From assembly GCA_903822825.1 (NCBI GenBank), contig CAIJQQ010000003.1:1-64000 (forward strand): 64,000 nucleotides of DNA, in the 5' to 3' direction. This stretch comes from an uncultured Burkholderiales bacterium (GTDB taxonomy: Bacteria; Pseudomonadota; Gammaproteobacteria; Burkholderiales; Burkholderiaceae_C). This document shows, in pieces, positions 1 to 64,000 of this stretch. Made by a program: the position numbers and the translations under genes. A model generated the notes under the pieces. It was not told the DNA's origin. It saw only the letters and a program-made list of their open reading frames with translations, and ran no database searches. How positions within the stretch are numbered: the first letter of the stretch is position 1; each line of letters opens with the position of its first letter.

Positions 1-1050
1 GGCCTGGACGTCAAGCACGGGGTGAAATTCGTGCTGAGCAAGGAAGCCAGCTGGGCCGGTGTGCGCGACAAGTTGGTCAATGGCGAACTCGACTTTGCCC
101 ATGTTCTTTATGGCCTGGTGTATGGCGTGCATTTGGGCATCTCCGGCCCCAAAAAAGACATGGCCGTGCTGATGACGCTCAACAACAATGGCCAAGCCAT
201 CACGCTGTCCAAAAAGCTGGCCGACAAAGGCGCGGTCGATGGCGCGGGGCTGGCCAAGCTGATGCAAAGCGACAAGCGCGACTACACCTTTGCACAAACC
301 TTCCCGACAGGCACCCACGCCATGTGGCTTTATTACTGGTTGGCGACCTACGGCATCAACCCGCTCAAAGACGCCAAAGTCATCACCGTGCCGCCGCCTC
401 AGATGGTGGCCAACATGCGCGTGGGCAACATGGACGGCTTTTGTGTGGGCGAGCCCTGGAACCACCGCGCCATCATGGACGGCATCGGTGTGACAGTCGC
501 CACCACGCAGGACATCTGGAAAGACCACCCTGAAAAGGTGTTGGGCACCACTGCCGAGTTCGTCAACAAATACCCCAACACCGCACGCGCTGTGACGGCG
601 GCGATCATCGAAGCGGGCCAGTGGATCGACGCCAGCTTGCAAAACAAGCTCAAGATGGCCGAGACCGTGGCCGACAAATCCTACGTGAACACCGGTGTTG
701 ACGCGATCAACCAGCGCATTCTGGGTCGCTACCAAAATGGCATGGGCAAGACCTGGGACGACCCCAACCACATGAAGTTCTACAACGAAGGCACGGTGAA
801 CTTCCCCTACCTGTCCGACGGTATGTGGTTCCTGACCCAGCACAAGCGCTGGGGCTTGCTCAAAGACCACCCTGACTACCTGGGCGTAGCCAAGCAAATC
901 AACCAAATCGCACTCTATAAAGAGGCGGCCACCGCAGCCAAGGCTCCTGTACCCAAGAGTGAGATGCGCAGCCACAAGCTGATCGACGGTGTGGTTTGGG
1001 ACGGCAAGGATCCCAAAAAATACGCAGACAGCTTCAAAGTCAAAGCCTGA
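1..1050 (+). CDS. nrtA: Nitrate ABC transporter, periplasmic substrate-binding protein (5' truncated by window)
   Basis: This is the C-terminal part of a NrtA/CmpA-type binding protein, which captures nitrate in the periplasm for the NrtB/NrtD importer. The reading frame is open from base 1 (GLDVKHGVKF...), so the ORF-track start at 22 is only an internal GTG; the true start lies upstream. About 349 residues are visible against roughly 430 for the family. Family-like stretches include FAHVLYGLVYG, FPTGTHAMWLYYWLA and PPPQMVANMRVGNMDGFCVGEPWN. The stop is followed 11 bases later by nrtB, and nitrite and nitrate reductases follow, which fixes the substrate as nitrate or nitrite rather than bicarbonate or taurine. 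The signal peptide cannot be assessed. Confidence 0.9.
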   Translation, partial: GLDVKHGVKFVLSKEASWAGVRDKLVNGELDFAHVLYGLVYGVHLGISGPKKDMAVLMTLNNNGQAITLSKKLADKGAVDGAGLAKLMQSDKRDYTFAQTFPTGTHAMWLYYWLATYGINPLKDAKVITVPPPQMVANMRVGNMDGFCVGEPWNHRAIMDGIGVTVATTQDIWKDHPEKVLGTTAEFVNKYPNTARAVTAAIIEAGQWIDASLQNKLKMAETVADKSYVNTGVDAINQRILGRYQNGMGKTWDDPNHMKFYNEGTVNFPYLSDGMWFLTQHKRWGLLKDHPDYLGVAKQINQIALYKEAATAAKAPVPKSEMRSHKLIDGVVWDGKDPKKYADSFKVKA

Positions 1051-1061
1051 AGGGAAGCACC

Positions 1062-1970
1062 ATGGTCAGCGCCGTTTTCCATTCACCCACGGGGAGCAAA
1101 AATGCCCCTGTACCGGTCGCGCCTCCAACGGCTGAAGAAGCAATGGCAGCCAACGCCGCCGCTGCCGAGGCAATGCTGCGCGCCCGCCAGTGGCACACCT
1201 TCTGGATGGCGGTCTTGCCGCCACTCATGGGTCTGGGTCTGCTGATTGGTTTGTGGTCACTGGTATCCATCACCACCAAGGGGAGCATCCCCAGCCCTTA
1301 TGAAACCGGCGTGCAAGCCATCGAGATCTTCAGCGATCCGTTTTACCGCAAGGGCCCCAACGACCAAGGCGTGGGCTGGAATGTGCTGATGTCCCTTGAG
1401 CGCGTGGCCGTGGGCTTTGGCCTGGCTGCACTCGTCGGCATTCCGGCGGGCTTTGTGATTGGGCGCTTCACCTTCCTATCGCGCATGTTCAACCCGCTCA
1501 TCAGCTTGCTGCGCCCGGTGTCGCCGCTGGCGTGGCTACCGATCGGTTTGCTGGTGTTCAAAGGGGCGAACCCGGCGGCCATCTGGACGATTTTCATATG
1601 CTCTATCTGGCCCATGATCATCAATACTGCCGTCGGCGTGCAGCGCGTACCGCAGGACTACCTCAACGTGGCGCGGGTGCTGAACCTGTCGGAATGGAAG
1701 ATCGCCACCACCATTCTTTTTCCAGCCGTGCTGCCTTACATGCTGACCGGTGTGCGCCTGGCCGTGGGTACAGCCTGGCTGGTGATCGTGGCCGCCGAGA
1801 TGCTGACGGGCGGTGTGGGCATCGGCTTTTGGGTCTGGGACGAGTGGAACAACTTGAACGTGAAGAACATCATCATCGCGATCTTCGTGATCGGCGGTGT
1901 GGGCTTGATTTTGGAATACGCACTGATCCGCATCGCCACCGCTTTCACTTATGAGGAGGTTGCATCATGA
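1062..1970 (+). CDS. nrtB: Nitrate ABC transporter permease NrtB
   Basis: Inner-membrane permease of the nitrate importer, 302 residues. I chose the ATG at 1062 (MVSAVFHS) rather than the track start at 996, because 996 overlaps nrtA and a purine-rich GAAGGGAAG precedes 1062. Residues about 60-300 form a BPD_transp_1 domain with several hydrophobic segments (PPLMGLGLLIGLWSLV, VAVGFGLAALVGIPAGFVIG, IIIAIFVIGGVGLILEYALI). The EAA-like loop lies around LNLSEWKIATTILFPAVLPYMLTGVRLAVG. The Ala-rich first 45 residues are not part of the domain. The stop overlaps the start of the ATPase gene by four bases (ATGA), with AGGAGG just upstream, so the two are probably translationally coupled. Confidence 0.92.
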   Translation: MVSAVFHSPTGSKNAPVPVAPPTAEEAMAANAAAAEAMLRARQWHTFWMAVLPPLMGLGLLIGLWSLVSITTKGSIPSPYETGVQAIEIFSDPFYRKGPNDQGVGWNVLMSLERVAVGFGLAALVGIPAGFVIGRFTFLSRMFNPLISLLRPVSPLAWLPIGLLVFKGANPAAIWTIFICSIWPMIINTAVGVQRVPQDYLNVARVLNLSEWKIATTILFPAVLPYMLTGVRLAVGTAWLVIVAAEMLTGGVGIGFWVWDEWNNLNVKNIIIAIFVIGGVGLILEYALIRIATAFTYEEVAS

Positions 1971-2773
1971 ACAGCGATGCGAAATTCATCCAGATCCAAA
2001 GCGTTGAACAAACCTTCAAGACCAACAAGGGGTTTTTTCCGGCACTGCGTGGCATCCACCTGGACATCGCCAAGGGCGAATTCGTTACCCTGATCGGCCA
2101 CTCGGGTTGCGGCAAGTCCACCTTGCTCAACCTGATCGCTGGGCTGACAGCACCGACTGCTGGCGTGCTGCTGTGCGCCAACCGGGAGATCGCAGGCCCC
2201 GGCCCCGAGCGTGCCGTCGTCTTCCAAAACCATTCGCTGCTGCCGTGGCTCACCTGCTTTGACAACGTGCATCTGGGCATTGAACGCGTATTTGGCCAGA
2301 CCGAAAACAAGGCCCAGTTGCGTGCCCGCACCGACGCGGCACTGGCCATGGTCGGCTTGAGTCATGCAGCGCAAAAACGTCCTGGCGAAATCTCGGGCGG
2401 CATGAAGCAGCGCGTGGGCATTGCCCGTGCATTGGCGATGGAGCCCAAAGTGCTGTTGATGGACGAGCCCTTTGGGGCACTGGATGCTTTGACACGCGCC
2501 AAATTGCAAGACGAGCTGCTCGAGATCGTGGCCCGCACCCAAAGCACCGTGGTCATGGTCACGCACGACGTAGACGAAGCCGTGTTGCTGTCAGACAAGA
2601 TCGTGATGATGACCAACGGCCCCGCTGCCACGATTGGTGAGGTGCTCAGCGTTCAATTACCCCGCCCGCGTCAACGCGTGGAACTGGCCGAAAGCGCCCA
2701 ATACCAGCGTTACCGCAAAGCGGTGATCGACTTTCTTTACACGCGCCAGGCGCACGTTGAAAAAACCGCTTAA
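1967..2773 (+). CDS. nrtD: Nitrate ABC transporter ATP-binding protein
   Basis: ATPase subunit (268 residues) driving nitrate import with NrtB. All ABC motifs are visible: Walker A GHSGCGKST (about residue 45), Q-loop, signature SGGMKQRVGIARALA, Walker B VLLMDEPFGALD, and switch His in VTHDVDEAV. The length matches the simple NrtD/SsuB class; the long NrtC class with a fused binding-protein domain is not present. It overlaps nrtB by four bases and is followed by nirB after 10 bases, so uptake and reduction appear to be in one operon. Confidence 0.93.
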   Translation: MNSDAKFIQIQSVEQTFKTNKGFFPALRGIHLDIAKGEFVTLIGHSGCGKSTLLNLIAGLTAPTAGVLLCANREIAGPGPERAVVFQNHSLLPWLTCFDNVHLGIERVFGQTENKAQLRARTDAALAMVGLSHAAQKRPGEISGGMKQRVGIARALAMEPKVLLMDEPFGALDALTRAKLQDELLEIVARTQSTVVMVTHDVDEAVLLSDKIVMMTNGPAATIGEVLSVQLPRPRQRVELAESAQYQRYRKAVIDFLYTRQAHVEKTA

Positions 2774-2783
2774 GGACAAGACC

Positions 2784-5252
2784 ATGGACATGCGCGTCAA
2801 CAGCAAAGAAAAAATGAAACTGGTCATGGTCGGCAACGGCATGGCCGGGATCCGTGCCATCGAAGAGCTGCTCAAGCTCGCACCCGACCTGTACGACATC
2901 GCCGTGTTTGGTGCCGAGCCACACCCCAACTACAACCGGATCCTGCTCTCGCCCGTGCTGGCGGGTGAACAAACGCTGGACGAAATCGTGCTCAACGACT
3001 GGGCCTGGTACAAAGACAACAGCATCACGCTGCACGCTGGCTGGAATGTCAAAGAGGTCGACCGCGTCCAGCGCACCGTGAGCGCAGAAAACGCTGCAGG
3101 CGAAACGCTGACGACGCCTTACGACCGACTGGTGATCGCCACCGGCTCCAACCCCTTCATCTTGCCCCTGCCCGGCAAAGACCTGCAAGGCGTGCTGGCC
3201 TACCGCGACATCGCCGACACGCAGGCCATGATCGATGCGGCCACAAAGTACAAGTACGCCGTCGTCATCGGCGGCGGCCTGTTGGGCCTGGAAGCGGCCA
3301 ATGGCCTGATGAAGCGCGGCATGCAGGTCACTGTGATCCATGCCTGCGACTGGCTGATGGAGCGCCAACTCGACAAGGTCGCGGCGCAAATGCTGCAAGC
3401 CTCGCTCGAAGCGCGCGGCATGCAGTTCCGCATGAGCGCGCAGACCACAGCCCTGATCGGTGACGAGTCTGGTCGAGTCAGCAAAGTCGAATTCAAGGAC
3501 GGCTCGCATGTGCCCGCCAACTTGGTGGTCATGGCCGTGGGCATCCGCCCCAACACGGCGCTGGCCGAAAGCATGGGCCTGCATGTGAACCGTGGCATCG
3601 TGGTGAGCGACACCTTGCAAACCGTGACCGATCCGCGCATCTGGGCAGTGGGCGAATGCGCCGCGCATCGGGGCATGGCCTACGGTCTGGTGGCCCCGCT
3701 GTTTGAGCAAGGCAAAGTGCTGGCCAACCACCTGGCCGAGTTCGGCATTGCACGCTACACCGGGTCACTGACTTCGACCAAACTCAAGGTCACGGGCATC
3801 GACCTCTTCAGCGCGGGCGACTTCATGGGCAGCCCGGAGTGTGAAGAGATCGTCATGAGCGACCCCGCGGGCGGCGTCTACAAAAAGCTGGTGCTCAAGG
3901 GCGACCAACTGGTGGGTGCTTGCCTGTATGGCGACACGGTGGACGGCAGCTGGTATTTCAAGTTGCTGCGTGACGGGCGCAGCGTGGCCGACATCCGCGA
4001 CAAGCTGATGTTTGGCGAATCGAACATTGGCGATGTGGGCCACCAGGGCCAAAGCAAAGCCGCTGCCATGAAGGATGCTGACGAGGTCTGCGGCTGCAAT
4101 GGCGTGACCAAGGGCGCGATTTGCAAGTCCATCAAGGACAAGGGCTTGTTCACACTGGACGAAGTGCGCAAGCAGACCAAAGCCAGCGCCAGCTGCGGCT
4201 CCTGCACCGGGCTGGTTGAGCAGATTTTGATGTTCACTGCCGGAGGTGACTATTCGGCCACGCCCAAGCTCAAACCCATGTGCGGCTGCACCGAGCACGG
4301 CCACCAAGCGGTGCGCAACGCGGTGCGCGACCACAAACTGCTCACGGTGGGTGGCGTTTTCAAGTTCATGAGCTGGCGCACGCCCAACGGCTGCGCCAGT
4401 TGCCGCCCAGCCGTCAACTACTACCTGATCAGCACCTGGCCCAAAGAGGCGCAAGACGATCCGCAAAGCCGTTTCATCAATGAACGCAGCCACGCCAACA
4501 TCCAAAAAGACGGCACCTACAGCGTGATCCCGCGCATGTGGGCGGGCGAGACCACCGCCGCCGAGCTGCGCCGCATCGCCGATGTGGTCGACAAGTACAA
4601 GATCCCGACCGTGAAGGTCACGGGCGGTCAGCGGATCGACTTGCTGGGCGTCAAAAAAGAAGACCTGGTCGGTGTCTGGAAAGACATTGGCATGCCTTGC
4701 GGCCACGCTTATGCCAAGGCTCTGCGCACAGTGAAGACCTGCGTGGGCAGCGAATGGTGCCGCATGGGCACGCAAGACAGCACACAAATGGGCAAGGACC
4801 TGGAAAAAGCCATGTGGCGCATGTACGCGCCGCACAAGGTCAAGTTTGCCGTATCGGGCTGTCCTCGCAACTGTGCAGAAGCGGGCATCAAGGATGTGGG
4901 CATCATCGGCGTGGACTCAGGCTGGGAGATGTATGTGGGCGGGAACGGCGGCATCAAGACCGAAGTGGCGCACTTTTTCACCAAACTCAAAACTGCCGAA
5001 GAGGTGCTGGAGTACACCGGGGCATTCATGCAGCTGTACCGCGAAGAAGGCTGGTACCTGGAGCGCACGGTGCACTACATCAACCGGGTGGGTCTGGATT
5101 ACGTGAAGAAAAAAATCCTGGAAGACGCCCCGCTGCGCCAAGCCCTGTGGGCCAAATTGCAAGCGGCGCTTGAGGGCGAGCCCGATCCGTGGTTCGAGTT
5201 GCAAGAAGCCAAGGTGGACACCCGCCAGTTCGAGCCCCTTGTGACCGCCTGA
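2784..5252 (+). CDS. nirB: Assimilatory NAD(P)H nitrite reductase, large subunit NirB
   Basis: Cytoplasmic siroheme enzyme reducing nitrite to ammonium with NAD(P)H; about 822 residues, normal for NirB. I start at the ATG at 2784 (MDMRVNSKEK), 10 bases after nrtD, not at the TTG at 2757 inside nrtD. In order: FAD/NAD-binding reductase domain (VGNGMAGIRA near residue 15, VVIGGGLLGLEAANGL near 165), BFD-like [2Fe-2S] motifs (CGCNG...CGSC near 435-475, then CGCTEHG...CASC), ferredoxin-like half domain, and the siroheme/[4Fe-4S] ligands CVGSEWC (about 652) and CPRNC (about 692). All ligand cysteines are intact. It pairs with NirD directly downstream. Confidence 0.97.
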   Translation: MDMRVNSKEKMKLVMVGNGMAGIRAIEELLKLAPDLYDIAVFGAEPHPNYNRILLSPVLAGEQTLDEIVLNDWAWYKDNSITLHAGWNVKEVDRVQRTVSAENAAGETLTTPYDRLVIATGSNPFILPLPGKDLQGVLAYRDIADTQAMIDAATKYKYAVVIGGGLLGLEAANGLMKRGMQVTVIHACDWLMERQLDKVAAQMLQASLEARGMQFRMSAQTTALIGDESGRVSKVEFKDGSHVPANLVVMAVGIRPNTALAESMGLHVNRGIVVSDTLQTVTDPRIWAVGECAAHRGMAYGLVAPLFEQGKVLANHLAEFGIARYTGSLTSTKLKVTGIDLFSAGDFMGSPECEEIVMSDPAGGVYKKLVLKGDQLVGACLYGDTVDGSWYFKLLRDGRSVADIRDKLMFGESNIGDVGHQGQSKAAAMKDADEVCGCNGVTKGAICKSIKDKGLFTLDEVRKQTKASASCGSCTGLVEQILMFTAGGDYSATPKLKPMCGCTEHGHQAVRNAVRDHKLLTVGGVFKFMSWRTPNGCASCRPAVNYYLISTWPKEAQDDPQSRFINERSHANIQKDGTYSVIPRMWAGETTAAELRRIADVVDKYKIPTVKVTGGQRIDLLGVKKEDLVGVWKDIGMPCGHAYAKALRTVKTCVGSEWCRMGTQDSTQMGKDLEKAMWRMYAPHKVKFAVSGCPRNCAEAGIKDVGIIGVDSGWEMYVGGNGGIKTEVAHFFTKLKTAEEVLEYTGAFMQLYREEGWYLERTVHYINRVGLDYVKKKILEDAPLRQALWAKLQAALEGEPDPWFELQEAKVDTRQFEPLVTA

Positions 5253-5271
5253 CGCAAGAGAAGGAGTTGCC

Positions 5272-5652
5272 ATGACCGCATGGAAAGAAATTTGCCGATT
5301 GGAAGATATCCCGGTGCTGGGCTCTCGCCGCGTGGCGCGTGATCAAGGCATCGACGTGGCCGTGTTCCGCAACGACGCCGATGAAGTGTTCGCCCTGCTC
5401 GACCGCTGCCCGCACAAAGGCGGCCCCTTGTCGCAAGGCATTGTGTTTGGCACCAGCGTGGCCTGCCCCCTGCACAACTGGACGATTGGCCTGTGCGACG
5501 GACAGGCGCAAGCGCCCGACAAAGGCTGCACGCCGCGCTTTGAGGTAAAGCTTGAATCCGGCCTGGTGTTTTTGAATGCAGACGAATTGGTCGGTCTCGG
5601 AACAGATCTGGCACGTCCCATCGCAGGGCCTGTTTCGCGCAAAACAGTCTGA
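5272..5652 (+). CDS. nirD: Nitrite reductase small subunit NirD (Rieske-like)
   Basis: Small subunit of the NAD(P)H nitrite reductase, 126 residues, a single Rieske-like domain. The [2Fe-2S] ligand pattern is complete: C-P-H in CPHKGGPLSQG and C-x2-H in CPLHNW. Some NirD proteins lack these ligands, so this one probably carries a cluster. AAGGAG lies seven bases before the ATG. It sits 19 bases after nirB and 16 before nasA, the usual order. Confidence 0.95.
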   Translation: MTAWKEICRLEDIPVLGSRRVARDQGIDVAVFRNDADEVFALLDRCPHKGGPLSQGIVFGTSVACPLHNWTIGLCDGQAQAPDKGCTPRFEVKLESGLVFLNADELVGLGTDLARPIAGPVSRKTV

Positions 5653-5668
5653 ACCTGAGCCCACGCGC

Positions 5669-8530
5669 ATGGTCCCTATCCTGCAAGAAACCCCATCCAC
5701 TTGCCCCTATTGCGGCGTGGGCTGCGGCGTGATCATCGAGACACGCAGCGGCCAAATCACTGGCGTGCGCGGTGACCCGGACCACCCTGCCAATTTCGGC
5801 CGCTTGTGCACCAAGGGCCAGTCATTGCACCTGACGGCTGCGCCCCAGGTGACGGCGCAAACCCGCTTGCTCACGCCCCAGTGGCGGCCTGTGCGGGGTG
5901 AGGCCACGCAGGCGATGGGCTGGAGCGACGCCATGGGCATGGCCAGCCAGCGTCTGGCCACCATCGTGCAAAACCACGGGCCGGACGCGCTGGGCTTTTA
6001 CATCTCGGGCCAGTTGCTCACCGAAGACTATTACATCTTCAACAAACTGGCCAAGGGCCTTTTGGGCACCAACAACATCGACAGCAACTCGCGCCTGTGC
6101 ATGAGCAGCGCCGTGGCCGGCTACAAAATGACGCTGGGTGCTGACGCCCCGCCCGCTTGCTACGACGACATTGCACACGCGCAATGCCTGTTCATCGCGG
6201 GCAGCAATGCGGCCTGGGCGCATCCGATTTTGTTTCGCCGCATCGAAGACGCCAAGCGCGCCAACCCGGCGCTCAAAATGGTGGTGGTCGATCCGCGCCA
6301 CACCGACACTGCCGACATGGCCGACTTGCACCTGGCCATACAGCCCGGCACCGACGTGATGCTGTTCCACGGCCTGCTGCACATCATGCTGGCCCGGGGC
6401 TGGACGCAACCCCACTTCATCGACGCTCACACCAGCGGCTTTGAAGCCTTGCAAGCGCTGGTGGCCGAGCACACGCCTGCGCATGTGGCACAAATTTGCG
6501 GCGTGCCCGAAGCTGACCTTGACACCGCGGCCCGCTGGTTTGCGGGCGTTCAAGACACAGGCGCTGAACGAACACCAACCCTCAGCTTGTATTGCCAAGG
6601 ACTGAACCAGTCGAGCAATGGCACGGCCAAAAACGCTGCGCTCATCAACCTGCACCTGGCCACCCAGCAAATCGGCCGCCCAGGGGCCGGTCCGCTGTCG
6701 CTGACGGGTCAGCCCAACGCCATGGGTGGGCGCGAAGTGGGTGGCATGGCCAACCTGATGTCGGCCCACCGCGATCTGGCCAACCCGCAGCACCGCGCCG
6801 AAGTGGCGGCACTATGGGGTGTTCAAGATGTACCGGCCAAGCCGGGCCTCACCGCAGTAGAGATGTTTGAGGCTGCGGCAGACGGGCAAATCAAAGCCCT
6901 GTGGATCGCTTGCACCAACCCAGCACAATCCATGCCCGACCAAAAAACCGTGCGCCGCGCCCTGCAACGCGCCGAGTTCGTGGTGGTGCAAGAAGCCTTT
7001 GCCACCGCCGCAACGTGCGACTACGCCGACCTGCTGTTGCCCGCCACCACCTGGGGCGAAAAAGAAGGCACCGTGACCAACAGCGAGCGACGCATCAGCC
7101 GCGTTCGCGCCGCTGTGGTCGCACCCGGTCAGGCTCGCGCCGACTGGGCCATCGCAGCAGACTTGGGCCAACGCCTGGCCGTGGCGCTGGGCCGCCCCCA
7201 AGACGCCCGCCTGATGCATTACGCGAGCCCCCAGGCGATCTGGAACGAGCACCGCGAAAGCACAAGAGGCCGCGACCTTGACATCACGGGTCTGAGCTAC
7301 GCCCGCCTGGAAACCACAGGCCCTGCCCAATGGCCACTGCCCGAGGGGGCCAGCACCGGGCAAGACCGTTTGTATGCCGATGGGCAGTTCCCCACGGCCG
7401 ACGGACGCGCCCGTTTTGCAGCCGTCAGCTGGCAGCCCGTGGCAGAAGAGCGCATCTCGCAGTATCCGTTTTCACTGACAACCGGCCGCCTGCGCGACCA
7501 GTGGCACGGCATGACCCGCACCGGCACCGCAGGCCGCTTGATGGCCCACAGCCCCGAGCCTTGCGTGCAAATGAATGCGCAAGACGCCCTGCGGCTGGGT
7601 CTACAAGACGGCGAGTTGGTGAAGGTGCGTAGCAAGCGCGGCAGCTTGGTGCTGCCCGTGCAGTCCAGCACGCAAGTCGCCGCCTCGCAAGCCTTCATCG
7701 CCATGCATTGGGGCCCAGAGGTGCTGAGTGGCCGCGATGCACAGGGCGAAGCCGGACTGGGCGTGAATGTGCTCACCACATCGAGCTACTGTGCCACGTC
7801 CAAGCAACCCGAACTCAAGCACGCGGCGGTGCAGATCACCCGTGCCGCCCTGTCGGTCGATGCCACATGGCAAGTGACGGCCATGGCCTGGCTGCCCAGC
7901 AAGGAGGTCTGGAAAGTTCGACAGCACTTGCAAAAACTGCTGTCGCAATTCGACTTTGCCTACCTGGTGCCTTTCACCGACCCCAGCGTGGCTCTGGCAG
8001 ACCAGGCCCCACGCACCGGCTTGCTCCTGCGTGCGGCCTGCATTCAGCTTGCCGATGCCGCGCTGCTGCACACCGTGGCCGAGGCCATGGGCCTGAACAG
8101 CCCGGACACCTTGCACTACCGAGACGCGGTGCGCATGCAACGCCGCTCGGTCAAGCTGAGCGCACCCGATGTGCGCCAGCCCAGCAACCAAGACCAGCGC
8201 AAACTGCAAGGCTTTTTGGTCGCAGGCGACAGCCGCTCAGCGCGCTGGCTCAAGACTTTGTTGCAAGAAGCCACCCCGATGAACTGGCCAGCCCGACAGT
8301 GGCTGATGGCGTCAGACGCACCACCCGAAGGCGCAGCCACCGTCAGCCGGCAAGTGTGCGGCTGCCTGAACGTGCGCGAAGACGACATTGCCGCCTGCCT
8401 GCAAACCCAAGCGGGCAGCGAAGAGCACCGCCTTGCGGGACTGCAAGGCCAGCTGCGCTGCGGCACCCAGTGCGGATCGTGCATGCCCGAGCTGCGCAAG
8501 ATCATCCGACTGGCGCAACAGCCAGCCTGA
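5669..8530 (+). CDS. nasA: Assimilatory nitrate reductase catalytic subunit with C-terminal BFD [2Fe-2S] domain
   Basis: Molybdopterin (bis-MGD) enzyme reducing nitrate to nitrite in the cytoplasm; 953 residues from the ATG at 5669. The track start at 5576 lies inside nirD. The N-terminal [4Fe-4S] ligands are seen in CPYCGVGCGV (about residue 11) and LCTKGQS. Molybdopterin oxidoreductase domain follows (LTEDYYIFNKLAKGLLGTNNIDSNSRLCMSSAVAGYK), then the MGD-binding domain (RLRDQWHGMTRTG...GDLVKVRSKRG-like). The C-terminus carries a BFD-like [2Fe-2S] motif (CGCLNVREDD...CGTQCGSCMPELRKI), as in NasA proteins that take electrons from a partner reductase. No separate NasB/NasC reductase gene is visible here. 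Moco synthesis gene mogA lies 19 kb downstream. Confidence 0.95.
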   Translation: MVPILQETPSTCPYCGVGCGVIIETRSGQITGVRGDPDHPANFGRLCTKGQSLHLTAAPQVTAQTRLLTPQWRPVRGEATQAMGWSDAMGMASQRLATIVQNHGPDALGFYISGQLLTEDYYIFNKLAKGLLGTNNIDSNSRLCMSSAVAGYKMTLGADAPPACYDDIAHAQCLFIAGSNAAWAHPILFRRIEDAKRANPALKMVVVDPRHTDTADMADLHLAIQPGTDVMLFHGLLHIMLARGWTQPHFIDAHTSGFEALQALVAEHTPAHVAQICGVPEADLDTAARWFAGVQDTGAERTPTLSLYCQGLNQSSNGTAKNAALINLHLATQQIGRPGAGPLSLTGQPNAMGGREVGGMANLMSAHRDLANPQHRAEVAALWGVQDVPAKPGLTAVEMFEAAADGQIKALWIACTNPAQSMPDQKTVRRALQRAEFVVVQEAFATAATCDYADLLLPATTWGEKEGTVTNSERRISRVRAAVVAPGQARADWAIAADLGQRLAVALGRPQDARLMHYASPQAIWNEHRESTRGRDLDITGLSYARLETTGPAQWPLPEGASTGQDRLYADGQFPTADGRARFAAVSWQPVAEERISQYPFSLTTGRLRDQWHGMTRTGTAGRLMAHSPEPCVQMNAQDALRLGLQDGELVKVRSKRGSLVLPVQSSTQVAASQAFIAMHWGPEVLSGRDAQGEAGLGVNVLTTSSYCATSKQPELKHAAVQITRAALSVDATWQVTAMAWLPSKEVWKVRQHLQKLLSQFDFAYLVPFTDPSVALADQAPRTGLLLRAACIQLADAALLHTVAEAMGLNSPDTLHYRDAVRMQRRSVKLSAPDVRQPSNQDQRKLQGFLVAGDSRSARWLKTLLQEATPMNWPARQWLMASDAPPEGAATVSRQVCGCLNVREDDIAACLQTQAGSEEHRLAGLQGQLRCGTQCGSCMPELRKIIRLAQQPA

Positions 8531-8584
8531 AGCGCGCATACCCATATAACGGACAGTTATCTGACTTCCTTCACAATCGAGCGC

Positions 8585-9499
8585 ATGGGAATTGGCCACT
8601 ACATCAAGGACATTGGACGCGGCAAAGACGGCGCCCGTGCACTTGGCCGCGCGCAAGCGGCAGACCTGATGGGCCTGATCTTGGACCAGCAAGTGAGCGA
8701 CCTGGAGCTGGGTGCTTTTTGCATCGCCATGCGCATCAAGGGCGAAACACCCGAAGAGATGGCCGGTTTTCTGGATGCAACGCACCAACGCCTGAACAAA
8801 GTTCACAACGGTCAAGCCCCCACCGTGGTGCTGCCCAGCTACAACGGCGCACGCAAACTGCCGGTGCTCACGCCCTTGCTGGCCCTGCTGTTGGCGCGTG
8901 AGGGCGTGGCGGTGGTGATGCACGGCACGGCCACCGAAGACAAGCGGGTGAGCAGCCAAGCGGTGCTGGCCGAATTGGGCATTGACGCATTGGACATTTC
9001 AGCATCAGGAGCGCCACCCCAGGTGAACGCCGGTGAAACGGTTTTTGTGCCTACGGGCGGGCTGAACGCTGGGCTGGAGCGCCTGCTTTCCGTTCGCCGC
9101 GTGGTGGGTCTGCGCAACCCCGGGCACAGCTTGGTCAAGCTCATGAACCCCTGCGATGGCCCAGCTCTGGTGGTAAGCAGCTACACCCACCCCGAATATT
9201 TGCTGTCCATGTCGGCCACCTTTGCCCTGACCGGGCAACACGCCCTGTTGCTGCGCGGCACCGAAGGCGAAAGCGTGGCCGATGCCCGACGCACCCCTGC
9301 GATGGACGTTTTCAAAGACAGGCAAACGCGGCGTGTGCAGCCCCCGCAAGAAGGCTCGCTCGTGCAAGTGCCCGACCTGCCTGGCCCAGACGCGGTGGCC
9401 ACGGCGACTTACATCCAGCGCGTTTTGCGCGGTGAATTGCCCGTGCCACAGGCGATTGCACTGCAAGTCCAACACATCCTGCACGAGGTCAAGCCATGA
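8585..9499 (+). CDS. ybiB: YbiB-type protein (anthranilate phosphoribosyltransferase fold)
   Basis: 304-residue protein related to TrpD/NP-II phosphoribosyltransferases but of the YbiB branch, reported from the E. coli homologue to be a nucleic-acid-binding protein. N-terminal helical domain (about 1-75: YIKDIGRGKDGARALGRAQAADLMGLIL), then the Rossmann-like domain with a degenerate glycine loop (HGTATEDKRVSSQAVLAELGI), where TrpD enzymes have a PRPP-binding GTGGD-type motif; catalytic phosphoribosyl transfer is therefore doubtful. It starts 54 bases after nasA and overlaps cobA by four bases (ATGA), so it is cotranscribed with nitrate assimilation genes. Its role there is unknown to me. Confidence 0.8.
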   Translation: MGIGHYIKDIGRGKDGARALGRAQAADLMGLILDQQVSDLELGAFCIAMRIKGETPEEMAGFLDATHQRLNKVHNGQAPTVVLPSYNGARKLPVLTPLLALLLAREGVAVVMHGTATEDKRVSSQAVLAELGIDALDISASGAPPQVNAGETVFVPTGGLNAGLERLLSVRRVVGLRNPGHSLVKLMNPCDGPALVVSSYTHPEYLLSMSATFALTGQHALLLRGTEGESVADARRTPAMDVFKDRQTRRVQPPQEGSLVQVPDLPGPDAVATATYIQRVLRGELPVPQAIALQVQHILHEVKP

Positions 9500-10275
9500 A
9501 CACACCCCGCACAGGCCGCTGCACCTTGGTTGGCGCAGGCCCCGGTGACCCTGAGCTGCTGACCCTCAAAGCCGTGAAAGCGATTGCCAGCGCCACAGTC
9601 ATTTTGGTGGACGACCTGGTCAACGACGCTGTGCTCGAACATGCCTCGCCCAGCGCCCGCATCGTGCATGTGGGCAAGCGCGGTGGCTGCAAAAGCACGC
9701 CTCAGGCCTTCATCGACAAACTGATGATCACCGCCGTGCAAGAAGGCGAGCAGGTGGTGCGCCTGAAGGGCGGCGACCCGTTCATCTTTGGCCGAGGTGG
9801 TGAAGAAGTCGAACACCTGCGCCAAGCAGGCATCGACGTCGAGGTGGTCAACGGCATCACCTCGGGCCTTGCAGGTATGAGCAGCCTGGGTGCGCCGCTG
9901 ACCCACCGCGAGCACGCGCATGGCGTGGTGTTTGTGACCGGTCATGCCAAACCCGGCGACAGCGGTACCGATTGGGCTCAACTGGCTGCCACCGCTCGAC
10001 AGTCCAAACTGACGCTGGTCATTTACATGGGCGTGAGCAGTCTGGAGCACATCAGGGCTGGTTTATTGCAAGGCCTGCCCGCACACACACCCGTGGCCAT
10101 AGTGCAGCACGCCAGTTTGCCCCGGCAGCGTGAAGCGCTGACGACACTCGATGAGGTGGTGGGCACCATAGCCCGCGAAGGCCTGCACAGCCCAAGCATC
10201 ATCGTGGTGGGTGATGTGGTGAAGGGTGCGCGGGCTTGGGCCTCGCAGCCAAATGCCTCACAAAAAGTGGCTTGA
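9496..10275 (+). CDS. cobA: Uroporphyrinogen-III C-methyltransferase (SUMT)
   Basis: SAM-dependent methyltransferase making precorrin-2 from uroporphyrinogen III, the first committed step to siroheme. 259 residues, single-domain SUMT rather than the trifunctional CysG. Motifs: VGAGPGDPELLTLKAVKAI (residue about 12), VRLKGGDPFIFGRGGEE, and THREHAHGVVFVTGHAK. As last gene of the nitrate operon it plausibly provides siroheme for NirB; the dehydrogenase/ferrochelatase step is not encoded in the window. Only two bases separate its stop from the convergent ccdB stop, and I see no hairpin terminator there. Confidence 0.95.
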   Translation: MNTPRTGRCTLVGAGPGDPELLTLKAVKAIASATVILVDDLVNDAVLEHASPSARIVHVGKRGGCKSTPQAFIDKLMITAVQEGEQVVRLKGGDPFIFGRGGEEVEHLRQAGIDVEVVNGITSGLAGMSSLGAPLTHREHAHGVVFVTGHAKPGDSGTDWAQLAATARQSKLTLVIYMGVSSLEHIRAGLLQGLPAHTPVAIVQHASLPRQREALTTLDEVVGTIAREGLHSPSIIVVGDVVKGARAWASQPNASQKVA

Positions 10276-10277
10276 TT

Positions 10278-10607
10278 TCAGCCCCAGCTGCGCGTGAGCA
10301 GCTCATCGAGGGCATCGGCGATCACCTGCCCCTGATCGGCCAGATGGCCCACACACTCGCCCAACTGCTCGCTGGCCACAGAAACCATGTCCAGCGGGTG
10401 CAACACCAAGGTCTGCCCCTTGATTTTGAACACTGGGTTCATGCGCGTGCCTGCCACTTTGGCCCCGGCTGCTAAGGCCGAGCGCAGCACGAGCGGGACC
10501 ACGACCCTTCGACGGTAGCCGTCAAACAGCGAAGACTGCACCACGACCACCATGGGCACGGTGGCCCGCATGGGGCCTGGGTTCAGGTGAACATCGTATT
10601 GCGGCAT
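10278..10607 (-). CDS. ccdB: CcdB-family toxin
   Basis: 109-residue CcdB-like toxin; the family poisons DNA gyrase. I start at the ATG at 10607 (MPQYDVHLNPG), 10 bases after the antitoxin stop; the longer track ORF starts inside ccdA. Matches to the family are the N-terminal YDVHLNPG (CcdB: FTVYDNPN-like), VVVVQSSLFDGYRRRVVVPL, TRMNPVFKIKGQTLVLHPLDM and the C-terminal VIADALDELLTRSWG. In classical CcdB the C-terminal Trp-Gly-Ile is needed for gyrase poisoning; here the protein ends in Trp-Gly. Antisense to the cobA end, convergent with the nitrate operon. Confidence 0.85.
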   Translation of the reverse strand: MPQYDVHLNPGPMRATVPMVVVVQSSLFDGYRRRVVVPLVLRSALAAGAKVAGTRMNPVFKIKGQTLVLHPLDMVSVASEQLGECVGHLADQGQVIADALDELLTRSWG

Positions 10608-10617
10608 CGCTGAGGTT

Positions 10618-10863
10618 TCAGAGCGTGGAGTGCTCATCGGCATAAGAGCCAGAGGCATCGTGCAGGGCATTCCAGTCCGTCACAGCCCGCTGGGCTTGCT
10701 CCCGGTGCTGCTGGCGAGACTGCCGCTCAGCCACCACATAAGCTTGCAGCATTTCTTCAACCTTGGCCGAGAGGTTGCCGCAATAGGCGCGTGACTCCTG
10801 AACCAGCGCTTCGCTGAGGGAGAGGTTGACTGGTTTTTTAGCGGTGGTTTCAAAAGTTGACAT
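10618..10863 (-). CDS. ccdA: CcdA-family antitoxin
   Basis: 81-residue antitoxin. I chose the ATG at 10863 (MSTFETTAKKPVNLSLSEALV), preceded by GGGAG. The N-terminal part (about 1-45, KKPVNLSLSEALVQESRAYCGNLSAKVEEML) fits a ribbon-helix-helix DNA-binding domain; the C-terminal charged stretch (REQAQRAVTDWNALHDASGSYADEHSTL) fits the flexible toxin-binding tail with the conserved W-N. CcdA-type antitoxins dimerise to repress their own promoter and neutralise CcdB. The gene order antitoxin-toxin and 10-base spacing are typical. Promoter and operator are described separately. Confidence 0.85.
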   Translation of the reverse strand: MSTFETTAKKPVNLSLSEALVQESRAYCGNLSAKVEEMLQAYVVAERQSRQQHREQAQRAVTDWNALHDASGSYADEHSTL

Positions 10864-10886
10864 GAGGTACTCCCACTTTCCGACTG

Positions 10887-10916
10887 ATTCTATGCGCATT
10901 GCATGCGCATGAACAA
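10887..10916 (-). promoter_or_regulatory. ccdAB promoter with paired palindromic operator in the spacer
   Basis: Read on the minus strand: -35-like TTGTTC (10911-10916), an 18-base spacer, -10-like TAGAAT (10887-10892), then the ccdA ribosome site. The spacer is almost entirely two copies of the self-complementary octamer ATGCGCAT (10892-10899 and 10903-10910), 11 bases centre to centre, about one helical turn. This is the layout expected for cooperative binding by a ribbon-helix-helix antitoxin such as CcdA. The same region is upstream of the divergent flavoprotein gene. Confidence 0.6.
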
Positions 10917-10942
10917 CACCTAACCCAGCTACACTCTCCCGC

Positions 10943-12160
10943 ATGAATACATGGGATGCTGTGATCGTGGGTGCCGGGGCTGCCGGTTTGTTTTGCGCAG
11001 GCGTGGCAGGCCAGCGCGGCTTGAAGGTGCTGGTGCTCGACCACAGCGACAAGATCGCCGAAAAGATCCGCATCTCGGGCGGCGGGCGCTGCAATTTCAC
11101 CAACCGCTTGCTCGACGCATCCGCGCCACAAAAGCACTTCATCGGCCAGAACCCGCAATTTTGTCGCTCGGCCCTGTCGCGCTACACGCCGCAAGACTTC
11201 ATCGATCTGGTGCAAAAGCATGGCATCGCCTTCCATGAAAAACACAAGGGCCAGCTGTTTTGCGACCATTCGGCCGAAGACATCATCCGCATGCTGTTGG
11301 CCGAATGCAAGTCGGGCGGCGTGACGCTGCAAACGGGCTGCGGCGTGCAGGCCGTGCGCCACTTGGCAGAGGGTGGCTACGAGTTGGACACGACCCAAGG
11401 CACATTGAAAACACGGTCCCTGGTGGTGGCCACCGGGGGTTTGTCCATTCCCAAAATCGGAGCCACGGGCTGGGGCTATGAGGTGGCCACGCAGTTCGGT
11501 TTGCGCTTGGTCGAGCACCGTGCTGGCTTGGTTCCCTTGACGTTTGACGGTGCCGCCTGGGCGCCTTATGCGCAATTGGCCGGACTGGCTTTGCCCGTGG
11601 GTATCAGCACAGGCGAAAAGAAAACACGCATGCACTTTGACGAAGACTTGCTGTTCACCCACCGCGGTTTGTCAGGCCCGGGGGTGCTGCAAATTTCAAG
11701 TTATTGGCAAGAAGGCTCCCCCATTCGCTTGAATCTGGCACCCGAGGTCAACCTGCCCGAACGACTGCAAGACGCCAAGCTGCGCTCCAAAAAATTATTG
11801 GGCAACGAGTTGGCCACCTTGGTGCCCAGCCGCTTGGCCGAGGCTTGGGTCAGCCAAGACCCGGCCTTGCAACGCACATCGGCCGAGGTGCCCGACAAAG
11901 CTTTGAACAAACTGGCCGAAACCTTGTCCAACTGGACACTCACCCCCAACGGCAGCGAAGGCTACAAAAAAGCAGAGGTCACGCTGGGCGGTGTGGACAC
12001 GCGCGATTTATCGTCGCAAACCATGGAGTCCAAGCAATCCGGGCTTTATTTCATAGGCGAAGTGGTCGATGTGACCGGCTGGCTGGGGGGTTACAACTTT
12101 CAGTGGGCTTGGGCCAGCGCCCATGCCTGTGGACAGGCGCTGCCAGCGGCGGCGACTTGA
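10943..12160 (+). CDS. BaiN/YhiN (HI0933) family FAD-dependent oxidoreductase
   Basis: 405-residue flavoprotein of the HI0933/YhiN family. The FAD dinucleotide-binding motif is at the N-terminus (VIVGAGAAGLFCAGVAGQRGLKVLVLDHSDKIAEK), followed by the family hallmark ISGGGRCNFTN and, near the C-terminus, the second FAD-contacting stretch ESKQSGLYFIGEVVDVTGWLGGYNFQWAWASAHACGQAL. The substrate of this family is generally unknown; one gut homologue acts in bile-acid dehydroxylation, which should not be transferred here. It starts divergently from ccdA and its stop is immediately adjacent to the convergent patatin gene stop, with no spacer. Confidence 0.88.
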   Translation: MNTWDAVIVGAGAAGLFCAGVAGQRGLKVLVLDHSDKIAEKIRISGGGRCNFTNRLLDASAPQKHFIGQNPQFCRSALSRYTPQDFIDLVQKHGIAFHEKHKGQLFCDHSAEDIIRMLLAECKSGGVTLQTGCGVQAVRHLAEGGYELDTTQGTLKTRSLVVATGGLSIPKIGATGWGYEVATQFGLRLVEHRAGLVPLTFDGAAWAPYAQLAGLALPVGISTGEKKTRMHFDEDLLFTHRGLSGPGVLQISSYWQEGSPIRLNLAPEVNLPERLQDAKLRSKKLLGNELATLVPSRLAEAWVSQDPALQRTSAEVPDKALNKLAETLSNWTLTPNGSEGYKKAEVTLGGVDTRDLSSQTMESKQSGLYFIGEVVDVTGWLGGYNFQWAWASAHACGQALPAAAT

Positions 12161-14455
12161 TCAAAAGCTGAATCGCCTGCCCAGTTGCAGGAAGGCGTTG
12201 CTCGCGCCCCGCGTGCCCCGGGCTGCGCCCAGGTAGATGTCGCCGATCTTGGAGTCAATAGCCACAAACAAACTGGCGCTGTAGCGAGACACGTGGCTCG
12301 TGGGATCGTCCCTGTACCAAGCATCGCCTGCTTCCAAAACGGTGCCCACAAAGGTGCGTTGTTTCAAGATGCCGCCATCGGACAGTCGGTACATGTAGGT
12401 TGCCTGTGCGTGGGCCAATTGGTCTCCTGCCAGTTGGGCCATGCGGTAGGCCCCCATGAATTGGAATCCCCCCAAAAACAAGTTGCTGGGGTTGTTGCAA
12501 GAACCGCATTTCGTGGGCAAGGTGTCACGGCCCAAATTGAACCCCAGGTTGAGGATGTGCGCCTGGTGAGACATGGCCCAGCGCCCACTCACGCGCATAT
12601 TGCTGTAAGGGTTGCCCGAAAGCCCTTCTTCAACCGTGGCGGTGAGAGCGTACCCCTGCGTTGGGAAGCTCCAAGAATCCAATTGGTCGACGTGCAATTG
12701 CAGCTTCAAGCCGTTGTAGTGCAAGCTCGTGGTCTCCACGGGCGTGGTGCTTCCCGGGTAATAGAACACCGTGTCGGGGTCGTACCGAATGCCGCTTTGC
12801 GTCCAGCCCAGTTTGAAGGTGGCTTTGCGGTCCCACTCATAAACCATCTGGGCGTCCAGCGACTGCATGGCCACATTCACGTAGGCCAATTTTTTGTTTT
12901 TGTAAATGGAGTCCACTGTGTCCGGCGCATACACAGGCATGGTGTTGCGCCCTGCTGTGATGGCGGTTTCTGCTCCCCACCTCAGGCCCAGCGGTTGGTA
13001 GAGGCGCGCGGAAAATTCAGACTGGGTTCCAAAGCGGGCGTCCAACCCCAATTCAAGCCCTGAAGCCGTGAGCCACGGTCGGCGGTAACCCACACCCATC
13101 GAAAACTGGTTCATCCCGCCTTGCTCGGTTGAAAACCCCAAGGAGGTTTTGAAGAAGTGAGGGCCATAAGGCTTTTCCTGCACATGCACCAGCAAGGTGT
13201 ATTGCTCATCCCGGATTTGCGACAGGCTGTAGCTCACGCGCTCAAAGTAGCCGCTGGTGTAGAGCCAATCCACGCGCTCAGAGGCCGTATCGGACGCAAA
13301 GTCTTTTCCAAGCAAGGGGGACATCACCGCTTCGATGTAACTGGCAGGAACGTCCTGGTTGCCCACCGGGCGAATCTCAACGATCCTTTTTTCGCGTTCG
13401 TCAAATGACAGCTTGCGTGCGGGCTCGCTCAACTGTTGCGACTGGTGCACACGCGCCGACATCGCTTGCCAGCGACCCTGCACCTCCTGCACCGCTTGGT
13501 TGCCCCGGGCGATGATTTCAGCAGCGCGGTTGAAGTCAGAAAACCCCACGCCCTTGAGGTGCGGCGTGATCAGAATGTCGCCCTCGCGAAGCAAGGCCAA
13601 GTTTCGTTTTTCGTTTTGCCGAATCAAAATGTCCAGCATGCGGTTGGCTACCGTGAGCGCGTTGCTGGACTGCGCGGATTGTTCATCGCCCTCTTGCTGT
13701 CCCAAATAAGAAGCGATGATCACGTCAGCGCCTTCTTTCAAGGCCACTTCGATCGGCAGGTTGGCCACCAGGCCGCCATCCACATAAGACTCGCCATCGA
13801 TCTCGACAGGCGCAAACACCGCAGGCGCTGCCATGCTGGCTCGGATGGCCAAATGCAACGCACCTCGGTCAAAGATGTGTGTTTCTCCGTCCCGAAACCG
13901 GGTGGCCACAGCCCGGAAAGGAATCTTCAGATCGTTGAAGTCCACGGCAGAAGGAATGTGGGTCGTCAAATGCTGCAACAAGCCCAAAAACCGCTGGCCG
14001 TCGCTCATGCCCCGGGCAAAGCTGAGCCCCCCTTGCTTGACGCCGAACTCCAGGTCGATCGGGTACTGGCGCTGGTAGGCCCGTGTGCGCGGCGGCAACT
14101 CCAGACGGTTGAGCTGGTCCAGCGCCACTTTGGACGGATCGAGCCCGCCCACCACCTCTTCGATGTCATCGGTGCTCATGCCTGCGGCATACAGCCCCCC
14201 GATGACCGCACCCATGCTGGTCCCCACGATGCGCGAAATTTTGATCCCATCTTTTTCGAGTTGGCGCAACACCGACAAATGGGCAAAACCTTTGGCCCCG
14301 CCACCTGCCAGCACCACGACCACCGTGGGCGCTTTGACGGCAGGTGCCGTGGCGCTTTGGGGTGGCGTTTGACCCCAGCCGCCAATGGGCAGCGCACACA
14401 GACACGCCAAGCCCACCCGACCGATACAAATCAGTTTTTTGATGAATTTATTCAT
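12161..14455 (-). CDS. PlpD-like patatin phospholipase with POTRA and outer-membrane barrel (type Vd autotransporter)
   Basis: 764-residue outer-membrane protein that exposes or releases a lipase. Signal peptide about 1-29 (basic MNKFIKK, hydrophobic core, GWGQT). Patatin domain about 45-245: oxyanion loop GGGAKG (51-56), nucleophile elbow GTSMG (Ser80) and catalytic Asp in DGGLVANLP (Asp226); the Ser-Asp dyad is complete. A POTRA-like segment follows (about 355-420, KRIVEIRPVGNQDVPASYIEAVMSPLLGKDF). The last 330 residues look like a beta-barrel (surface antigen family) ending in the typical C-terminal Phe (GRRFSF). Length and order match PlpD of Pseudomonas. The upstream site before the ATG is AT-rich (GATAACCAA) with no good Shine-Dalgarno. 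Confidence 0.85.
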   Translation of the reverse strand: MNKFIKKLICIGRVGLACLCALPIGGWGQTPPQSATAPAVKAPTVVVVLAGGGAKGFAHLSVLRQLEKDGIKISRIVGTSMGAVIGGLYAAGMSTDDIEEVVGGLDPSKVALDQLNRLELPPRTRAYQRQYPIDLEFGVKQGGLSFARGMSDGQRFLGLLQHLTTHIPSAVDFNDLKIPFRAVATRFRDGETHIFDRGALHLAIRASMAAPAVFAPVEIDGESYVDGGLVANLPIEVALKEGADVIIASYLGQQEGDEQSAQSSNALTVANRMLDILIRQNEKRNLALLREGDILITPHLKGVGFSDFNRAAEIIARGNQAVQEVQGRWQAMSARVHQSQQLSEPARKLSFDEREKRIVEIRPVGNQDVPASYIEAVMSPLLGKDFASDTASERVDWLYTSGYFERVSYSLSQIRDEQYTLLVHVQEKPYGPHFFKTSLGFSTEQGGMNQFSMGVGYRRPWLTASGLELGLDARFGTQSEFSARLYQPLGLRWGAETAITAGRNTMPVYAPDTVDSIYKNKKLAYVNVAMQSLDAQMVYEWDRKATFKLGWTQSGIRYDPDTVFYYPGSTTPVETTSLHYNGLKLQLHVDQLDSWSFPTQGYALTATVEEGLSGNPYSNMRVSGRWAMSHQAHILNLGFNLGRDTLPTKCGSCNNPSNLFLGGFQFMGAYRMAQLAGDQLAHAQATYMYRLSDGGILKQRTFVGTVLEAGDAWYRDDPTSHVSRYSASLFVAIDSKIGDIYLGAARGTRGASNAFLQLGRRFSF

Positions 14456-14574
14456 TTGGTTATCATTTTAGAGCAAGGCCGGCGCTGCAGATGTTCAGTG
14501 CGACAACGCGCACGGCCCGCCGCCGTCTGCGCAAACAAGCCACAATGAATGTGAAAAACTGCTTTTGCTCGGGC

Positions 14575-14580
14575 TATAAT
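14575..14580 (+). promoter_or_regulatory. Candidate rpsU promoter -10
   Basis: A perfect TATAAT lies 127 bases before the rpsU ATG in an otherwise GC-rich stretch. At 17 bases upstream only TGAAAA (14552-14557) is available as -35, a weak match. Assigned to rpsU from position and strand. Confidence 0.5.
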
Positions 14581-14600
14581 GGTCGTCTTTGCTGGCAAAC

Positions 14601-14632
14601 CCCCGTCTGCCAAATACTAGTTCGTGACGGGG
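14601..14632 (+). promoter_or_regulatory. rpsU leader hairpin 1
   Basis: CCCCGTC (14601-14607) pairs perfectly with GACGGGG (14626-14632) around an 18-base loop, about 20 bases downstream of the candidate -10. No U-run follows, so it is not a classic terminator; it may be a leader structure. Confidence 0.4.
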
Positions 14633-14648
14633 AACCGCCGTCATCGGG

Positions 14649-14673
14649 TTTCAAGGCACGATCTTCCTTGAAA
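14649..14673 (+). promoter_or_regulatory. rpsU leader hairpin 2
   Basis: TTTCAAGG (14649-14656) and CCTTGAAA (14666-14673) form a perfect 8-bp stem with a 9-base loop, 34 bases before the rpsU start. Together with hairpin 1 it makes a structured 5' leader, possibly for autoregulation or stability of the mRNA. Confidence 0.4.
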
Positions 14674-14707
14674 CTGCGACCGGCACACATTTTGGAAATT
14701 TGATTCA

Positions 14708-14920
14708 ATGACCACCATCCGCGTGAAAGAAAACGAGCCGTTTGACGTTGCACTGCGACGCTTCAAGCGCACCATCGAAAAACTCGGTCTGCTGACCGAT
14801 CTGCGTGCCCGCGAGTTCTACGAAAAGCCAACCACCGAGCGCAAGCGCAAGAAGTCGGCTGCAGTCAAGCGCCATTACAAGCGCGTGCGCAGCATGCAGC
14901 TGCCCAAGAAAATGTATTGA
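14708..14920 (+). CDS. rpsU: 30S ribosomal protein S21
   Basis: Complete S21, 70 residues: [21 protein letters not shown]..., basic C-terminus [24 protein letters not shown]. Component of the small ribosomal subunit used in initiation. The Shine-Dalgarno is weak (GGAAATTTGATTCA before ATG), as is common for S21 whose own level affects initiation. In many proteobacteria rpsU heads the rpsU-(yqeY)-dnaG-rpoD operon; here yqeY follows but dnaG and rpoD do not (rpoD is 13.4 kb away). Confidence 0.98.
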
Positions 14921-14935
14921 ACACTTCCTTTTGTT

Positions 14936-14987
14936 GACCCCATCGGGGTCTGCAGACAAGCCCGCTGGAGGACGCTCAGGCGGGCTT
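14936..14987 (+). terminator. Hairpins downstream of rpsU (terminator or attenuator before yqeY)
   Basis: Two hairpins in tandem: GACCCC-ATC-GGGGTC (14936-14950) and AAGCCCGC...GCGGGCTT (14958-14965 with 14980-14987, 14-base loop) followed by a T-rich TTTGTTGTT. The second looks like a Rho-independent terminator and would set rpsU apart from, or attenuate, yqeY. Confidence 0.65.
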
Positions 14988-15030
14988 TGTTGTTCATGCC
15001 TGCCCCTTTTGACCACCCCAGGAGACCCAC

Positions 15031-15492
15031 ATGAGCCTGAAAGACCAAATCACCGAAGACATGAAAACCGCCATGCGTGCCAAGGACAGCGAACGCCTGG
15101 GCACCATCCGCTTGCTGCTCGCTGCGCTGAAGCAAAAAGAGGTGGACGAACGGGTGGTGCTGGACGATGCGGCTGTGGTGGCCATCGTGGACAAGCTGAT
15201 CAAGCAGCGCAAGGATTCGATCGCGGCGTTCGAGCAAGCCGCGCGCCAAGACTTGGCCGACAAGGAAAAAGCCGAAATGGCGGTGTTGGTGGGCTACCTG
15301 CCCGAGCGCATGTCTGCTGAAGAAGTGACGGCGCAGGTGCAGGCCATCGTGGCCGCGCTGGGCGAAGAAATGGGCAAAAAGGCGGGCCCCGGCGACATGG
15401 GCAAAGTCATGGGCGCCGTCAAAGCCCAATTGGCAGGCAAGGCCGACATGGGCCAAGTGTCTGCTGCCGTGAAGGCTGCTCTGGCCGCTTGA
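15031..15492 (+). CDS. yqeY: GatB/YqeY domain protein
   Basis: 153-residue YqeY protein, resembling the tail domain of the GatB amidotransferase subunit (MSLKDQITEDMKTAMRAKDSERLGTIRLLLAALKQKEVDE; YLPERMSAEEV; GDMGKVMGAVKAQLAGKADMGQVSAAVKAAL). It probably interacts with tRNA or glutamine amidotransferase partners, but its function is not established. It commonly sits between rpsU and dnaG. GGAGACCC before the ATG supports the start. It ends 10 bases before the convergent LysR stop. Confidence 0.92.
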   Translation: MSLKDQITEDMKTAMRAKDSERLGTIRLLLAALKQKEVDERVVLDDAAVVAIVDKLIKQRKDSIAAFEQAARQDLADKEKAEMAVLVGYLPERMSAEEVTAQVQAIVAALGEEMGKKAGPGDMGKVMGAVKAQLAGKADMGQVSAAVKAALAA

Positions 15493-15502
15493 AACCCGGC
15501 AG

Positions 15503-16441
15503 TCAGTCTGTCAGGCTGAGAGCACTGTCTTTGAGACAGCCGATGAAAACACTTTGCTGCGTTTTGAGTCTCTCCTGACGCAGTCTGAAGCAACACATCG
15601 GGCCCCTGAGCAACTCGGCTGGAGCCGCAATGGCTTTCACTTCAGGGGTGGCCTCGAACTGCTTGGCTTGCTGGTGCGCAATGGCCCAAAGCATCGGGGC
15701 CTGGCTGATCAGCCTGAGGGCCAGCAAAGACGAATCCGTTTGCACATCAGGCCCCTTGCCTTCGCGATCACCACTGCGGTGCACGGAGAGCATCCGGTCG
15801 ATTTTGGGCCGCAAAGGCGTGTTGACAGGCGGCAGAACCCAGGCTTCTTGCGCCAAGTCCGACCAGCTGGGCTTTTTCTTTTTGTGCAGCCGGTGGCCTG
15901 AACCTGCCAGGATGGTGCTGTGCTCTTCGTACAGGGTGGTCACCTCCACCAGATTCAAGTCCACCCGCAACTCGGCATGTGCCAGCATCAGGTCGATGCG
16001 CCCATCCAGCAATTGTTCGTAAAGCACCTCCAGTGGCTGCATTTGGGTGCTCAGCAGCAGATCGGGCAACATGTCGCGCGAACGCGCGATGGCACGCGCC
16101 AGCACCTCTGGCGAAAAGGACGCCAGCACACCCAGGCGCATCTCGGCGTTGACACCCGTCGAAAGGCCCATCAAATTTTCCTCAGCCAGATCGATTTCAG
16201 CCAAGATGCGGTTGGCGTGCTGGATCAAGCTCAGTCCAGCCATGGTGGGGACCATGCGCTTGGTGGTGCGCTGAAACAAGCTCAATTGCAGTTGCGCCTC
16301 CAGTTGAGACAAAGCCCGAGATGCCGCAGGCTGGGTCGAGTGCAACAACTCGGCGCAACGGCTCAAATTGAGTTCGCGCCCCAACACACTCACCAAACGA
16401 AGTTGCTTGAGAGTCAAAACCCTTTGCAGATTCAAAGTCAT
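15503..16441 (-). CDS. LysR-family transcriptional regulator (likely controls the adjacent Bug/GMC genes)
   Basis: 312 residues. N-terminal winged helix-turn-helix (TLKQLRLVSVLGRELNLSRCAELLHSTQPAASRALSQLEAQLQLSLFQRTTKRMVPTMAGLSLIQHANRIL) and a C-terminal LysR substrate-binding domain from about 95. It is divergent from the Bug gene at 16573, and a perfect dyad TCATACC-N6-GGTATGA lies eight bases from its own start. It therefore probably represses itself and activates the divergent genes in response to an unknown ligand. Confidence 0.9.
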   Translation of the reverse strand: MTLNLQRVLTLKQLRLVSVLGRELNLSRCAELLHSTQPAASRALSQLEAQLQLSLFQRTTKRMVPTMAGLSLIQHANRILAEIDLAEENLMGLSTGVNAEMRLGVLASFSPEVLARAIARSRDMLPDLLLSTQMQPLEVLYEQLLDGRIDLMLAHAELRVDLNLVEVTTLYEEHSTILAGSGHRLHKKKKPSWSDLAQEAWVLPPVNTPLRPKIDRMLSVHRSGDREGKGPDVQTDSSLLALRLISQAPMLWAIAHQQAKQFEATPEVKAIAAPAELLRGPMCCFRLRQERLKTQQSVFIGCLKDSALSLTD

Positions 16442-16448
16442 CCATCGA

Positions 16449-16468
16449 TCATACCGTTTCAGGTATGA
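16449..16468. promoter_or_regulatory. LysR-type operator between the LysR gene and the Bug gene
   Basis: TCATACC GTTTCA GGTATGA: perfect 7-bp arms around 6 bases, containing the T-N11-A LysR signature. It lies just upstream of the LysR start codon (16441) and about 105 bases before the divergent Bug start. Confidence 0.6.
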
Positions 16469-16572
16469 ATGCTCCTTAATTTTTCATTTGTCCTGAGCTT
16501 TGCTGCTTTGAATAATGGCCCATGCCCCCGCTTGGGAATGGATGAATCAAACTGACCTGGAGACACCTCACC

Positions 16573-17553
16573 ATGCGCACCAACCCAACTGCCCATCGAT
16601 GGACCCAGGGCCTGCTGGCCAGCTTGCTGCTGGTACTGGGGTCGTCTGCTTTGGCACAAAACTACCCGATTAAAACCATCCGCATGGTGGTCCCTTGGCC
16701 CGCAGGCACGCCGGCCGATGTGGCCGGCCGCATCGTTGCCGAGAAAATGGGCGCAAGCTTGGGTCAACCCATCGTGGTGGACAACAAACCCGGAGCAGCG
16801 GGCACGATCGGCATGGCCGATGCGATAAGGCAACCCGCAGATGGTTACACCTTGTACCTGCTGTCTTCGGCTTCACTGGTGGCACCTTTGCTGTTTCCAA
16901 CGCAGACCATTCCTTTCAAAAACCTGGAAGCCGTCGGGCACATGGCCTGGAGTTACAACGTGCTGGTGACCCCGGTGAGCAGCACACTCAAGGGGCCAGC
17001 CGACATTTTGCAAACGGCCAAGGCCAAGCCCGGCAGTTTGAGTTTTGCATCGGGCGGCAACGGCACCCCAGCCCACTTGGCAGGCGAACTGTTCAAGCAG
17101 CAAACCGGCACCGTCACCACCCATGTGCCCTACAACCAGTTCGGCTTGGCCATTGGCGACCTGATCGCTGACCGCACCAACTTCATGTTTTTGACAGCCT
17201 CAGCTGCGATCGCGCAAATCAACGGCGGCAAACTCAAACCCATGGCCGTCACAGGCGCCAAACGTCTGCCAGCCCTCAAAGACGTGCCCACCATGGCCGA
17301 GCAAGGTTTCGGTGACTTTGTGCTGCGCTCCTTTGACGGCATGATGGTCAAGACTGGCACGCCCAAAGAAGTGATCGAGCGCCTGAACACCGAACTGAAC
17401 AAGGCACTGAACCTGCCCGATGTTCGCGAGCGCCTGGGTGCCCTGGCCCTGGAGCCCGAACCCATGAGCGGCACCCAATTTGACAGCGTCATTGCCGTTG
17501 AAACCGAGAAATGGCTGCGCATCGGCAGAGCTGCGCAAATCAAGGCCGATTGA
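16573..17553 (+). CDS. Bug-family periplasmic solute-binding protein (TTT type)
   Basis: 326 residues. Signal peptide about 1-29 (QGLLASLLLVLGSSALAQNYP). Mature protein is a Bug/TctC-type two-lobed binding protein: YPIKTIRMVVPWPAGTPADVAGRIVAEKMGASLGQPIVVDNKPGAAGTIG is the family opening, and the PxGT/adjacent loop that grips a carboxylate is recognisable. No TctA/TctB lies next to it, so it is an orphan receptor. It directly abuts the GMC oxidoreductase gene (TGA-ATG with no gap), suggesting that the bound solute or its product is the oxidoreductase substrate. Confidence 0.9.
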   Translation: MRTNPTAHRWTQGLLASLLLVLGSSALAQNYPIKTIRMVVPWPAGTPADVAGRIVAEKMGASLGQPIVVDNKPGAAGTIGMADAIRQPADGYTLYLLSSASLVAPLLFPTQTIPFKNLEAVGHMAWSYNVLVTPVSSTLKGPADILQTAKAKPGSLSFASGGNGTPAHLAGELFKQQTGTVTTHVPYNQFGLAIGDLIADRTNFMFLTASAAIAQINGGKLKPMAVTGAKRLPALKDVPTMAEQGFGDFVLRSFDGMMVKTGTPKEVIERLNTELNKALNLPDVRERLGALALEPEPMSGTQFDSVIAVETEKWLRIGRAAQIKAD

Positions 17554-19170
17554 ATGTCTCCCGCCATGACCGAAACCGACATCGTCATTGTCGGGGCAGG
17601 CTCGGCAGGCTGCACCCTCGCCGCCCGTCTGAGTGAAGATCCGAATTTGCAGGTCACGCTGATCGAAGCAGGCACACCGTCCAGCTACCCTTGGCTGAAC
17701 ATCCCGATCGGGTACTTCAAAACCGTGGGCAATCCAGCGCACGATTGGCGATTTGAAACCCAGCCCGAAACAGGCATGGCTGACCGACGTCTGCCTTGGC
17801 CCAGAGGCAAAGGCCTGGGGGGCTCCAGCCTGATCAACGGCATGTTGTATCTGCGAGGTCATGCGCAAGACTATGAGGGCTGGCAGGCGCTGGGCAACCC
17901 TGGCTGGTCTTGGTCCGATGTGCTGCCCTATTTTCAAAGGGCCATGGGTACCCGCCAGACGACAACGGGCGATGACCAGGACGGGCCTTTGTGGGTGTCC
18001 GAATTGCCACGTGATCCACTGTCTGATGCGTTCATCGCAGCGGCTGGCCAATGCGGCATCGCGCCGATCGAAGACTTCAATGGTGGTGACAACACCGGCG
18101 CAGCATATTTTCGAATGAACACGCGCCACGGCCAACGCATGAGCACCGAGCGCGCCTATTTGCGGCGCGCCATGCAACGCCCCAACTTGCAGGTCATCAG
18201 TGGTGCACAGATCACCCGCATCTTGATGCAAGGCCACAGGGCCCATGGCGTGGCATGGGTTCAAAACGGACAAAACCACCAACTCCAAGCCAAGCATGAA
18301 GTGGTGCTGTGTGCAGGGGCCATCCAGTCACCCCAGCTCTTGCAACTGTCGGGCATCGGACCGGCCGAACTGCTGCAGCAGCATCAGATTTCGCCCGCCA
18401 TCGATTTGCCGGGCGTGGGCGAAAACTTGCAAGACCATTTGCAAGTTCGCCCATCTTTTCGCTGCCAAGGCGTGGAAACGCTGAACGATGTGGCCAACAG
18501 CCGGTGGCGCAGCGCACGTGATTTTCTGCGCTACCAACTCACCCGCACTGGACCGCTGGCCACCGGGGTGTACCGAGCGGGAGCTTTTTTGTCGCTGGAC
18601 AATGCTGCACAAACCCATTGGCCCAATGTGCAGATCCATTTCGGCTTGGTGAGTTTTGACCGTCCTCACCAGCCGCCCCACCCTTTTCCAGGCATCACGC
18701 TGTCGGCCTGCATATTGCGTCCTGAAAGTCGTGGGCGCATCCAGATTTGCAGCGCCGACCCCTTGGCGTCCCCCGCCATCCAGGCCAACTACCTGAGTGC
18801 CGAAAGCGACCAGCGGCTGGCTGTGAAGATGGTGCGCAAGATGCGCGAGATCGCCAGCCAGGGGCCTCTGTCTCGCACCATCTTGCAAGAGCATGAACCA
18901 GGCGCGTCATGTCAAAGCGATGCGCAGATCCTGAACTGGGTGCGGCGCCGGGCAGGCAGCATTTTTCACCCTGTGGGCACCTGTGCCATGGGCCCCGCCA
19001 CAGACCCCATGGCTGTGGTCGATGCCCGACTGCGCGTTCACGGTGTGCAAGGCCTCAGAGTGGTAGACGGCTCGGTCATGCCGCGCATCGTGTCGGGTAA
19101 CACCAATGCGCCCATCATCATGGTGGCCGAAAAAGCCGCAGACCTGATCCGTGAGGATTTGCGAGTCTAA
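17554..19170 (+). CDS. GMC-family FAD-dependent oxidoreductase (choline dehydrogenase-like)
   Basis: 538 residues. FAD-binding motif DIVIVGAGSAGCTLAARLSEDPNLQVTLIEAG at the N-terminus, GMC signature GKGLGGSSLINGMLYLRGHAQDYEGW (about 87-115) and second signature VVLCAGAIQSPQLLQLSGIGP (about 250-270). C-terminal domain has the catalytic-region HPVGTCAMG and VSGNTNAPIIMVAEKAADLI. The family oxidises alcohols to aldehydes; the substrate cannot be told from sequence. Start: ATG at 17554 immediately after the Bug stop; an internal ATG at 17566 (MTETDIV) is possible. The stop overlaps the stop of the convergent MarR gene by four bases. Confidence 0.9.
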   Translation: MSPAMTETDIVIVGAGSAGCTLAARLSEDPNLQVTLIEAGTPSSYPWLNIPIGYFKTVGNPAHDWRFETQPETGMADRRLPWPRGKGLGGSSLINGMLYLRGHAQDYEGWQALGNPGWSWSDVLPYFQRAMGTRQTTTGDDQDGPLWVSELPRDPLSDAFIAAAGQCGIAPIEDFNGGDNTGAAYFRMNTRHGQRMSTERAYLRRAMQRPNLQVISGAQITRILMQGHRAHGVAWVQNGQNHQLQAKHEVVLCAGAIQSPQLLQLSGIGPAELLQQHQISPAIDLPGVGENLQDHLQVRPSFRCQGVETLNDVANSRWRSARDFLRYQLTRTGPLATGVYRAGAFLSLDNAAQTHWPNVQIHFGLVSFDRPHQPPHPFPGITLSACILRPESRGRIQICSADPLASPAIQANYLSAESDQRLAVKMVRKMREIASQGPLSRTILQEHEPGASCQSDAQILNWVRRRAGSIFHPVGTCAMGPATDPMAVVDARLRVHGVQGLRVVDGSVMPRIVSGNTNAPIIMVAEKAADLIREDLRV

Positions 19171-19739
19171 ACGCCAGGCAGTGATGCCTTCCAGCGGGCG
19201 CGACTGCCGCCCTGTCTGCGCCCTGTAGCGCCTTCGGGTTTGTGCGTTTGCGCCACCGCCAAGGCCCGCGCCTGCATGGCGTTCAAACTGCGGGCCAGGG
19301 CCTGTCGCGCGTCGGGCTCCAAATCCTGCAAAAGCTCATGGTGTACCTGAACGACACGGGGAAACAGTTGCTCGAACAGTGCCGCGCCAGCCTGCGTGAG
19401 CAAGACACGGGCCCTGCGGCCATCGCCCGGCACGGGTTGTCGCTCGACAAGCCCCTTGCCCATCAGGCCCCGCAAAGTCTTAGAAGCCTGTGAACGGTCC
19501 ACCGTGGTGCGCGCTGCCAGGTCCGAGGGCGACATGGCGTTGAGCTCAGCCAGCATGGCCACAAACTGCCACTCTTCACGGGTGATGCCGTATTCGTTTT
19601 CGCAGATGCGGGTGACCAGCGAACCGCTGATGCCCAGCAACTCCGACAGCCGGAAATTGAGCAGATCGAAAATCGATTTCGGATCTTCAAACTCGGGCAG
19701 TTGGCTTTGCGCGGCCAATGATGCTTTGGGAAAACCCAT
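19167..19739 (-). CDS. MarR-family transcriptional regulator
   Basis: 190 residues from the ATG at 19739 (MGFPKASLAAQSQLPEFED); the track ORF to 20276 reads back through the aminotransferase gene. The winged helix is clear: REEWQFVAMLAELNAMSPSDLAARTTVDRSQASKTLRGLMGKGLVERQPVPGDGRRARVLLTQAG. A basic C-terminal tail (GATGRRQGGSRARWKA) is unusual. It is divergent from the aminotransferase-TTT-amidohydrolase operon and is the obvious candidate regulator, with a dyad in between. Confidence 0.9.
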   Translation of the reverse strand: MGFPKASLAAQSQLPEFEDPKSIFDLLNFRLSELLGISGSLVTRICENEYGITREEWQFVAMLAELNAMSPSDLAARTTVDRSQASKTLRGLMGKGLVERQPVPGDGRRARVLLTQAGAALFEQLFPRVVQVHHELLQDLEPDARQALARSLNAMQARALAVAQTHKPEGATGRRQGGSRARWKASLPGV

Positions 19740-19777
19740 GGTGGATGCGGCCTGTCTACGGGAAAAACCTGAGGATA

Positions 19778-19792
19778 ATGGATTTATTCCAT
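19778..19792. promoter_or_regulatory. Candidate MarR operator
   Basis: ATGGA-TTTAT-TCCAT, 5-bp perfect arms around 5 bases, AT-rich, in the 70-base gap between the MarR start and the aminotransferase start. Short arms keep confidence low. Confidence 0.35.
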
Positions 19793-19808
19793 CACCTGCT
19801 TGCTGCCT

Positions 19809-21206
19809 ATGCTTAAACGCATGAGCACAACGCCCCTCAAGACCTCGGTCAACGACCCCATCGACATCCGCAGCGCCAACGCGCAGCACATGTACCACCC
19901 CATGATCGACCCCAAGGCGTTGCAGGCTTCGCCACCCCTGATCATTGACCGGGGCGAAGGCGTCTATGTTTACGACATCGACGGCAAGCGCTACCTGGAC
20001 ACCGTGGCTTCGCTGTGGAACGTGAACGTCGGGCACAACCGCCCCGAGGTCATCAACGCCATCAAGGCCCAGCTGGACAAGCTGGCTTATTACTCCACCT
20101 TTCAAAACACCTCCAACCCGCCCGCCATCGAACTGTCGGCGCGGCTGATGCGCATGTTTGCCCCCGAAAAAATGAACAAGGTGTTCTTTTCCTCCGGCGG
20201 ATCGGACGCGGTGGAGACGGCGCTCAAGCTGGCGCGCCAATACTGGAAGCTGCAAGGCCAGCACGATCGTCACCAATTCATCTCACTCAAATGGGGCTAC
20301 CACGGCGTGCATTTTGGCGGCGCGTCCATCAACGGCAACCCGATGTTCCGCAGCGCCTACGAACCCCTGCTGGCGGGCTGCCATCTGGCCGAAACACCCT
20401 ACACCTACCGCAACCCCTGGAACGAAACCGACCCGGCCCAACTGGCCCAGCTGTGCCTTGACCAATTGGCCCAGCTGATCGCGCAAATCGGCGCCCAGCA
20501 CATCGCTGCCCTGGTGGCCGAGCCGGTGCAAGGCGCAGGCGGCGTGATCGTGCCGCACCACAGCTACTGGCCGGGCCTGCGTCAACTGCTCGACCAGCAG
20601 GGCATCTTGCTCATCAGCGACGAGATCGTGACCGGCTTTGGCCGCATCGGCGCCATGTGCGGCGCCCGCGCCTGGGGCGTGGCCCCAGACATCATGGCCA
20701 TGGCCAAGGGCATCAATTCGGGCTATGTGCCCTTGGGCGCCACCCTCATCAACGAACGCGTGGCCAGCGCCTGGAACCAGCCCGGCGTGCCCGCTGCACT
20801 GATGCACGGCTACACCTATTCAGGCCATGCGCTGGCCTGCGCTGCGGCCAATGCCAATCTGGACATCGTGGCCAGCGAAGACTTGCCCGGCAACGCCAGC
20901 CGCGTGGGGGCTTACATGCAAGACAAATTGCAAGAGCTGACGCATTACAACCATGTGGGCGAAGTGCGTGGCAAAGGCATGATGGCCGCCGTGGAACTGG
21001 TGACCGACAAAGCCAGCCGGGCCATGCTGGTGCCACCTTCGGCCTACATCCAGACCCTGGTGGGTACAGCCAGAGATGCTGGTGCCATCGTCCGCGTGCA
21101 AGGCAACCGGCTGATCTTGTCGCCCCCTCTGGTCTTCACCCGTGAGAACGTGGACGAAGCGCTCAGGGTTTTACACCTTGCGTTCACAGCGGCCGAAAAA
21201 GTTTAA
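19809..21206 (+). CDS. Class III pyridoxal-phosphate aminotransferase (omega-amino acid/amine type)
   Basis: About 465 residues from ATG 19809 (MLKRMSTT; ATG 19821 also possible). The class III fold is evident: LDTVASLWNVNVGHNRPEV, FFSSGGSDAVETALKLARQYW (cofactor phosphate), WGYHGVHFGG, VAEPVQGAGGVIVPHHSYWPGLRQLLDQQGILLISDEIVTGFGRIG, and PLP lysine in MAMAKGINSGYVPLGA. Family members transfer amino groups from omega-amino acids or diamines such as putrescine or taurine to pyruvate. First gene of a five-gene operon with a TTT importer and an acetylpolyamine-type amidohydrolase, which favours an amine substrate (inference). Confidence 0.9.
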   Translation: MLKRMSTTPLKTSVNDPIDIRSANAQHMYHPMIDPKALQASPPLIIDRGEGVYVYDIDGKRYLDTVASLWNVNVGHNRPEVINAIKAQLDKLAYYSTFQNTSNPPAIELSARLMRMFAPEKMNKVFFSSGGSDAVETALKLARQYWKLQGQHDRHQFISLKWGYHGVHFGGASINGNPMFRSAYEPLLAGCHLAETPYTYRNPWNETDPAQLAQLCLDQLAQLIAQIGAQHIAALVAEPVQGAGGVIVPHHSYWPGLRQLLDQQGILLISDEIVTGFGRIGAMCGARAWGVAPDIMAMAKGINSGYVPLGATLINERVASAWNQPGVPAALMHGYTYSGHALACAAANANLDIVASEDLPGNASRVGAYMQDKLQELTHYNHVGEVRGKGMMAAVELVTDKASRAMLVPPSAYIQTLVGTARDAGAIVRVQGNRLILSPPLVFTRENVDEALRVLHLAFTAAEKV

Positions 21207-21246
21207 TTCCCCCATGCCCACTGCCCTCAACTGACTGGAGACAACC

Positions 21247-22203
21247 ATGCCTCATCGCATCCGCCTCATCGCTTTGGCCGCCCTGGCCGCTGCTGCTGCA
21301 CTGCCCGCCATGGCGCAAGACAAATGGCCCAGCAAGCCCATCGAGATCATTTACCCCTACCCACCAGGCAACGACATGGACGTGGTGACGCGATTGCTGG
21401 CCGAAGGCATGAGCAAGCGGCTGGGCGTGCCGGTGCAAGTGATCAACAAGCCCGGCGGTGGCGGCGTGGTGGGCTTTGCCGAGATGACCCGCGCCAAACC
21501 CGATGGCTACACCATCGGCACCTGGACGCCTGGCCCAGGCATCTCGCAGATCGTGGCGGGCAACACGCCTTACAAAATGAGCGACTACCAGTCGGTAGGC
21601 GGCATGCTGATCAACGACTTTGTGCTGGCTGTGCGTGGCGACATACCGGCCACCAACCTCAAGGAGTTTGCCGCATGGGCCAAGAAAAGCGGCAAGCCCG
21701 TGGTGATTGGCAGCTACGCACCAGCCGCCGTGCCTGCACTGATCGCCGCCAAAATCGCCAAAAAAGACGGATGGGCCTACAAGGTCGTGGCCTTCCCCAA
21801 CCCCAGTGCCAAAGAGTTGGTGGCCGGTGATGCCGACGTGACCACCGCCGGGGCCGAAGGCGCCATGTCTTATGCCAAGGCCGGGCAAATCAAGATCCTG
21901 TCAGCCTGGGGCCCTCAGCGCAACCCGGTGTTCCCGAACGCCGCCACCCCCACCGAAGAAGGCTATGGCGACTTGTACACCTGGGGCGGAATGGCCGCAC
22001 CCGTGGGTGTGCCCAAGGACATCATCAACAAGCTCTCCAGCGTGATGATGGAATCCCTCAATGACAAGGCGGTGCAGGACCAGTTCAAGAAAGCCGGTAT
22101 TCCAGCGTTCCCCATGACCGCTGAGCAGATGGGCAAGCGCGTGACTGAAGACGCCAAATGGATTGGCGAGTTGATGACCGAGTTGGGCATGACCAAGAAG
22201 TGA
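21247..22203 (+). CDS. tctC: TTT transporter periplasmic receptor (TctC/Bug)
   Basis: 318 residues. Signal peptide MPHRIRLIALAALAAAAALPAMAQDKW with cleavage near AMA-QD. Mature protein is of the Bug/TctC family (SKPIEIIYPYPPGNDMDVVTRLLAEGMSKRLGVPVQVINKPGGGGVVGFAEM). It binds the solute in the periplasm for TctBA, which follow at two-base spacings. GGAGACAACC before the ATG is a good ribosome site. It lies 40 bases after the aminotransferase. Confidence 0.93.
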   Translation: MPHRIRLIALAALAAAAALPAMAQDKWPSKPIEIIYPYPPGNDMDVVTRLLAEGMSKRLGVPVQVINKPGGGGVVGFAEMTRAKPDGYTIGTWTPGPGISQIVAGNTPYKMSDYQSVGGMLINDFVLAVRGDIPATNLKEFAAWAKKSGKPVVIGSYAPAAVPALIAAKIAKKDGWAYKVVAFPNPSAKELVAGDADVTTAGAEGAMSYAKAGQIKILSAWGPQRNPVFPNAATPTEEGYGDLYTWGGMAAPVGVPKDIINKLSSVMMESLNDKAVQDQFKKAGIPAFPMTAEQMGKRVTEDAKWIGELMTELGMTKK

Positions 22204-22205
22204 CG

Positions 22206-22694
22206 ATGAAGCCCGAATCAAGCCTTCGCGGTTGGTCCTGGGACCGGGTGTTGTTGCTCGTGCTGGCGTTGCTGGCGGGTGGCCTGGCGCTGGCCAGCCG
22301 CTCACTCATCGTGCCTTACCCCCAAGATGCGGCTTGGTTCGAATCGGCCGCATTTTTTCCCTTGCTGGCCTTGGGGCTGATGGCCCTGGCGGGCGTGGTG
22401 GAGGTCTTCCATCGCCGCAACGCCATCGAGCTCAAAGACTCTGAAGAGCTCGATTCCAGCCAGGCCCGCATGGGTCTGGCCTGGCTCATGCTGGGCCTGT
22501 TTGGCCTTTACATGCTGGCTGTGCCGTGGATGGGCTATCTGAGCAGTACCTTGCTCTTTTTGGTGGCCAGCAGTCGGATGCTGGGCTTTGCCTGGCGCAC
22601 CACCTGGGCGCTGAGCCTGCCCCTGGCGCTGGCCATGTGGTGGGTGTTTTTGAAACTTCTCAAAGTCCACTTCGGACACGGCTGGTTGAACTGA
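22206..22694 (+). CDS. tctB: TTT transporter small membrane subunit (TctB)
   Basis: 162 residues, start at ATG 22206 (MKPESSLRGW); the track start at 22158 is inside tctC. Four hydrophobic segments (VLLLVLALLAGGLALASR, AFFPLLALGLMALAGVV, MGLAWLMLGLFGLYMLAVPW, LSLPLALAMWWVFLKLL) match the four-helix DUF1468/TctB family. It pairs with TctA in the inner membrane and is two bases from its neighbours on both sides. Confidence 0.9.
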   Translation: MKPESSLRGWSWDRVLLLVLALLAGGLALASRSLIVPYPQDAAWFESAAFFPLLALGLMALAGVVEVFHRRNAIELKDSEELDSSQARMGLAWLMLGLFGLYMLAVPWMGYLSSTLLFLVASSRMLGFAWRTTWALSLPLALAMWWVFLKLLKVHFGHGWLN

Positions 22695-22696
22695 GC

Positions 22697-24190
22697 ATGG
22701 AGTTTTTTGAAAGTCTGTCGCAGGGTTTTGCGGCGCTGGCCACGTGGCAAATCGCACTGTCCCTGTTGGTGGGCTCGGCTTTGGGCATTGTGGTGGGCGT
22801 GTTGCCCGGTGTGGGGCCTGGCGTCACGATTGCCGTGCTGCTGCCTTTCACTTACGGCATGGCCCCGCTGGCGGGCATTTCCTTGCTGCTGGGGGTCTAC
22901 TGCGGCGCCTTTTACGGCGGTGCGGTCACGTCCATCCTGATCCGCACGCCGGGCGAAGCCTCGTCCATCATGACCATGTTCGACGGCTACCCGATGGCCC
23001 GAAAGGGTCAGGCGCAAAGGGCCTTGTCGCTGGCCTTCATGTCGGCCTTCATTGGCGGCATCGTGAGCGCATTGCTGCTGGGCCTGGCGGCTCGACCACT
23101 GGCCGGTTTTGCTGCCAAATTCGGCGCACCTGAGAGCGTGATGGCCATTTTGCTGGCCTGCCTGTGTGTGGGCAAAGCCTATCAGCGCCAGTTTGCCTCG
23201 GCCATGATGATGATGTGCTTCGGTTTCTTCCTGGCCACGGTGGGCATCGACCCCAACTCCAACGAGCAACGCTACACCCTGGGCCTGCAGGGCCTGCTCA
23301 GCGGCATCCCGTTGGTGCCCGTGGCGGTGGGCATGTTCGGCATGGCGCAGGCCCTGGTCATGGTCAGCTCTCCCGTGCCCACGTTTGACGCTTCGCTGAT
23401 TGGCCGTGCTGGTGTGTCCTGGCGGGCCTTTCTGGAGCCCTTCAAATACCCCAAAACCCTGGGCAAAGGCCTGTTTCTGGGCTCGGCCATCGGTGTGCTC
23501 CCCGCTGTGGGTGCTGCCCTGTCCACCTCACTGGCTTACTTTTGGGCGCAACGCGGCGCCCAAGACCCCACACCTTTTGGCGAAGGCAACCCCGAAGGCA
23601 TCGTGGCCGCCGAAAGCGCCAACAACTCCAACTCGGGCGGCGCCATGATCACGGTGCTGACGCTGGGCATTCCGGGTGATGCCATCACGGCCATCATCAT
23701 GGGTGTGTTTGTGGTGCACGGCATCGTGCCGGGCCCGTCGCTGTTCATGGACCGTCCTGAAATCATCAACGGGGTGCTGTCGGCCTTGCTGGTCATCAAC
23801 GTGGTCATCCTGGCCCTGCTGGTGGTGTGCGTCAAACCGCTGGCCCGCCTGGCTTATGTGAACCCGCGCATCCTGGGTCTGGCGATTTTGACGCTGTGCT
23901 TTGTGGGGGCCTACTCAGCCGCCAACTCCATGTATTACGTTCTGATTGCCACTGTGTTTGGCGTTTTCGGGCTGGTGTGTGCACGGGCCAACATCCCGAC
24001 CATCCCGCTGATTTTGGGCATGGTCATGGGCGACACGCTGGAGTCGGCCTTGCGCCAAGCACTGGGCCGCAGCGACGGCTCATTGATGCCATTCATTGAA
24101 CGCCCCATCTCCATGAGCATTCTGGCCGTCATGGTTCTGATGCTGGTCTGGCCTTGGCTGCACAAGCTTTTCTTATCACGCAAACCCTGA
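22697..24190 (+). CDS. tctA: TTT transporter large membrane subunit (TctA)
   Basis: 497 residues, start at ATG 22697 (MEFFESLSQGF). TctA hallmarks: GIVVGVLPGVGPGVTIAVLLPFTYGM, GAFYGGAVTSILIRTPGEASSIMTMFDGYPMARKGQA, and in the second half AAESANNSNSGGAMITVLTLGIPGDAITAIIMG, reflecting the internal duplication of the family. About 11-12 membrane segments. It is the sodium- or proton-coupled translocator for the solute delivered by TctC. Confidence 0.95.
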   Translation: MEFFESLSQGFAALATWQIALSLLVGSALGIVVGVLPGVGPGVTIAVLLPFTYGMAPLAGISLLLGVYCGAFYGGAVTSILIRTPGEASSIMTMFDGYPMARKGQAQRALSLAFMSAFIGGIVSALLLGLAARPLAGFAAKFGAPESVMAILLACLCVGKAYQRQFASAMMMMCFGFFLATVGIDPNSNEQRYTLGLQGLLSGIPLVPVAVGMFGMAQALVMVSSPVPTFDASLIGRAGVSWRAFLEPFKYPKTLGKGLFLGSAIGVLPAVGAALSTSLAYFWAQRGAQDPTPFGEGNPEGIVAAESANNSNSGGAMITVLTLGIPGDAITAIIMGVFVVHGIVPGPSLFMDRPEIINGVLSALLVINVVILALLVVCVKPLARLAYVNPRILGLAILTLCFVGAYSAANSMYYVLIATVFGVFGLVCARANIPTIPLILGMVMGDTLESALRQALGRSDGSLMPFIERPISMSILAVMVLMLVWPWLHKLFLSRKP

Positions 24191-24198
24191 AATTTTCC

Positions 24199-25323
24199 AT
24201 GCCCAACACCACCGCCTATGTGACCGACGAGCTGTGCTTTTGGCATGACCCGGGCAACTACGCCCTGATGCTCAAGCCTGGTGGTTTTGTGGAGCCTTAC
24301 AACCGACACATCGAAAACGCCGACCCCAAGCGGCGTCTGCACAACCTGGTCCAGCAATCGGGCCTGGTGCACAGCCTGCATGTGATCCCGGCGCGCGACG
24401 CGCAGGTGCACGAACTCACCCGCCTGCACAGCGCCAGTTACGTGGCCAAGGTCGAGCAAATCGCACTGGCCGGAGGCGGTGACACCGGCATTGGCGCACC
24501 CATCTCGTCCAACGGCTGGGCCGCCGCCCGCCGCTCTGCCGGTTGCGCCCTCACCGCCGTGGACGCCGCCATGCAAGGTCAAGCGCAAATGGCGTATGCC
24601 CTGACCCGCCCGCCCGGCCACCACGCAGAACCCGAACAAGGCATGGGTTTTTGCGTCTTTGCCAATGCCGCTTTGGCTGCAGCCCATGCCATCGAAGTCT
24701 ATGGTTTGCAGCGTGTCGCCATCGTCGACTGGGACGTGCATTTTGGCAACGGCACCCAAAAGTGTTTTGAGCAGCGCAGCGATGTGCTGACGATTTCGGT
24801 GCACCAACAAGCAGGCTATCTGTTCGTCAAGGGCGAGGCCGACGAACTGGGCCAAGGTGCAGGTGCGGGCTACAACATCAACATCCCCCTGCCCCCGGGT
24901 TGCGGCTTCGGGGCTTATCGGGAGTCCTTCGAGAAAGTGATATTGCCCGCACTGGATGCCTACAAACCCCAGCTGATCGTCGTGGCTTGCGGCTACGATG
25001 CCGGGCGCTTTGACCCCCTGGGCCGCATGATGCTCGACGGCGTGGCCTTTCGCTGGATGACCGATGCGGTGCTGGACATGGCCCGCAAGCACGCCCAAGG
25101 CCGCGTGGTCATGACGCACGAAGGCGGTTATTGCCCGGTGTCGGTCCCGTTTTGGGGCATGTCGGTGTTGGAACAGATGACCGGTTTGAAGACAGAAGTG
25201 GTCTGCCCGTTTACCGGACAACACGACCAGATGCCCGCGCAAAAACTGCAAATTGAGCAGGCACGCCTGGTGCAGTCACTGGCCGGGTATTTTGAAGACA
25301 TCCGGCAAAAGCACTGGGCCTGA
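24199..25323 (+). CDS. Class II histone-deacetylase-like amidohydrolase (HDAH/acetylpolyamine amidohydrolase family)
   Basis: 374 residues from ATG 24199 (MPNTTAYVTDELCFWHDPGNY). Zinc-dependent deacetylase fold: RPPGHHAEPEQGMGFCVFANAALA (tandem catalytic His, about 138-143), VDWDVHFGNGTQ (Asp and His zinc ligands, about 175-182), ACGYDAGRFDPLGRMM (third ligand Asp, about 266) and the EGGY near the C-terminus (THEGGYCPV). The overall pattern resembles bacterial HDAH enzymes of Bordetella/Alcaligenes. Usual HHG is HFG here, but the ligand His is kept. Last gene of the aminotransferase-tctCBA operon, eight bases after tctA. Likely substrate is an N-acylated amine (inference). Confidence 0.85.
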   Translation: MPNTTAYVTDELCFWHDPGNYALMLKPGGFVEPYNRHIENADPKRRLHNLVQQSGLVHSLHVIPARDAQVHELTRLHSASYVAKVEQIALAGGGDTGIGAPISSNGWAAARRSAGCALTAVDAAMQGQAQMAYALTRPPGHHAEPEQGMGFCVFANAALAAAHAIEVYGLQRVAIVDWDVHFGNGTQKCFEQRSDVLTISVHQQAGYLFVKGEADELGQGAGAGYNINIPLPPGCGFGAYRESFEKVILPALDAYKPQLIVVACGYDAGRFDPLGRMMLDGVAFRWMTDAVLDMARKHAQGRVVMTHEGGYCPVSVPFWGMSVLEQMTGLKTEVVCPFTGQHDQMPAQKLQIEQARLVQSLAGYFEDIRQKHWA

Positions 25324-25332
25324 ACGTCCGTT

Positions 25333-25359
25333 CGCTGGACGTTGAACAAACGTTCAGCG
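25333..25359. terminator. Hairpin between convergent genes (possible bidirectional terminator)
   Basis: CGCTGGACGTT-GAACA-AACGTTCAGCG: 11-bp stem with one G-T pair and a 5-base loop in the 65-base gap between the amidohydrolase and pmbA stops. No T-run is present, so termination is not certain. Confidence 0.45.
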
Positions 25360-25388
25360 GCCGACAAGCAGTGCTCTTCAGCCGAAGC

Positions 25389-26789
25389 TCAACTGCCTGC
25401 GAGCTTCATGCGGTTGACCAAGATCGAGCCTGTGGTTTTGGCGCCCACGTTGTAAGTATCCGCACCCACCGCCTCGATGCCCATCAGCATGTCCTTGAGG
25501 TTGCCCGCGATGGTGATCTCATGCACCGGGTAGGCGATCTGGCCGTTTTCGACCCAAAAGCCGCTGGCACCGCGCGAATAGTCGCCTGTGACGTAATTCA
25601 CGCCCTGCCCCATCAGTTCGATCACAAACAGGCCTGTGCCCAGCTTGCGCAGCATCTCGTCCAGATCGTCGGTGGCGCGGGTCAGGCGCGAAGTCATGGT
25701 CAGGTTGTGCGAGCCCCCGGCATTGCCGGTGGTCTTCATGCCCAGCTTGCGGGCGGAGTAGCTGGACAGGAAATAGCCTTCCACGCGACCGCCCTTGACC
25801 ACATCGCGCGGCGCTGAGCGAACCCCCTCGTCGTCAAAAGGCGAGCTGCCTTTGCCGCGCAACACAAACGGATCTTCAAAGATGTCGATGTGCTTGGGGA
25901 ATACTTTTTTGCCCAATGAATCGAGCAAAAAACTGCTCTTGCGGTAAAGCGCGCCGCCGCTCACGGCCTGCACAAACCCACCCAGCAAACCTGCCGCCAC
26001 AGTGGACTCAAACAACACAGGGCATTCGGTCGTGGCGATCTTGCGCGAGCCCAAGCGGGACAAGGCTCGCTCAGCCGCGTAACGGCCAACGGCCTGCGGA
26101 CTGGCCAGCTCGCTGGCGTCGCGCATGGAGCTGTACCAAGCGTCACGCTGCATTTCGGCATTGCGCCCTGGCAGCGACGCGATGGGGGCCACCGAAATGC
26201 TGTGGCGAGAGCTGGCGTAACCGCCTCTGAAACCATGCGTGTGCGCACTGAAAAAATGGCTTTGCTGGGCAGACACGGCTGCGCCTTCGCTGTTGGTGAT
26301 GCGGCGGCTCGTCTTGAGCGCCGCAGCTTCGCATTCCAGCGCCAATTGGGCGGCCGCTTCGCTGGTCAAGCCCCAGGGGTGAAACAAATCCAGATCACGC
26401 GCCTGCGTCTCGATGTCGGCGACATCGGGCAAGCCCGCCGTCGGGTCTTCGGCGGTAAAGCGGGCGATGTCATGGGCGGCCTGCACGGTGCGCTCGATCG
26501 CCGCTTGCGAAAAGTCCGATGTGCTGGCATTGCCCCGGCGGTGGCCCACATAGACCGTCACGCCCAATGATTTATCGCGGTTGCGTTCGACGTTTTCAAG
26601 CTCGCCTTTGCGCACTGAAACACTCAAACCACAACCTTCTGAGGCTTCAGCCCCTGCGTCGGTGGCACCCAGCTTCTTGGCGTGCTTCAAAGCGCTGTCC
26701 ACCAGGTGTTCAAAAAACGTGCGGCTGTAGCTGAAGCCATTGTTCTCGGTCACGGTCAACGAGGCGGCTGGGGGGTTTGTTTTTTTCAC
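25389..26789 (-). CDS. pmbA: Metalloprotease PmbA/TldE
   Basis: 466 residues. PmbA (TldE) pairs with TldD to form a peptidase that processes small peptides; TldE itself lacks the zinc motif. Recognisable parts: DAGAEASEGCGLSVSVRKGELENVERNRDKSLGVTVYVGHRRGNASTSDFS near the N-terminus and GVNYVTGDYSRGASGFWVENGQIAYPVHEITIAGNLKDML at the C-terminus. No zinc HExxxH is seen, as expected. The start is uncertain: the frame begins with a GTG at 26789 without an obvious ribosome site, and no ATG is available before the conserved region. It is divergent from darP, a common arrangement in this group. Confidence 0.92.
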   Translation of the reverse strand: MKKTNPPAASLTVTENNGFSYSRTFFEHLVDSALKHAKKLGATDAGAEASEGCGLSVSVRKGELENVERNRDKSLGVTVYVGHRRGNASTSDFSQAAIERTVQAAHDIARFTAEDPTAGLPDVADIETQARDLDLFHPWGLTSEAAAQLALECEAAALKTSRRITNSEGAAVSAQQSHFFSAHTHGFRGGYASSRHSISVAPIASLPGRNAEMQRDAWYSSMRDASELASPQAVGRYAAERALSRLGSRKIATTECPVLFESTVAAGLLGGFVQAVSGGALYRKSSFLLDSLGKKVFPKHIDIFEDPFVLRGKGSSPFDDEGVRSAPRDVVKGGRVEGYFLSSYSARKLGMKTTGNAGGSHNLTMTSRLTRATDDLDEMLRKLGTGLFVIELMGQGVNYVTGDYSRGASGFWVENGQIAYPVHEITIAGNLKDMLMGIEAVGADTYNVGAKTTGSILVNRMKLAGS

Positions 26790-26871
26790 GGCAAAAAATG
26801 TCTTTGGAGGTGGCGGCTATGATACTTGCCAGTCAAGAAAGAAGGGCCGCCCCGGCCCGAGAACCCCCAAC

Positions 26872-27531
26872 ATGTCCCGTAAACCCAAAAAAGGTTACTT
26901 TGTCAAAGGCCAGTTCGTGGCCGAAGGCAGTGAGCTCGACCTGGAGCTCAAGCGCGAGCTCAAGGGCGGCCTGGAGATCAGCAAAACCGACCTCAAACGC
27001 GAGAGCACAGAACTGCAGGTGCTCGGCGAAGCACTGATGACGCTGCGCAGCGACCTCTTCAAACCACTGCCCTTGAGCGACAAATTGATCGATGCGCTGG
27101 CCGAAGCCAAACGCATCACCAACTTTGAGGGCAAGCGCCGACAAATGCAATTCATCGGCAAGCAAATGCGCTTGCTCGACCCGGAAACTTTGCTGGCCGT
27201 GCGCGAAGCACTCGAGGTGCAGCGCCTGGGCAGCGCCAAACACACAGCCTCGCTGCACCTGGCCGAAGCTTGGCGCGACCGCATGGTGGCCAACGACGAC
27301 GCGGTCGGCGAATGGATTGCCCAAAACCCGGGCACCGACACGCAGCAACTGCGCGCCCTGGTGCGCCAAGCCCGCAAGGACGCGCCGCCAGCCGACAACG
27401 CGGCCGTGTCGCAAGGCTTGGCACCGCGCCAAAGCCGCGCTTACCGCGACATTTTCCAATTGGTCAAATCGGTACTCTCGCCCGCCAAGTCCGAAGAAAC
27501 TGATCAAGTCCAAGACGACCAAGATGAGTGA
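26872..27531 (+). CDS. darP: Ribosome maturation factor DarP (YjgA, DUF615)
   Basis: 219 residues from ATG 26872 (MSRKPKKGYFVKGQFVAEG); the track start at 26740 lies in the divergent pmbA. YjgA/DarP family proteins bind late 50S assembly intermediates. Diagnostic stretches: SKTDLKRESTELQVLGEALMTL, LPLSDKLIDALAEAKRITNFEGKRRQMQFIGKQMR, SRAYRDIFQLVKSVL. A low-complexity acidic tail (EETDQVQDDQDE) ends the protein. Overlaps mogA by eight bases. Confidence 0.92.
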   Translation: MSRKPKKGYFVKGQFVAEGSELDLELKRELKGGLEISKTDLKRESTELQVLGEALMTLRSDLFKPLPLSDKLIDALAEAKRITNFEGKRRQMQFIGKQMRLLDPETLLAVREALEVQRLGSAKHTASLHLAEAWRDRMVANDDAVGEWIAQNPGTDTQQLRALVRQARKDAPPADNAAVSQGLAPRQSRAYRDIFQLVKSVLSPAKSEETDQVQDDQDE

Positions 27532-28123
27532 CGCAAACTTGCCCGATGCCGTGAAGATCGGCATCGTCTCCATCAGCGACCGCGCCAGCACGGGCGTTTA
27601 CGAAGACAAAGGTCTGCCCGCCCTGCAAGACTGGCTCAGCCGTGCGCTGCTCAACCCCATCCGGTTCGAGCCGCGCTTGATCCCCGACGAAAAGGACCGC
27701 ATCAGCGCCACCCTGATCGAGTTGGTCGACGCAGGCTGCAGCCTGGTGCTGACCACCGGTGGCACAGGCCCTGCCCTGCGCGACGTGACACCCGAAGCCA
27801 CGCTGGCGGTGGCCGACAAAGAAATGCCCGGCTTTGGCGAACAAATGCGCCAGATCAGCTTGAAGTTTGTCCCGACGGCCATTCTTTCGCGCCAGGTGGC
27901 CGTCATACGGGGGCAAAGCCTGATCATCAACCTGCCCGGGCAACCCAAGTCGATTGCAGAGACCCTGGAAGGCCTCAAAGACGACAACGGCCAAGCCGTT
28001 GTGCACGGCATTTTTGCAGCTGTCCCCTACTGCGTGGACCTGATTGGCGGCCCCTACTTGGAAACCCGCGACGAGCTCTGCAAAGCCTTTCGCCCGAAAA
28101 CCGCCATCCGCCCTCGGGTATAA
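27524..28123 (+). CDS. mogA: Molybdopterin adenylyltransferase MogA
   Basis: 199 residues from ATG 27524 (MSDANLPDAVKIGIVSISDRAS), overlapping the darP stop. MogA adenylylates molybdopterin before Mo insertion, needed by nitrate reductase NasA. Motifs: LVLTTGGTGPALRDVTPEATLAV (MoCF signature), MPGFGEQMRQISLKFVPTAILSRQVAVIRGQSLIINLPGQPKSIAETL. The stop codon is part of a TATAAT that may be the -10 for rpoD. Confidence 0.95.
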   Translation: MSDANLPDAVKIGIVSISDRASTGVYEDKGLPALQDWLSRALLNPIRFEPRLIPDEKDRISATLIELVDAGCSLVLTTGGTGPALRDVTPEATLAVADKEMPGFGEQMRQISLKFVPTAILSRQVAVIRGQSLIINLPGQPKSIAETLEGLKDDNGQAVVHGIFAAVPYCVDLIGGPYLETRDELCKAFRPKTAIRPRV

Positions 28124-28124
28124 T
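28119..28124 (+). promoter_or_regulatory. Candidate rpoD promoter -10
   Basis: Perfect TATAAT overlapping the mogA stop codon, 245 bases before the rpoD start. The -35 region is poor (GAAAAC at 17-base spacing). The 246-base gap downstream has no ORF; it holds a small hairpin GACCCCATCTGGGGT (28264-28278), whose GACCCCATC core also occurs downstream of rpsU. Confidence 0.45.
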
Positions 28125-28369
28125 CCTTTTTCCCTGGTAAGAGCGACAGCAGCACCTCCGGCCCGGCCAACGCCATCAGCGCGACGCCCCATGCGGGCAG
28201 GCCTCCGTACCGCAAGGACTGCACTCCAAATGTTCGCCCACCCATCTTGCCTGTTCAATCTTTGACCCCATCTGGGGTTGTTGATTTGAGTCCCCATGAG
28301 CCCGCGCCGGCAGTTTTGGCGCTGACTGTGTCTGTTTCCTTGTCAATTTTGAAGTCTTGAGGTTGTTCC

Positions 28370-30841
<2,472 letters not shown>

Positions 30842-30863
30842 GCCCATCAGCTTTCAAAAGCGC

Positions 30864-30898
30864 AAAGCCTCCCTGCTGCAAAGCGGGGAGGCTTTTTT
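30864..30898 (+). terminator. Rho-independent terminator of rpoD
   Basis: AAAGCCTCCC (30864-30873) pairs perfectly with GGGAGGCTTT (30886-30895) around a 12-base loop and is followed by a T-run, 22 bases after the rpoD stop. Confidence 0.9.
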
Positions 30899-31032
30899 AA
30901 TACCTATTGAGCAACTCTTGTCTGCACGACAGCCGCAGGCCCGCGCAGCCGTGCAACTGTAATGAATTTGAAACAACATTTAATTAAATTATTCACATAA
31001 GCCACTGTTGAAGAGGCAAAGCAAAGCTGGAC

Positions 31033-32160
31033 ATGCCTACTACTCTGCCCACCCCTTTGAAACTTGCAGTGGTGATCCCTACTTTCAATGAATCCGGCAA
31101 TGTGGCGGTTCTGGTCGACAAACTGCACGAAGTGCTGGGCGCTGATCACTCTTGGGAAATCATTTTTGTTGACGATGACTCGCCCGATGGCACCTCGTCC
31201 TTGATTCGCCAATTGTCCGAAAACCATCCCCGTGTGCGTTGCTTGCGTCGCATTGGACGTCGAGGGCTGTCAAGCGCCTGTACAGAGGGCATGCTGTCTT
31301 CTTCAGCCAGTTATTTCGCCATCATGGACGCCGACCTGCAACACGACGAAACCAAGTTGCCCGAGATGCTGCGCGCCCTGGAACAAGAGGGCTACGACAT
31401 GGCAGTGGGAACGCGTTACATGGAAGGCGGCAGTGTAGGCAACTGGCAAGAGGACCGCATTCAAACCAGCCAGGTGGCGACCTGGATGAGCCAACGACTG
31501 CTGGGTCTGCGCGTGAAAGACCCCATGAGCGGCTTTTTCATGCTGCGCCGCGAAGTGTTCGAAGGCGCGGTTTACAAACTCTCGGGCATTGGATTCAAAT
31601 TGCTCGTTGATTTGCTTGCGTCTTCCCGGCGTGATTTGCGCATCAAGGAAATTCCATTTCACTTCGGGCAGCGCCTTGAAGGCGAAAGCAAACTGGACAC
31701 CCGTGTGATTTGGGACTACCTGATGCTGTTGGCAGACAAACGGCTGGGGCGTTACATCCCAATTCAATTGATCTCATTCGCGACCGTTGGTTCCTTGGGT
31801 GTTTTGGTCCACATGTTGGTGCTTTTCCTGTTCATGGGCATTTTTCACGGTGCGTTCATGGTGGGCCAGGTCGCAGCTGTGTCAATTTCCATGGTGTTCA
31901 ACTTCTTCGTCAACAACGCACTGACCTACCGAGACAAAAAACTTCGCGGCCTGAGTTTGATTTGGGGATTGTTGAAATTCATGCTGGTGTGCTCAGTGGG
32001 AGGTGCGGCCAACGTGGGTGTCGCCTCATGGATTTACGACGACATGGGCTATTGGCTTGTCTCGGGACTGGCAGGAATTCTGGTTGGATTGATCTGGAAC
32101 TACGCTGCCACATCGATTTTGGTGTGGTCGAACAACACCAAAACCACCAAAGGCGCTTGA
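31033..32160 (+). CDS. Polyprenyl-phosphate glycosyltransferase (GT2, Dpm1-like) fused to GtrA membrane domain
   Basis: 375 residues. The N-terminal GT2 domain (about 10-245) is of the dolichol-phosphate mannosyltransferase type: VVIPTFNESGNV, IIFVDDDSPDGT, RIGRRGLSSACTEGM, and the metal site MDADLQHDE, then PMSGFFMLRREVF. Residues about 250-370 form a GtrA-like four-helix membrane domain (ISFATVGSLGVLVHMLVLFLFM, NFFVNNALTYRDK, GLIWNYAATSILVW). The family transfers mannose or glucose from a nucleotide sugar to polyprenyl phosphate. First of four close-packed genes ending in manC, so GDP-mannose is the likely donor (inference). The upstream gap is AT-rich (TTGAAACAACATTTAATTAAATTATTCAC) and may hold its promoter. 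Confidence 0.88.
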   Translation: MPTTLPTPLKLAVVIPTFNESGNVAVLVDKLHEVLGADHSWEIIFVDDDSPDGTSSLIRQLSENHPRVRCLRRIGRRGLSSACTEGMLSSSASYFAIMDADLQHDETKLPEMLRALEQEGYDMAVGTRYMEGGSVGNWQEDRIQTSQVATWMSQRLLGLRVKDPMSGFFMLRREVFEGAVYKLSGIGFKLLVDLLASSRRDLRIKEIPFHFGQRLEGESKLDTRVIWDYLMLLADKRLGRYIPIQLISFATVGSLGVLVHMLVLFLFMGIFHGAFMVGQVAAVSISMVFNFFVNNALTYRDKKLRGLSLIWGLLKFMLVCSVGGAANVGVASWIYDDMGYWLVSGLAGILVGLIWNYAATSILVWSNNTKTTKGA

Positions 32161-32161
32161 A

Positions 32162-33658
32162 ATGTCCTCAAGGCATTCGCTATGGCGACTGAACTGGCTG
32201 GTGACTTCGATCATCGTCTTGCACCTGGTTCTGGCTGTCGCGACCGGCCTGTCACCTGACGAAGCACATTACGCGCTGTACGCCTATTACCTTGACTGGA
32301 GCTATTACGATCACCCGCCGCTTGTGGGTTGGTTGCAGTGGCCCTTTGTTCAATTCCTGAACAGTGATCTGGGGCTGCGCACCCTGCCCATGTTGCTTTG
32401 GCTCATCAGCCTGGGCACATTGTTGCAGTTGGTCGATGAACTCTTTCCATACGTTGGTCGCATACGGATCTGGCACACACGGCCAGACGTGCTCGTTTTT
32501 TCACTCAGTCCCATGCTCTTTTTGTTGGGCATGGCCTGGGTGCCCGACACCTTGCTGTTGGCCCTGACTTGCCGCGTGATGCTCCTGACTTGGCGACTGG
32601 CCAAGACCACAGATCAGGCAACGCGCGACTGGTGTGAGCTTGGCTTTTACCTGGGCTTGGCGGGCCTGTCCAAATACACCGCCGTGTTGCTGGCCGTTGG
32701 TGTGGTCTTGTCGCTGACACAGCACCAAGGCCTTGCATGGCTCAAACGCCGTGGTCCTTGGCTGGCGTTCTGTGTGGCCGCGCTGTGCATCGTCCCCGTG
32801 ATTTACTGGAACATTTCGCACGATTGGGCTTCTTTGCGGTACCAGATTGACCATGCCCATGGCTCCAATCACTGGCGTGGTGATCGCGTGCTGAGTTACT
32901 TCCTGATTTTGCTGTTGGTTTACGGCGCAGGCTTGCTTTGGTGGATCTGGCAAGGCACAAGTAAAGCCAGCGGGTTCCTTAAAGTAGAACTTTCCGCGAC
33001 CCGCTTGTGCCTGTATTTTGGATTGCCGGGTTTGGCCTTGTTTTTGTATCTGTCTGGTGGTGGCAGAACACTGCCCCATTGGCCAGCCAATTCGGTTTTG
33101 GCGTTGCTCCCGCTTGCCGCATTGGGCTGCGCCAGAGCTGACACGGCTTACCGCAGCAGCACCAGAGCACTGCTGGGCTTTCAACTTTTCGGCACCGCAC
33201 TCGTCAGCGCACTGATGCTGAGCGCCGGCATTGGGAAAGACAATGCACTGCCAGGCCAATCCACAGCGACCAATCCCTTTGCTGACTTGCATGGCTGGAG
33301 TTTGGCGGCAACGCACGCATCCCGTTTGGCAGAACAAGAGGGTGCCAACAGCTTGGCCGTGATGAACTGGACCCTGGCCAGCCGCATTGCCTGGTACGCC
33401 CGACCAATGAGCGTCAAGGTCATCAACAGCCACAAGGACCAATTTGACATTTGGTTCGGCCCCGTTTTGAACACCGACAAAGTGATTCTGGTGAATTGGT
33501 CCGTGATGCATTTCGCGCCACCCACACAAGCCCAACAGTTCTCACGTTGCACACCCATCGACAGTTTGCCAGTTGTCCATCTCGGCCGACAGATCGCCCA
33601 TTTCGATTTTCTGCTGTGCGATGGCTGGCAAGGCCACAAGGAGTCTTCGACACCATGA
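32162..33658 (+). CDS. GT39/ArnT-like integral-membrane glycosyltransferase
   Basis: 498 residues, about ten hydrophobic segments. The first periplasmic loop after TM1 carries the acidic catalytic motif of PMT/ArnT enzymes (SPDEAHYALYAYYLDWSYYDHPPLVGWLQWPF). These enzymes use polyprenyl-phosphate-linked sugars as donors to glycosylate lipid A, proteins or glycolipids on the periplasmic face. It starts one base after the Dpm1-like gene and overlaps the PAP2 gene by four, so donor synthesis and transfer are coupled genetically. The acceptor is unknown. Confidence 0.85.
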   Translation: MSSRHSLWRLNWLVTSIIVLHLVLAVATGLSPDEAHYALYAYYLDWSYYDHPPLVGWLQWPFVQFLNSDLGLRTLPMLLWLISLGTLLQLVDELFPYVGRIRIWHTRPDVLVFSLSPMLFLLGMAWVPDTLLLALTCRVMLLTWRLAKTTDQATRDWCELGFYLGLAGLSKYTAVLLAVGVVLSLTQHQGLAWLKRRGPWLAFCVAALCIVPVIYWNISHDWASLRYQIDHAHGSNHWRGDRVLSYFLILLLVYGAGLLWWIWQGTSKASGFLKVELSATRLCLYFGLPGLALFLYLSGGGRTLPHWPANSVLALLPLAALGCARADTAYRSSTRALLGFQLFGTALVSALMLSAGIGKDNALPGQSTATNPFADLHGWSLAATHASRLAEQEGANSLAVMNWTLASRIAWYARPMSVKVINSHKDQFDIWFGPVLNTDKVILVNWSVMHFAPPTQAQQFSRCTPIDSLPVVHLGRQIAHFDFLLCDGWQGHKESSTP

Positions 33659-34497
33659 CCTCAACAAACAATCATCCCCCTGGCACGATCACCACAAGGC
33701 ATCTGTGTTTCCCGCTGGTTGCCACCATTTGCCTGACCTTGGCCTTTTTGTGGCAATTGTTGGCGGTTCCCCAGCAAGCCATTTTTTTGGCCATCAACGC
33801 ACAGGGCTCTTACCTGACGCCTGCCATTTGGCAAGCCATCACTTTGTTGGGTGACACGCTGGTGGTGCTTTGTCTGCTTTCCGTGCTGCTGACCCGTCAC
33901 CCTGTGGCAGTCATCAACATCGTTGCCTCTGTCCCTTTGGGCGCACTGCTGTCGTTGTCATTCAAATCTGCATTTTCTGCACCTCGCCCGGGCGATGTGC
34001 TCGACCCCGCGCTTGTTCAAGGCATGCTCGGACAACTGAGCGGCAACAGCTTCCCCTCGGGACACACCTTGACTGCATTTTGTGTTGCCTTTTCATTTTG
34101 GTATGCCAATCGCTTGGCGGGATCAACACACACAAGCCGTTTGCTTTGGTGGGTCTCATTGGGCACTGCGGTGATGATCGCACTGTCACGCATCGTCTTG
34201 GGCGTTCATTGGCCCATAGACATTGTGGCCGGTGCAAGCCTGGGATGGATTGCTGGCATCAGCGGTGGATTGGTTTTACAACGCTATCCGTCTTTGCAGC
34301 ACTCCACCCAAGTCATCACTGGCCTGGGTCTTTTGCTTTGCCTCGCGTCTCTCCATCTGGCTTCCAGGGCCATCCATCAACAAGGGACAGCAGCAGCCGT
34401 GTTGTGGTTGGCCGTCGGCATGCCTTGGCTCAATTTGATTTGGCAGCTCAAGCCACGACTGCTCAATCGAACCAGCACAACACATCCAACCCCATGA
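33655..34497 (+). CDS. PAP2-family membrane phosphatase
   Basis: 280 residues from ATG 33655 (MTSTNNHPPG); the track start at 33451 is inside the preceding gene. Three phosphatase motifs are present: KSAFSAPRPGD, PSGHT, and SRIVLGVHWPIDIVAG, with about six to eight membrane segments. PAP2 enzymes act on undecaprenyl pyrophosphate/phosphate or lipid A phosphates. Next to a polyprenyl-phosphate sugar system the likely role is carrier-lipid recycling (inference). Four-base overlaps on both sides. Confidence 0.87.
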   Translation: MTSTNNHPPGTITTRHLCFPLVATICLTLAFLWQLLAVPQQAIFLAINAQGSYLTPAIWQAITLLGDTLVVLCLLSVLLTRHPVAVINIVASVPLGALLSLSFKSAFSAPRPGDVLDPALVQGMLGQLSGNSFPSGHTLTAFCVAFSFWYANRLAGSTHTSRLLWWVSLGTAVMIALSRIVLGVHWPIDIVAGASLGWIAGISGGLVLQRYPSLQHSTQVITGLGLLLCLASLHLASRAIHQQGTAAAVLWLAVGMPWLNLIWQLKPRLLNRTSTTHPTP

Positions 34498-35978
34498 CTT
34501 CGTCGTCCACTTCAGACCCGTCCACCCCCCTGCGCGCAACACCGGTCATCCTTTGCGGTGGTTCTGGGACAAGGCTGTGGCCTTTATCGCGAAGCGGTTT
34601 TCCCAAACAATTTTTGAGTCTGACGGGCAACGAAACACTGTTTCAGCAAGCGGCCACCCGACTGCGACAACTCGGTGATGTGCAGTGGCTGGTCTCTGAT
34701 CCGCTGGTGGTTTGCAACGAAGCCCACAGATTTTTGGTGATGGAGCAGTTGCGCGAAGCCGGCCTGGAATCCATCACAACTTTGCTTGAGCCTGAAGGAC
34801 GCAACACAGCGCCCGCACTCACTCTGGCCGCCATGGCCTGCTGCAACGGCGAAGCAGATGATCCGATTTTGATTGTGACCCCCGCCGACCAGACAATCAC
34901 TGACACTTCGTCACTGCATGCCGCACTGAAAAAAGCTGTCGCCGAAGCCAACACTGGCGCGTTGGTGGTGCTCGGAATCACCCCCGACAGACCAGAAACC
35001 GGCTTTGGGTACATCCAGGTTGAAACACAGACCTCGGATGCACGTCATGGTGTGCATGAGGTCACACGGTTCGTTGAGAAACCGGATGAAGCAAGGGCCA
35101 AGCAATACATCGCAGAAGGCGGGTATTACTGGAACGCAGGCATTTTCATACTGCGCGCATCTGTTTGGTTGCGTGCGCTCAAGACGTTCCAAACTGAAAT
35201 GGCAACCCACTTGCAGAAGGCTTGGGACCATCGAACGACAGATGGTGCCTTCATTCGACCCGACCCAACGGCCTTCACAGCCATTCATCCCGACTCGGTG
35301 GACTATGCTGTCCTCGAACGCTGCCCGGGCAGTGAATTCACCATCAAAATGGTTCCACTCGATGCCGGATGGAGCGACCTGGGAACATGGGACTCGGTGT
35401 GGAATTTCTTGCCCAAAGACGCGATGGGCAATGCCTGCAAAGGCGATGTCATGGTGCGCGACAGCCGCAGCAATTTGGTCAACGCCACCAGCCGCCTGGT
35501 GAGTCTGGTCGGCGTCGAAAACCTGGTGGTCATAGAAACCGCAGACGCGGTACTGATCGCAGACAGAGCGCGCAGTCAGGATGTCAAACACATCGTTCAG
35601 CAGCTGAACGAGCAAGCACGCAACGAACACACACTGCATCGCAAAGTCCACCGTCCTTGGGGCTGGTACGACAGCATTGACGAGGGTGGGCGCTTCAAAG
35701 TCAAACGGATACTGGTCAAACCCAAAGCCAGTTTGAGTTTGCAATTGCACCACCACAGGGCCGAGCATTGGATCGTCGTCAAAGGCACCGCAGAAATCAC
35801 CAATGGCGAGACAAAAGTGCTCCTGACGGAAAACCAAAGCAGCTACATCCCCCTTGGCGTCATCCACAGATTGGCCAACCCGGGAAACATCGCCCTGGAA
35901 ATCATCGAAGTGCAATCAGGCAGCTACTTGGGTGAAGACGACATCGTCAGGTTTGAAGACACCTACGGCAGAAACTGA
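34494..35978 (+). CDS. manC: Mannose-1-phosphate guanylyltransferase / mannose-6-phosphate isomerase (bifunctional)
   Basis: 494 residues from ATG 34494 (MTSSSTSDPSTPLR). N-terminal nucleotidyltransferase (VILCGGSGTRLWPLSRSGFPKQFL; EKPDEARAKQYIAEGGYYWNAGIFILRA) makes GDP-mannose. The C-terminal cupin (VHRPWGWYDSIDEGGRFKVKRILVKPKASLSLQLHHHRAEHWIVVKGTAEIT...SSYIPLGVIHRLANPG...IEVQSGSYLGEDDIVRFEDTYGR) is the phosphomannose isomerase type II domain. Length is normal for AlgA/ManC. It closes the four-gene cassette and overlaps the PAP2 gene by four bases. Confidence 0.96.
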   Translation: MTSSSTSDPSTPLRATPVILCGGSGTRLWPLSRSGFPKQFLSLTGNETLFQQAATRLRQLGDVQWLVSDPLVVCNEAHRFLVMEQLREAGLESITTLLEPEGRNTAPALTLAAMACCNGEADDPILIVTPADQTITDTSSLHAALKKAVAEANTGALVVLGITPDRPETGFGYIQVETQTSDARHGVHEVTRFVEKPDEARAKQYIAEGGYYWNAGIFILRASVWLRALKTFQTEMATHLQKAWDHRTTDGAFIRPDPTAFTAIHPDSVDYAVLERCPGSEFTIKMVPLDAGWSDLGTWDSVWNFLPKDAMGNACKGDVMVRDSRSNLVNATSRLVSLVGVENLVVIETADAVLIADRARSQDVKHIVQQLNEQARNEHTLHRKVHRPWGWYDSIDEGGRFKVKRILVKPKASLSLQLHHHRAEHWIVVKGTAEITNGETKVLLTENQSSYIPLGVIHRLANPGNIALEIIEVQSGSYLGEDDIVRFEDTYGRN

Positions 35979-36104
35979 ATCCACTTGGAAGCCGTGGACG
36001 AACCGAACAGAATGGCACGCCAACGCATCCTCCAAATTGAAGCCCAGTCACTGCGCCAGTTCAAACACCACAGCCGCAAAAAAGCTCACCTCGCGGCCGA
36101 TTGA
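35979..36104 (+). pseudogene. Remnant of an RpoD-like sigma factor C-terminus (region 4.2)
   Basis: Directly after the manC TGA, in the same frame, the sequence reads IHLEAVDEPNRMARQRILQIEAQSLRQFKHHSRKKAHLAAD followed by TGA. Aligned without gaps to the end of RpoD in this window ([32 protein letters not shown]) I count 16 of 32 identical residues. Over the best 62 bases about 49 match rpoD. Only the second helix-turn-helix of region 4.2 and the tail remain; the recognition helix RQRILQIEAQSLR is best preserved. It is not in the ORF track. A 30-residue ORF could start at ATG 36012, but I regard it as decayed. Confidence 0.65.
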
Positions 36105-36146
36105 ATTCACTCTTGTAAAACCGTTGCTGACAGCATCCGGATAGGC

Positions 36147-36650
36147 GTGGCCGGCATCTTTTGGGCCATGAAAAGTGCCTCGTACCTCAGCCCACAGCCC
36201 TCTCAAGAAAAAGCCTTCCGATACGAATTTCAAAAGACTTTTGGATGGCTTTCACGACGCGGTGGCTGGCCGGGCTGGGTCGCATTTCCTTACATGGTGT
36301 TTTTTGAGTGGCTGGGCCCGGTGGTGGAGATGCTGGGTTATTTCTGGACCTGTTACGCCTGGTGGGCGGGTTTCATCTCTTTGAACGCGTTTTATATTTT
36401 TCTTCTGGTGTCGCTGGGGCTCGGTATTTTGCTCAGCGTGGGCGGGGTTTTGCTGGAGCAGTTGTCGTTTCAGATGTACCCCAAGGTCAGCCAGTTGTTC
36501 AAGCTGGTGTTGGTGGCGATGGCCGAAAATTTGGGCTACAGACAACTGAATGCGTGGTGGCGCATTGTCGGTTTGTTCCGATGGGTCACGCAAAAGGATA
36601 GCAGCTGGGGCACGATGAAACGCAAAGGAAGCGGGCAAGCCAAGCTTTGA
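36147..36650 (+). pseudogene. C-terminal fragment of a GT2-family membrane glycosyltransferase
   Basis: 167 codons. From about residue 20 on (EKAFRYEFQKTFGWLSRRGGWPGWVAFPYMVFFEWLGPVVEMLGYFW...LLEQLSFQMYPKVSQLFKLVLVAMAENLGYRQLNAWWRIVGLFRWV...WGTMKRKG) it resembles the membrane-embedded C-terminus of long processive-type GT2 glycosyltransferases: two hydrophobic segments and the NLGYRQLNAWWR / WG-M-RKG ending. The catalytic GT2 domain is absent upstream; instead the sigma remnant is found in the same frame. The likely reading is a truncated gene left after a rearrangement. It could still be expressed as a small membrane protein. Confidence 0.55.
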
Positions 36651-36668
36651 CTTTCCGAATCAGGGCTT

Positions 36669-37476
36669 CTAGAAGTTCAGGTACTTGTCAAAGAATGCGG
36701 TGGTTTTCAAATTGGCCGTTTGCGATGCCACCGGATCGTGCTGACGGCTGCCGGCGTGATCGAAACCATACGCTGCGTCGTACCGATGGATTTGAACCAT
36801 CGGGATGCCTTGGCCAGGGCGCTCCAGGTGGTGCACCTCATGCAGACCACGCTGCACAGCGACAAATTCGTCCATGGAATCTTGTGTCATCAACAAGCTT
36901 TTGTTGGGCAAATGAACCAGCACAGGACACAAGGGCTGCCAGCTGAGGGCCTCCGGGTTGGTCATGCCTCCTCCATAAAAAGAAGTGGCTGCGCAAATTT
37001 GCGGCATGGTGCACGCGGCTTGCCAGGCGAGCAAGCCCCCCCCAGCAAAACCCCATGATGCCCACTTTGCCCTGAGGAATCTGGCGCTGGGCCCAAGCGA
37101 CCACCGTCTGAACGTCCAACATCGCTCGGCTCGAATCAACGGGCTGCAGAGGTTGCATCAATTGCTCGCCCGCGGAAGTGATTTGGTATTGGTAGCCATG
37201 GTCCTTTCCTGCACGACCTCTGCCGAACAGCGATGGTGCAACCACCAGATAGCCTCTGGACGCATGCGCATTGGCCAGAACCCTGATGCGCTGGCTCAGC
37301 CCGGGCATGGGGTTGTGGTGTGCGCCAGACTGATCGCGATTGGCAGCTCGTGCATCCATCTCATGCAAGAGGACCAAGGCGCCTCGTGGCGGGCTGGATG
37401 GATGGGCCACAAATGCACGAAATCGGTGCTTGTCTTGCGCAGTGAACTCGGCGTATTGGCCCATGGTGTTTGTCAT
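36669..37476 (-). pseudogene. Dienelactone hydrolase-family protein, frameshifted in a G8 tract
   Basis: Two minus-strand ORFs together make one dienelactone hydrolase of about 268 residues. The first part (MTNTMGQYAEFTAQDKHRFRAFVAHP...GALVLLHEMDARA...GKVGIMGFCWGG) ends at the catalytic Cys. The second, one base out of frame, continues GLLAWQAACTMPQICAATSFYGGG...CPVLVHLPNKS...VQIHRYDAAYGFDHAGS...TAFFDKYL and holds the catalytic Asp/His region. The switch falls in eight consecutive G on the minus strand (C8 at 37036-37043); seven would restore the family reading FCWGGLLAWQA. Either a real or phase-variable frameshift, or a sequencing error. As read, the protein lacks its C-terminal catalytic residues. 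Confidence 0.75.
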
Positions 37477-37759
37477 GGGTGATTATCAACAATTAAACAT
37501 CAACGCGACTGGGCTAGGTGACTGAAAGTGCAATGGTCGATCTCGTGACCGCAGGCCCCTTCACCACCCGCGTCAATCGGCCCGGGCTTGTCAACAGTCA
37601 TGAAAAGCCATCGGGCGGGGGCCGGGCAAATACGCCGATGGGGTTTGCGCGGAATGTCACGCCCCAAATGTCAGCCACCGGCAAGAGGACCCCGCAAGGA
37701 TTGCAAGCGGTTTTGCCAGCGGCGCACGCCCGCGTCGGTGGCACGGCCATGCTCGCAAC

Positions 37760-39805
37760 TCAGCCCTTCTTGGCCACCAGTGTCAGGATGTCGTAACTGG
37801 CCACGACTTCACCCAATTGGTTGGTGACTTCAACATCCCAAGCGACCACGCCCTGCCCCACGCCGTTGGCGTCTTTCTTTTGGCGGTCGATCTTGCGCTT
37901 GGCGGTCAGGCGCGCCTGGATGGTGTCGCCAATGCCCACGGGCTTGACGAAGCGCAGGGTGTCCAGGCCATAGTTGGCCAACACCGGGCCAGGTGCGGGC
38001 GAGACAAACAAACCAGCGGCCGCCGACAACACGAAGTAACCGTGCGCAATGCGCTTGCCAAATGGGGAATCTTTGGCGGCGATCTCGTCAAAGTGCATAT
38101 AAAAATAATCGCCCGACAGGCCACCAAAGGCCACGATGTCGGCCTCGCCCACAGTGCGTCGGTGGGTGAGCAGGCTCTCGCCAATTTGCAACTCTTCAAA
38201 GTAGCGGCGGAAGGGGTGGACTTCGGTTTCGATCAACTTGGCACCGCGCATGTACTCGCCGGTGACGGCGGCGATCATGGTTGGTGAGCCTTGCAGCGCG
38301 GTGCGTTGCATCAGGTGCTTGACGGCGCGGATGCCGCCCAACTCTTCGCCGCCACCGGCGCGGCCCGGGCCGCCGTGCTTGAGCTGGGGCAAGGGTGAGC
38401 CATGGCCGGTCGACTCGACGGCCGATTCGCGGTCGAGGATGTGCAGGCGGCCATGCAAGGCAGCCGCCACCGGGATGATGCGTGCCGCAATGTGCGGGTC
38501 TTTGGTGACCAGCGTGCCCACCAGGCTGCCCAGGCCGCGTGCGGCCAGTTGCAGGGCCTCGTCGATGCCGTCGTAAGGCATGAGCGTGCTGACGGGGCCG
38601 AAGGCCTCGACATCGTGCACGCTGTCGGTTTGCAAAGGCTTTTGGCACAGCAGCAGCGTGGGCTGGAAGAAAGCACCACCTTCGACACCCTGCCCCACTG
38701 GCTTGAAATCGGCACCGCCGCCAAACACCAGCTCGGCACTTTGGCGCAGCAAGGCCACGCGTTCGGCCACATCGGCCTGCTGCGAATGTGAGGCCAAAGC
38801 CCCCATCTTCACGCCTTTGACCGAGGGGTCACCCACCACCACTTTGGCCAGGCGTGCTTTGAGCTTTTCGACCACTGCGTCCAGGTGCTGGCGCGGCACG
38901 ATGGCGCGGCGAATCGCGGTGCACTTCTGGCCTGCCTTGACGGTCATCTCGCGAGCGACTTCTTTCACGAACAGGTCAAACTCTTCGTCATCTGGCGTCA
39001 CATCGGGCGCAAGGATGGCGCAGTTGAGCGAGTCGGCCTCGGCGTTGAAGGGGATGCTGTGCTTGACCACATTGGGGTGCACACGCAGCATGGCGGCGGT
39101 GTCGGCCGAGCCGGTGAAGGTCACCACGTCCTGGCCGTTCAAGCGGTCCAGCAAATCACCCGTGGAGCCGATCACCAGCTGCAAAGCGCCCGCAGGCAAG
39201 ATGCCCGATTGCTCGACCAAGCGCACCATGGCCTCGGTCAGGTAACTGGTCGATGATGCGGGTTTGCCGATGCAAGGCATGCCCGCCAAGAAGCTGGGCG
39301 CGAACTTTTCCAAGAGGCCCCAGATGGGGAAGTTGAACGCATTGATGTGCACCGCGATGCCGCCACGCGGCACCAGGATGTGTGTGCCCGCAAAGCCGCC
39401 TTTTTTGCCCAAAGGAAAAGCCGGGCCTTCGTGGATCAGGTTGCCGCTGGGCAATTCGTTGCTGCCCATACCCGCATAGGCGAACAAAGTGCCTGAGCCG
39501 CCCTCGATGTCGACCCAGCTGTCGGCGCGGGTGGCGCCCGTGTGGGCCGAGATGGCGTAGAGCTGCTCTTTGTGCTCCCCCAAGTACTTGGCCAGGGCCT
39601 TGAGGCGTTGGGCGCGTTCTTGAAAATCGAGCTTGAGCAAGTTGGGCAAGCCCACGGTGCGGGCGTAATGCACCGCGTCGCCAAAGTCGATGGCTTCGGC
39701 ATGGGTTTGGTAAACCGACTGGCCGTTGATGGCGCTGCGCAGGGCTTGCGCGCCTTGCTGGCCGATCCATTGGCCAGCGATGAAACTTTGAAGAACTTGG
39801 GACAT
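37760..39805 (-). CDS. paaZ: Bifunctional PaaZ: oxepin-CoA hydrolase / semialdehyde dehydrogenase
   Basis: 681 residues from ATG 39805 ([15 protein letters not shown]); the track start 39820 is a TTG. Residues 1 to about 520 are an aldehyde dehydrogenase domain ([44 protein letters not shown]; catalytic Cys in [10 protein letters not shown]). The C-terminal 150 form a MaoC-like hot-dog hydratase ([56 protein letters not shown]). PaaZ opens the oxepin-CoA ring in phenylacetate degradation and oxidises the resulting semialdehyde. No other paa gene is in the window; a strong TetR-type operator lies 41 bases upstream. Confidence 0.94.
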
Positions 39806-39845
39806 GGGAAATGCTTTCAATGAATTGGCGGGACAGTGAACTGCT

Positions 39846-39873
39846 AATTAACCGACCGATTGGTCGGTTAATT
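39846..39873. promoter_or_regulatory. PaaR/TetR-type operator upstream of paaZ
   Basis: AATTAACCGACC-GATT-GGTCGGTTAATT: perfect 12-bp inverted repeat with a 4-base centre. The ACCGACC/GGTCGGT core resembles the operators of TetR-family PaaR repressors of phenylacetate genes. No TetR gene is in the window, so the regulator would act in trans. Confidence 0.75.
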
Positions 39874-39968
39874 CTAGCCGCATTTGTCAAACACATGGTG
39901 GCCTGCCTCAAAGGGTTTTCCCCCCAATTCATTTTCTTGGGGCTTCACAACAAGACTGGCCTTTTTTA

Positions 39969-39982
39969 ATAAGTATACTTAT
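39969..39982. promoter_or_regulatory. Palindromic operator (MarR-like) upstream of the 3-hydroxybenzoate operon
   Basis: ATAAGTATACTTAT, a perfect 14-base palindrome 28 bases before the monooxygenase ATG. The AT-rich compact form fits MarR-family sites; regulators of hydroxybenzoate genes are often MarR type. No regulator gene is adjacent. It probably overlaps the promoter. Confidence 0.55.
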
Positions 39983-40010
39983 CATATCTGCTTTTGCTTC
40001 AGGATTCACC

Positions 40011-41222
40011 ATGAACTGTGTACCAAAAAATTGGCCTGTCATCGTTGCCGGAGGCGGCATTGGTGGCTTGGCCGCCGCCCTCGCACTGGTGCGCCAAGGC
40101 TTTGCCGTCACCGTGCTGGAGCAAGCCCCCCAGATTGGCGAGATCGGTGCAGGCATCCAGCTGGGCCCCAATGGCTTTCACGCCTTTGACGCCTTGGGCA
40201 TCGGCGACAAGGCCAGGGCTCGCGCCGTCTACACCGATTTCATGGTGATGCACGACGCGATCGACGAGTACCAAGTGGGCAAGATCCCCACCGGCGAAAA
40301 ATTCCGCCAACGCTTTGGCAACCCTTACGCTGTCATTCACCGCGCCGATGTGCATTTGTCTTTGCTCGAAGGCGCGCAGGAAACCGGGCTGGTGGCTTTC
40401 CACACCAACACACGCGTGGTGCGCATCGAACAAGACGACGCCACCGTGACCGTTTGGGACCAAAACGGAAAGGCTTTTCAAGGCTGCGCGCTGATCGGTG
40501 CCGATGGCGTCAAGTCTGCGGTGCGCGAGCGGTTTGTGGCCGACCCAGCGCGCGTGACCGGCCATGTGGTGTACCGCGCCGTGGTCGAGAAAAAAGACTT
40601 CCCCGAAGACCTGCAGTGGAATGCGGCTGCCATCTGGGTCGGCCCCAACTGCCACTTGGTGCACTACCCCCTGCGCGGCGGCGAGCAGTACAACGTGGTC
40701 GTGACTTTCCACAGCCGCCAACAAGAGGAATGGGGCGTCACGGAAGGCAGCAAAGAAGAAGTGCAAAGCTACTTCCAGGGCATTTGCCGCAAAGCGCGCC
40801 AATTGATCGATCTGCCCAAGAGCTGGAAACGCTGGGCCACCGCCGACCGCGAACCGATTGGCCAATGGACGTATGGCCGTGTGAGCTTGCTGGGCGACGC
40901 CGCCCACCCCACCACCCAATACATGGCGCAAGGCGCGTGCATGGCCATGGAAGACGCTGTCACTTTGGGCGAAGCCTTGCGCGTGCACAGCAACGACTGG
41001 CCGAAAGCGCTGGACATGTACCAACGCGCACGCGTGGCCCGCACCGCCCGCATTGTGCTGTCAAGCCGCGAGATGGGACGCATCTACCATGCCAAAGGCG
41101 TGGAGCGCTTGGTGCGCAATGACTTGTGGCGTGGCCGTTCAGCCGATCGGTTTTATGATGCGATGGAATGGTTGTATGGCTGGAACGTGGGCAATTGCCT
41201 CGATGCAGCACACAACAACTGA
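40011..41222 (+). CDS. 3-Hydroxybenzoate 6-monooxygenase (FAD)
   Basis: 403 residues, class A flavoprotein hydroxylase converting 3-hydroxybenzoate to gentisate with NADH and oxygen. FAD motif VIVAGGGIGGLAAALALVRQGFAVTVLEQAPQIGEIGAGIQLGPNG, DG motif ALIGADGVKSAVRE and GD motif GRVSLLGDAAHPTTQYMAQGACMAMEDAVTLG are all present. The family includes salicylate 1-hydroxylases, but the directly following gentisate dioxygenase, fumarylpyruvate hydrolase and maleylpyruvate isomerase favour a gentisate-forming 6-hydroxylase. It is divergent from paaZ. Confidence 0.88.
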   Translation: MNCVPKNWPVIVAGGGIGGLAAALALVRQGFAVTVLEQAPQIGEIGAGIQLGPNGFHAFDALGIGDKARARAVYTDFMVMHDAIDEYQVGKIPTGEKFRQRFGNPYAVIHRADVHLSLLEGAQETGLVAFHTNTRVVRIEQDDATVTVWDQNGKAFQGCALIGADGVKSAVRERFVADPARVTGHVVYRAVVEKKDFPEDLQWNAAAIWVGPNCHLVHYPLRGGEQYNVVVTFHSRQQEEWGVTEGSKEEVQSYFQGICRKARQLIDLPKSWKRWATADREPIGQWTYGRVSLLGDAAHPTTQYMAQGACMAMEDAVTLGEALRVHSNDWPKALDMYQRARVARTARIVLSSREMGRIYHAKGVERLVRNDLWRGRSADRFYDAMEWLYGWNVGNCLDAAHNN

Positions 41223-41239
41223 ATGCACGGAGACAAAAC

Positions 41240-42277
41240 ATGAACGACCTCGGACGACTCGAAGACCTGCCCAAAGACTATGTGCAGGACCTGCGTGACC
41301 TGAACCTGGTGCCCCTGTGGCCCAGCCTGCGCGGCGTGCTGCCGCCCAAGGTGCCCACCCGCCAGACCCAGCCCACTTGCTGGGCTTACAAAGACATCAA
41401 GCCCCTGCTCCTCAAAGCAGGCGAGCTGACCCCGATTGAAAAAGCCGAGCGCCGCGTGCTGGTGCTGGCCAATCCCGGCCATGGCCTCGACAAAATGCAA
41501 GCCTCGGCCGCCATGTATTTGGGCATGCAACTGCTGATGCCCGGCGAATGGGCCCCCAGCCACCGCCACACCCCCAACGCGGTGCGCATGGTCGTTGAGG
41601 GCGAAGGCGCTTGGACCACGGTGGACGGTGAAAAATGCCCAATGAGCCGGGGCGATTTGATCTTGACGCCCACGGGCCTGTGGCACGAACACGGCCATGA
41701 CGGCACCGAGCCCGTGATTTGGCTGGACGTGCTGGACCTGCCGCTGGTCTATTACATGGAAACCAGTTACCACATCAACGGCGACCGCCAAACCGTGGTG
41801 CCTGGTCGCAGTGACCAGCAATACGCCCGAGGCGGCGTGGTGCCCAGCCATGTGTTTGAGCGCAACAAGAAGGCCTACCCGATGCTGCGTTACGCCTGGA
41901 AAGACGCCAAGGCCGCGCTCGAATCGCTGGCGGCTGACGATGCGGATTTGGAGCAAGTGCAAGTCACCTACACCAACCCCGAGACCGGGGGCGATGCCGA
42001 AAACATCTTGGGCTTTTACGCCCTGATGCTGAGGCCCGGACAGACGCTGCGCCTGACTGCCCGCTCGCCCGCGCAGGTGTTCCACATCATCGAAGGCGCG
42101 GTGCAAGCGCAGACCGTGACCCGCACCTTCACGCTGGCCGAAGCCGACACCTGCTGCGCCCCCGGCTACGAAGCCGTGACGCTGACCAACCTGAACGCCT
42201 GCCAGCCTGCGTTCGTGTTCATTGCCGACGAATCGCCACTGCACCGCAAGCTGGGAGTGTACGAAAACCGCGGCTGA
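41240..42277 (+). CDS. gtdA: Gentisate 1,2-dioxygenase
   Basis: 345 residues from ATG 41240 (MNDLGRLEDLPKDYV). Bicupin Fe(II) dioxygenase cleaving gentisate to maleylpyruvate. First cupin with iron ligands in SHRHTPNAVRMVVEGEGAWTTVDGEKCPMSRGDLILTPTGLWHEHGHDG; second, degenerate cupin in RLTARSPAQVFHIIEGAVQAQTV...FTLAEADTCCAPGYEAVTLTN. Length matches the family. AGGAGA-like ACGGAGACAAAAC precedes the start, 17 bases after the monooxygenase. Confidence 0.93.
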   Translation: MNDLGRLEDLPKDYVQDLRDLNLVPLWPSLRGVLPPKVPTRQTQPTCWAYKDIKPLLLKAGELTPIEKAERRVLVLANPGHGLDKMQASAAMYLGMQLLMPGEWAPSHRHTPNAVRMVVEGEGAWTTVDGEKCPMSRGDLILTPTGLWHEHGHDGTEPVIWLDVLDLPLVYYMETSYHINGDRQTVVPGRSDQQYARGGVVPSHVFERNKKAYPMLRYAWKDAKAALESLAADDADLEQVQVTYTNPETGGDAENILGFYALMLRPGQTLRLTARSPAQVFHIIEGAVQAQTVTRTFTLAEADTCCAPGYEAVTLTNLNACQPAFVFIADESPLHRKLGVYENRG

Positions 42278-42289
42278 TTTTTTTCCTTG

Positions 42290-42357
42290 GTAGGAACGAC
42301 GCCCTCGTCGCGATAATCCCCGGCCAAAGACCATCGCGACGGGGGCGTCGCTCCCAC
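42290..42357. repeat. REP-like long inverted repeat, copy 1
   Basis: Left arm GTAGGAACGACGCCCTCGTCGCGAT (42290-42314) and right arm ATCGCGACGGGGGCGTCGCTCCCAC (42333-42357) match at 22 of 25 positions as an inverted repeat around 18 bases. It lies between gentisate dioxygenase and fumarylpyruvate hydrolase. Related copies occur at 43.76, 55.41 and 62.36 kb. Confidence 0.75.
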
Positions 42358-42378
42358 ATCAACACCACTGCAAACACC

Positions 42379-43092
42379 ATGACCTCTTACCTTTTTCATC
42401 CTCCCGCCGTTCAATCCCTGCCCATCCGTGGCCAAGCCGAACGCTTCCCGATCAACCGCATCTTCTGCGTGGGCCGCAACTACCATGCGCACGCTGTCGA
42501 GATGGGCCGTCCCGTCGACAAAAGCGTTGAGCAAGCGTTCTACTTCACCAAGTCACCCCAGACCCTGGTGGAAAGCGGCGTGGACCATGCTGCCGTGGTG
42601 GCCTACCCACCCCGAACCAACAACTACCACTTCGAGATGGAGCTGGTGCTGGCCATTGGCAAAGCTGGTTTCCGCGTGAGCGAAGCCAACGCGCATGAGC
42701 TGGTCTATGGCTACGCCGCAGGCCTGGACATGACGCGTCGCGACCTGCAACTGGTGGCGCGTGACAAGGGCCGCCCCTGGGACACGGGCAAGGACATCGA
42801 GCAAGGCTCGGTCTGCACCGAGATCGTGCCCATGCCTGGTGTGGTCATCGAAAAAGCTGTCATTGCGCTGGAAGTCAACGGCGTCACCAAGCAGTCGTCC
42901 GACGTGGACAAGCTGATTTGGAACATCCGCGAAATCATCGCCGACCTGTCCACTTACTACCACCTGCAGCCTGGCGACCTGATTTACACCGGCACGCCCG
43001 AAGGTGTGGGTGCCGTGCTGCCCGGCGACAAGATCACCGGACGCGTTGAAGGTGTGGCAGAACTCGCCTTGACCATTGACCCAGCGGAGTGA
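42379..43092 (+). CDS. nagK: Fumarylpyruvate hydrolase (FAH family)
   Basis: 237 residues. Splits fumarylpyruvate to fumarate and pyruvate, the last step of the gentisate pathway. FAH fold: NRIFCVGRNYHAHAVEMG, FTKSPQTLVESG, NNYHFEMELVLAIGKAG (metal-binding Glu pair) and YAAGLDMTRRDLQLVARDKGRPWDTGKDIEQG; C-terminal GDLIYTGTPEGVGAVLPGDKI. Related FAH enzymes act in other pathways, but the neighbours decide the role. Four bases separate it from nagL. Confidence 0.9.
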   Translation: MTSYLFHPPAVQSLPIRGQAERFPINRIFCVGRNYHAHAVEMGRPVDKSVEQAFYFTKSPQTLVESGVDHAAVVAYPPRTNNYHFEMELVLAIGKAGFRVSEANAHELVYGYAAGLDMTRRDLQLVARDKGRPWDTGKDIEQGSVCTEIVPMPGVVIEKAVIALEVNGVTKQSSDVDKLIWNIREIIADLSTYYHLQPGDLIYTGTPEGVGAVLPGDKITGRVEGVAELALTIDPAE

Positions 43093-43096
43093 ACCC

Positions 43097-43732
43097 ATGA
43101 AGCTTTACAGTTTTTTTCGCAGCGGCACCTCACACCGACTGCGCATCGCGCTCAACCTCAAAGGCATCGCCACCGACTATGTGGCGGTGGATTTGCGGGT
43201 GGATGAACAACAAGGCGACGCCTTCAAGTCGGTGAACCCTCAGCAGATGGTGCCTGCATTGGACACGGGCGACAAGATCATGATCCAGTCGCCCGCCATC
43301 ATCGAGTGGCTGGAAGAAAAACACCCCACGCCCGCCCTGCTGCCTCAAGGTGCAGATGCCCGCGCCCGTGTGCGTGCACTGGCGGCCATCGTGGGTTGTG
43401 ACATCCACCCCATCAACAACCGCCGCATTTTGCAAACCCTGCGCAAGCAGTTTGGAGCCAACGAAGACGCCATCAACGCCTGGTGCGGCACCTGGATCAG
43501 TGCAGGATTTGACGCCTACGAAGCGCTGATTGCCGCCGATTCGGCTCGAGGGCGCTTCAGCTTTGGCGACACGCCCACGCTGGCCGATGTGTATTTGATC
43601 CCGCAGGTCGAAAGCGCTCGGCGCTTCAATGTGGACATGCGCCGCTGGCCACTGATCAGTGCCATCGACCAAGCCTGTGGCGAGTTGGAGGCGTTCAAGC
43701 AAGCAGCGCCGATGTCGCAACCCGATGCGTGA
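43097..43732 (+). CDS. nagL: Maleylpyruvate isomerase (zeta-class GST type)
   Basis: 211 residues from ATG 43097 (MKLYSFFRSGTSHRLRIALNLKG). Glutathione-dependent isomerase converting maleylpyruvate to fumarylpyruvate. Thioredoxin-like domain with the RSGTSHR glutathione-site Ser/Arg and QMVPALDTGDKIMIQSPAIIEWLEE, then the all-helical domain with IHPINNRRIL and GDTPTLADVYLIPQVESARRF. Zeta-GST length is normal. Last gene of the gentisate operon. Confidence 0.92.
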   Translation: MKLYSFFRSGTSHRLRIALNLKGIATDYVAVDLRVDEQQGDAFKSVNPQQMVPALDTGDKIMIQSPAIIEWLEEKHPTPALLPQGADARARVRALAAIVGCDIHPINNRRILQTLRKQFGANEDAINAWCGTWISAGFDAYEALIAADSARGRFSFGDTPTLADVYLIPQVESARRFNVDMRRWPLISAIDQACGELEAFKQAAPMSQPDA

Positions 43733-43743
43733 CACCAGGGTCT

Positions 43744-43782
43744 GCCTCTGAGAGGCGGATCGCGACGAGCGCGTCGCTCCCA
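43744..43782. repeat. REP-like element, half copy 2, with small hairpin
   Basis: ATCGCGACGAGCGCGTCGCTCCCA (43759-43782) matches the right arm of the 42.3-kb element at all but a few bases; the left arm is missing. Just before it GCCTC-TGA-GAGGC (43744-43756) forms a hairpin. The element sits between the convergent nagL and aldo/keto reductase genes. Confidence 0.6.
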
Positions 43783-43798
43783 AGGGGGCAAAGAGCTG

Positions 43799-44803
43799 TC
43801 AGGCGAAGGTCTCGGTGTCGACTTCGATGTTGGCTTGCGCGTTGTAGCGGTTACCCACCACGGTGTTCTGGTTGATCAATGCTTCCAGGCGCACCATCAA
43901 AGGGGCGTCCAGTTTCACATCCACCGACGCCAAGTCATCCAGCAAGTGGTTCACCGATGTGGTGCCCGGAATGGGAATGATGTCTTCCCCCTTGTGCAGC
44001 AACCAAGCCAGCGCCAACTGAGCGGGGCTGCAGCCGGCTTCTTGCGCCAGCGCATGGTAAGCGGGCAGCAGTTTCAGGTTGGCCGCGTAATTTTCTGGAG
44101 AGAAGCGCGGCATGCTGCGGCGAATGTCTTTGGGGTCGAATCCCGCGATGTCCAGATCAACGCCACACAAAAAACCCCGCGCCACAGGGCTGAACGCCAC
44201 AAAAGCAGCGCCAAAATCGCGACAGGCTTGCAACAGCGCGATTTCGGGATTGCGCGTCCACAAGGAATATTCGGTCTGCACCGCGGCGATGGGGTGCACT
44301 GCATGGGCTTTACGCAAAGTGCTGGCCGAGACTTCGGACAAACCAACCGTTTGGATCTTGCCTTGGCGCACCAAGTCGCTCAAGGCTCCAACACTGTCTT
44401 CGATGGGCACTTGTTTGTCCCATCGGTGCAAATAATACAAATCGATCACATCGGTCTGCAGGCGGCGCAGGGCGTCTTCGCAGGTCTTCTTGATCGTCTC
44501 AGGTCGGCCGTCGATGACGCGCAGTTTGGAACCATCACTTTGCTCTATGCCCTGCATGCCGCATTTGCTGGCCAAGGTGAATTTTTGGCGGTGTGGTTTC
44601 ATGACCTGCCCCAACAAGGTTTCATTGGCACCGAAACCATACAAAGCGGCCGTGTCAAAAAATGTCACGCCCGCGTCCAAGGCAGACAGCAAGACACGCT
44701 CGCCTTGCTCGCGGGAAACGGGCGCGCCATAGGCGTAGCTGAGGTTCATGCAACCCAGGCCGATGGCACTGACGTTGAAGGGGCCGAGAGGTCTGTTTTT
44801 CAT
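43799..44803 (-). CDS. Aldo/keto reductase
   Basis: 334 residues, NADPH-dependent TIM-barrel oxidoreductase of the YajO/IolS-like group. Motifs: GLGCMNLSYAYGAP near the start, FFDTAALYGFGANETLLGQVMK (catalytic Asp/Tyr), FTLASKCGM (Lys), DLYYLHRWD (His), and the C-terminal cofactor-binding IPIPGTTSVNHLLDDLAS. The substrate cannot be inferred; it is convergent with the gentisate operon and not part of it. Confidence 0.9.
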   Translation of the reverse strand: MKNRPLGPFNVSAIGLGCMNLSYAYGAPVSREQGERVLLSALDAGVTFFDTAALYGFGANETLLGQVMKPHRQKFTLASKCGMQGIEQSDGSKLRVIDGRPETIKKTCEDALRRLQTDVIDLYYLHRWDKQVPIEDSVGALSDLVRQGKIQTVGLSEVSASTLRKAHAVHPIAAVQTEYSLWTRNPEIALLQACRDFGAAFVAFSPVARGFLCGVDLDIAGFDPKDIRRSMPRFSPENYAANLKLLPAYHALAQEAGCSPAQLALAWLLHKGEDIIPIPGTTSVNHLLDDLASVDVKLDAPLMVRLEALINQNTVVGNRYNAQANIEVDTETFA

Positions 44804-44881
44804 GGCGTGATCTTATGCCGAAAAACACCCCCCGTGGCTGCAGCAAGCAGCCTCAAAGCTTGAACAGCAGCCGTCTTGAAT

Positions 44882-46288
44882 TCAGGTTTTCAGACCCGCC
44901 GACAACACTGGCTTTGCGGCTTTGGAAAAACCGTAGTTCGAAGGGATTTCCACGGGAACCGATGGCGAACGCAGATTCTGCGCGCCATCCAGGGGTTGGA
45001 GGTGGGCCAAATGGTGGACCGCCACAAAGCCGCCCGACTCGTCTTTGATCCAGAAGACGCCAGGTAAATGCGCCAACAGATCGTGCTGCTCGCGTTCACG
45101 CGCCACCAAAGCCATCGATTGCTGCACTTGCTCCGTGATGTCAAACATCACCATCCTGTTTTCAAGGCCGTCCTCATCGACCGTGGCATCGATGCGCACC
45201 ACCACCACCGGCCGCTGGGCGGTAGCCGCCAGCTTGAGTTCGCAGTGCCGACGGCATTTCCCGGTCATGACTTCGGCATGGAAACTGAGAAAATCTGCGC
45301 GTGACCCGTCCGTCAGAAAATCGACAAACAGTTGGCGCTTGGACTGAGACCGTTGCACGCCCAACAAAATGGCGCCAGCCATGTTGACTTCCAGCATCTG
45401 CCCTTGGCCATCGACAGACAACAGGCCCACAGGCGCGAAGTCATAGATGTCTGCATACCTTCGGTCTGAAGCGGCGTCAAGGGCTACAGCGCTGTCTGTA
45501 TCCATCAGGAGCGCCTTTGAATTCGCATAAGACAACGGCACTTGAGCGACATGCAGACTCGGTTGAGCCGTTGGGCTCAAGCGTGCGTATTCGGCGTCCA
45601 TCAGGCCATAGCACTCGCAGGCGCGGGCGCGCAGGCCCGAGGTATTTTCGATCCGGATTTTCCCGCGGCTGGTTCGAATCCAACCGGATGTCTGCAGCAA
45701 ACCTGCCGCCTGGGTGATCGACTCACGTCGCACACCCAGCATGTGGGCAATGACTTCATGGGTCACCTTCAACTCATCGCTGGCTGCGCGATCCTGGTTG
45801 AAGAGAAGCCAATAACTCAGACGCTGCAAAACCGAATGGTGTCTGCTGCAGACAATGCTCTGCGCCATTTGGGTCATGAGCGCTTGCACGTAGCGCAAAC
45901 TCAGGCAACGCAAGACCTCGGACTGAGCAAGGGCAGATTCGAACGCGTCTGCAGACATGCGGTACGCTTGCCCAGCGCACATCACCTTTGCACTGTGGTT
46001 CATGGTCGGCATGCCCAGAACGGAGGCCACGCCCACCAAGCCTTCGCGGCCCGTGGTGGCCAACTCCGACATTTCACCGTCCTGGGTGCTGGAGACCAGT
46101 GACACTGTGCAGCTCACAGGAAAATAGACAAAGCCAAATACGGAACCTGGCTCATCAATCACCTGACCTGAAGTCAAATCGACGGACTCCAGATCATCGC
46201 AAATATTGGCATAGTCCAAAATGGGCAACGAAGCCAAAATGTCGTTTTTGCGTGCGCTTTGAGCGAATTGTGGGCTTTGTAGGTGCAT
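44882..46288 (-). CDS. Crp/Fnr-type regulator fused to a C-terminal PAS domain
   Basis: 468 residues, twice the usual Crp length. Residues about 20-150 are a cyclic-nucleotide-binding-like beta-roll (DLTSGQVIDEPGSVFGFVYFPVSCTVSLVSS...ELATTGREGLVGVASVLGM), then a Crp winged helix (HHSVLQRLSYWLLFNQDRAASDELKVTHEVIAHMLGVRRESITQAAGLLQTSGWIRTSRGKI, about 160-225). A linker follows, then a PAS fold (about 285-395: YADIYDFAPVGLLSVDGQGQMLEVNMAGAILLGVQRS...FDITEQVQQ). The end (HDLLAHLPGVFWIKDESGGFVAVHHL) looks like the start of a second PAS that is cut short. No cyclic-nucleotide Arg/Ser site or Fnr cysteines are evident. The ligand is unknown. Confidence 0.8.
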   Translation of the reverse strand: MHLQSPQFAQSARKNDILASLPILDYANICDDLESVDLTSGQVIDEPGSVFGFVYFPVSCTVSLVSSTQDGEMSELATTGREGLVGVASVLGMPTMNHSAKVMCAGQAYRMSADAFESALAQSEVLRCLSLRYVQALMTQMAQSIVCSRHHSVLQRLSYWLLFNQDRAASDELKVTHEVIAHMLGVRRESITQAAGLLQTSGWIRTSRGKIRIENTSGLRARACECYGLMDAEYARLSPTAQPSLHVAQVPLSYANSKALLMDTDSAVALDAASDRRYADIYDFAPVGLLSVDGQGQMLEVNMAGAILLGVQRSQSKRQLFVDFLTDGSRADFLSFHAEVMTGKCRRHCELKLAATAQRPVVVVRIDATVDEDGLENRMVMFDITEQVQQSMALVAREREQHDLLAHLPGVFWIKDESGGFVAVHHLAHLQPLDGAQNLRSPSVPVEIPSNYGFSKAAKPVLSAGLKT

Positions 46289-46467
46289 GACATCTCCATG
46301 ATGTTGTCAACTGGAAATTGAGGAGTCCGAACGACCATGATGGCCCCCTGAACGCCAAACTGCCATACACCCTGCGGTCAAAATCAGCACCTCAGGAGGA
46401 CTACACCTTTCGGTGTGCAAACTGCACAATCAAGCCCTAAAACCCCCATCTCTGCGTCGCTGAAGCA

Positions 46468-47466
46468 TCATTTGTTGCCACCTAAAACCTTTTGCTTGAG
46501 GTCGTCGTAGGTTTTGGTAAACCAGCTTCTCTTTTCAAGCCGCTCTTTTTCTTCCTGCTCTTTTTGCTGTGCCTCGCGCACCTTCTCGGCCTCTGCTTTG
46601 TCTGCTTCGGCCTTGACTTGTGCCGCCACTCGCGCCTCTTCGTCCCGCTGCTGCTTGGCTTGCGCTTCCAGTTTGGCTGCGGCTTGGGCTTCAATCTGGA
46701 CTTGCTCGGCGTGTTCGCGTTTCAGGCGCTGGGCCTTGACGGCTGGTTGCTCCTGTACCCCAGTGGTCCAGGACAAGCCTTGCAATTGCCGCGCAATGGC
46801 TTGCTGCTTGCTGATTACTTTGCCTGATCGGCCGGGCTCAGCGTAAAAGCCTTCGCAGACGGTTTTTTGGCCTGAAGGCAGGGCGCAGGGATGGCGAAGT
46901 GGGTCTTTGGCACCCCATGCCGTGCTTCGCGTCAAGAAGATTTCGCATTGCTGGAGCGACGCATTGATCTTGGCGTCTTCCCCGCTGGTCTGCGGCGCCT
47001 TGAGGTCAAACCATTCGTAGCGCACCTGCTGCGTCTGCATCGCGGTGCGGACGCACTCGGTCATTGACGGGCCCAGTTGGGTGAACAGGGCGTTCCAAAC
47101 CGCCATAACCCTTTCGTTGCTGGTGACCACGGCCAGCTCGGTTTGCCCTTCTGTGGGGCAAGCATTGACAACGCCTTTTTCATTGCGGATGGCAGTGCCC
47201 ATCCAGCGAACAATCACTGGACCGGCTTGCTCTGGCCTGATCACCACCCGGGCTTCGAACAGCGGCGCGGTGACCACCCGCTCCAGCACTTGCTGGCCCG
47301 GCACCTGCAATTGCAGATGGCATTGCGTTTCGTTGTTGCGCACAGACGCCGCGATCGGCACCGATTGGGCCTGACCGAGCATCAATTGGTATTGTCCGGC
47401 GAACACCGGGCAACTGGCCATGAGCCAAACTCCGATCCATCCTCGCCATTCTTGAGAGCCCAGCAT
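46468..47466 (-). CDS. Secreted protein of unknown function with C-terminal charged coiled coil
   Basis: 332 residues, not recognised. A signal peptide is likely (WIGVWLMASCPVFAGQYQLM). The middle (about 30-235) has scattered cysteines (ETQCHLQ, VVNACPTEG, TECVRTAM, LQQCEIF, HPCALPSG, TVCEGFYAE) that could form disulfides in the periplasm. The C-terminal 90 residues are Ala/Glu/Lys/Gln-rich heptad-like (AEQVQIEAQAAAKLEAQAKQQRDEEARVAAQVKAEADKAEAEKVREAQQKEQEEKERLEKR), a strong coiled-coil candidate of TolA-like composition. It stands alone between the regulator and aroE. Confidence 0.6.
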   Translation of the reverse strand: MLGSQEWRGWIGVWLMASCPVFAGQYQLMLGQAQSVPIAASVRNNETQCHLQLQVPGQQVLERVVTAPLFEARVVIRPEQAGPVIVRWMGTAIRNEKGVVNACPTEGQTELAVVTSNERVMAVWNALFTQLGPSMTECVRTAMQTQQVRYEWFDLKAPQTSGEDAKINASLQQCEIFLTRSTAWGAKDPLRHPCALPSGQKTVCEGFYAEPGRSGKVISKQQAIARQLQGLSWTTGVQEQPAVKAQRLKREHAEQVQIEAQAAAKLEAQAKQQRDEEARVAAQVKAEADKAEAEKVREAQQKEQEEKERLEKRSWFTKTYDDLKQKVLGGNK

Positions 47467-47604
47467 CGCACCCGTCTTTCATGGTGCCAATGCACCTTTG
47501 ATCAATTGCATCGGCATCAGCGCGGTTTTCTTGAGCATGGTATCGCTGCCCTTGGCATTTCAACCACCAAAGTGACGCAGATAAAAAATACGCCGCATGC
47601 CTAC

Positions 47605-48435
47605 TCAGGCCAAGGGAACCGTGATTCTTTCAATCACCGCAGTGGTGTCCGGGCGCACGCCGCGCCACCATTCAAACGCCTCGGCCGCTTGTTCGGCCAG
47701 CATGCCCACCCCGTCGGCCAAGCGCGTGACGCCTGATTGACGGGCCAACTTCAGGAACGGCGTGAGGCCTTTTCCATAAGTCAGGTCGTACGCAAGACAC
47801 CCCAGTGCAAACGCCGAAACGGGCAAGGGTGGCAGCTCGGCCGTGAGGCTGGCCGAGGTGGCGTTGAGCACGACGTCGAACGCCTCACCCACATCGGCGT
47901 AACCCATACCCCGAACGGTCACGCGGCCATTGTGGTGTCGGTGGGCCAAATCGGCCAGCTCCTGCGCTTTGGCCACAGTGCGGTTCACGATCACCACCTC
48001 GGCGGGTGCCTCGGCCAACAAGGGCAGCAAAGCCCCTCGGGTGGCCCCCCCTGAGCCCAAAATCAAAACCCGTCGCCCCTGAATTGGGCACAGCAGGTTG
48101 TGCACCAGGTCGCGCACCAAGCCCACGCCATCAAAGTTTTCAGCGTAGACCTTGTCCCCTTCAAATTTCATGGCATTCACGGCTCCGGCCATCTGAGCGC
48201 TGGGTGCCAGGTCGGTGGCATAGGCAAAGGCATCGAGTTTGAAGGGGGCCGTCACGTTCATGCCCCGGCCGCCCGCGGCGCGAAAAGCACCGACCGCCTG
48301 CGCAAACCCGCCCAAGGGGGCCAAAAGCTTGGTGTAATCGATGTCCTGCCCGGTCACTTGTGCAAATGCGGAGTGAATGAGCGGCGATTTGCTCTGCTCA
48401 ATGGGGTTGCCGATGACGGCATAGCGGTCTGTCAT
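47605..48435 (-). CDS. aroE: Shikimate dehydrogenase
   Basis: 276 residues from ATG 48435 (MTDRYAVIGNPIEQSKSP). Reduces 3-dehydroshikimate with NADPH in aromatic amino-acid synthesis. Shikimate-binding SKSPLIHSAF, catalytic Lys in NVTAPFKLDAF (usually NVTVPFK), Asp in AENFDGVGLVRDL, and NADP loop LILGSGGATRGALLPL with NRTVAKAQEL. C-terminal DGVGMLAEQAAEAFEWWRGVRP is typical. The longer track start at 48450 is a TTG. Confidence 0.94.
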   Translation of the reverse strand: MTDRYAVIGNPIEQSKSPLIHSAFAQVTGQDIDYTKLLAPLGGFAQAVGAFRAAGGRGMNVTAPFKLDAFAYATDLAPSAQMAGAVNAMKFEGDKVYAENFDGVGLVRDLVHNLLCPIQGRRVLILGSGGATRGALLPLLAEAPAEVVIVNRTVAKAQELADLAHRHHNGRVTVRGMGYADVGEAFDVVLNATSASLTAELPPLPVSAFALGCLAYDLTYGKGLTPFLKLARQSGVTRLADGVGMLAEQAAEAFEWWRGVRPDTTAVIERITVPLA

Positions 48436-48567
48436 GAAGGTGTCCAGCAATCAATCGCCCGATCTTATCGCCTGCACCAGCCCCACCCCGACCGCCACCT
48501 CTGACACCATGGCGTCAGGCACCTCAAGCGACATGCCCTAAATTGTGCAACCCCCCAGGAGAACCCC

Positions 48568-49638
48568 ATGAAAATCGTTCAATCTTTGAGACACAGCTTG
48601 TTGGCCTTGACCTTGAGCCTGTGTTCAGCGGGGCATGCCCAAGAAGCCCTTTCGCCCCTGAGCGGTCAATGGATCATCAAAGACTTCAAGTTCCACACAG
48701 GCGAGGTCATGCCTGAACTCAAGCTGCACTACACCACCTTGGGTGACCCCAAAAATGAAGCCGTGCTGGTGTTGCATGGGACGACCGGGTCGGGGTCTGG
48801 AATGCTTTCGCCAGCATTTGGTGGTGAGCTCTTTGGCACAGGTCAGCCTTTGGATGCGAAACGCTACTTTGTGATCCTGCCGGACGCCATTGGCACTGGC
48901 AAATCCAGCAAGCCCTCTGATGGCTTGCGCGCCAAATTCCCGGCCTACAACTACGCCGACATGGTTGCGGCCCAACACCGATTGGTCACCGAGCATCTGG
49001 GTGTTCGCCACTTGCGCATGGTGTTGGGCAACTCCATGGGCGGCATGCAGACCTGGATGTGGGCCATACAGTACCCGAGCATGATGGACATTGCCGTGCC
49101 CATGGCTTCACTGCCCTCGCCCATGTCTGGCCGCAACTGGATGCTGCGCCGCATGTTGACCGAATCCATCCGAAACGACCCCTTGTGGATGGGCGGCAAT
49201 TACACCCAACAGCCCCCGAGCTGGCAGTTTGCTTCGATTTTTTATGCCACTGCCACCATTGGCGGCAACCAGGGCTTGCAGAAAATCGCGCCCACCAGCG
49301 ACAAAGGGGACGCACTGCTCAAGCAGCGCTTGAGCGCGCCTTTTGCTGGCGATGCGAACGACCACCTTTACCAGTGGGAGTCCTCCAAAGACTACGATCC
49401 ATCCGCGGGCTTGGAGCGCATACAAGCGAGCGTGCTGGTCATCAACTCGGCCGACGACGAGCGCAACCCGCCTGAATTGGGCGTGATTGAAAAAGCCCTG
49501 CCCCGCATCAAGACGGCCAAAGTACTGATCATTCCTGGCAGCCCCGACACCTTTGGGCATGGCACCACGGGCAACGCCAAGTTCTGGAAAAAAGAAGTGG
49601 CAGACCTGCTGCAAACTGCGCCCAAATTGGCACGCTAA
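48568..49638 (+). CDS. Secreted alpha/beta-hydrolase, homoserine acetyltransferase (MetX)-like
   Basis: 356 residues with a signal peptide (LLALTLSLCSAGHAQEALS), so it acts outside the cytoplasm and is unlikely to be a true MetX acyltransferase. Fold markers: VLVLHGTTGSGSGMLSP, DAIGTGKSSKPSDGL, nucleophile elbow LGNSMGGMQTW, catalytic Asp near INSADDERNPPE and His in TFGHGTTGNAKFW. It is probably an esterase or amidase of unknown substrate. AGGAG precedes the ATG. A shared terminator separates it from the convergent pmd operon. Confidence 0.82.
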   Translation: MKIVQSLRHSLLALTLSLCSAGHAQEALSPLSGQWIIKDFKFHTGEVMPELKLHYTTLGDPKNEAVLVLHGTTGSGSGMLSPAFGGELFGTGQPLDAKRYFVILPDAIGTGKSSKPSDGLRAKFPAYNYADMVAAQHRLVTEHLGVRHLRMVLGNSMGGMQTWMWAIQYPSMMDIAVPMASLPSPMSGRNWMLRRMLTESIRNDPLWMGGNYTQQPPSWQFASIFYATATIGGNQGLQKIAPTSDKGDALLKQRLSAPFAGDANDHLYQWESSKDYDPSAGLERIQASVLVINSADDERNPPELGVIEKALPRIKTAKVLIIPGSPDTFGHGTTGNAKFWKKEVADLLQTAPKLAR

Positions 49639-49650
49639 AACGCCCCAACG

Positions 49651-49686
49651 AAAAAGGCCGCTGCACTCAGGTGCAGCGGCCTTTTT
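49651..49686. terminator. Bidirectional Rho-independent terminator
   Basis: AAAAAGGCCGCTGCAC-TCAG-GTGCAGCGGCCTTTTT: perfect 16-bp stem, 4-base loop, T-run on both strands. It ends the alpha/beta-hydrolase gene on plus and the pmd operon on minus. Confidence 0.95.
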
Positions 49687-49700
49687 GATGTCAGCATCGA

Positions 49701-52022
<2,322 letters not shown>

Positions 52023-52032
52023 AACTTTTCCT

Positions 52033-53709
52033 TTATTGCAAACACTTGAAGCTGGCAGCAGCGTTGACATCGCCACCTTGGTAACGCGGCACCAAGGGCC
52101 ACTGGCACAGTGGGCGAGTGCGGATCAAATTGACAGGCAAGCTGACCGACTGATCGAGCAATTCCAAAGTCCCCGGAGCTTGACCGTTTTCAACCCAACG
52201 GGTCAAGGCGCTGAGCATGTCCACATTGGCTGGAGCGCCCGCACCCACATGGTCGACGCCGGGTGCCGTGTACAGACGCATGAACGCCTGTGTGGTGTCT
52301 GCGCCCATTTTCTGGCGCACAGACTCGTAGTAGCCAATGCCCGCATAAGGGCTTTGCGCATAGTCGGCCATGTTTTCCAGCACGATCAACTTGCCGCCTC
52401 GGGCGTGAAAGGCCGACAAATCGGGGTTGGTCGAATCCATCAAAGCTGAAATTTCTTTCACCCGCGCTTCGTGTTCACGTGCTTGGTAGGTGGTCACATC
52501 CAGCGCTGGGTTACGGGCATAGAAATACTGGATCGCACCGCCGCCATAAAACCAAGCGATGCCATTGCTCTGCTGGGGTGGCAAAGAGGGCGCTGTGGCA
52601 CCGGTCCACCAAGCCATCCACCCGCCCGTGGCGGCAAATGCAGGCGTCGCCTCGCCACTGGGGCCTCGACCGGGGTACTCGCGCAGACCATGGGCCAACG
52701 CCACGTCCATGCGCAAAGGAGCACCCAAGGTTTGCACCGCTTTGACTTGCGCTGCGGTCAAACAGCTGTCGCTGGCTGCGCCTTCGCATTGGAGTTTGCG
52801 CACGTCAAAAAGCCGGCGGCAACCCACCGGGTCAGACACCACACCGTCTGCCAAGCCGTCGGCAGCGTCACACGCAGCCAGCACCGCTCGGCCCACCAAG
52901 TTGACCTGTGCAGGGGCCATCCAACCGCCATTCATCAACGCCATGCCGTCGCGCAAACCCGCATGCTGCAGGCCGGTCCAGTGGATCACGGGCACGCGGC
53001 TGAAAATGCCATCAAAGTCTTGCGGGTAGCGCTGCGCCATGGTCAGGCCTTCGCGCCCACCTTCGGAGCTGCCCACGAAATACAGTTTTTCGGGCCCTTG
53101 GCCATAACTGCGCTTCATCACTTCGACCGCCACATCGCGCACCTTCTTGTAGGACGCATGGGCAAAGTTGAGCAAGGCTTCGTCGTTCAGGGCAAAAGTT
53201 TGGGGCGGTTCACCGGGTTTGTTTTGGTGGCCAGAATCGGTGCCGTAGGTCACATAGCCTTGGCTCAAAGGCACAGGCTGATCAAACGGCGCAGCGGGGA
53301 TCATGGACAAGGCGTTGATCAAAACGCCGTTGAACCCGCCACCACCGTACTGCACCGATCGGCCGTTCCAGGTCATCGGCAGATTGATTTGAAATTTGAT
53401 CGGTGGGGCTTGAGGGTCCAGCGGGGAAATCTCGCCCAACACGCGGCAATAAAGCGGCAAAGAAGGGCTGAAGCGGGCTGCCGGTGTAGGCCCGCGCTCG
53501 GCCACGGACAGGCCACTGGCTGCCTGCAATGCAGCCGAGTCGATGCGCACAGGGCCGCTGGGCAAGGCCATGATTTGCGCAGGCAAGCCGACACCTGTCA
53601 AAGCTTCGCAAGAAGCCTTGAGCGGTAGGGCTGGAGAAGCGGCCAACACGGTGCCCGAGATCCATGAGGCCGTCAAGACCAGCAGCAGAGGATGAAAATT
53701 GTTTCGCAT
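52033..53709 (-). CDS. Secreted tannase/feruloyl-esterase family protein
   Basis: 558 residues with signal peptide (LLLVLTASWISGTVLAASPALP). Tannase-family alpha/beta-hydrolase: nucleophile FVGSSEGGREGLTMAQRYPQDFDGIF, Cys pairs including CEALTGVGLP near the N-terminus, Asp-Cys-containing GDPVGCRR-like loop (VVSDPVGCRRLFDVRKLQCEG), and the C-terminal TAPGVDHVGAG with the catalytic His. The family hydrolyses esters of gallate, ferulate or related phenolics, and includes MHETase. It lies between pmdD and pmdA inside the protocatechuate operon, so its product is likely fed to ring cleavage (inference). Confidence 0.85.
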   Translation of the reverse strand: MRNNFHPLLLVLTASWISGTVLAASPALPLKASCEALTGVGLPAQIMALPSGPVRIDSAALQAASGLSVAERGPTPAARFSPSLPLYCRVLGEISPLDPQAPPIKFQINLPMTWNGRSVQYGGGGFNGVLINALSMIPAAPFDQPVPLSQGYVTYGTDSGHQNKPGEPPQTFALNDEALLNFAHASYKKVRDVAVEVMKRSYGQGPEKLYFVGSSEGGREGLTMAQRYPQDFDGIFSRVPVIHWTGLQHAGLRDGMALMNGGWMAPAQVNLVGRAVLAACDAADGLADGVVSDPVGCRRLFDVRKLQCEGAASDSCLTAAQVKAVQTLGAPLRMDVALAHGLREYPGRGPSGEATPAFAATGGWMAWWTGATAPSLPPQQSNGIAWFYGGGAIQYFYARNPALDVTTYQAREHEARVKEISALMDSTNPDLSAFHARGGKLIVLENMADYAQSPYAGIGYYESVRQKMGADTTQAFMRLYTAPGVDHVGAGAPANVDMLSALTRWVENGQAPGTLELLDQSVSLPVNLIRTRPLCQWPLVPRYQGGDVNAAASFKCLQ

Positions 53710-53759
53710 GAGTTGTCTCCTGATTGTTGTTAACGAATGATCTGAACTTGGGATGCCGG

Positions 53760-54695
53760 TTAAATTTTTTCTTCAGGCCAGTACAAGCGCATCGGGTTGT
53801 CCACCAGCAACTTCCTTTGCAACTCGGCGGACGGCGCAATGTGCGGGATGAAGTCCACCAGCAGGCCATCATCGGGCATGTGGTCTTTCAGGTTGGGGTG
53901 TGGCCAGTCGGTGCCCCAAAGAACGCGATCGGGAAACTCCGCCACGATGCGTTTGGCAAACGGGATCACGTCCTGGTAAGCGTTTTGCTCGCCATTCAGC
54001 GCTCGGGGCCCTGCGACTGAAAGTCGTTCAGGACAACTGACTTTGCTCCACACGTTTTGGTGCTCGCGCATGAACTTCTGAAACAACGCAAACTGCGGGC
54101 CCTCCACAGGCAAGGACACATCGGGGCGCCCCATGTGGTCCACCACCACCGTGGTGGGCAAGGCTGTGAAGAAGTCCCACAGCTCAGGCAGGTCCACAGC
54201 TTCAAAGTAAATCACAACGTGCCAGCCCCATTTCTGGATGCGGCCAGCGATTTCCAGCAACTCGTCTTTGGGCGTGAAGTCCACCAAGCGCTTGACGAAG
54301 TTGAAGCGCACACCGCGCACACCCGCGTCGTGCATGGCCTGGATTTCTTGGTCGGTCACGCTGCGTTTGACGGTGGCCACGCCACGGGCTTTGCCATTGG
54401 CGCTGACCAAGGCATCGACCATGGCGCGGTTGTCGGCGCCGTGGCAGGTGGCCTGCACCACCACATTGCGTGCAAACCCCAGATGGTCACGCAGCGCATA
54501 CAGCTGATGCTTGCTGGCATCACACGGCGTGTACTTGCGCTCGGGCGCATATGGAAACTCTGCACCCGGGCCAAACACATGGCAATGCGCGTCCACTGCA
54601 CCTGCGGGCAGCTTGAAGGTCGGCTTGGACGGTTCGGTGTACCAGTCCATCCAGCCAGCGGTTTTGGTGAAATCCCCGGTTGTGGGTTTTGTCAT
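53760..54695 (-). CDS. pmdD: 2-Pyrone-4,6-dicarboxylate hydrolase
   Basis: 311 residues, amidohydrolase superfamily, LigI/PmdD. Opens 2-pyrone-4,6-dicarboxylate to 4-oxalomesaconate. Motifs: AVDAHCHVFGPGAEFPYAPERKYTP (HxH), NVVVQATCHGADNRAMVDAL, GVRGVRFNFVKRLV, VVDHMGRPDVS, and RVLWGTDWPHPNL (catalytic Asp). LigI works without a bound metal despite the fold. Ten bases downstream of pmdF. Confidence 0.94.
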   Translation of the reverse strand: MTKPTTGDFTKTAGWMDWYTEPSKPTFKLPAGAVDAHCHVFGPGAEFPYAPERKYTPCDASKHQLYALRDHLGFARNVVVQATCHGADNRAMVDALVSANGKARGVATVKRSVTDQEIQAMHDAGVRGVRFNFVKRLVDFTPKDELLEIAGRIQKWGWHVVIYFEAVDLPELWDFFTALPTTVVVDHMGRPDVSLPVEGPQFALFQKFMREHQNVWSKVSCPERLSVAGPRALNGEQNAYQDVIPFAKRIVAEFPDRVLWGTDWPHPNLKDHMPDDGLLVDFIPHIAPSAELQRKLLVDNPMRLYWPEEKI

Positions 54696-54705
54696 GGTGT
54701 GTGCC

Positions 54706-55389
54706 TCAATCGATGTACTTCAGGCCAGCAGCAGCCAATGGCTCGCGCATCTTGTACATGTCCAGACCCAAAATGCCTTGCGCCAGTTTGTCGCGCTTGG
54801 CGCCTTCGTTGGCTTCACGCGCCTGAGCCGCTTCCAAAGTCTTGGCGACCAGGGCTTGGGGCACGCAGACCACGCCGTCGTCGTCGGCCACGATCGCATC
54901 GCCAGGGTTGACGATCATGCCCGCGCACACCACGGGGATGTTCACCGAGCCGACAGTCGCCTTGATGGTGCCCTTGCTGCTGATGGCTTTGCTCCAGACA
55001 GGAAAGCCCATCCTTGTGAGCTCTTTCACGTCGCGCACGCCAGCGTCGATGATGAGAGCCCGTGCGCCACGGGCCATGAAGGACGTGGCCAACAGATCGC
55101 CAAAGTAGCCATCGGTGCATTCTGCGGTGATGGCCGCGACCACAATGTCGCCGGGCTGAATCTGTTCAGCGGCCACATGCATCATCCAGTTGTCACCGGG
55201 GTGCAGCAGCACGGTGACCGCCGTGCCAGAGACTTGGGCGCCTGCATAGATGGGGCGCATGTAAGGCTTCATGAGGCCAACGCGGCCCATGGCTTCGTGC
55301 ACCGTGGCTGAGCCCAAAGCGGCCAGGTCATCGGTGGCTGCGCGGTCAGCGCGGGTGATGTTGCGGTAAACAACGCCGAGTTCGTACAT
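54706..55389 (-). CDS. pmdF: 4-Carboxy-4-hydroxy-2-oxoadipate aldolase (HMG/CHA aldolase)
   Basis: 227 residues from ATG 55389 ([38 protein letters not shown]). Class II divalent-metal aldolase of the RraA-like fold; cleaves CHA to pyruvate and oxaloacetate. Recognised by the [45 protein letters not shown] stretch (active-site Arg/Asp) and [27 protein letters not shown] lies before the start; a REP-like element sits 25 bases further upstream. Confidence 0.93.
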
Positions 55390-55413
55390 GGTTTTCTCCT
55401 GATAGGGGTTGGG

Positions 55414-55489
55414 TTTGTAGGAGCCGCGCCCTCGCGGCGATGGATCGTGCAATGGGGTTCCATCGCGGCAGGGGCGTTGCTCCTACAAA
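55414..55489. repeat. REP-like long inverted repeat, copy 3
   Basis: TTTGTAGGAGCCGCGCCCTCGCGGCGATGGA (55414-55444) and TCCATCGCGGCAGGGGCGTTGCTCCTACAAA (55459-55489) form a near-perfect 31-base inverted repeat around 14 bases. It lies between pmdE and pmdF inside the operon, starting four bases after the pmdE stop. Confidence 0.8.
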
Positions 55490-55493
55490 AAAT

Positions 55494-56540
55494 TCACTGG
55501 CCTTTGGCCGTCAGCTGGTCATCCAGCCGCTTGAAGACGTGACGTGCATTGCCTTCGAAAACCATGTAACGCTCTTGGTCGTTCAGGTTGGTCGTGGCTT
55601 GCACATAGCGCTTGGTGTCGTCAAAGTAATGGCCGGTTTCGGGGTCAATGCCGCGAACAGCACCGATCATCTCGGAAGCAAACAAGATGTTCTTAACCGG
55701 AATCACTTTGGTCAGCAAGTCAATACCCGGCTGGTGGTACACGCAGGTGTCAAAAAAGATGTTGTTCAGCAGATGCTCGGTCAGCAAAGGCTTTTTGAGC
55801 TCTTGCGCCAGACCCCGGAAACGGCCCCAGTGGTAAGGCACCGCGCCGCCGCCGTGCGGGATCAAGAACTTCAACGTCGGGAAGTCTTTGAACAGATCTG
55901 AAGTCAGGCACTGCATGAAGGCGGTGGTGTCGGCGTTCAGGTAATGCGCGCCTGTGGTGTGAAAGCAGCTGTTGCAGCTGGTGCTCACATGAATCATCGC
56001 GGGGATGTCGTACTCGACCATCTTTTCGTAAATCGGGTACCAGGCCTTGTCGGACAGCGGGGGCGAAGTCCAGTGGCCACCCGATGGATCCGGGTTCAGG
56101 TTGATGCCCACGTTGCCGTATTGCTCCACGCACTTGACCAGCTCGGGGATGCAGGTGGCGGGATGGACACCGGGCGACTGGGGCAGCATGGCCGCAGGCA
56201 CGAAGTTGTCGGGGAAGAGTTGGCTTACGCGGAAGCAAAGTTCATTGCAAATCGCCGCCCAGGTCGACGACACATTGAAGTCGCCAATGTGGTGGGCCAT
56301 GAAGCTGGCGCGGGGGCTGAAGATGGTGATGTCCGAGCCGCGCTCTTTCATCTTGGCCAGCTGGTTGGTCTCAATCGTTTCGCGCAGTTCGTCGTCGCTG
56401 ATTTTCAGCTCGGACACTTTGGGGCTGACGCTGGAGTCCTGGATGCCAGCGATCTGGCGGTTGCGCCAGTCTTCCAGCGCCTTGGGAGCGGTGGTGTAGT
56501 GGCCGTGCACATCGATGATCAAGGGCTTGAATTGGCTCAT
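55494..56540 (-). CDS. pmdE: 4-Oxalomesaconate hydratase
   Basis: 348 residues from ATG 56540 (MSQFKPLIIDVHGHYTTAPKAL). LigJ-type amidohydrolase-fold enzyme hydrating 4-oxalomesaconate to 4-carboxy-4-hydroxy-2-oxoadipate. Metal-site DVHGHYTTAP, IPAMIHVSTSCNSCFHTTGAHYLNADTTAF, LKFLIPHGGGAVPYHWGRF, and LFASEMIGAVRGIDPETGHYFDDTKRYV. First gene of the operon, divergent from the LysR gene; no pmdU tautomerase or pmdK transporter precedes it. Confidence 0.93.
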   Translation of the reverse strand: MSQFKPLIIDVHGHYTTAPKALEDWRNRQIAGIQDSSVSPKVSELKISDDELRETIETNQLAKMKERGSDITIFSPRASFMAHHIGDFNVSSTWAAICNELCFRVSQLFPDNFVPAAMLPQSPGVHPATCIPELVKCVEQYGNVGINLNPDPSGGHWTSPPLSDKAWYPIYEKMVEYDIPAMIHVSTSCNSCFHTTGAHYLNADTTAFMQCLTSDLFKDFPTLKFLIPHGGGAVPYHWGRFRGLAQELKKPLLTEHLLNNIFFDTCVYHQPGIDLLTKVIPVKNILFASEMIGAVRGIDPETGHYFDDTKRYVQATTNLNDQERYMVFEGNARHVFKRLDDQLTAKGQ

Positions 56541-56636
56541 GGGACTTCCTGAAGGGAGAGGTGACTGGGTCAGATTGTGCAGGGTCACCCGCCAGGCAAA
56601 CAGCCTTGGGGTCATCTACCAGATATAACAAATGAG

Positions 56637-56657
56637 CATAACCAATCGATCAGTATG
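56637..56657. promoter_or_regulatory. Candidate LysR site in the pmd divergent promoter
   Basis: CATA-N13-TATG with an inner ATCGAT in the AT-rich 50 bases between pmdE and the LysR gene (TATAACAAATGAGCATAACCAATCGATCAGTATGAC). It is an imperfect dyad, placed by position rather than by a known consensus. Confidence 0.3.
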
Positions 56658-56685
56658 ACAAAATATACCCAACAGAAAGCCTGGG

Positions 56686-57600
56686 ATGGACCTCAAACAG
56701 CTCGAATATTTTGTGCGCGTGGCCGAATTGGGCGGCTTCACTCGGGCCGCTCAGGTGCTGGGCATTGCCCAACCGGCGCTCAGCCGCCAAGTGCGTCTGC
56801 TCGAAGTTGAGCTGCGGCAAAACCTGCTGGTGCGCAATGGCCGAGGTGCCACCCCGACACAAGCTGGCCAGTTGCTGCTCGAGCACGGACGGGGCATCTT
56901 GCACCAGGTGGAGCGCGCCCGCGAAGAACTGGGAAGGGTCCGCTCCGGACTCTCTGGCCGAGTGGCCTTGGGCTTACCGCCCAGCGTGGCAAGGGTGCTC
57001 ACCGTTCCGCTGACAAGGGCATTCAGGCAGAAGTTGCCCGACGCCCAGTTGTCCATCAGTGAGGGCCTCTCGAGTGCCATGCAGGAAAACCTGCAAAACG
57101 GGCGACTGGACATTGCCGTGCTTTACAACCCCAGTCCCATGCCTGGCCTGGAGAACCACCCCCTGCTGGAGGAAGAATTGCTGCTGGTGCAAGCACGCCC
57201 ACCAGGCCTGCAGGAAGATCCGCCTCCACCCCCCATCACTTTGAAGGATGTGTCGGCCCTGCCCTTGGTAATTCCGAGCCGCCCCAATGCGATCCGAATG
57301 CATGTCGAGTCCGAAATGGCCGCCATTGCTTGCCGTGCGCACATTGCGCTGGAAATCGACGGCGTGAGCGCCATCCTCGACTTGGTGGCCGATGGCGCAG
57401 GCCTCGCCATCCTTCCGCGCAACGCCGTGATGCGCTCGGTGCGGCCATCGGCCTACACGGTGCGGCCCGTGATCGAGCCGCCACTGCGCATCGCGCTCAG
57501 CACAGCCATCAGTTCCTTGCGCCCCAGCACCTTGACGCAAAAAGCCACTTTGGCATTGCTGCACCAGACCGCACTTGAATGGCTGACTCATCCCGCTTGA
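56686..57600 (+). CDS. LysR-family regulator of the pmd operon
   Basis: 304 residues. Winged helix MDLKQLEYFVRVAELGGFTRAAQVLGIAQPALSRQVRLLEVELRQNLLVRNGRGATPTQAGQLLLEHGRGILHQVERA, then a substrate-binding domain from about 90 (GRVALGLPPSVARVLTVPLTRAFRQKLPDAQLSISEG). Divergent from pmdE, so probably it activates the protocatechuate genes in response to protocatechuate or a downstream intermediate. The domain resembles the NAC/CatR-like group. Confidence 0.9.
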   Translation: MDLKQLEYFVRVAELGGFTRAAQVLGIAQPALSRQVRLLEVELRQNLLVRNGRGATPTQAGQLLLEHGRGILHQVERAREELGRVRSGLSGRVALGLPPSVARVLTVPLTRAFRQKLPDAQLSISEGLSSAMQENLQNGRLDIAVLYNPSPMPGLENHPLLEEELLLVQARPPGLQEDPPPPPITLKDVSALPLVIPSRPNAIRMHVESEMAAIACRAHIALEIDGVSAILDLVADGAGLAILPRNAVMRSVRPSAYTVRPVIEPPLRIALSTAISSLRPSTLTQKATLALLHQTALEWLTHPA

Positions 57601-57607
57601 ACCCAGG

Positions 57608-57636
57608 TTGACATCTTTTTAGCACCACCCGATGAT
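57608..57636 (+). promoter_or_regulatory. Candidate sigma-70 promoter of the nuclease gene
   Basis: TTGACA (57608-57613), 17-base spacer, GATGAT (57631-57636, four of six matches to TATAAT), about 70 bases before the ATG at 57707. Confidence 0.45.
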
Positions 57637-57706
57637 CGGGGCTGGTGCGGACTAACATCCAACAGAGGGCTCAAGCCCCAGGTCCCACCCATTCAGGGAG
57701 GAGACA

Positions 57707-58279
57707 ATGAAAAACCTGTTCAACAGGATGGTGTGCCTGATGCTGTGCGCGGTGCTGACCGCCTGCGGCGGCTCGTCCAGCTCGGACACCAACGCGGCCG
57801 AGCGCTGTGGTGCTGCCAGTGGCAACACCCTGTTGAGCGGTTCTGTCACCGCGGTACACGACGGTGACACCCTCACGCTGACGACAGGCACGGGCACGGA
57901 ACACATCCGGTTGCAAGGCATTGACGCTCCCGAGTTGGCGCAGCCCTTTGGCGATCAAGCCAGAGCGGCACTGACACAGCAAACTCTGCACCAAAGTGTT
58001 CGCGTGGCCTACACCCAACGAGACCGGTACGACCGCATCTTGGGTCAGGTGTTCACCCGCAATTGTGCAGATGTGAACCAGCAAATGCTGAGCTTGGGCA
58101 TGGCCTGGTTTTACAAGGCCTACGCTTGTGATCTGGAAAAGCCCCGGCGTTCGCGCTACGAAGCGGCGCAGGCGCAAGCCTTGGCACAAAGCTTGGGTCT
58201 GTGGATCCAGCGTCAACCTCAAGCGCCCTGGATTTTTCGCAATGGCGAAGACCCGCCCACCCCCAACTGCAATGACTGA
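57707..58279 (+). CDS. Thermonuclease-family lipoprotein (SNase-like)
   Basis: 190 residues. Lipoprotein signal MKNLFNRMVCLMLCAVLTACGGSSSS with lipobox LTAC. SNase domain: VTAVHDGDTLTLTTGTGTEHIRLQGIDAPELAQPFGDQARAALTQQTL holds the Asp/Arg active-site stretch, and YTQRDRYDRILGQVFTRNCADVNQQMLSLGMAWFYKAY follows. It probably degrades nucleic acids at the envelope. GGGAGGAGA is a strong ribosome site. It overlaps nothing and is convergent with the AEC carrier. Confidence 0.88.
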   Translation: MKNLFNRMVCLMLCAVLTACGGSSSSDTNAAERCGAASGNTLLSGSVTAVHDGDTLTLTTGTGTEHIRLQGIDAPELAQPFGDQARAALTQQTLHQSVRVAYTQRDRYDRILGQVFTRNCADVNQQMLSLGMAWFYKAYACDLEKPRRSRYEAAQAQALAQSLGLWIQRQPQAPWIFRNGEDPPTPNCND

Positions 58280-58280
58280 G

Positions 58281-59234
58281 TCAGATCGGGTTGTGCCTGA
58301 GTACCCAGAGCAATGCGCTCAGTGTGAAAAAGGACACCACTGTGGTCACGAGCAAGGCAGCCGCACTGACCGCGCCATGGCCATGGCGCTGGTTCAATAT
58401 CGTGTAGATGCCCAACATGGGCAAGGCCGCACTGAGCAATGCCGCCGAACGCAGTGCTGGATCGGCCACAGGAAAAATCCACATCAGCACAGCGATCATG
58501 GCCAAGGGATGAAAAAACAATTTGCCCAAGGTGATTTGCCACACGGTCGCTTTGTGCCCCTGCACCTTCAGGCCCACCAATGAGCCACCAATGACAAACA
58601 GCGACAACGCTGCACTGGCCGCCGCAAACAAGTTGACCGTGCGGCCCAAAGCTGCTGGCAACTGCCATCCGGACAAGGACCAAGCCAGCCCGCCCACGAT
58701 GCCCCAGATCATGGGGTTCTTGAGCAGGCCTTTGAAGGTGTTCACCAGCGCATGACGCCAGTGGCCCACCTTGTCACCATCGCTGTCTGCCACCGCCAGC
58801 AAGATCGGAATGAGCACGAGGTTCTCCACCACCATGTTCAGCGCGAGCGCGACACCCGCCACCGGCCCCAAGGTCAACAGCATGATGGGGTAACCTACAA
58901 AGCCGCTGTTGGGGCAAGCCATGCCCATGGCCATCAGGCTGCTGTAGCTCAAACTGCGGCGCTGAACCTTGCGCGCCCACCACAGGCCCAAACCCATCAT
59001 GAGCAAAGAGCCTGCAGCGTAGGCGCTCATATACTGCACATTGAAAATCTCACCCACACTGCGTTGCGACAGGGCGTTGAACAGCAAAGCGGGCAGCGCA
59101 ATGTTGACCGCGAATTTGCCAAACACCGGCATGTCGGCGCTGCTGAACAGGCCACGCCGTGTGGCGATGTAGCCCAAGGCAATGGCCAAATAAATCGGGC
59201 CGGTGATGCCCAAAATTTCAATCGCTGAGTTCAT
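58281..59234 (-). CDS. AEC (auxin efflux carrier) family transporter
   Basis: 317 residues from ATG 59234 (MNSAIEILGITGPIYLAIALGYIATRRGLFSS); the track start at 59528 is inside the Bug gene. About ten hydrophobic segments with the family pattern PVFGKFAVNIALPALLFNALSQ, NSGFVGYPIMLLTLGPVAG and the C-terminal LRSAALLSAALPMLGIYTILNQRHGHGAVSAAALLVTTVVSF. Prokaryotic members carry malonate or other organic acids. It is 11 bases downstream of the Bug gene, so both may be cotranscribed. Confidence 0.9.
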   Translation of the reverse strand: MNSAIEILGITGPIYLAIALGYIATRRGLFSSADMPVFGKFAVNIALPALLFNALSQRSVGEIFNVQYMSAYAAGSLLMMGLGLWWARKVQRRSLSYSSLMAMGMACPNSGFVGYPIMLLTLGPVAGVALALNMVVENLVLIPILLAVADSDGDKVGHWRHALVNTFKGLLKNPMIWGIVGGLAWSLSGWQLPAALGRTVNLFAAASAALSLFVIGGSLVGLKVQGHKATVWQITLGKLFFHPLAMIAVLMWIFPVADPALRSAALLSAALPMLGIYTILNQRHGHGAVSAAALLVTTVVSFFTLSALLWVLRHNPI

Positions 59235-59245
59235 AAAAGCTTTGT

Positions 59246-60223
59246 TCACTGCTTGGGAAGGCCCGCCTTTTGGATGACTTCGCTCCAGCGGCTGATTTCT
59301 GTATCGAGCAAGCGCCCCAGTTGCTCGGAACTGCTGTGTTGGCCTGTCACGTTCAACGCAGCCAGGCGTTTTTTGACGTCCGGGTGATTCAACGCTTTTT
59401 GAGCCTCTTGGTTCAACCGAGCCACCACGGCTGCAGGTGTCTTGGCGGGTGCCGCCAATGCGTTCCATGACGCCACATTGAAGCCAGCCAGGCCCGGCTG
59501 GCTGCTGACCAAAACGGTCCCAGGCCATTCGGCATGCGGGGCCTCGCCCATGACGGCCAGCGCGCGCATGGCCTTGGCTTGGATCTGGGGTTTGACAGGC
59601 CCCAAAATCTCAACTGCTGCATCCACTTGTCCCCCGCGCAGCGCATTGATCAAAGCAGGTGTGCCGTTGTAAGGCACCACCTGCGCACTCAGCAGCGCCT
59701 GTGAGCGAAATAACTCAGCCGCCAAATGTTGGGTGCTGCCGATGTTGATGGTCCCCAGATTCATCTGCCCCGGATGGGCACGCGCCCAGGCCAACAGGTC
59801 GGACAAAGTCTTGTGGGGCGATGCCTCTGGCACCAGAATGCCCAAATCGAACTGTGCAAGCAACGTCACCGGAGCAAAATCCTTGCGAGGATCAAATGGC
59901 AGTGTTTTGAAAAGCCCGGCACTGACGGCGGTGCCATTGGACATCAACAGCAATGTGTGCCCATCGGGATCGGCCTTGGCCACCGTCTCGCCAGCCACCA
60001 CCCCTCCTGCACCTGGTTTGTTCTCGATCACGATGGGTTGTCCAAGCCCCTCACTCATCTTCTGGGCCACGGTGCGCGCTGTCAGATCTGCCACACCGCC
60101 TGCGCCAAAGGGCACCACCATGCGCAAAGGCTTTGAAGGGAAAGCCGTTTGCGCCGCAACCTGACCACAGCAAAGCCACCATGCTGCGACCAAGCAGGAC
60201 CCCAAGGCAAGGCAACGCTTCAT
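59246..60223 (-). CDS. Bug-family periplasmic solute-binding protein
   Basis: 325 residues with a signal peptide (MKRCLALGSCLVAAWWLCCGQVAAQTAFPSKP). Bug hallmarks: KPLRMVVPFGAGGVADLTARTVAQKMSEGLGQPIVIENKPGAGGVVAGETVAKADPDGHTLLLMSNG. No TctAB partner is adjacent; its neighbours are the AEC carrier and an aromatic oxygenase, so the ligand may be an aromatic or organic acid (inference). Confidence 0.9.
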   Translation of the reverse strand: MKRCLALGSCLVAAWWLCCGQVAAQTAFPSKPLRMVVPFGAGGVADLTARTVAQKMSEGLGQPIVIENKPGAGGVVAGETVAKADPDGHTLLLMSNGTAVSAGLFKTLPFDPRKDFAPVTLLAQFDLGILVPEASPHKTLSDLLAWARAHPGQMNLGTINIGSTQHLAAELFRSQALLSAQVVPYNGTPALINALRGGQVDAAVEILGPVKPQIQAKAMRALAVMGEAPHAEWPGTVLVSSQPGLAGFNVASWNALAAPAKTPAAVVARLNQEAQKALNHPDVKKRLAALNVTGQHSSSEQLGRLLDTEISRWSEVIQKAGLPKQ

Positions 60224-60233
60224 GGCATGGGTC

Positions 60234-60542
60234 TCAAATGCCCAACACCAGCCGCGCAGTCTGGCTGCGTGAGCAACACACCATCACGCAATCGCCCTTT
60301 TCCTGCTCTTGAGGGGTGAGGTACATGTCCCAGTGGTCAGGCTGGCCTGCCACGACGGGTGTGATACAGGTGCCGCAAACGCCTTCGGCGCACGAGAACA
60401 GCACGTCATGGCCCGCGTCCTGCAGGACCTTGAGGATAGACTGGTCTTTCGGCACGAACAAGACTTGTCCGCTTTTTTGCAACTGAACTTCGAAGCTGCC
60501 ATCTTCAGCGATCGGTTGTTGGGTCAAATCTGGCGTGTTCAT
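60234..60542 (-). CDS. Stand-alone plant-type [2Fe-2S] ferredoxin, homologous to the C-terminus of VanB-type reductases
   Basis: 102 residues from ATG 60542 (MNTPDLTQQPIAEDGSF). It matches only the C-terminal ferredoxin domain of phthalate-dioxygenase-reductase/VanB proteins: FVPKDQSILKVLQDAGHDVLFSCAEGVCGTCITPVVAGQPDHWDMYLTPQEQEKGDCVMVCCSRSQTARLVLGI. All four cluster cysteines are present (SCAEGVCGTC plus VCC). The FMN- and NADH-binding domains of VanB are missing and not found elsewhere nearby. It overlaps the oxygenase gene by four bases, so it presumably donates electrons to it. Confidence 0.85.
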   Translation of the reverse strand: MNTPDLTQQPIAEDGSFEVQLQKSGQVLFVPKDQSILKVLQDAGHDVLFSCAEGVCGTCITPVVAGQPDHWDMYLTPQEQEKGDCVMVCCSRSQTARLVLGI

Positions 60543-61591
60543 GCACTCGCTCCGGTGTTGTTTTCTTGGGCCAGCAACCGTTCGATGATGCGGCGCGACT
60601 GCACGCCGCCTGTATCGATGTTGAGCATGAGCAACTTGCGCTCTGGCCATTGGCTGATGTTGGCTTGCTGCAACTGCAGCATCTCCATGTCTTCGTTGAA
60701 AATGCCGCCCTGCCCCGCGCGGATCTTGTCTGTCAGCGCCGCATCTTCGGGCTTGAACTGGCGCGCCATACCCCAGTGATACCAATGCGAGGTCTCGGTC
60801 TCGGGGGTGATGAAGTCCACCACCACGCTGTAGGCCTTGTGCTCGGGCGCCGCATCAAAACCACCTTTACCGGCGAGCGCCACGCCCACATCGATCATGA
60901 TGTGTGAGGGCGGCGTGAAGCGGCAAATCTGCCAGCGGTCCACCGGGGCTTGTGGGTCCAGACCATTGGCGCTCATGGCCATTTGCCAAAACGGCGGGGC
61001 CTGAATGCCGGCCATGTGGCGCTGCAAGATGACTTGGTCACCGTCGACCTTGGTTTCACAAGGCGACTCGTCGATCTCGGGTTGGCCGATGCTGTTGGCG
61101 TGCACATAGGTTTCGTGCGTGAGGTCCATCAGGTTGTCGATCATCAATCGGTAATCGGCCTTGACGTGGTACAGGCCGCCACCATAAGCCCAGGCAAGGT
61201 TCTCAAAAAATTCGAAAACCGGCATCTGCGCGACATCGGCCCTGGCCTGGTCACCGGGCCAGACCCAAACAAAGCCATAGCGTTCCACCACGGCATAGCT
61301 TTTGATGGCTGGAAAACCCCGCACGCGTTGACCGGGCATGTGCACGGTTTTGCCATTCACGCCCATTTCCAGCCCGTGGTAGCCGCACTGCAAATGGCCC
61401 TTGCACACTTTGCCCAAAGACAATGGCGCACCCCGGTGCGGACAAAAGTCCTCGACCGCAGCGACCTTGCCGTCCGGGCCTTTGAAGAAGGCCATCTGCT
61501 CATTGCAGATGGTGCGGCCCAAAGGCTTGTCGCCCAAGGCGTTCAAATCGGCCAGGGAACAGGCCACGTACCAGGTGTTTTTGATGAACAT
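60539..61591 (-). CDS. Rieske non-heme iron aromatic oxygenase, alpha subunit (VanA/phthalate-oxygenase type)
   Basis: 350 residues. Rieske site CPHRGAPLSLGKVCKGHLQCGYHGLEM (about 46-75), mononuclear iron region LMIDNLMDLTHETYVHANSIGQPEIDE (about 152-178; two His ligands) and WHRRF-like PEDAALTDKIRAGQGGIFNEDMEMLQLQQANI at the C-terminus, typical of VanA-like O-demethylases. Given the protocatechuate 4,5-pathway upstream, vanillate demethylation is plausible, but the family acts on many substrates. GAGAGGACAAG precedes the ATG. Electron supply seems to be the adjacent ferredoxin. Confidence 0.88.
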   Translation of the reverse strand: MFIKNTWYVACSLADLNALGDKPLGRTICNEQMAFFKGPDGKVAAVEDFCPHRGAPLSLGKVCKGHLQCGYHGLEMGVNGKTVHMPGQRVRGFPAIKSYAVVERYGFVWVWPGDQARADVAQMPVFEFFENLAWAYGGGLYHVKADYRLMIDNLMDLTHETYVHANSIGQPEIDESPCETKVDGDQVILQRHMAGIQAPPFWQMAMSANGLDPQAPVDRWQICRFTPPSHIMIDVGVALAGKGGFDAAPEHKAYSVVVDFITPETETSHWYHWGMARQFKPEDAALTDKIRAGQGGIFNEDMEMLQLQQANISQWPERKLLMLNIDTGGVQSRRIIERLLAQENNTGASA

Positions 61592-61606
61592 CTTGTCCTC
61601 TCTTGT

Positions 61607-62338
61607 TCAAAGCTTACGGGCCACGCCCAACAGGCTGTCGAGCAAATCAGGGTTTTGGCGCAAAGTTTCGGCATCACTGGCATGGACCACGTTGCCGTGG
61701 TCCAGCACAACGGCGCAGTGGCTGATTTTCAAAATCGCTTGAGGGTGCTGCTCCACGATGATGGCCGTCAAGCCCTCTTCGCGGGTGATGCGGGCAATCG
61801 CCCGCAACAACTCTTCCACGATGATCGGTGCCAGCCCTTCGAGCGGCTCGTCCAGCAGCAGCAAGCGCGGGTTGAGCACCAACGCCCGGCCCACAGCCAG
61901 CATTTGTTGCTCTCCACCCGACAACTGCGTGCCCAAATTGGTCTTGCGTTCGGCCAAACGGGGGAACATTTCATACACACGCTCAGGCGTCCAAGCTTGG
62001 CTGCCACGCGTGTTGCGGCCCGGGCGCTCCACGGCGGTCAGGTTTTCGTGCACCGTGAGGGACTTGAAGATGTTGCGCTCTTGAGGCACCCAAGCAATGC
62101 CTGCGGCGGCGCGTTCGTGCGATGGCAAGGTGTGCAGCGGCTGGCCACCCAGAAAGATCTGCCCACCGTGCTGACGTGTGGCCCCGGCCAGTGTGTCCAT
62201 CAGCGTGGTTTTGCCGGTGCCGTTGCGGCCCAGCAAGGCCAGGGTTTCACCCTCGCTCAGCGAAAAACTGATGTCATTCAGAACAACTGCTTCGCCATAA
62301 CCTGCACGCAGGTTTTCAACATGCAACAGTTCTGTCAT
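61607..62338 (-). CDS. livF: Branched-chain amino acid-type ABC transporter ATP-binding protein LivF
   Basis: 243 residues from ATG 62338 (MTELLHVENLRAGYGEAVVLNDISF). Walker A LLGRNGTGKTTLMDTLAG, signature QLSGGEQQMLAVGRALV, Walker B LLLLDEPLEGLAP, switch His in IVEQHPQ. LivF type by length and GYG start. Adjacent to the aromatic oxygenase by 15 bases, suggesting an importer for an aromatic acid rather than for leucine (inference). Confidence 0.92.
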   Translation of the reverse strand: MTELLHVENLRAGYGEAVVLNDISFSLSEGETLALLGRNGTGKTTLMDTLAGATRQHGGQIFLGGQPLHTLPSHERAAAGIAWVPQERNIFKSLTVHENLTAVERPGRNTRGSQAWTPERVYEMFPRLAERKTNLGTQLSGGEQQMLAVGRALVLNPRLLLLDEPLEGLAPIIVEELLRAIARITREEGLTAIIVEQHPQAILKISHCAVVLDHGNVVHASDAETLRQNPDLLDSLLGVARKL

Positions 62339-62354
62339 GCGATGCCCTCTTTTA

Positions 62355-62414
62355 TGGGAGCCGCGCCCTCGCGGCGATTGCATGCGGTCCATCGCGGCGA
62401 GGGCGCCGCTCCTA
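62355..62414. repeat. REP-like long inverted repeat, copy 4
   Basis: TGGGAGCCGCGCCCTCGCGGCGAT (62355-62378) and ATCGCGGCGAGGGCGCCGCTCCTA (62391-62414) form an inverted repeat of 24-base arms with few mismatches around 12 bases, in the gap between livG and livF. Confidence 0.78.
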
Positions 62415-62425
62415 CGCGGTGTAAT

Positions 62426-63193
62426 TCAGCCATGGGTCGCCTCTTCACCATGGCCCAAGTACACCGCCTTGACCTGCGGGTCGGCCGCGATCGCTTCGGG
62501 GGTCCCCTCGGTCAGCACCGCGCCATTGACCAGCACGGTGATGCGGTCGGCAAATTCAAACACCAGATCCATGTCGTGCTCGATCAGCAAAACAGACACT
62601 TCGGCGGGCAAGGCTGCCACGGTCTGCAACAACTCTTCTCGCTCTCCCGCAGGAACGCCCGCCACCGGCTCATCGAGCAGCAGCACCTTGGGCTCACAAG
62701 CCAGGGCAATCGCCATCTCCAGCAAACGGCGCTTGCCGTAAGCCAAGTGCTCGGTGCGCTGGTGCATGACTTCGGTCAGGCGAAACAATTCGAGCAAAAC
62801 CTCACAGCGCTCGACCACCGCAGCGTCTTGCCCCAGCTTTTGCCACCAGCGCCCGCCATGGCCGCGCTGCTGCGAGACCACCATGGCCAGCGTCTGCAAG
62901 GGCGACATGCTGGCAAACAGCTGGTTGATCTGGAAGGTGCGCACAAGCCCGCGCCCCACACGCTGGTAGGGGGCCAGTTGGCTGATGTCTTCGCCCAGCA
63001 ACTCGATGCGGCCGGAAGTGGGCGCGAGCACGCCCGTGAACAAATTGATGAGCGTGGTCTTGCCTGCGCCGTTGGGGCCGATCAGCGCGTGGCGTGAGCC
63101 CAAACGCAAATCAAGGTTCACGTTGTCGGTGGCGGTGATGCCACCGAATTGTTTGACGAGGCCTTGAGCCTTCAGGACGATGGGTATGTTCAT
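62426..63193 (-). CDS. livG: Branched-chain amino acid-type ABC transporter ATP-binding protein LivG
   Basis: 255 residues from ATG 63193 (MNIPIVLKAQGLVKQFGGITATDNVNLDL). Walker A IGPNGAGKTTLINLFTG, the LivG insert (RVGRGLVRTFQINQLFASMSPLQTL), a signature that is degenerate (EHLAYGKRRLLEMAIAL instead of LSGG; normal for LivG), Walker B VLLLDEPVAGVP and IEHDMDLVF. It overlaps livM by four bases. Confidence 0.92.
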   Translation of the reverse strand: MNIPIVLKAQGLVKQFGGITATDNVNLDLRLGSRHALIGPNGAGKTTLINLFTGVLAPTSGRIELLGEDISQLAPYQRVGRGLVRTFQINQLFASMSPLQTLAMVVSQQRGHGGRWWQKLGQDAAVVERCEVLLELFRLTEVMHQRTEHLAYGKRRLLEMAIALACEPKVLLLDEPVAGVPAGEREELLQTVAALPAEVSVLLIEHDMDLVFEFADRITVLVNGAVLTEGTPEAIAADPQVKAVYLGHGEEATHG

Positions 63194-64000
63194 TTCGCAC
63201 CGCCTTTGTGCTCGGCTGATCGGCCAAACCACAACCAAGGTCGAATCAAACGTTCACGCCCGACCATGACCAGCACCACCAAGAACAGGCCAATCCAGAA
63301 CGTCCAGTACTGCGGCGTGATGCCCGAGATCACGTCGTGCATCAGTTTGAAGACCACCGCGCCAAGGACGCCGCCATAGAGCCACCCCACCCCCCCGATG
63401 ACCAGCATCAGCATCACGTCGGCCGAGCGCTCCAGTGCGAACACATCGAGCGAGGCAAAACCCGTGGTCTGCGCCATCAAGGCGCCTGCGGCACCGGCCA
63501 ATGCTGCAGCAAGGGTATAAACCACCGCCAAACGGTTGTGCACCGGGATGCCAATGGCCATGGCGCGCAGCGGGTTGTCGCGCACCGCCATCAGCGTAGC
63601 ACCCCAAGGTGAATTCACCCAGCGCCGCGCCAACACAAACAAGATCAAAAGCACGGAGAGGGAATACCAGGCTGCCGTCTGCCCATACAGGTCAAACTCG
63701 AATCGACCCAACACAGGGCCCATCATCACTCCCTGCAAACCGTCCGAACCGCCAGTGAGCCAGTCAAGTTTGTTGGCCAACTCCATCAGGATGAGGGCCA
63801 TGCCCAGCGTGACCATCAGGCGCGTCAAGTCGGTGCCGCGCAAAATGGTGAGCGAACACAGCGCGCCCAGCAGCGTGGCGCAGGCCATGCCAAACAACAG
63901 GCCCATGAGCGGATCGGGCATCACATGCTTGGCAAACAAGGCCGCCGCATACGCCCCAAAACCCAAAAACGCCGCATGTCCCAGCGACACGATGCCGGTG
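63190..64000 (-). CDS. livM: Branched-chain amino acid-type ABC permease LivM (5' end beyond window)
   Basis: About 269 residues of the permease; the frame remains open to base 64000 (TGIVSLGHAAFLGFGAYAAALF is the conserved family start of the core), so the N-terminus lies outside. Several membrane segments and the EAA-like loop WVNSPWGATLMAVRDNPLRAMAIGIPVHNRL are seen. The ending is typical (IGGVGWLYGGVLGAVVFKLMHDVI...RERLIRPWLWFG). LivH and a binding protein are expected further to the right. Confidence 0.92.
   Translation of the reverse strand, partial: TGIVSLGHAAFLGFGAYAAALFAKHVMPDPLMGLLFGMACATLLGALCSLTILRGTDLTRLMVTLGMALILMELANKLDWLTGGSDGLQGVMMGPVLGRFEFDLYGQTAAWYSLSVLLILFVLARRWVNSPWGATLMAVRDNPLRAMAIGIPVHNRLAVVYTLAAALAGAAGALMAQTTGFASLDVFALERSADVMLMLVIGGVGWLYGGVLGAVVFKLMHDVISGITPQYWTFWIGLFLVVLVMVGRERLIRPWLWFGRSAEHKGGAK

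Follow-up and report, generated by a model that had tools for sequence, protein, structure and literature searches.

An operon in the window (the whole stretch of 64,000 nucleotides analysed here, from an uncultured Burkholderiales bacterium) joins a TTT importer to a class III aminotransferase and an HDAC-like amidohydrolase (HDAH), and we put at about two in three the probability that it serves to break down a small N-acylated amine compound under the control of MarR, acting by import, deacylation, transamination and aldehyde oxidation. As we envisage this pathway, the amide would be bound in the periplasm by TctC and carried inward through TctAB. In the cytoplasm the HDAC-like zinc hydrolase would then cleave off a short acyl group (probably an acetyl), and transfer of the resulting primary amine onto a keto acid by the class III transaminase would leave an aldehyde that would be oxidised to the acid by an aldehyde dehydrogenase (encoded within the operon in some relatives, and elsewhere here). 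The likeliest substrate, we infer, would be an N-acetylated omega-amino acid (of the beta-alanine, GABA, 5-aminovalerate or taurine type) or a small polar N-acyl amine. No described operon of such a kind was found in the open-access literature.

Table 1 Features of the operon and its surroundings, in positions of the window
Feature	Position	Strand	Basis or remark
Separate TctC without TctA/TctB, paired with GMC gene	16573..17553	+	PF03401
GMC oxidoreductase, adjoining operon	17554..19170	+	
MarR-family regulator	19167..19739	-	PF12802/PF01047; divergent from operon
Inverted repeat TAATGGA-N5-TCCATYA, candidate MarR operator	19776..19794	.	Conserved block between marR and aminotransferase
Class III aminotransferase, PRK07481 subfamily	19821..21206	+	NF005683, PF00202
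TctC periplasmic binding protein	21247..22203	+	PF03401, 132 bits
TctC first ligand-pincer loop YPYPPGNDMDVVTR	21352..21393 (aa 36-49)	+	Paralogue and orthologue alignment
TctC second pincer loop FPN	21793..21801 (aa 183-185)	+	Orthologue and paralogue alignment
TctB small membrane subunit	22206..22694	+	PF07331
TctA large membrane subunit	22697..24190	+	PF01970, 416 bits
HDAC-like amidohydrolase, cluster-1b HdaH relative	24199..25323	+	PF00850

The five genes lie on the forward strand in the order aminotransferase-TctC-TctB-TctA-HDAH, with intergenic gaps of 40, 2, 2 and 8 nt exactly as the first-pass annotation had described them, and the divergent MarR gene likewise starts at 19739, the left coordinate given there; the start codon of the aminotransferase is the ATG at 19821. 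Aminotran_3, TctC, TctB, TctA, Hist_deacetyl and MarR each score above the Pfam gathering threshold, and membership of the TTT family is indicated by the adjacency of all three subunits. Spacing and conservation together suggest that the genes of the operon are co-transcribed. The genome (approximately 2.9 Mb in 66 contigs) is placed with Limnohabitans, and the occurrence of near-identical loci in Limnohabitans isolates and in Limnohabitans/Comamonadaceae MAGs shows that the gene order did not arise through misassembly. The cultured Limnohabitans strains II-D5 and T6-5 are among the carriers of the operon.

The divergent orientation of the MarR gene is kept in most relatives, and the form TAATGGA-N5-TCCATTA of the inverted repeat, a candidate MarR operator, is shared by most of the Limnohabitans-type loci and by L170, a variant with Amidohydro_3 (see below); the copy in the window contains a single mismatch in its arms. 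A consensus promoter scan gave nothing above chance, and there was no convincing terminator. On the other side of the MarR gene (window positions 16573-19170), a second TctC gene abuts a GMC oxidoreductase gene with a gap of 0 nt and is divergent from a LysR gene; this TctC is outside the operon. The TctC-GMC pair adjoins the operon in many Limnohabitans, the GMC gene doing so in 14 Limnohabitans-type loci, and in two further loci (L088 and L090) a GMC enzyme lies directly 3' of HDAH. Within its own genome, however, best-match comparison of the GMC enzyme gave 45% versus 44%, which is too close to settle orthology, and we consequently rejected the GMC, TctC and LysR neighbours as operon members, leaving the GMC oxidoreductase as a possible but unproven partner.

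Conservation of the gene set was assessed in a scan of named genomes, which yielded 32 loci encoding a close HDAH; for GC-rich relatives, genes were called with codon scoring. Limnohabitans-type loci number 25 (L061-L085), and in all 21 of those not cut by contig ends the order aminotransferase-TctC-TctB-TctA-HDAH is intact, at 78-95% identity across free-living freshwater Limnohabitans. The TTT form is also found in three other Burkholderiales lineages (L091, L093 and L094), with the MarR/aminotransferase/TTT block convergent with HDAH in L091, and this recurrence of the same order in 21 Limnohabitans-type loci and in other genera is more than a chance association. Elsewhere the transporter changes: the aminotransferase-HDAH pair is kept in L086 and L089 with the TTT replaced by an ABC system possessing two NMT1-type binding proteins, and L090 carries the MarR, aminotransferase and HDAH genes without a transporter, followed by a GMC oxidoreductase and two sulfatase-family genes. 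HDAH accompanies branched-chain-type (HAAT) ABC genes in L087 and a GMC gene in L088 (with TRAP genes further on), the aminotransferase being absent from the stretch seen in both. HDAH and aminotransferase distances over the 32 loci are correlated at 0.96 in a mirror-tree comparison, a value that partly reflects species relationships. The distribution of the system is patchy, since a close HDAH or a close aminotransferase is encoded in only a handful of 401 genomes sampled across the family, and a plasmid search found no close relative of the window HDAH clade, all matches being below 60% identity.

The best evidence for amide hydrolysis as the step catalysed at the HDAH position comes from a replacement at that position. 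Among 36 congeneric genomes, orthologues of the aminotransferase and of TctC share an identical distribution over 10 genomes, of which 8 also possess HDAH, 2 an Amidohydro_3 protein and none both (in G015, HDAH lies at a contig edge and the operon there cannot be judged). In the two exceptional genomes (G021 and G009, loci L170 and L171) HDAH is absent, and an Amidohydro_3 protein (PF07969) of 555-560 aa follows directly after TctA; it is non-homologous to HDAH, and none of the remaining sampled genomes encodes it. PF07969 counts N-acyl-D-amino-acid deacylases and N-substituted formamide deformylase among its amide hydrolases. Two unrelated hydrolases thus fill one operon position, which points to amide hydrolysis as the step taken there, although PF07969 is a broad family and the swap is seen in two genomes only.

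The aminotransferase scores 664.9 bits against the NCBIfam model PRK07481 (NF005683; cut-off 575), which describes a subfamily labelled 'hypothetical protein' and lacking an assigned function, and its Schiff-base Lys motif is present. An aldehyde dehydrogenase gene lies within the operon in L093 (at its head), L086 and L170, where it follows the Amidohydro_3 gene and encodes a protein 62% identical to the L086 enzyme. For the aldehyde dehydrogenases of L086, L093 and L096 the best models are succinate-semialdehyde dehydrogenase, with scores below the cut-offs. The window operon is without such a gene, the nearest relative elsewhere in the genome being 49% identical to the L170 enzyme. The first-pass proposal of a unit for import, deacylation and transamination therefore gains in weight from the filling of one slot by two amidohydrolases, from the joining of an aldehyde dehydrogenase and from the linkage of transaminase and HDAH across different transporters.

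A second PRK07481 member, 53% identical, is encoded on contig 31 of the same genome (L180, G000:C31:6852-11935), clustered with UPF0261, HAD-protein, aldehyde dehydrogenase and ferredoxin genes, just beyond which apparent P450, glutamine-synthetase-like ligase and amidotransferase genes were read from the sequence; this is possibly a separate amine degradation cluster. An aldehyde dehydrogenase, a PRK07481 transaminase, UPF0261 and a HAD protein form a recurrent cluster in Burkholderiales (L096, L100, L104 and L182), to which L096 and L100 add a second class III transaminase, two SDRs, an amidase and a cluster-1b HDAH, and this context may offer a hint to the function of UPF0261. In another family (f184/g447 genomes; L145, L148 and L151) a parallel HDAH-transaminase association exists, in which a distant HDAH is arranged in operon-like fashion with an aldehyde dehydrogenase, a PRK12403 transaminase, SBP_bac_8 and a cytosine/purine-type permease. 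Peptidase S58 (DmpA-type) genes also lie near or directly beside HDAH in several lineages (L072:10241-11320, L074-L077, L091:10147-11247 and L098).

The closest solved structure to HDAH is that of Pseudomonas aeruginosa HdaH (PA3774, 5g0x; 43-44% identity, TM approximately 0.91), followed by KpHdaH, PrpH and DmhA, and a search of the structure set gave E-values down to 3e-98 for HdaH but only about 1e-38 for APAH. As judged from sequence, HDAH groups with these cluster-1b HdaH enzymes, whose fold, zinc site and EGGY motif it shares, and apart from the cluster 4 acetylpolyamine amidohydrolases. The window clade of 35 sequences is split from all others with a support of 1.0 and a branch length of 0.39. 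Its Zn ligands (D179, H181 and D267), catalytic H141 and H142, and the motif RPPGHH are present in all 35 members, catalytic Y311 in 34 and EGGY in nearly all, whereas PrpH and DmhA have RPAGHH instead. RPPxHH and EGGY are motifs of robust deacetylases, and together with published structure-function work these residues indicate a probable small acyl pocket (PMC11532494). Four residues are diagnostic of the clade, namely F182, L208, R270 and E191, in place of which relatives carry H, P, A/G and Y, respectively, the H being the residue that follows the Zn ligand and the P an otherwise invariant one of the tunnel loop. As a matter of speculation, Arg270, near the zinc site, might interact with a negatively charged end of the substrate.

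The binding protein is also unusual. TctC genes number 61 in this one 2.9 Mb genome (G000), and that of the operon has the lowest PF03401 score (132 bits) among them. In TTT systems, contact with the proximal carboxylate of the ligand is made through two waters held by the backbone of the motif P-F-X-A-G-G-X-X-D (PMC5812351), whereas the operon TctC has P-Y-P-P-G-N-D-M-D, in which P, the first G and D are kept. The motif is described as near-ubiquitous in TctC, not obligatory (PMC5812351), and membership of the family consequently stands despite the mismatch. Asn42 (at the second Gly position) and an acidic residue next to it, at 43, are each found in only 1 of the 61 paralogues, that of the operon, and PPGND-x-D is kept in 27 of 27 TctC orthologues, whose second pincer loop is 2 aa shorter than usual. 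In an AlphaFold model, residues 37-42 connect strand 32-36 to helix 43-59, an arrangement also seen in BugD, and the fold matches 2dvz, 2f5x and 4x9t. Given these non-canonical pincer loops, the carboxylate-gripping site is altered, which would suit a different ligand group while being no proof of one. To that extent the suggestion of an unusual TTT substrate class fits the altered loops, yet TTT proteins binding amino acids and nicotinamide have already been described (PMC5812351), and an N-acyl-omega-amino acid is still a carboxylate. A bolder version, which we regard as tentative and rather doubtful, is that the re-shaped loops allow this TTT to read the amide or amine end of its ligand and not the carboxylate, in an undescribed N-acyl-amine pathway with interchangeable HDAC-fold and Amidohydro_3 enzymes.

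Several alternative hypotheses may explain the same gene set. Import of N-acetylputrescine, N-acetylcadaverine or another acetylpolyamine, with deacetylation and transamination to an aminoaldehyde, suits the gene logic, and in its favour are also the extra acidic residue in the TctC ligand loop and the co-occurrence of a distant HDAH with a class III transaminase, aldehyde dehydrogenase and SBP_bac_8 in L145, L148 and L151. However, HDAH groups with HdaH, and PA3774 itself does not deacetylate acetylputrescine, acetylcadaverine or other acetylpolyamines (PMC4784309). The gatekeeper Glu of HDAC10 (PEG motif) is replaced by Leu274 in DPLGRM in all 35 clade members, and no polyamine-type ABC system was seen with the clade, the genes nearby being TTT, NMT1-type ABC, HAAT or TRAP. 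An N-acetylated polyamine, as put forward in the first-pass annotation, is thus rejected as the leading substrate on HDAH placement, gatekeeper residue and PA3774 biochemistry; we judge this pathway quite unlikely and prefer an N-acetylated omega-amino acid or small polar N-acyl amine as the substrate.

That the substrate is a xenobiotic or secondary-metabolite amide, the amine being detoxified or used, is suggested by the propanil and dimethoate hydrolases of the same fold cluster, 1b (PMC11532494), and by the sulfatase-family, GMC and amidase genes near the operon in relatives. We think this unlikely, given that 78-95% identity across free-living freshwater Limnohabitans suggests a steady natural substrate and that the clade keeps RPPGHH where PrpH and DmhA have RPAGHH. 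The TTT might alternatively import an ordinary carboxylate while the two enzymes act separately and share no more than their regulation, HDAH being, for example, a deacetylase of protein lysines. In favour of this, lysine peptides are deacetylated by cluster-1b HdaH enzymes (PMC11532494), and carboxylates are the ligands of most characterised TTTs (PMC5812351). Yet the replacement of HDAH by a non-homologous metabolic amidohydrolase, the persistence of the transaminase-HDAH pair even without a TTT, and the departure of the TctC pincer loops from the canonical carboxylate type make such an arrangement very improbable.

If the N-acyl amine pathway is correct, two independent downstream enzymes would constrain the chemistry, and thereby the ligand class, of one TctC, a protein that is very numerous in related bacteria and for which few ligands are known. 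The operon would furthermore provide a clade of bacterial HDAC-like enzymes with a role in metabolism, and would name an amide-nitrogen source of freshwater Limnohabitans.

In comparison with known TTTs (TctCBA; BugD, BugE and TphC), the window system has all three subunits and the TctC fold, and differs in the PGND-x-D motif and the shortened FPN loop of its TctC. Ectoine degradation was rejected as its function: the logic is similar, but the deacetylase differs, the ectoine deacetylase DoeB being of the M20 type. The likeness to ectoine catabolism, which employs DoeB, the transaminase DoeD and the dehydrogenase DoeC (PMC5924519), lies in the succession of deacetylation, class III-type transamination and aldehyde oxidation, whereas the deacetylase and transporter of the window operon are different. 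In the dissimilation of N-acetyltaurine by Ruegeria pomeroyi, for which a tpa taurine-pyruvate aminotransferase gene is annotated a few genes away from the naa genes (PMC4334477), binding-protein-dependent import, an amine-freeing amidohydrolase and an aminotransferase are likewise combined (as compared by annotation), with an ABC transporter and a LysR regulator there in contrast to the TTT, MarR regulator and HDAC-fold enzyme of the window.
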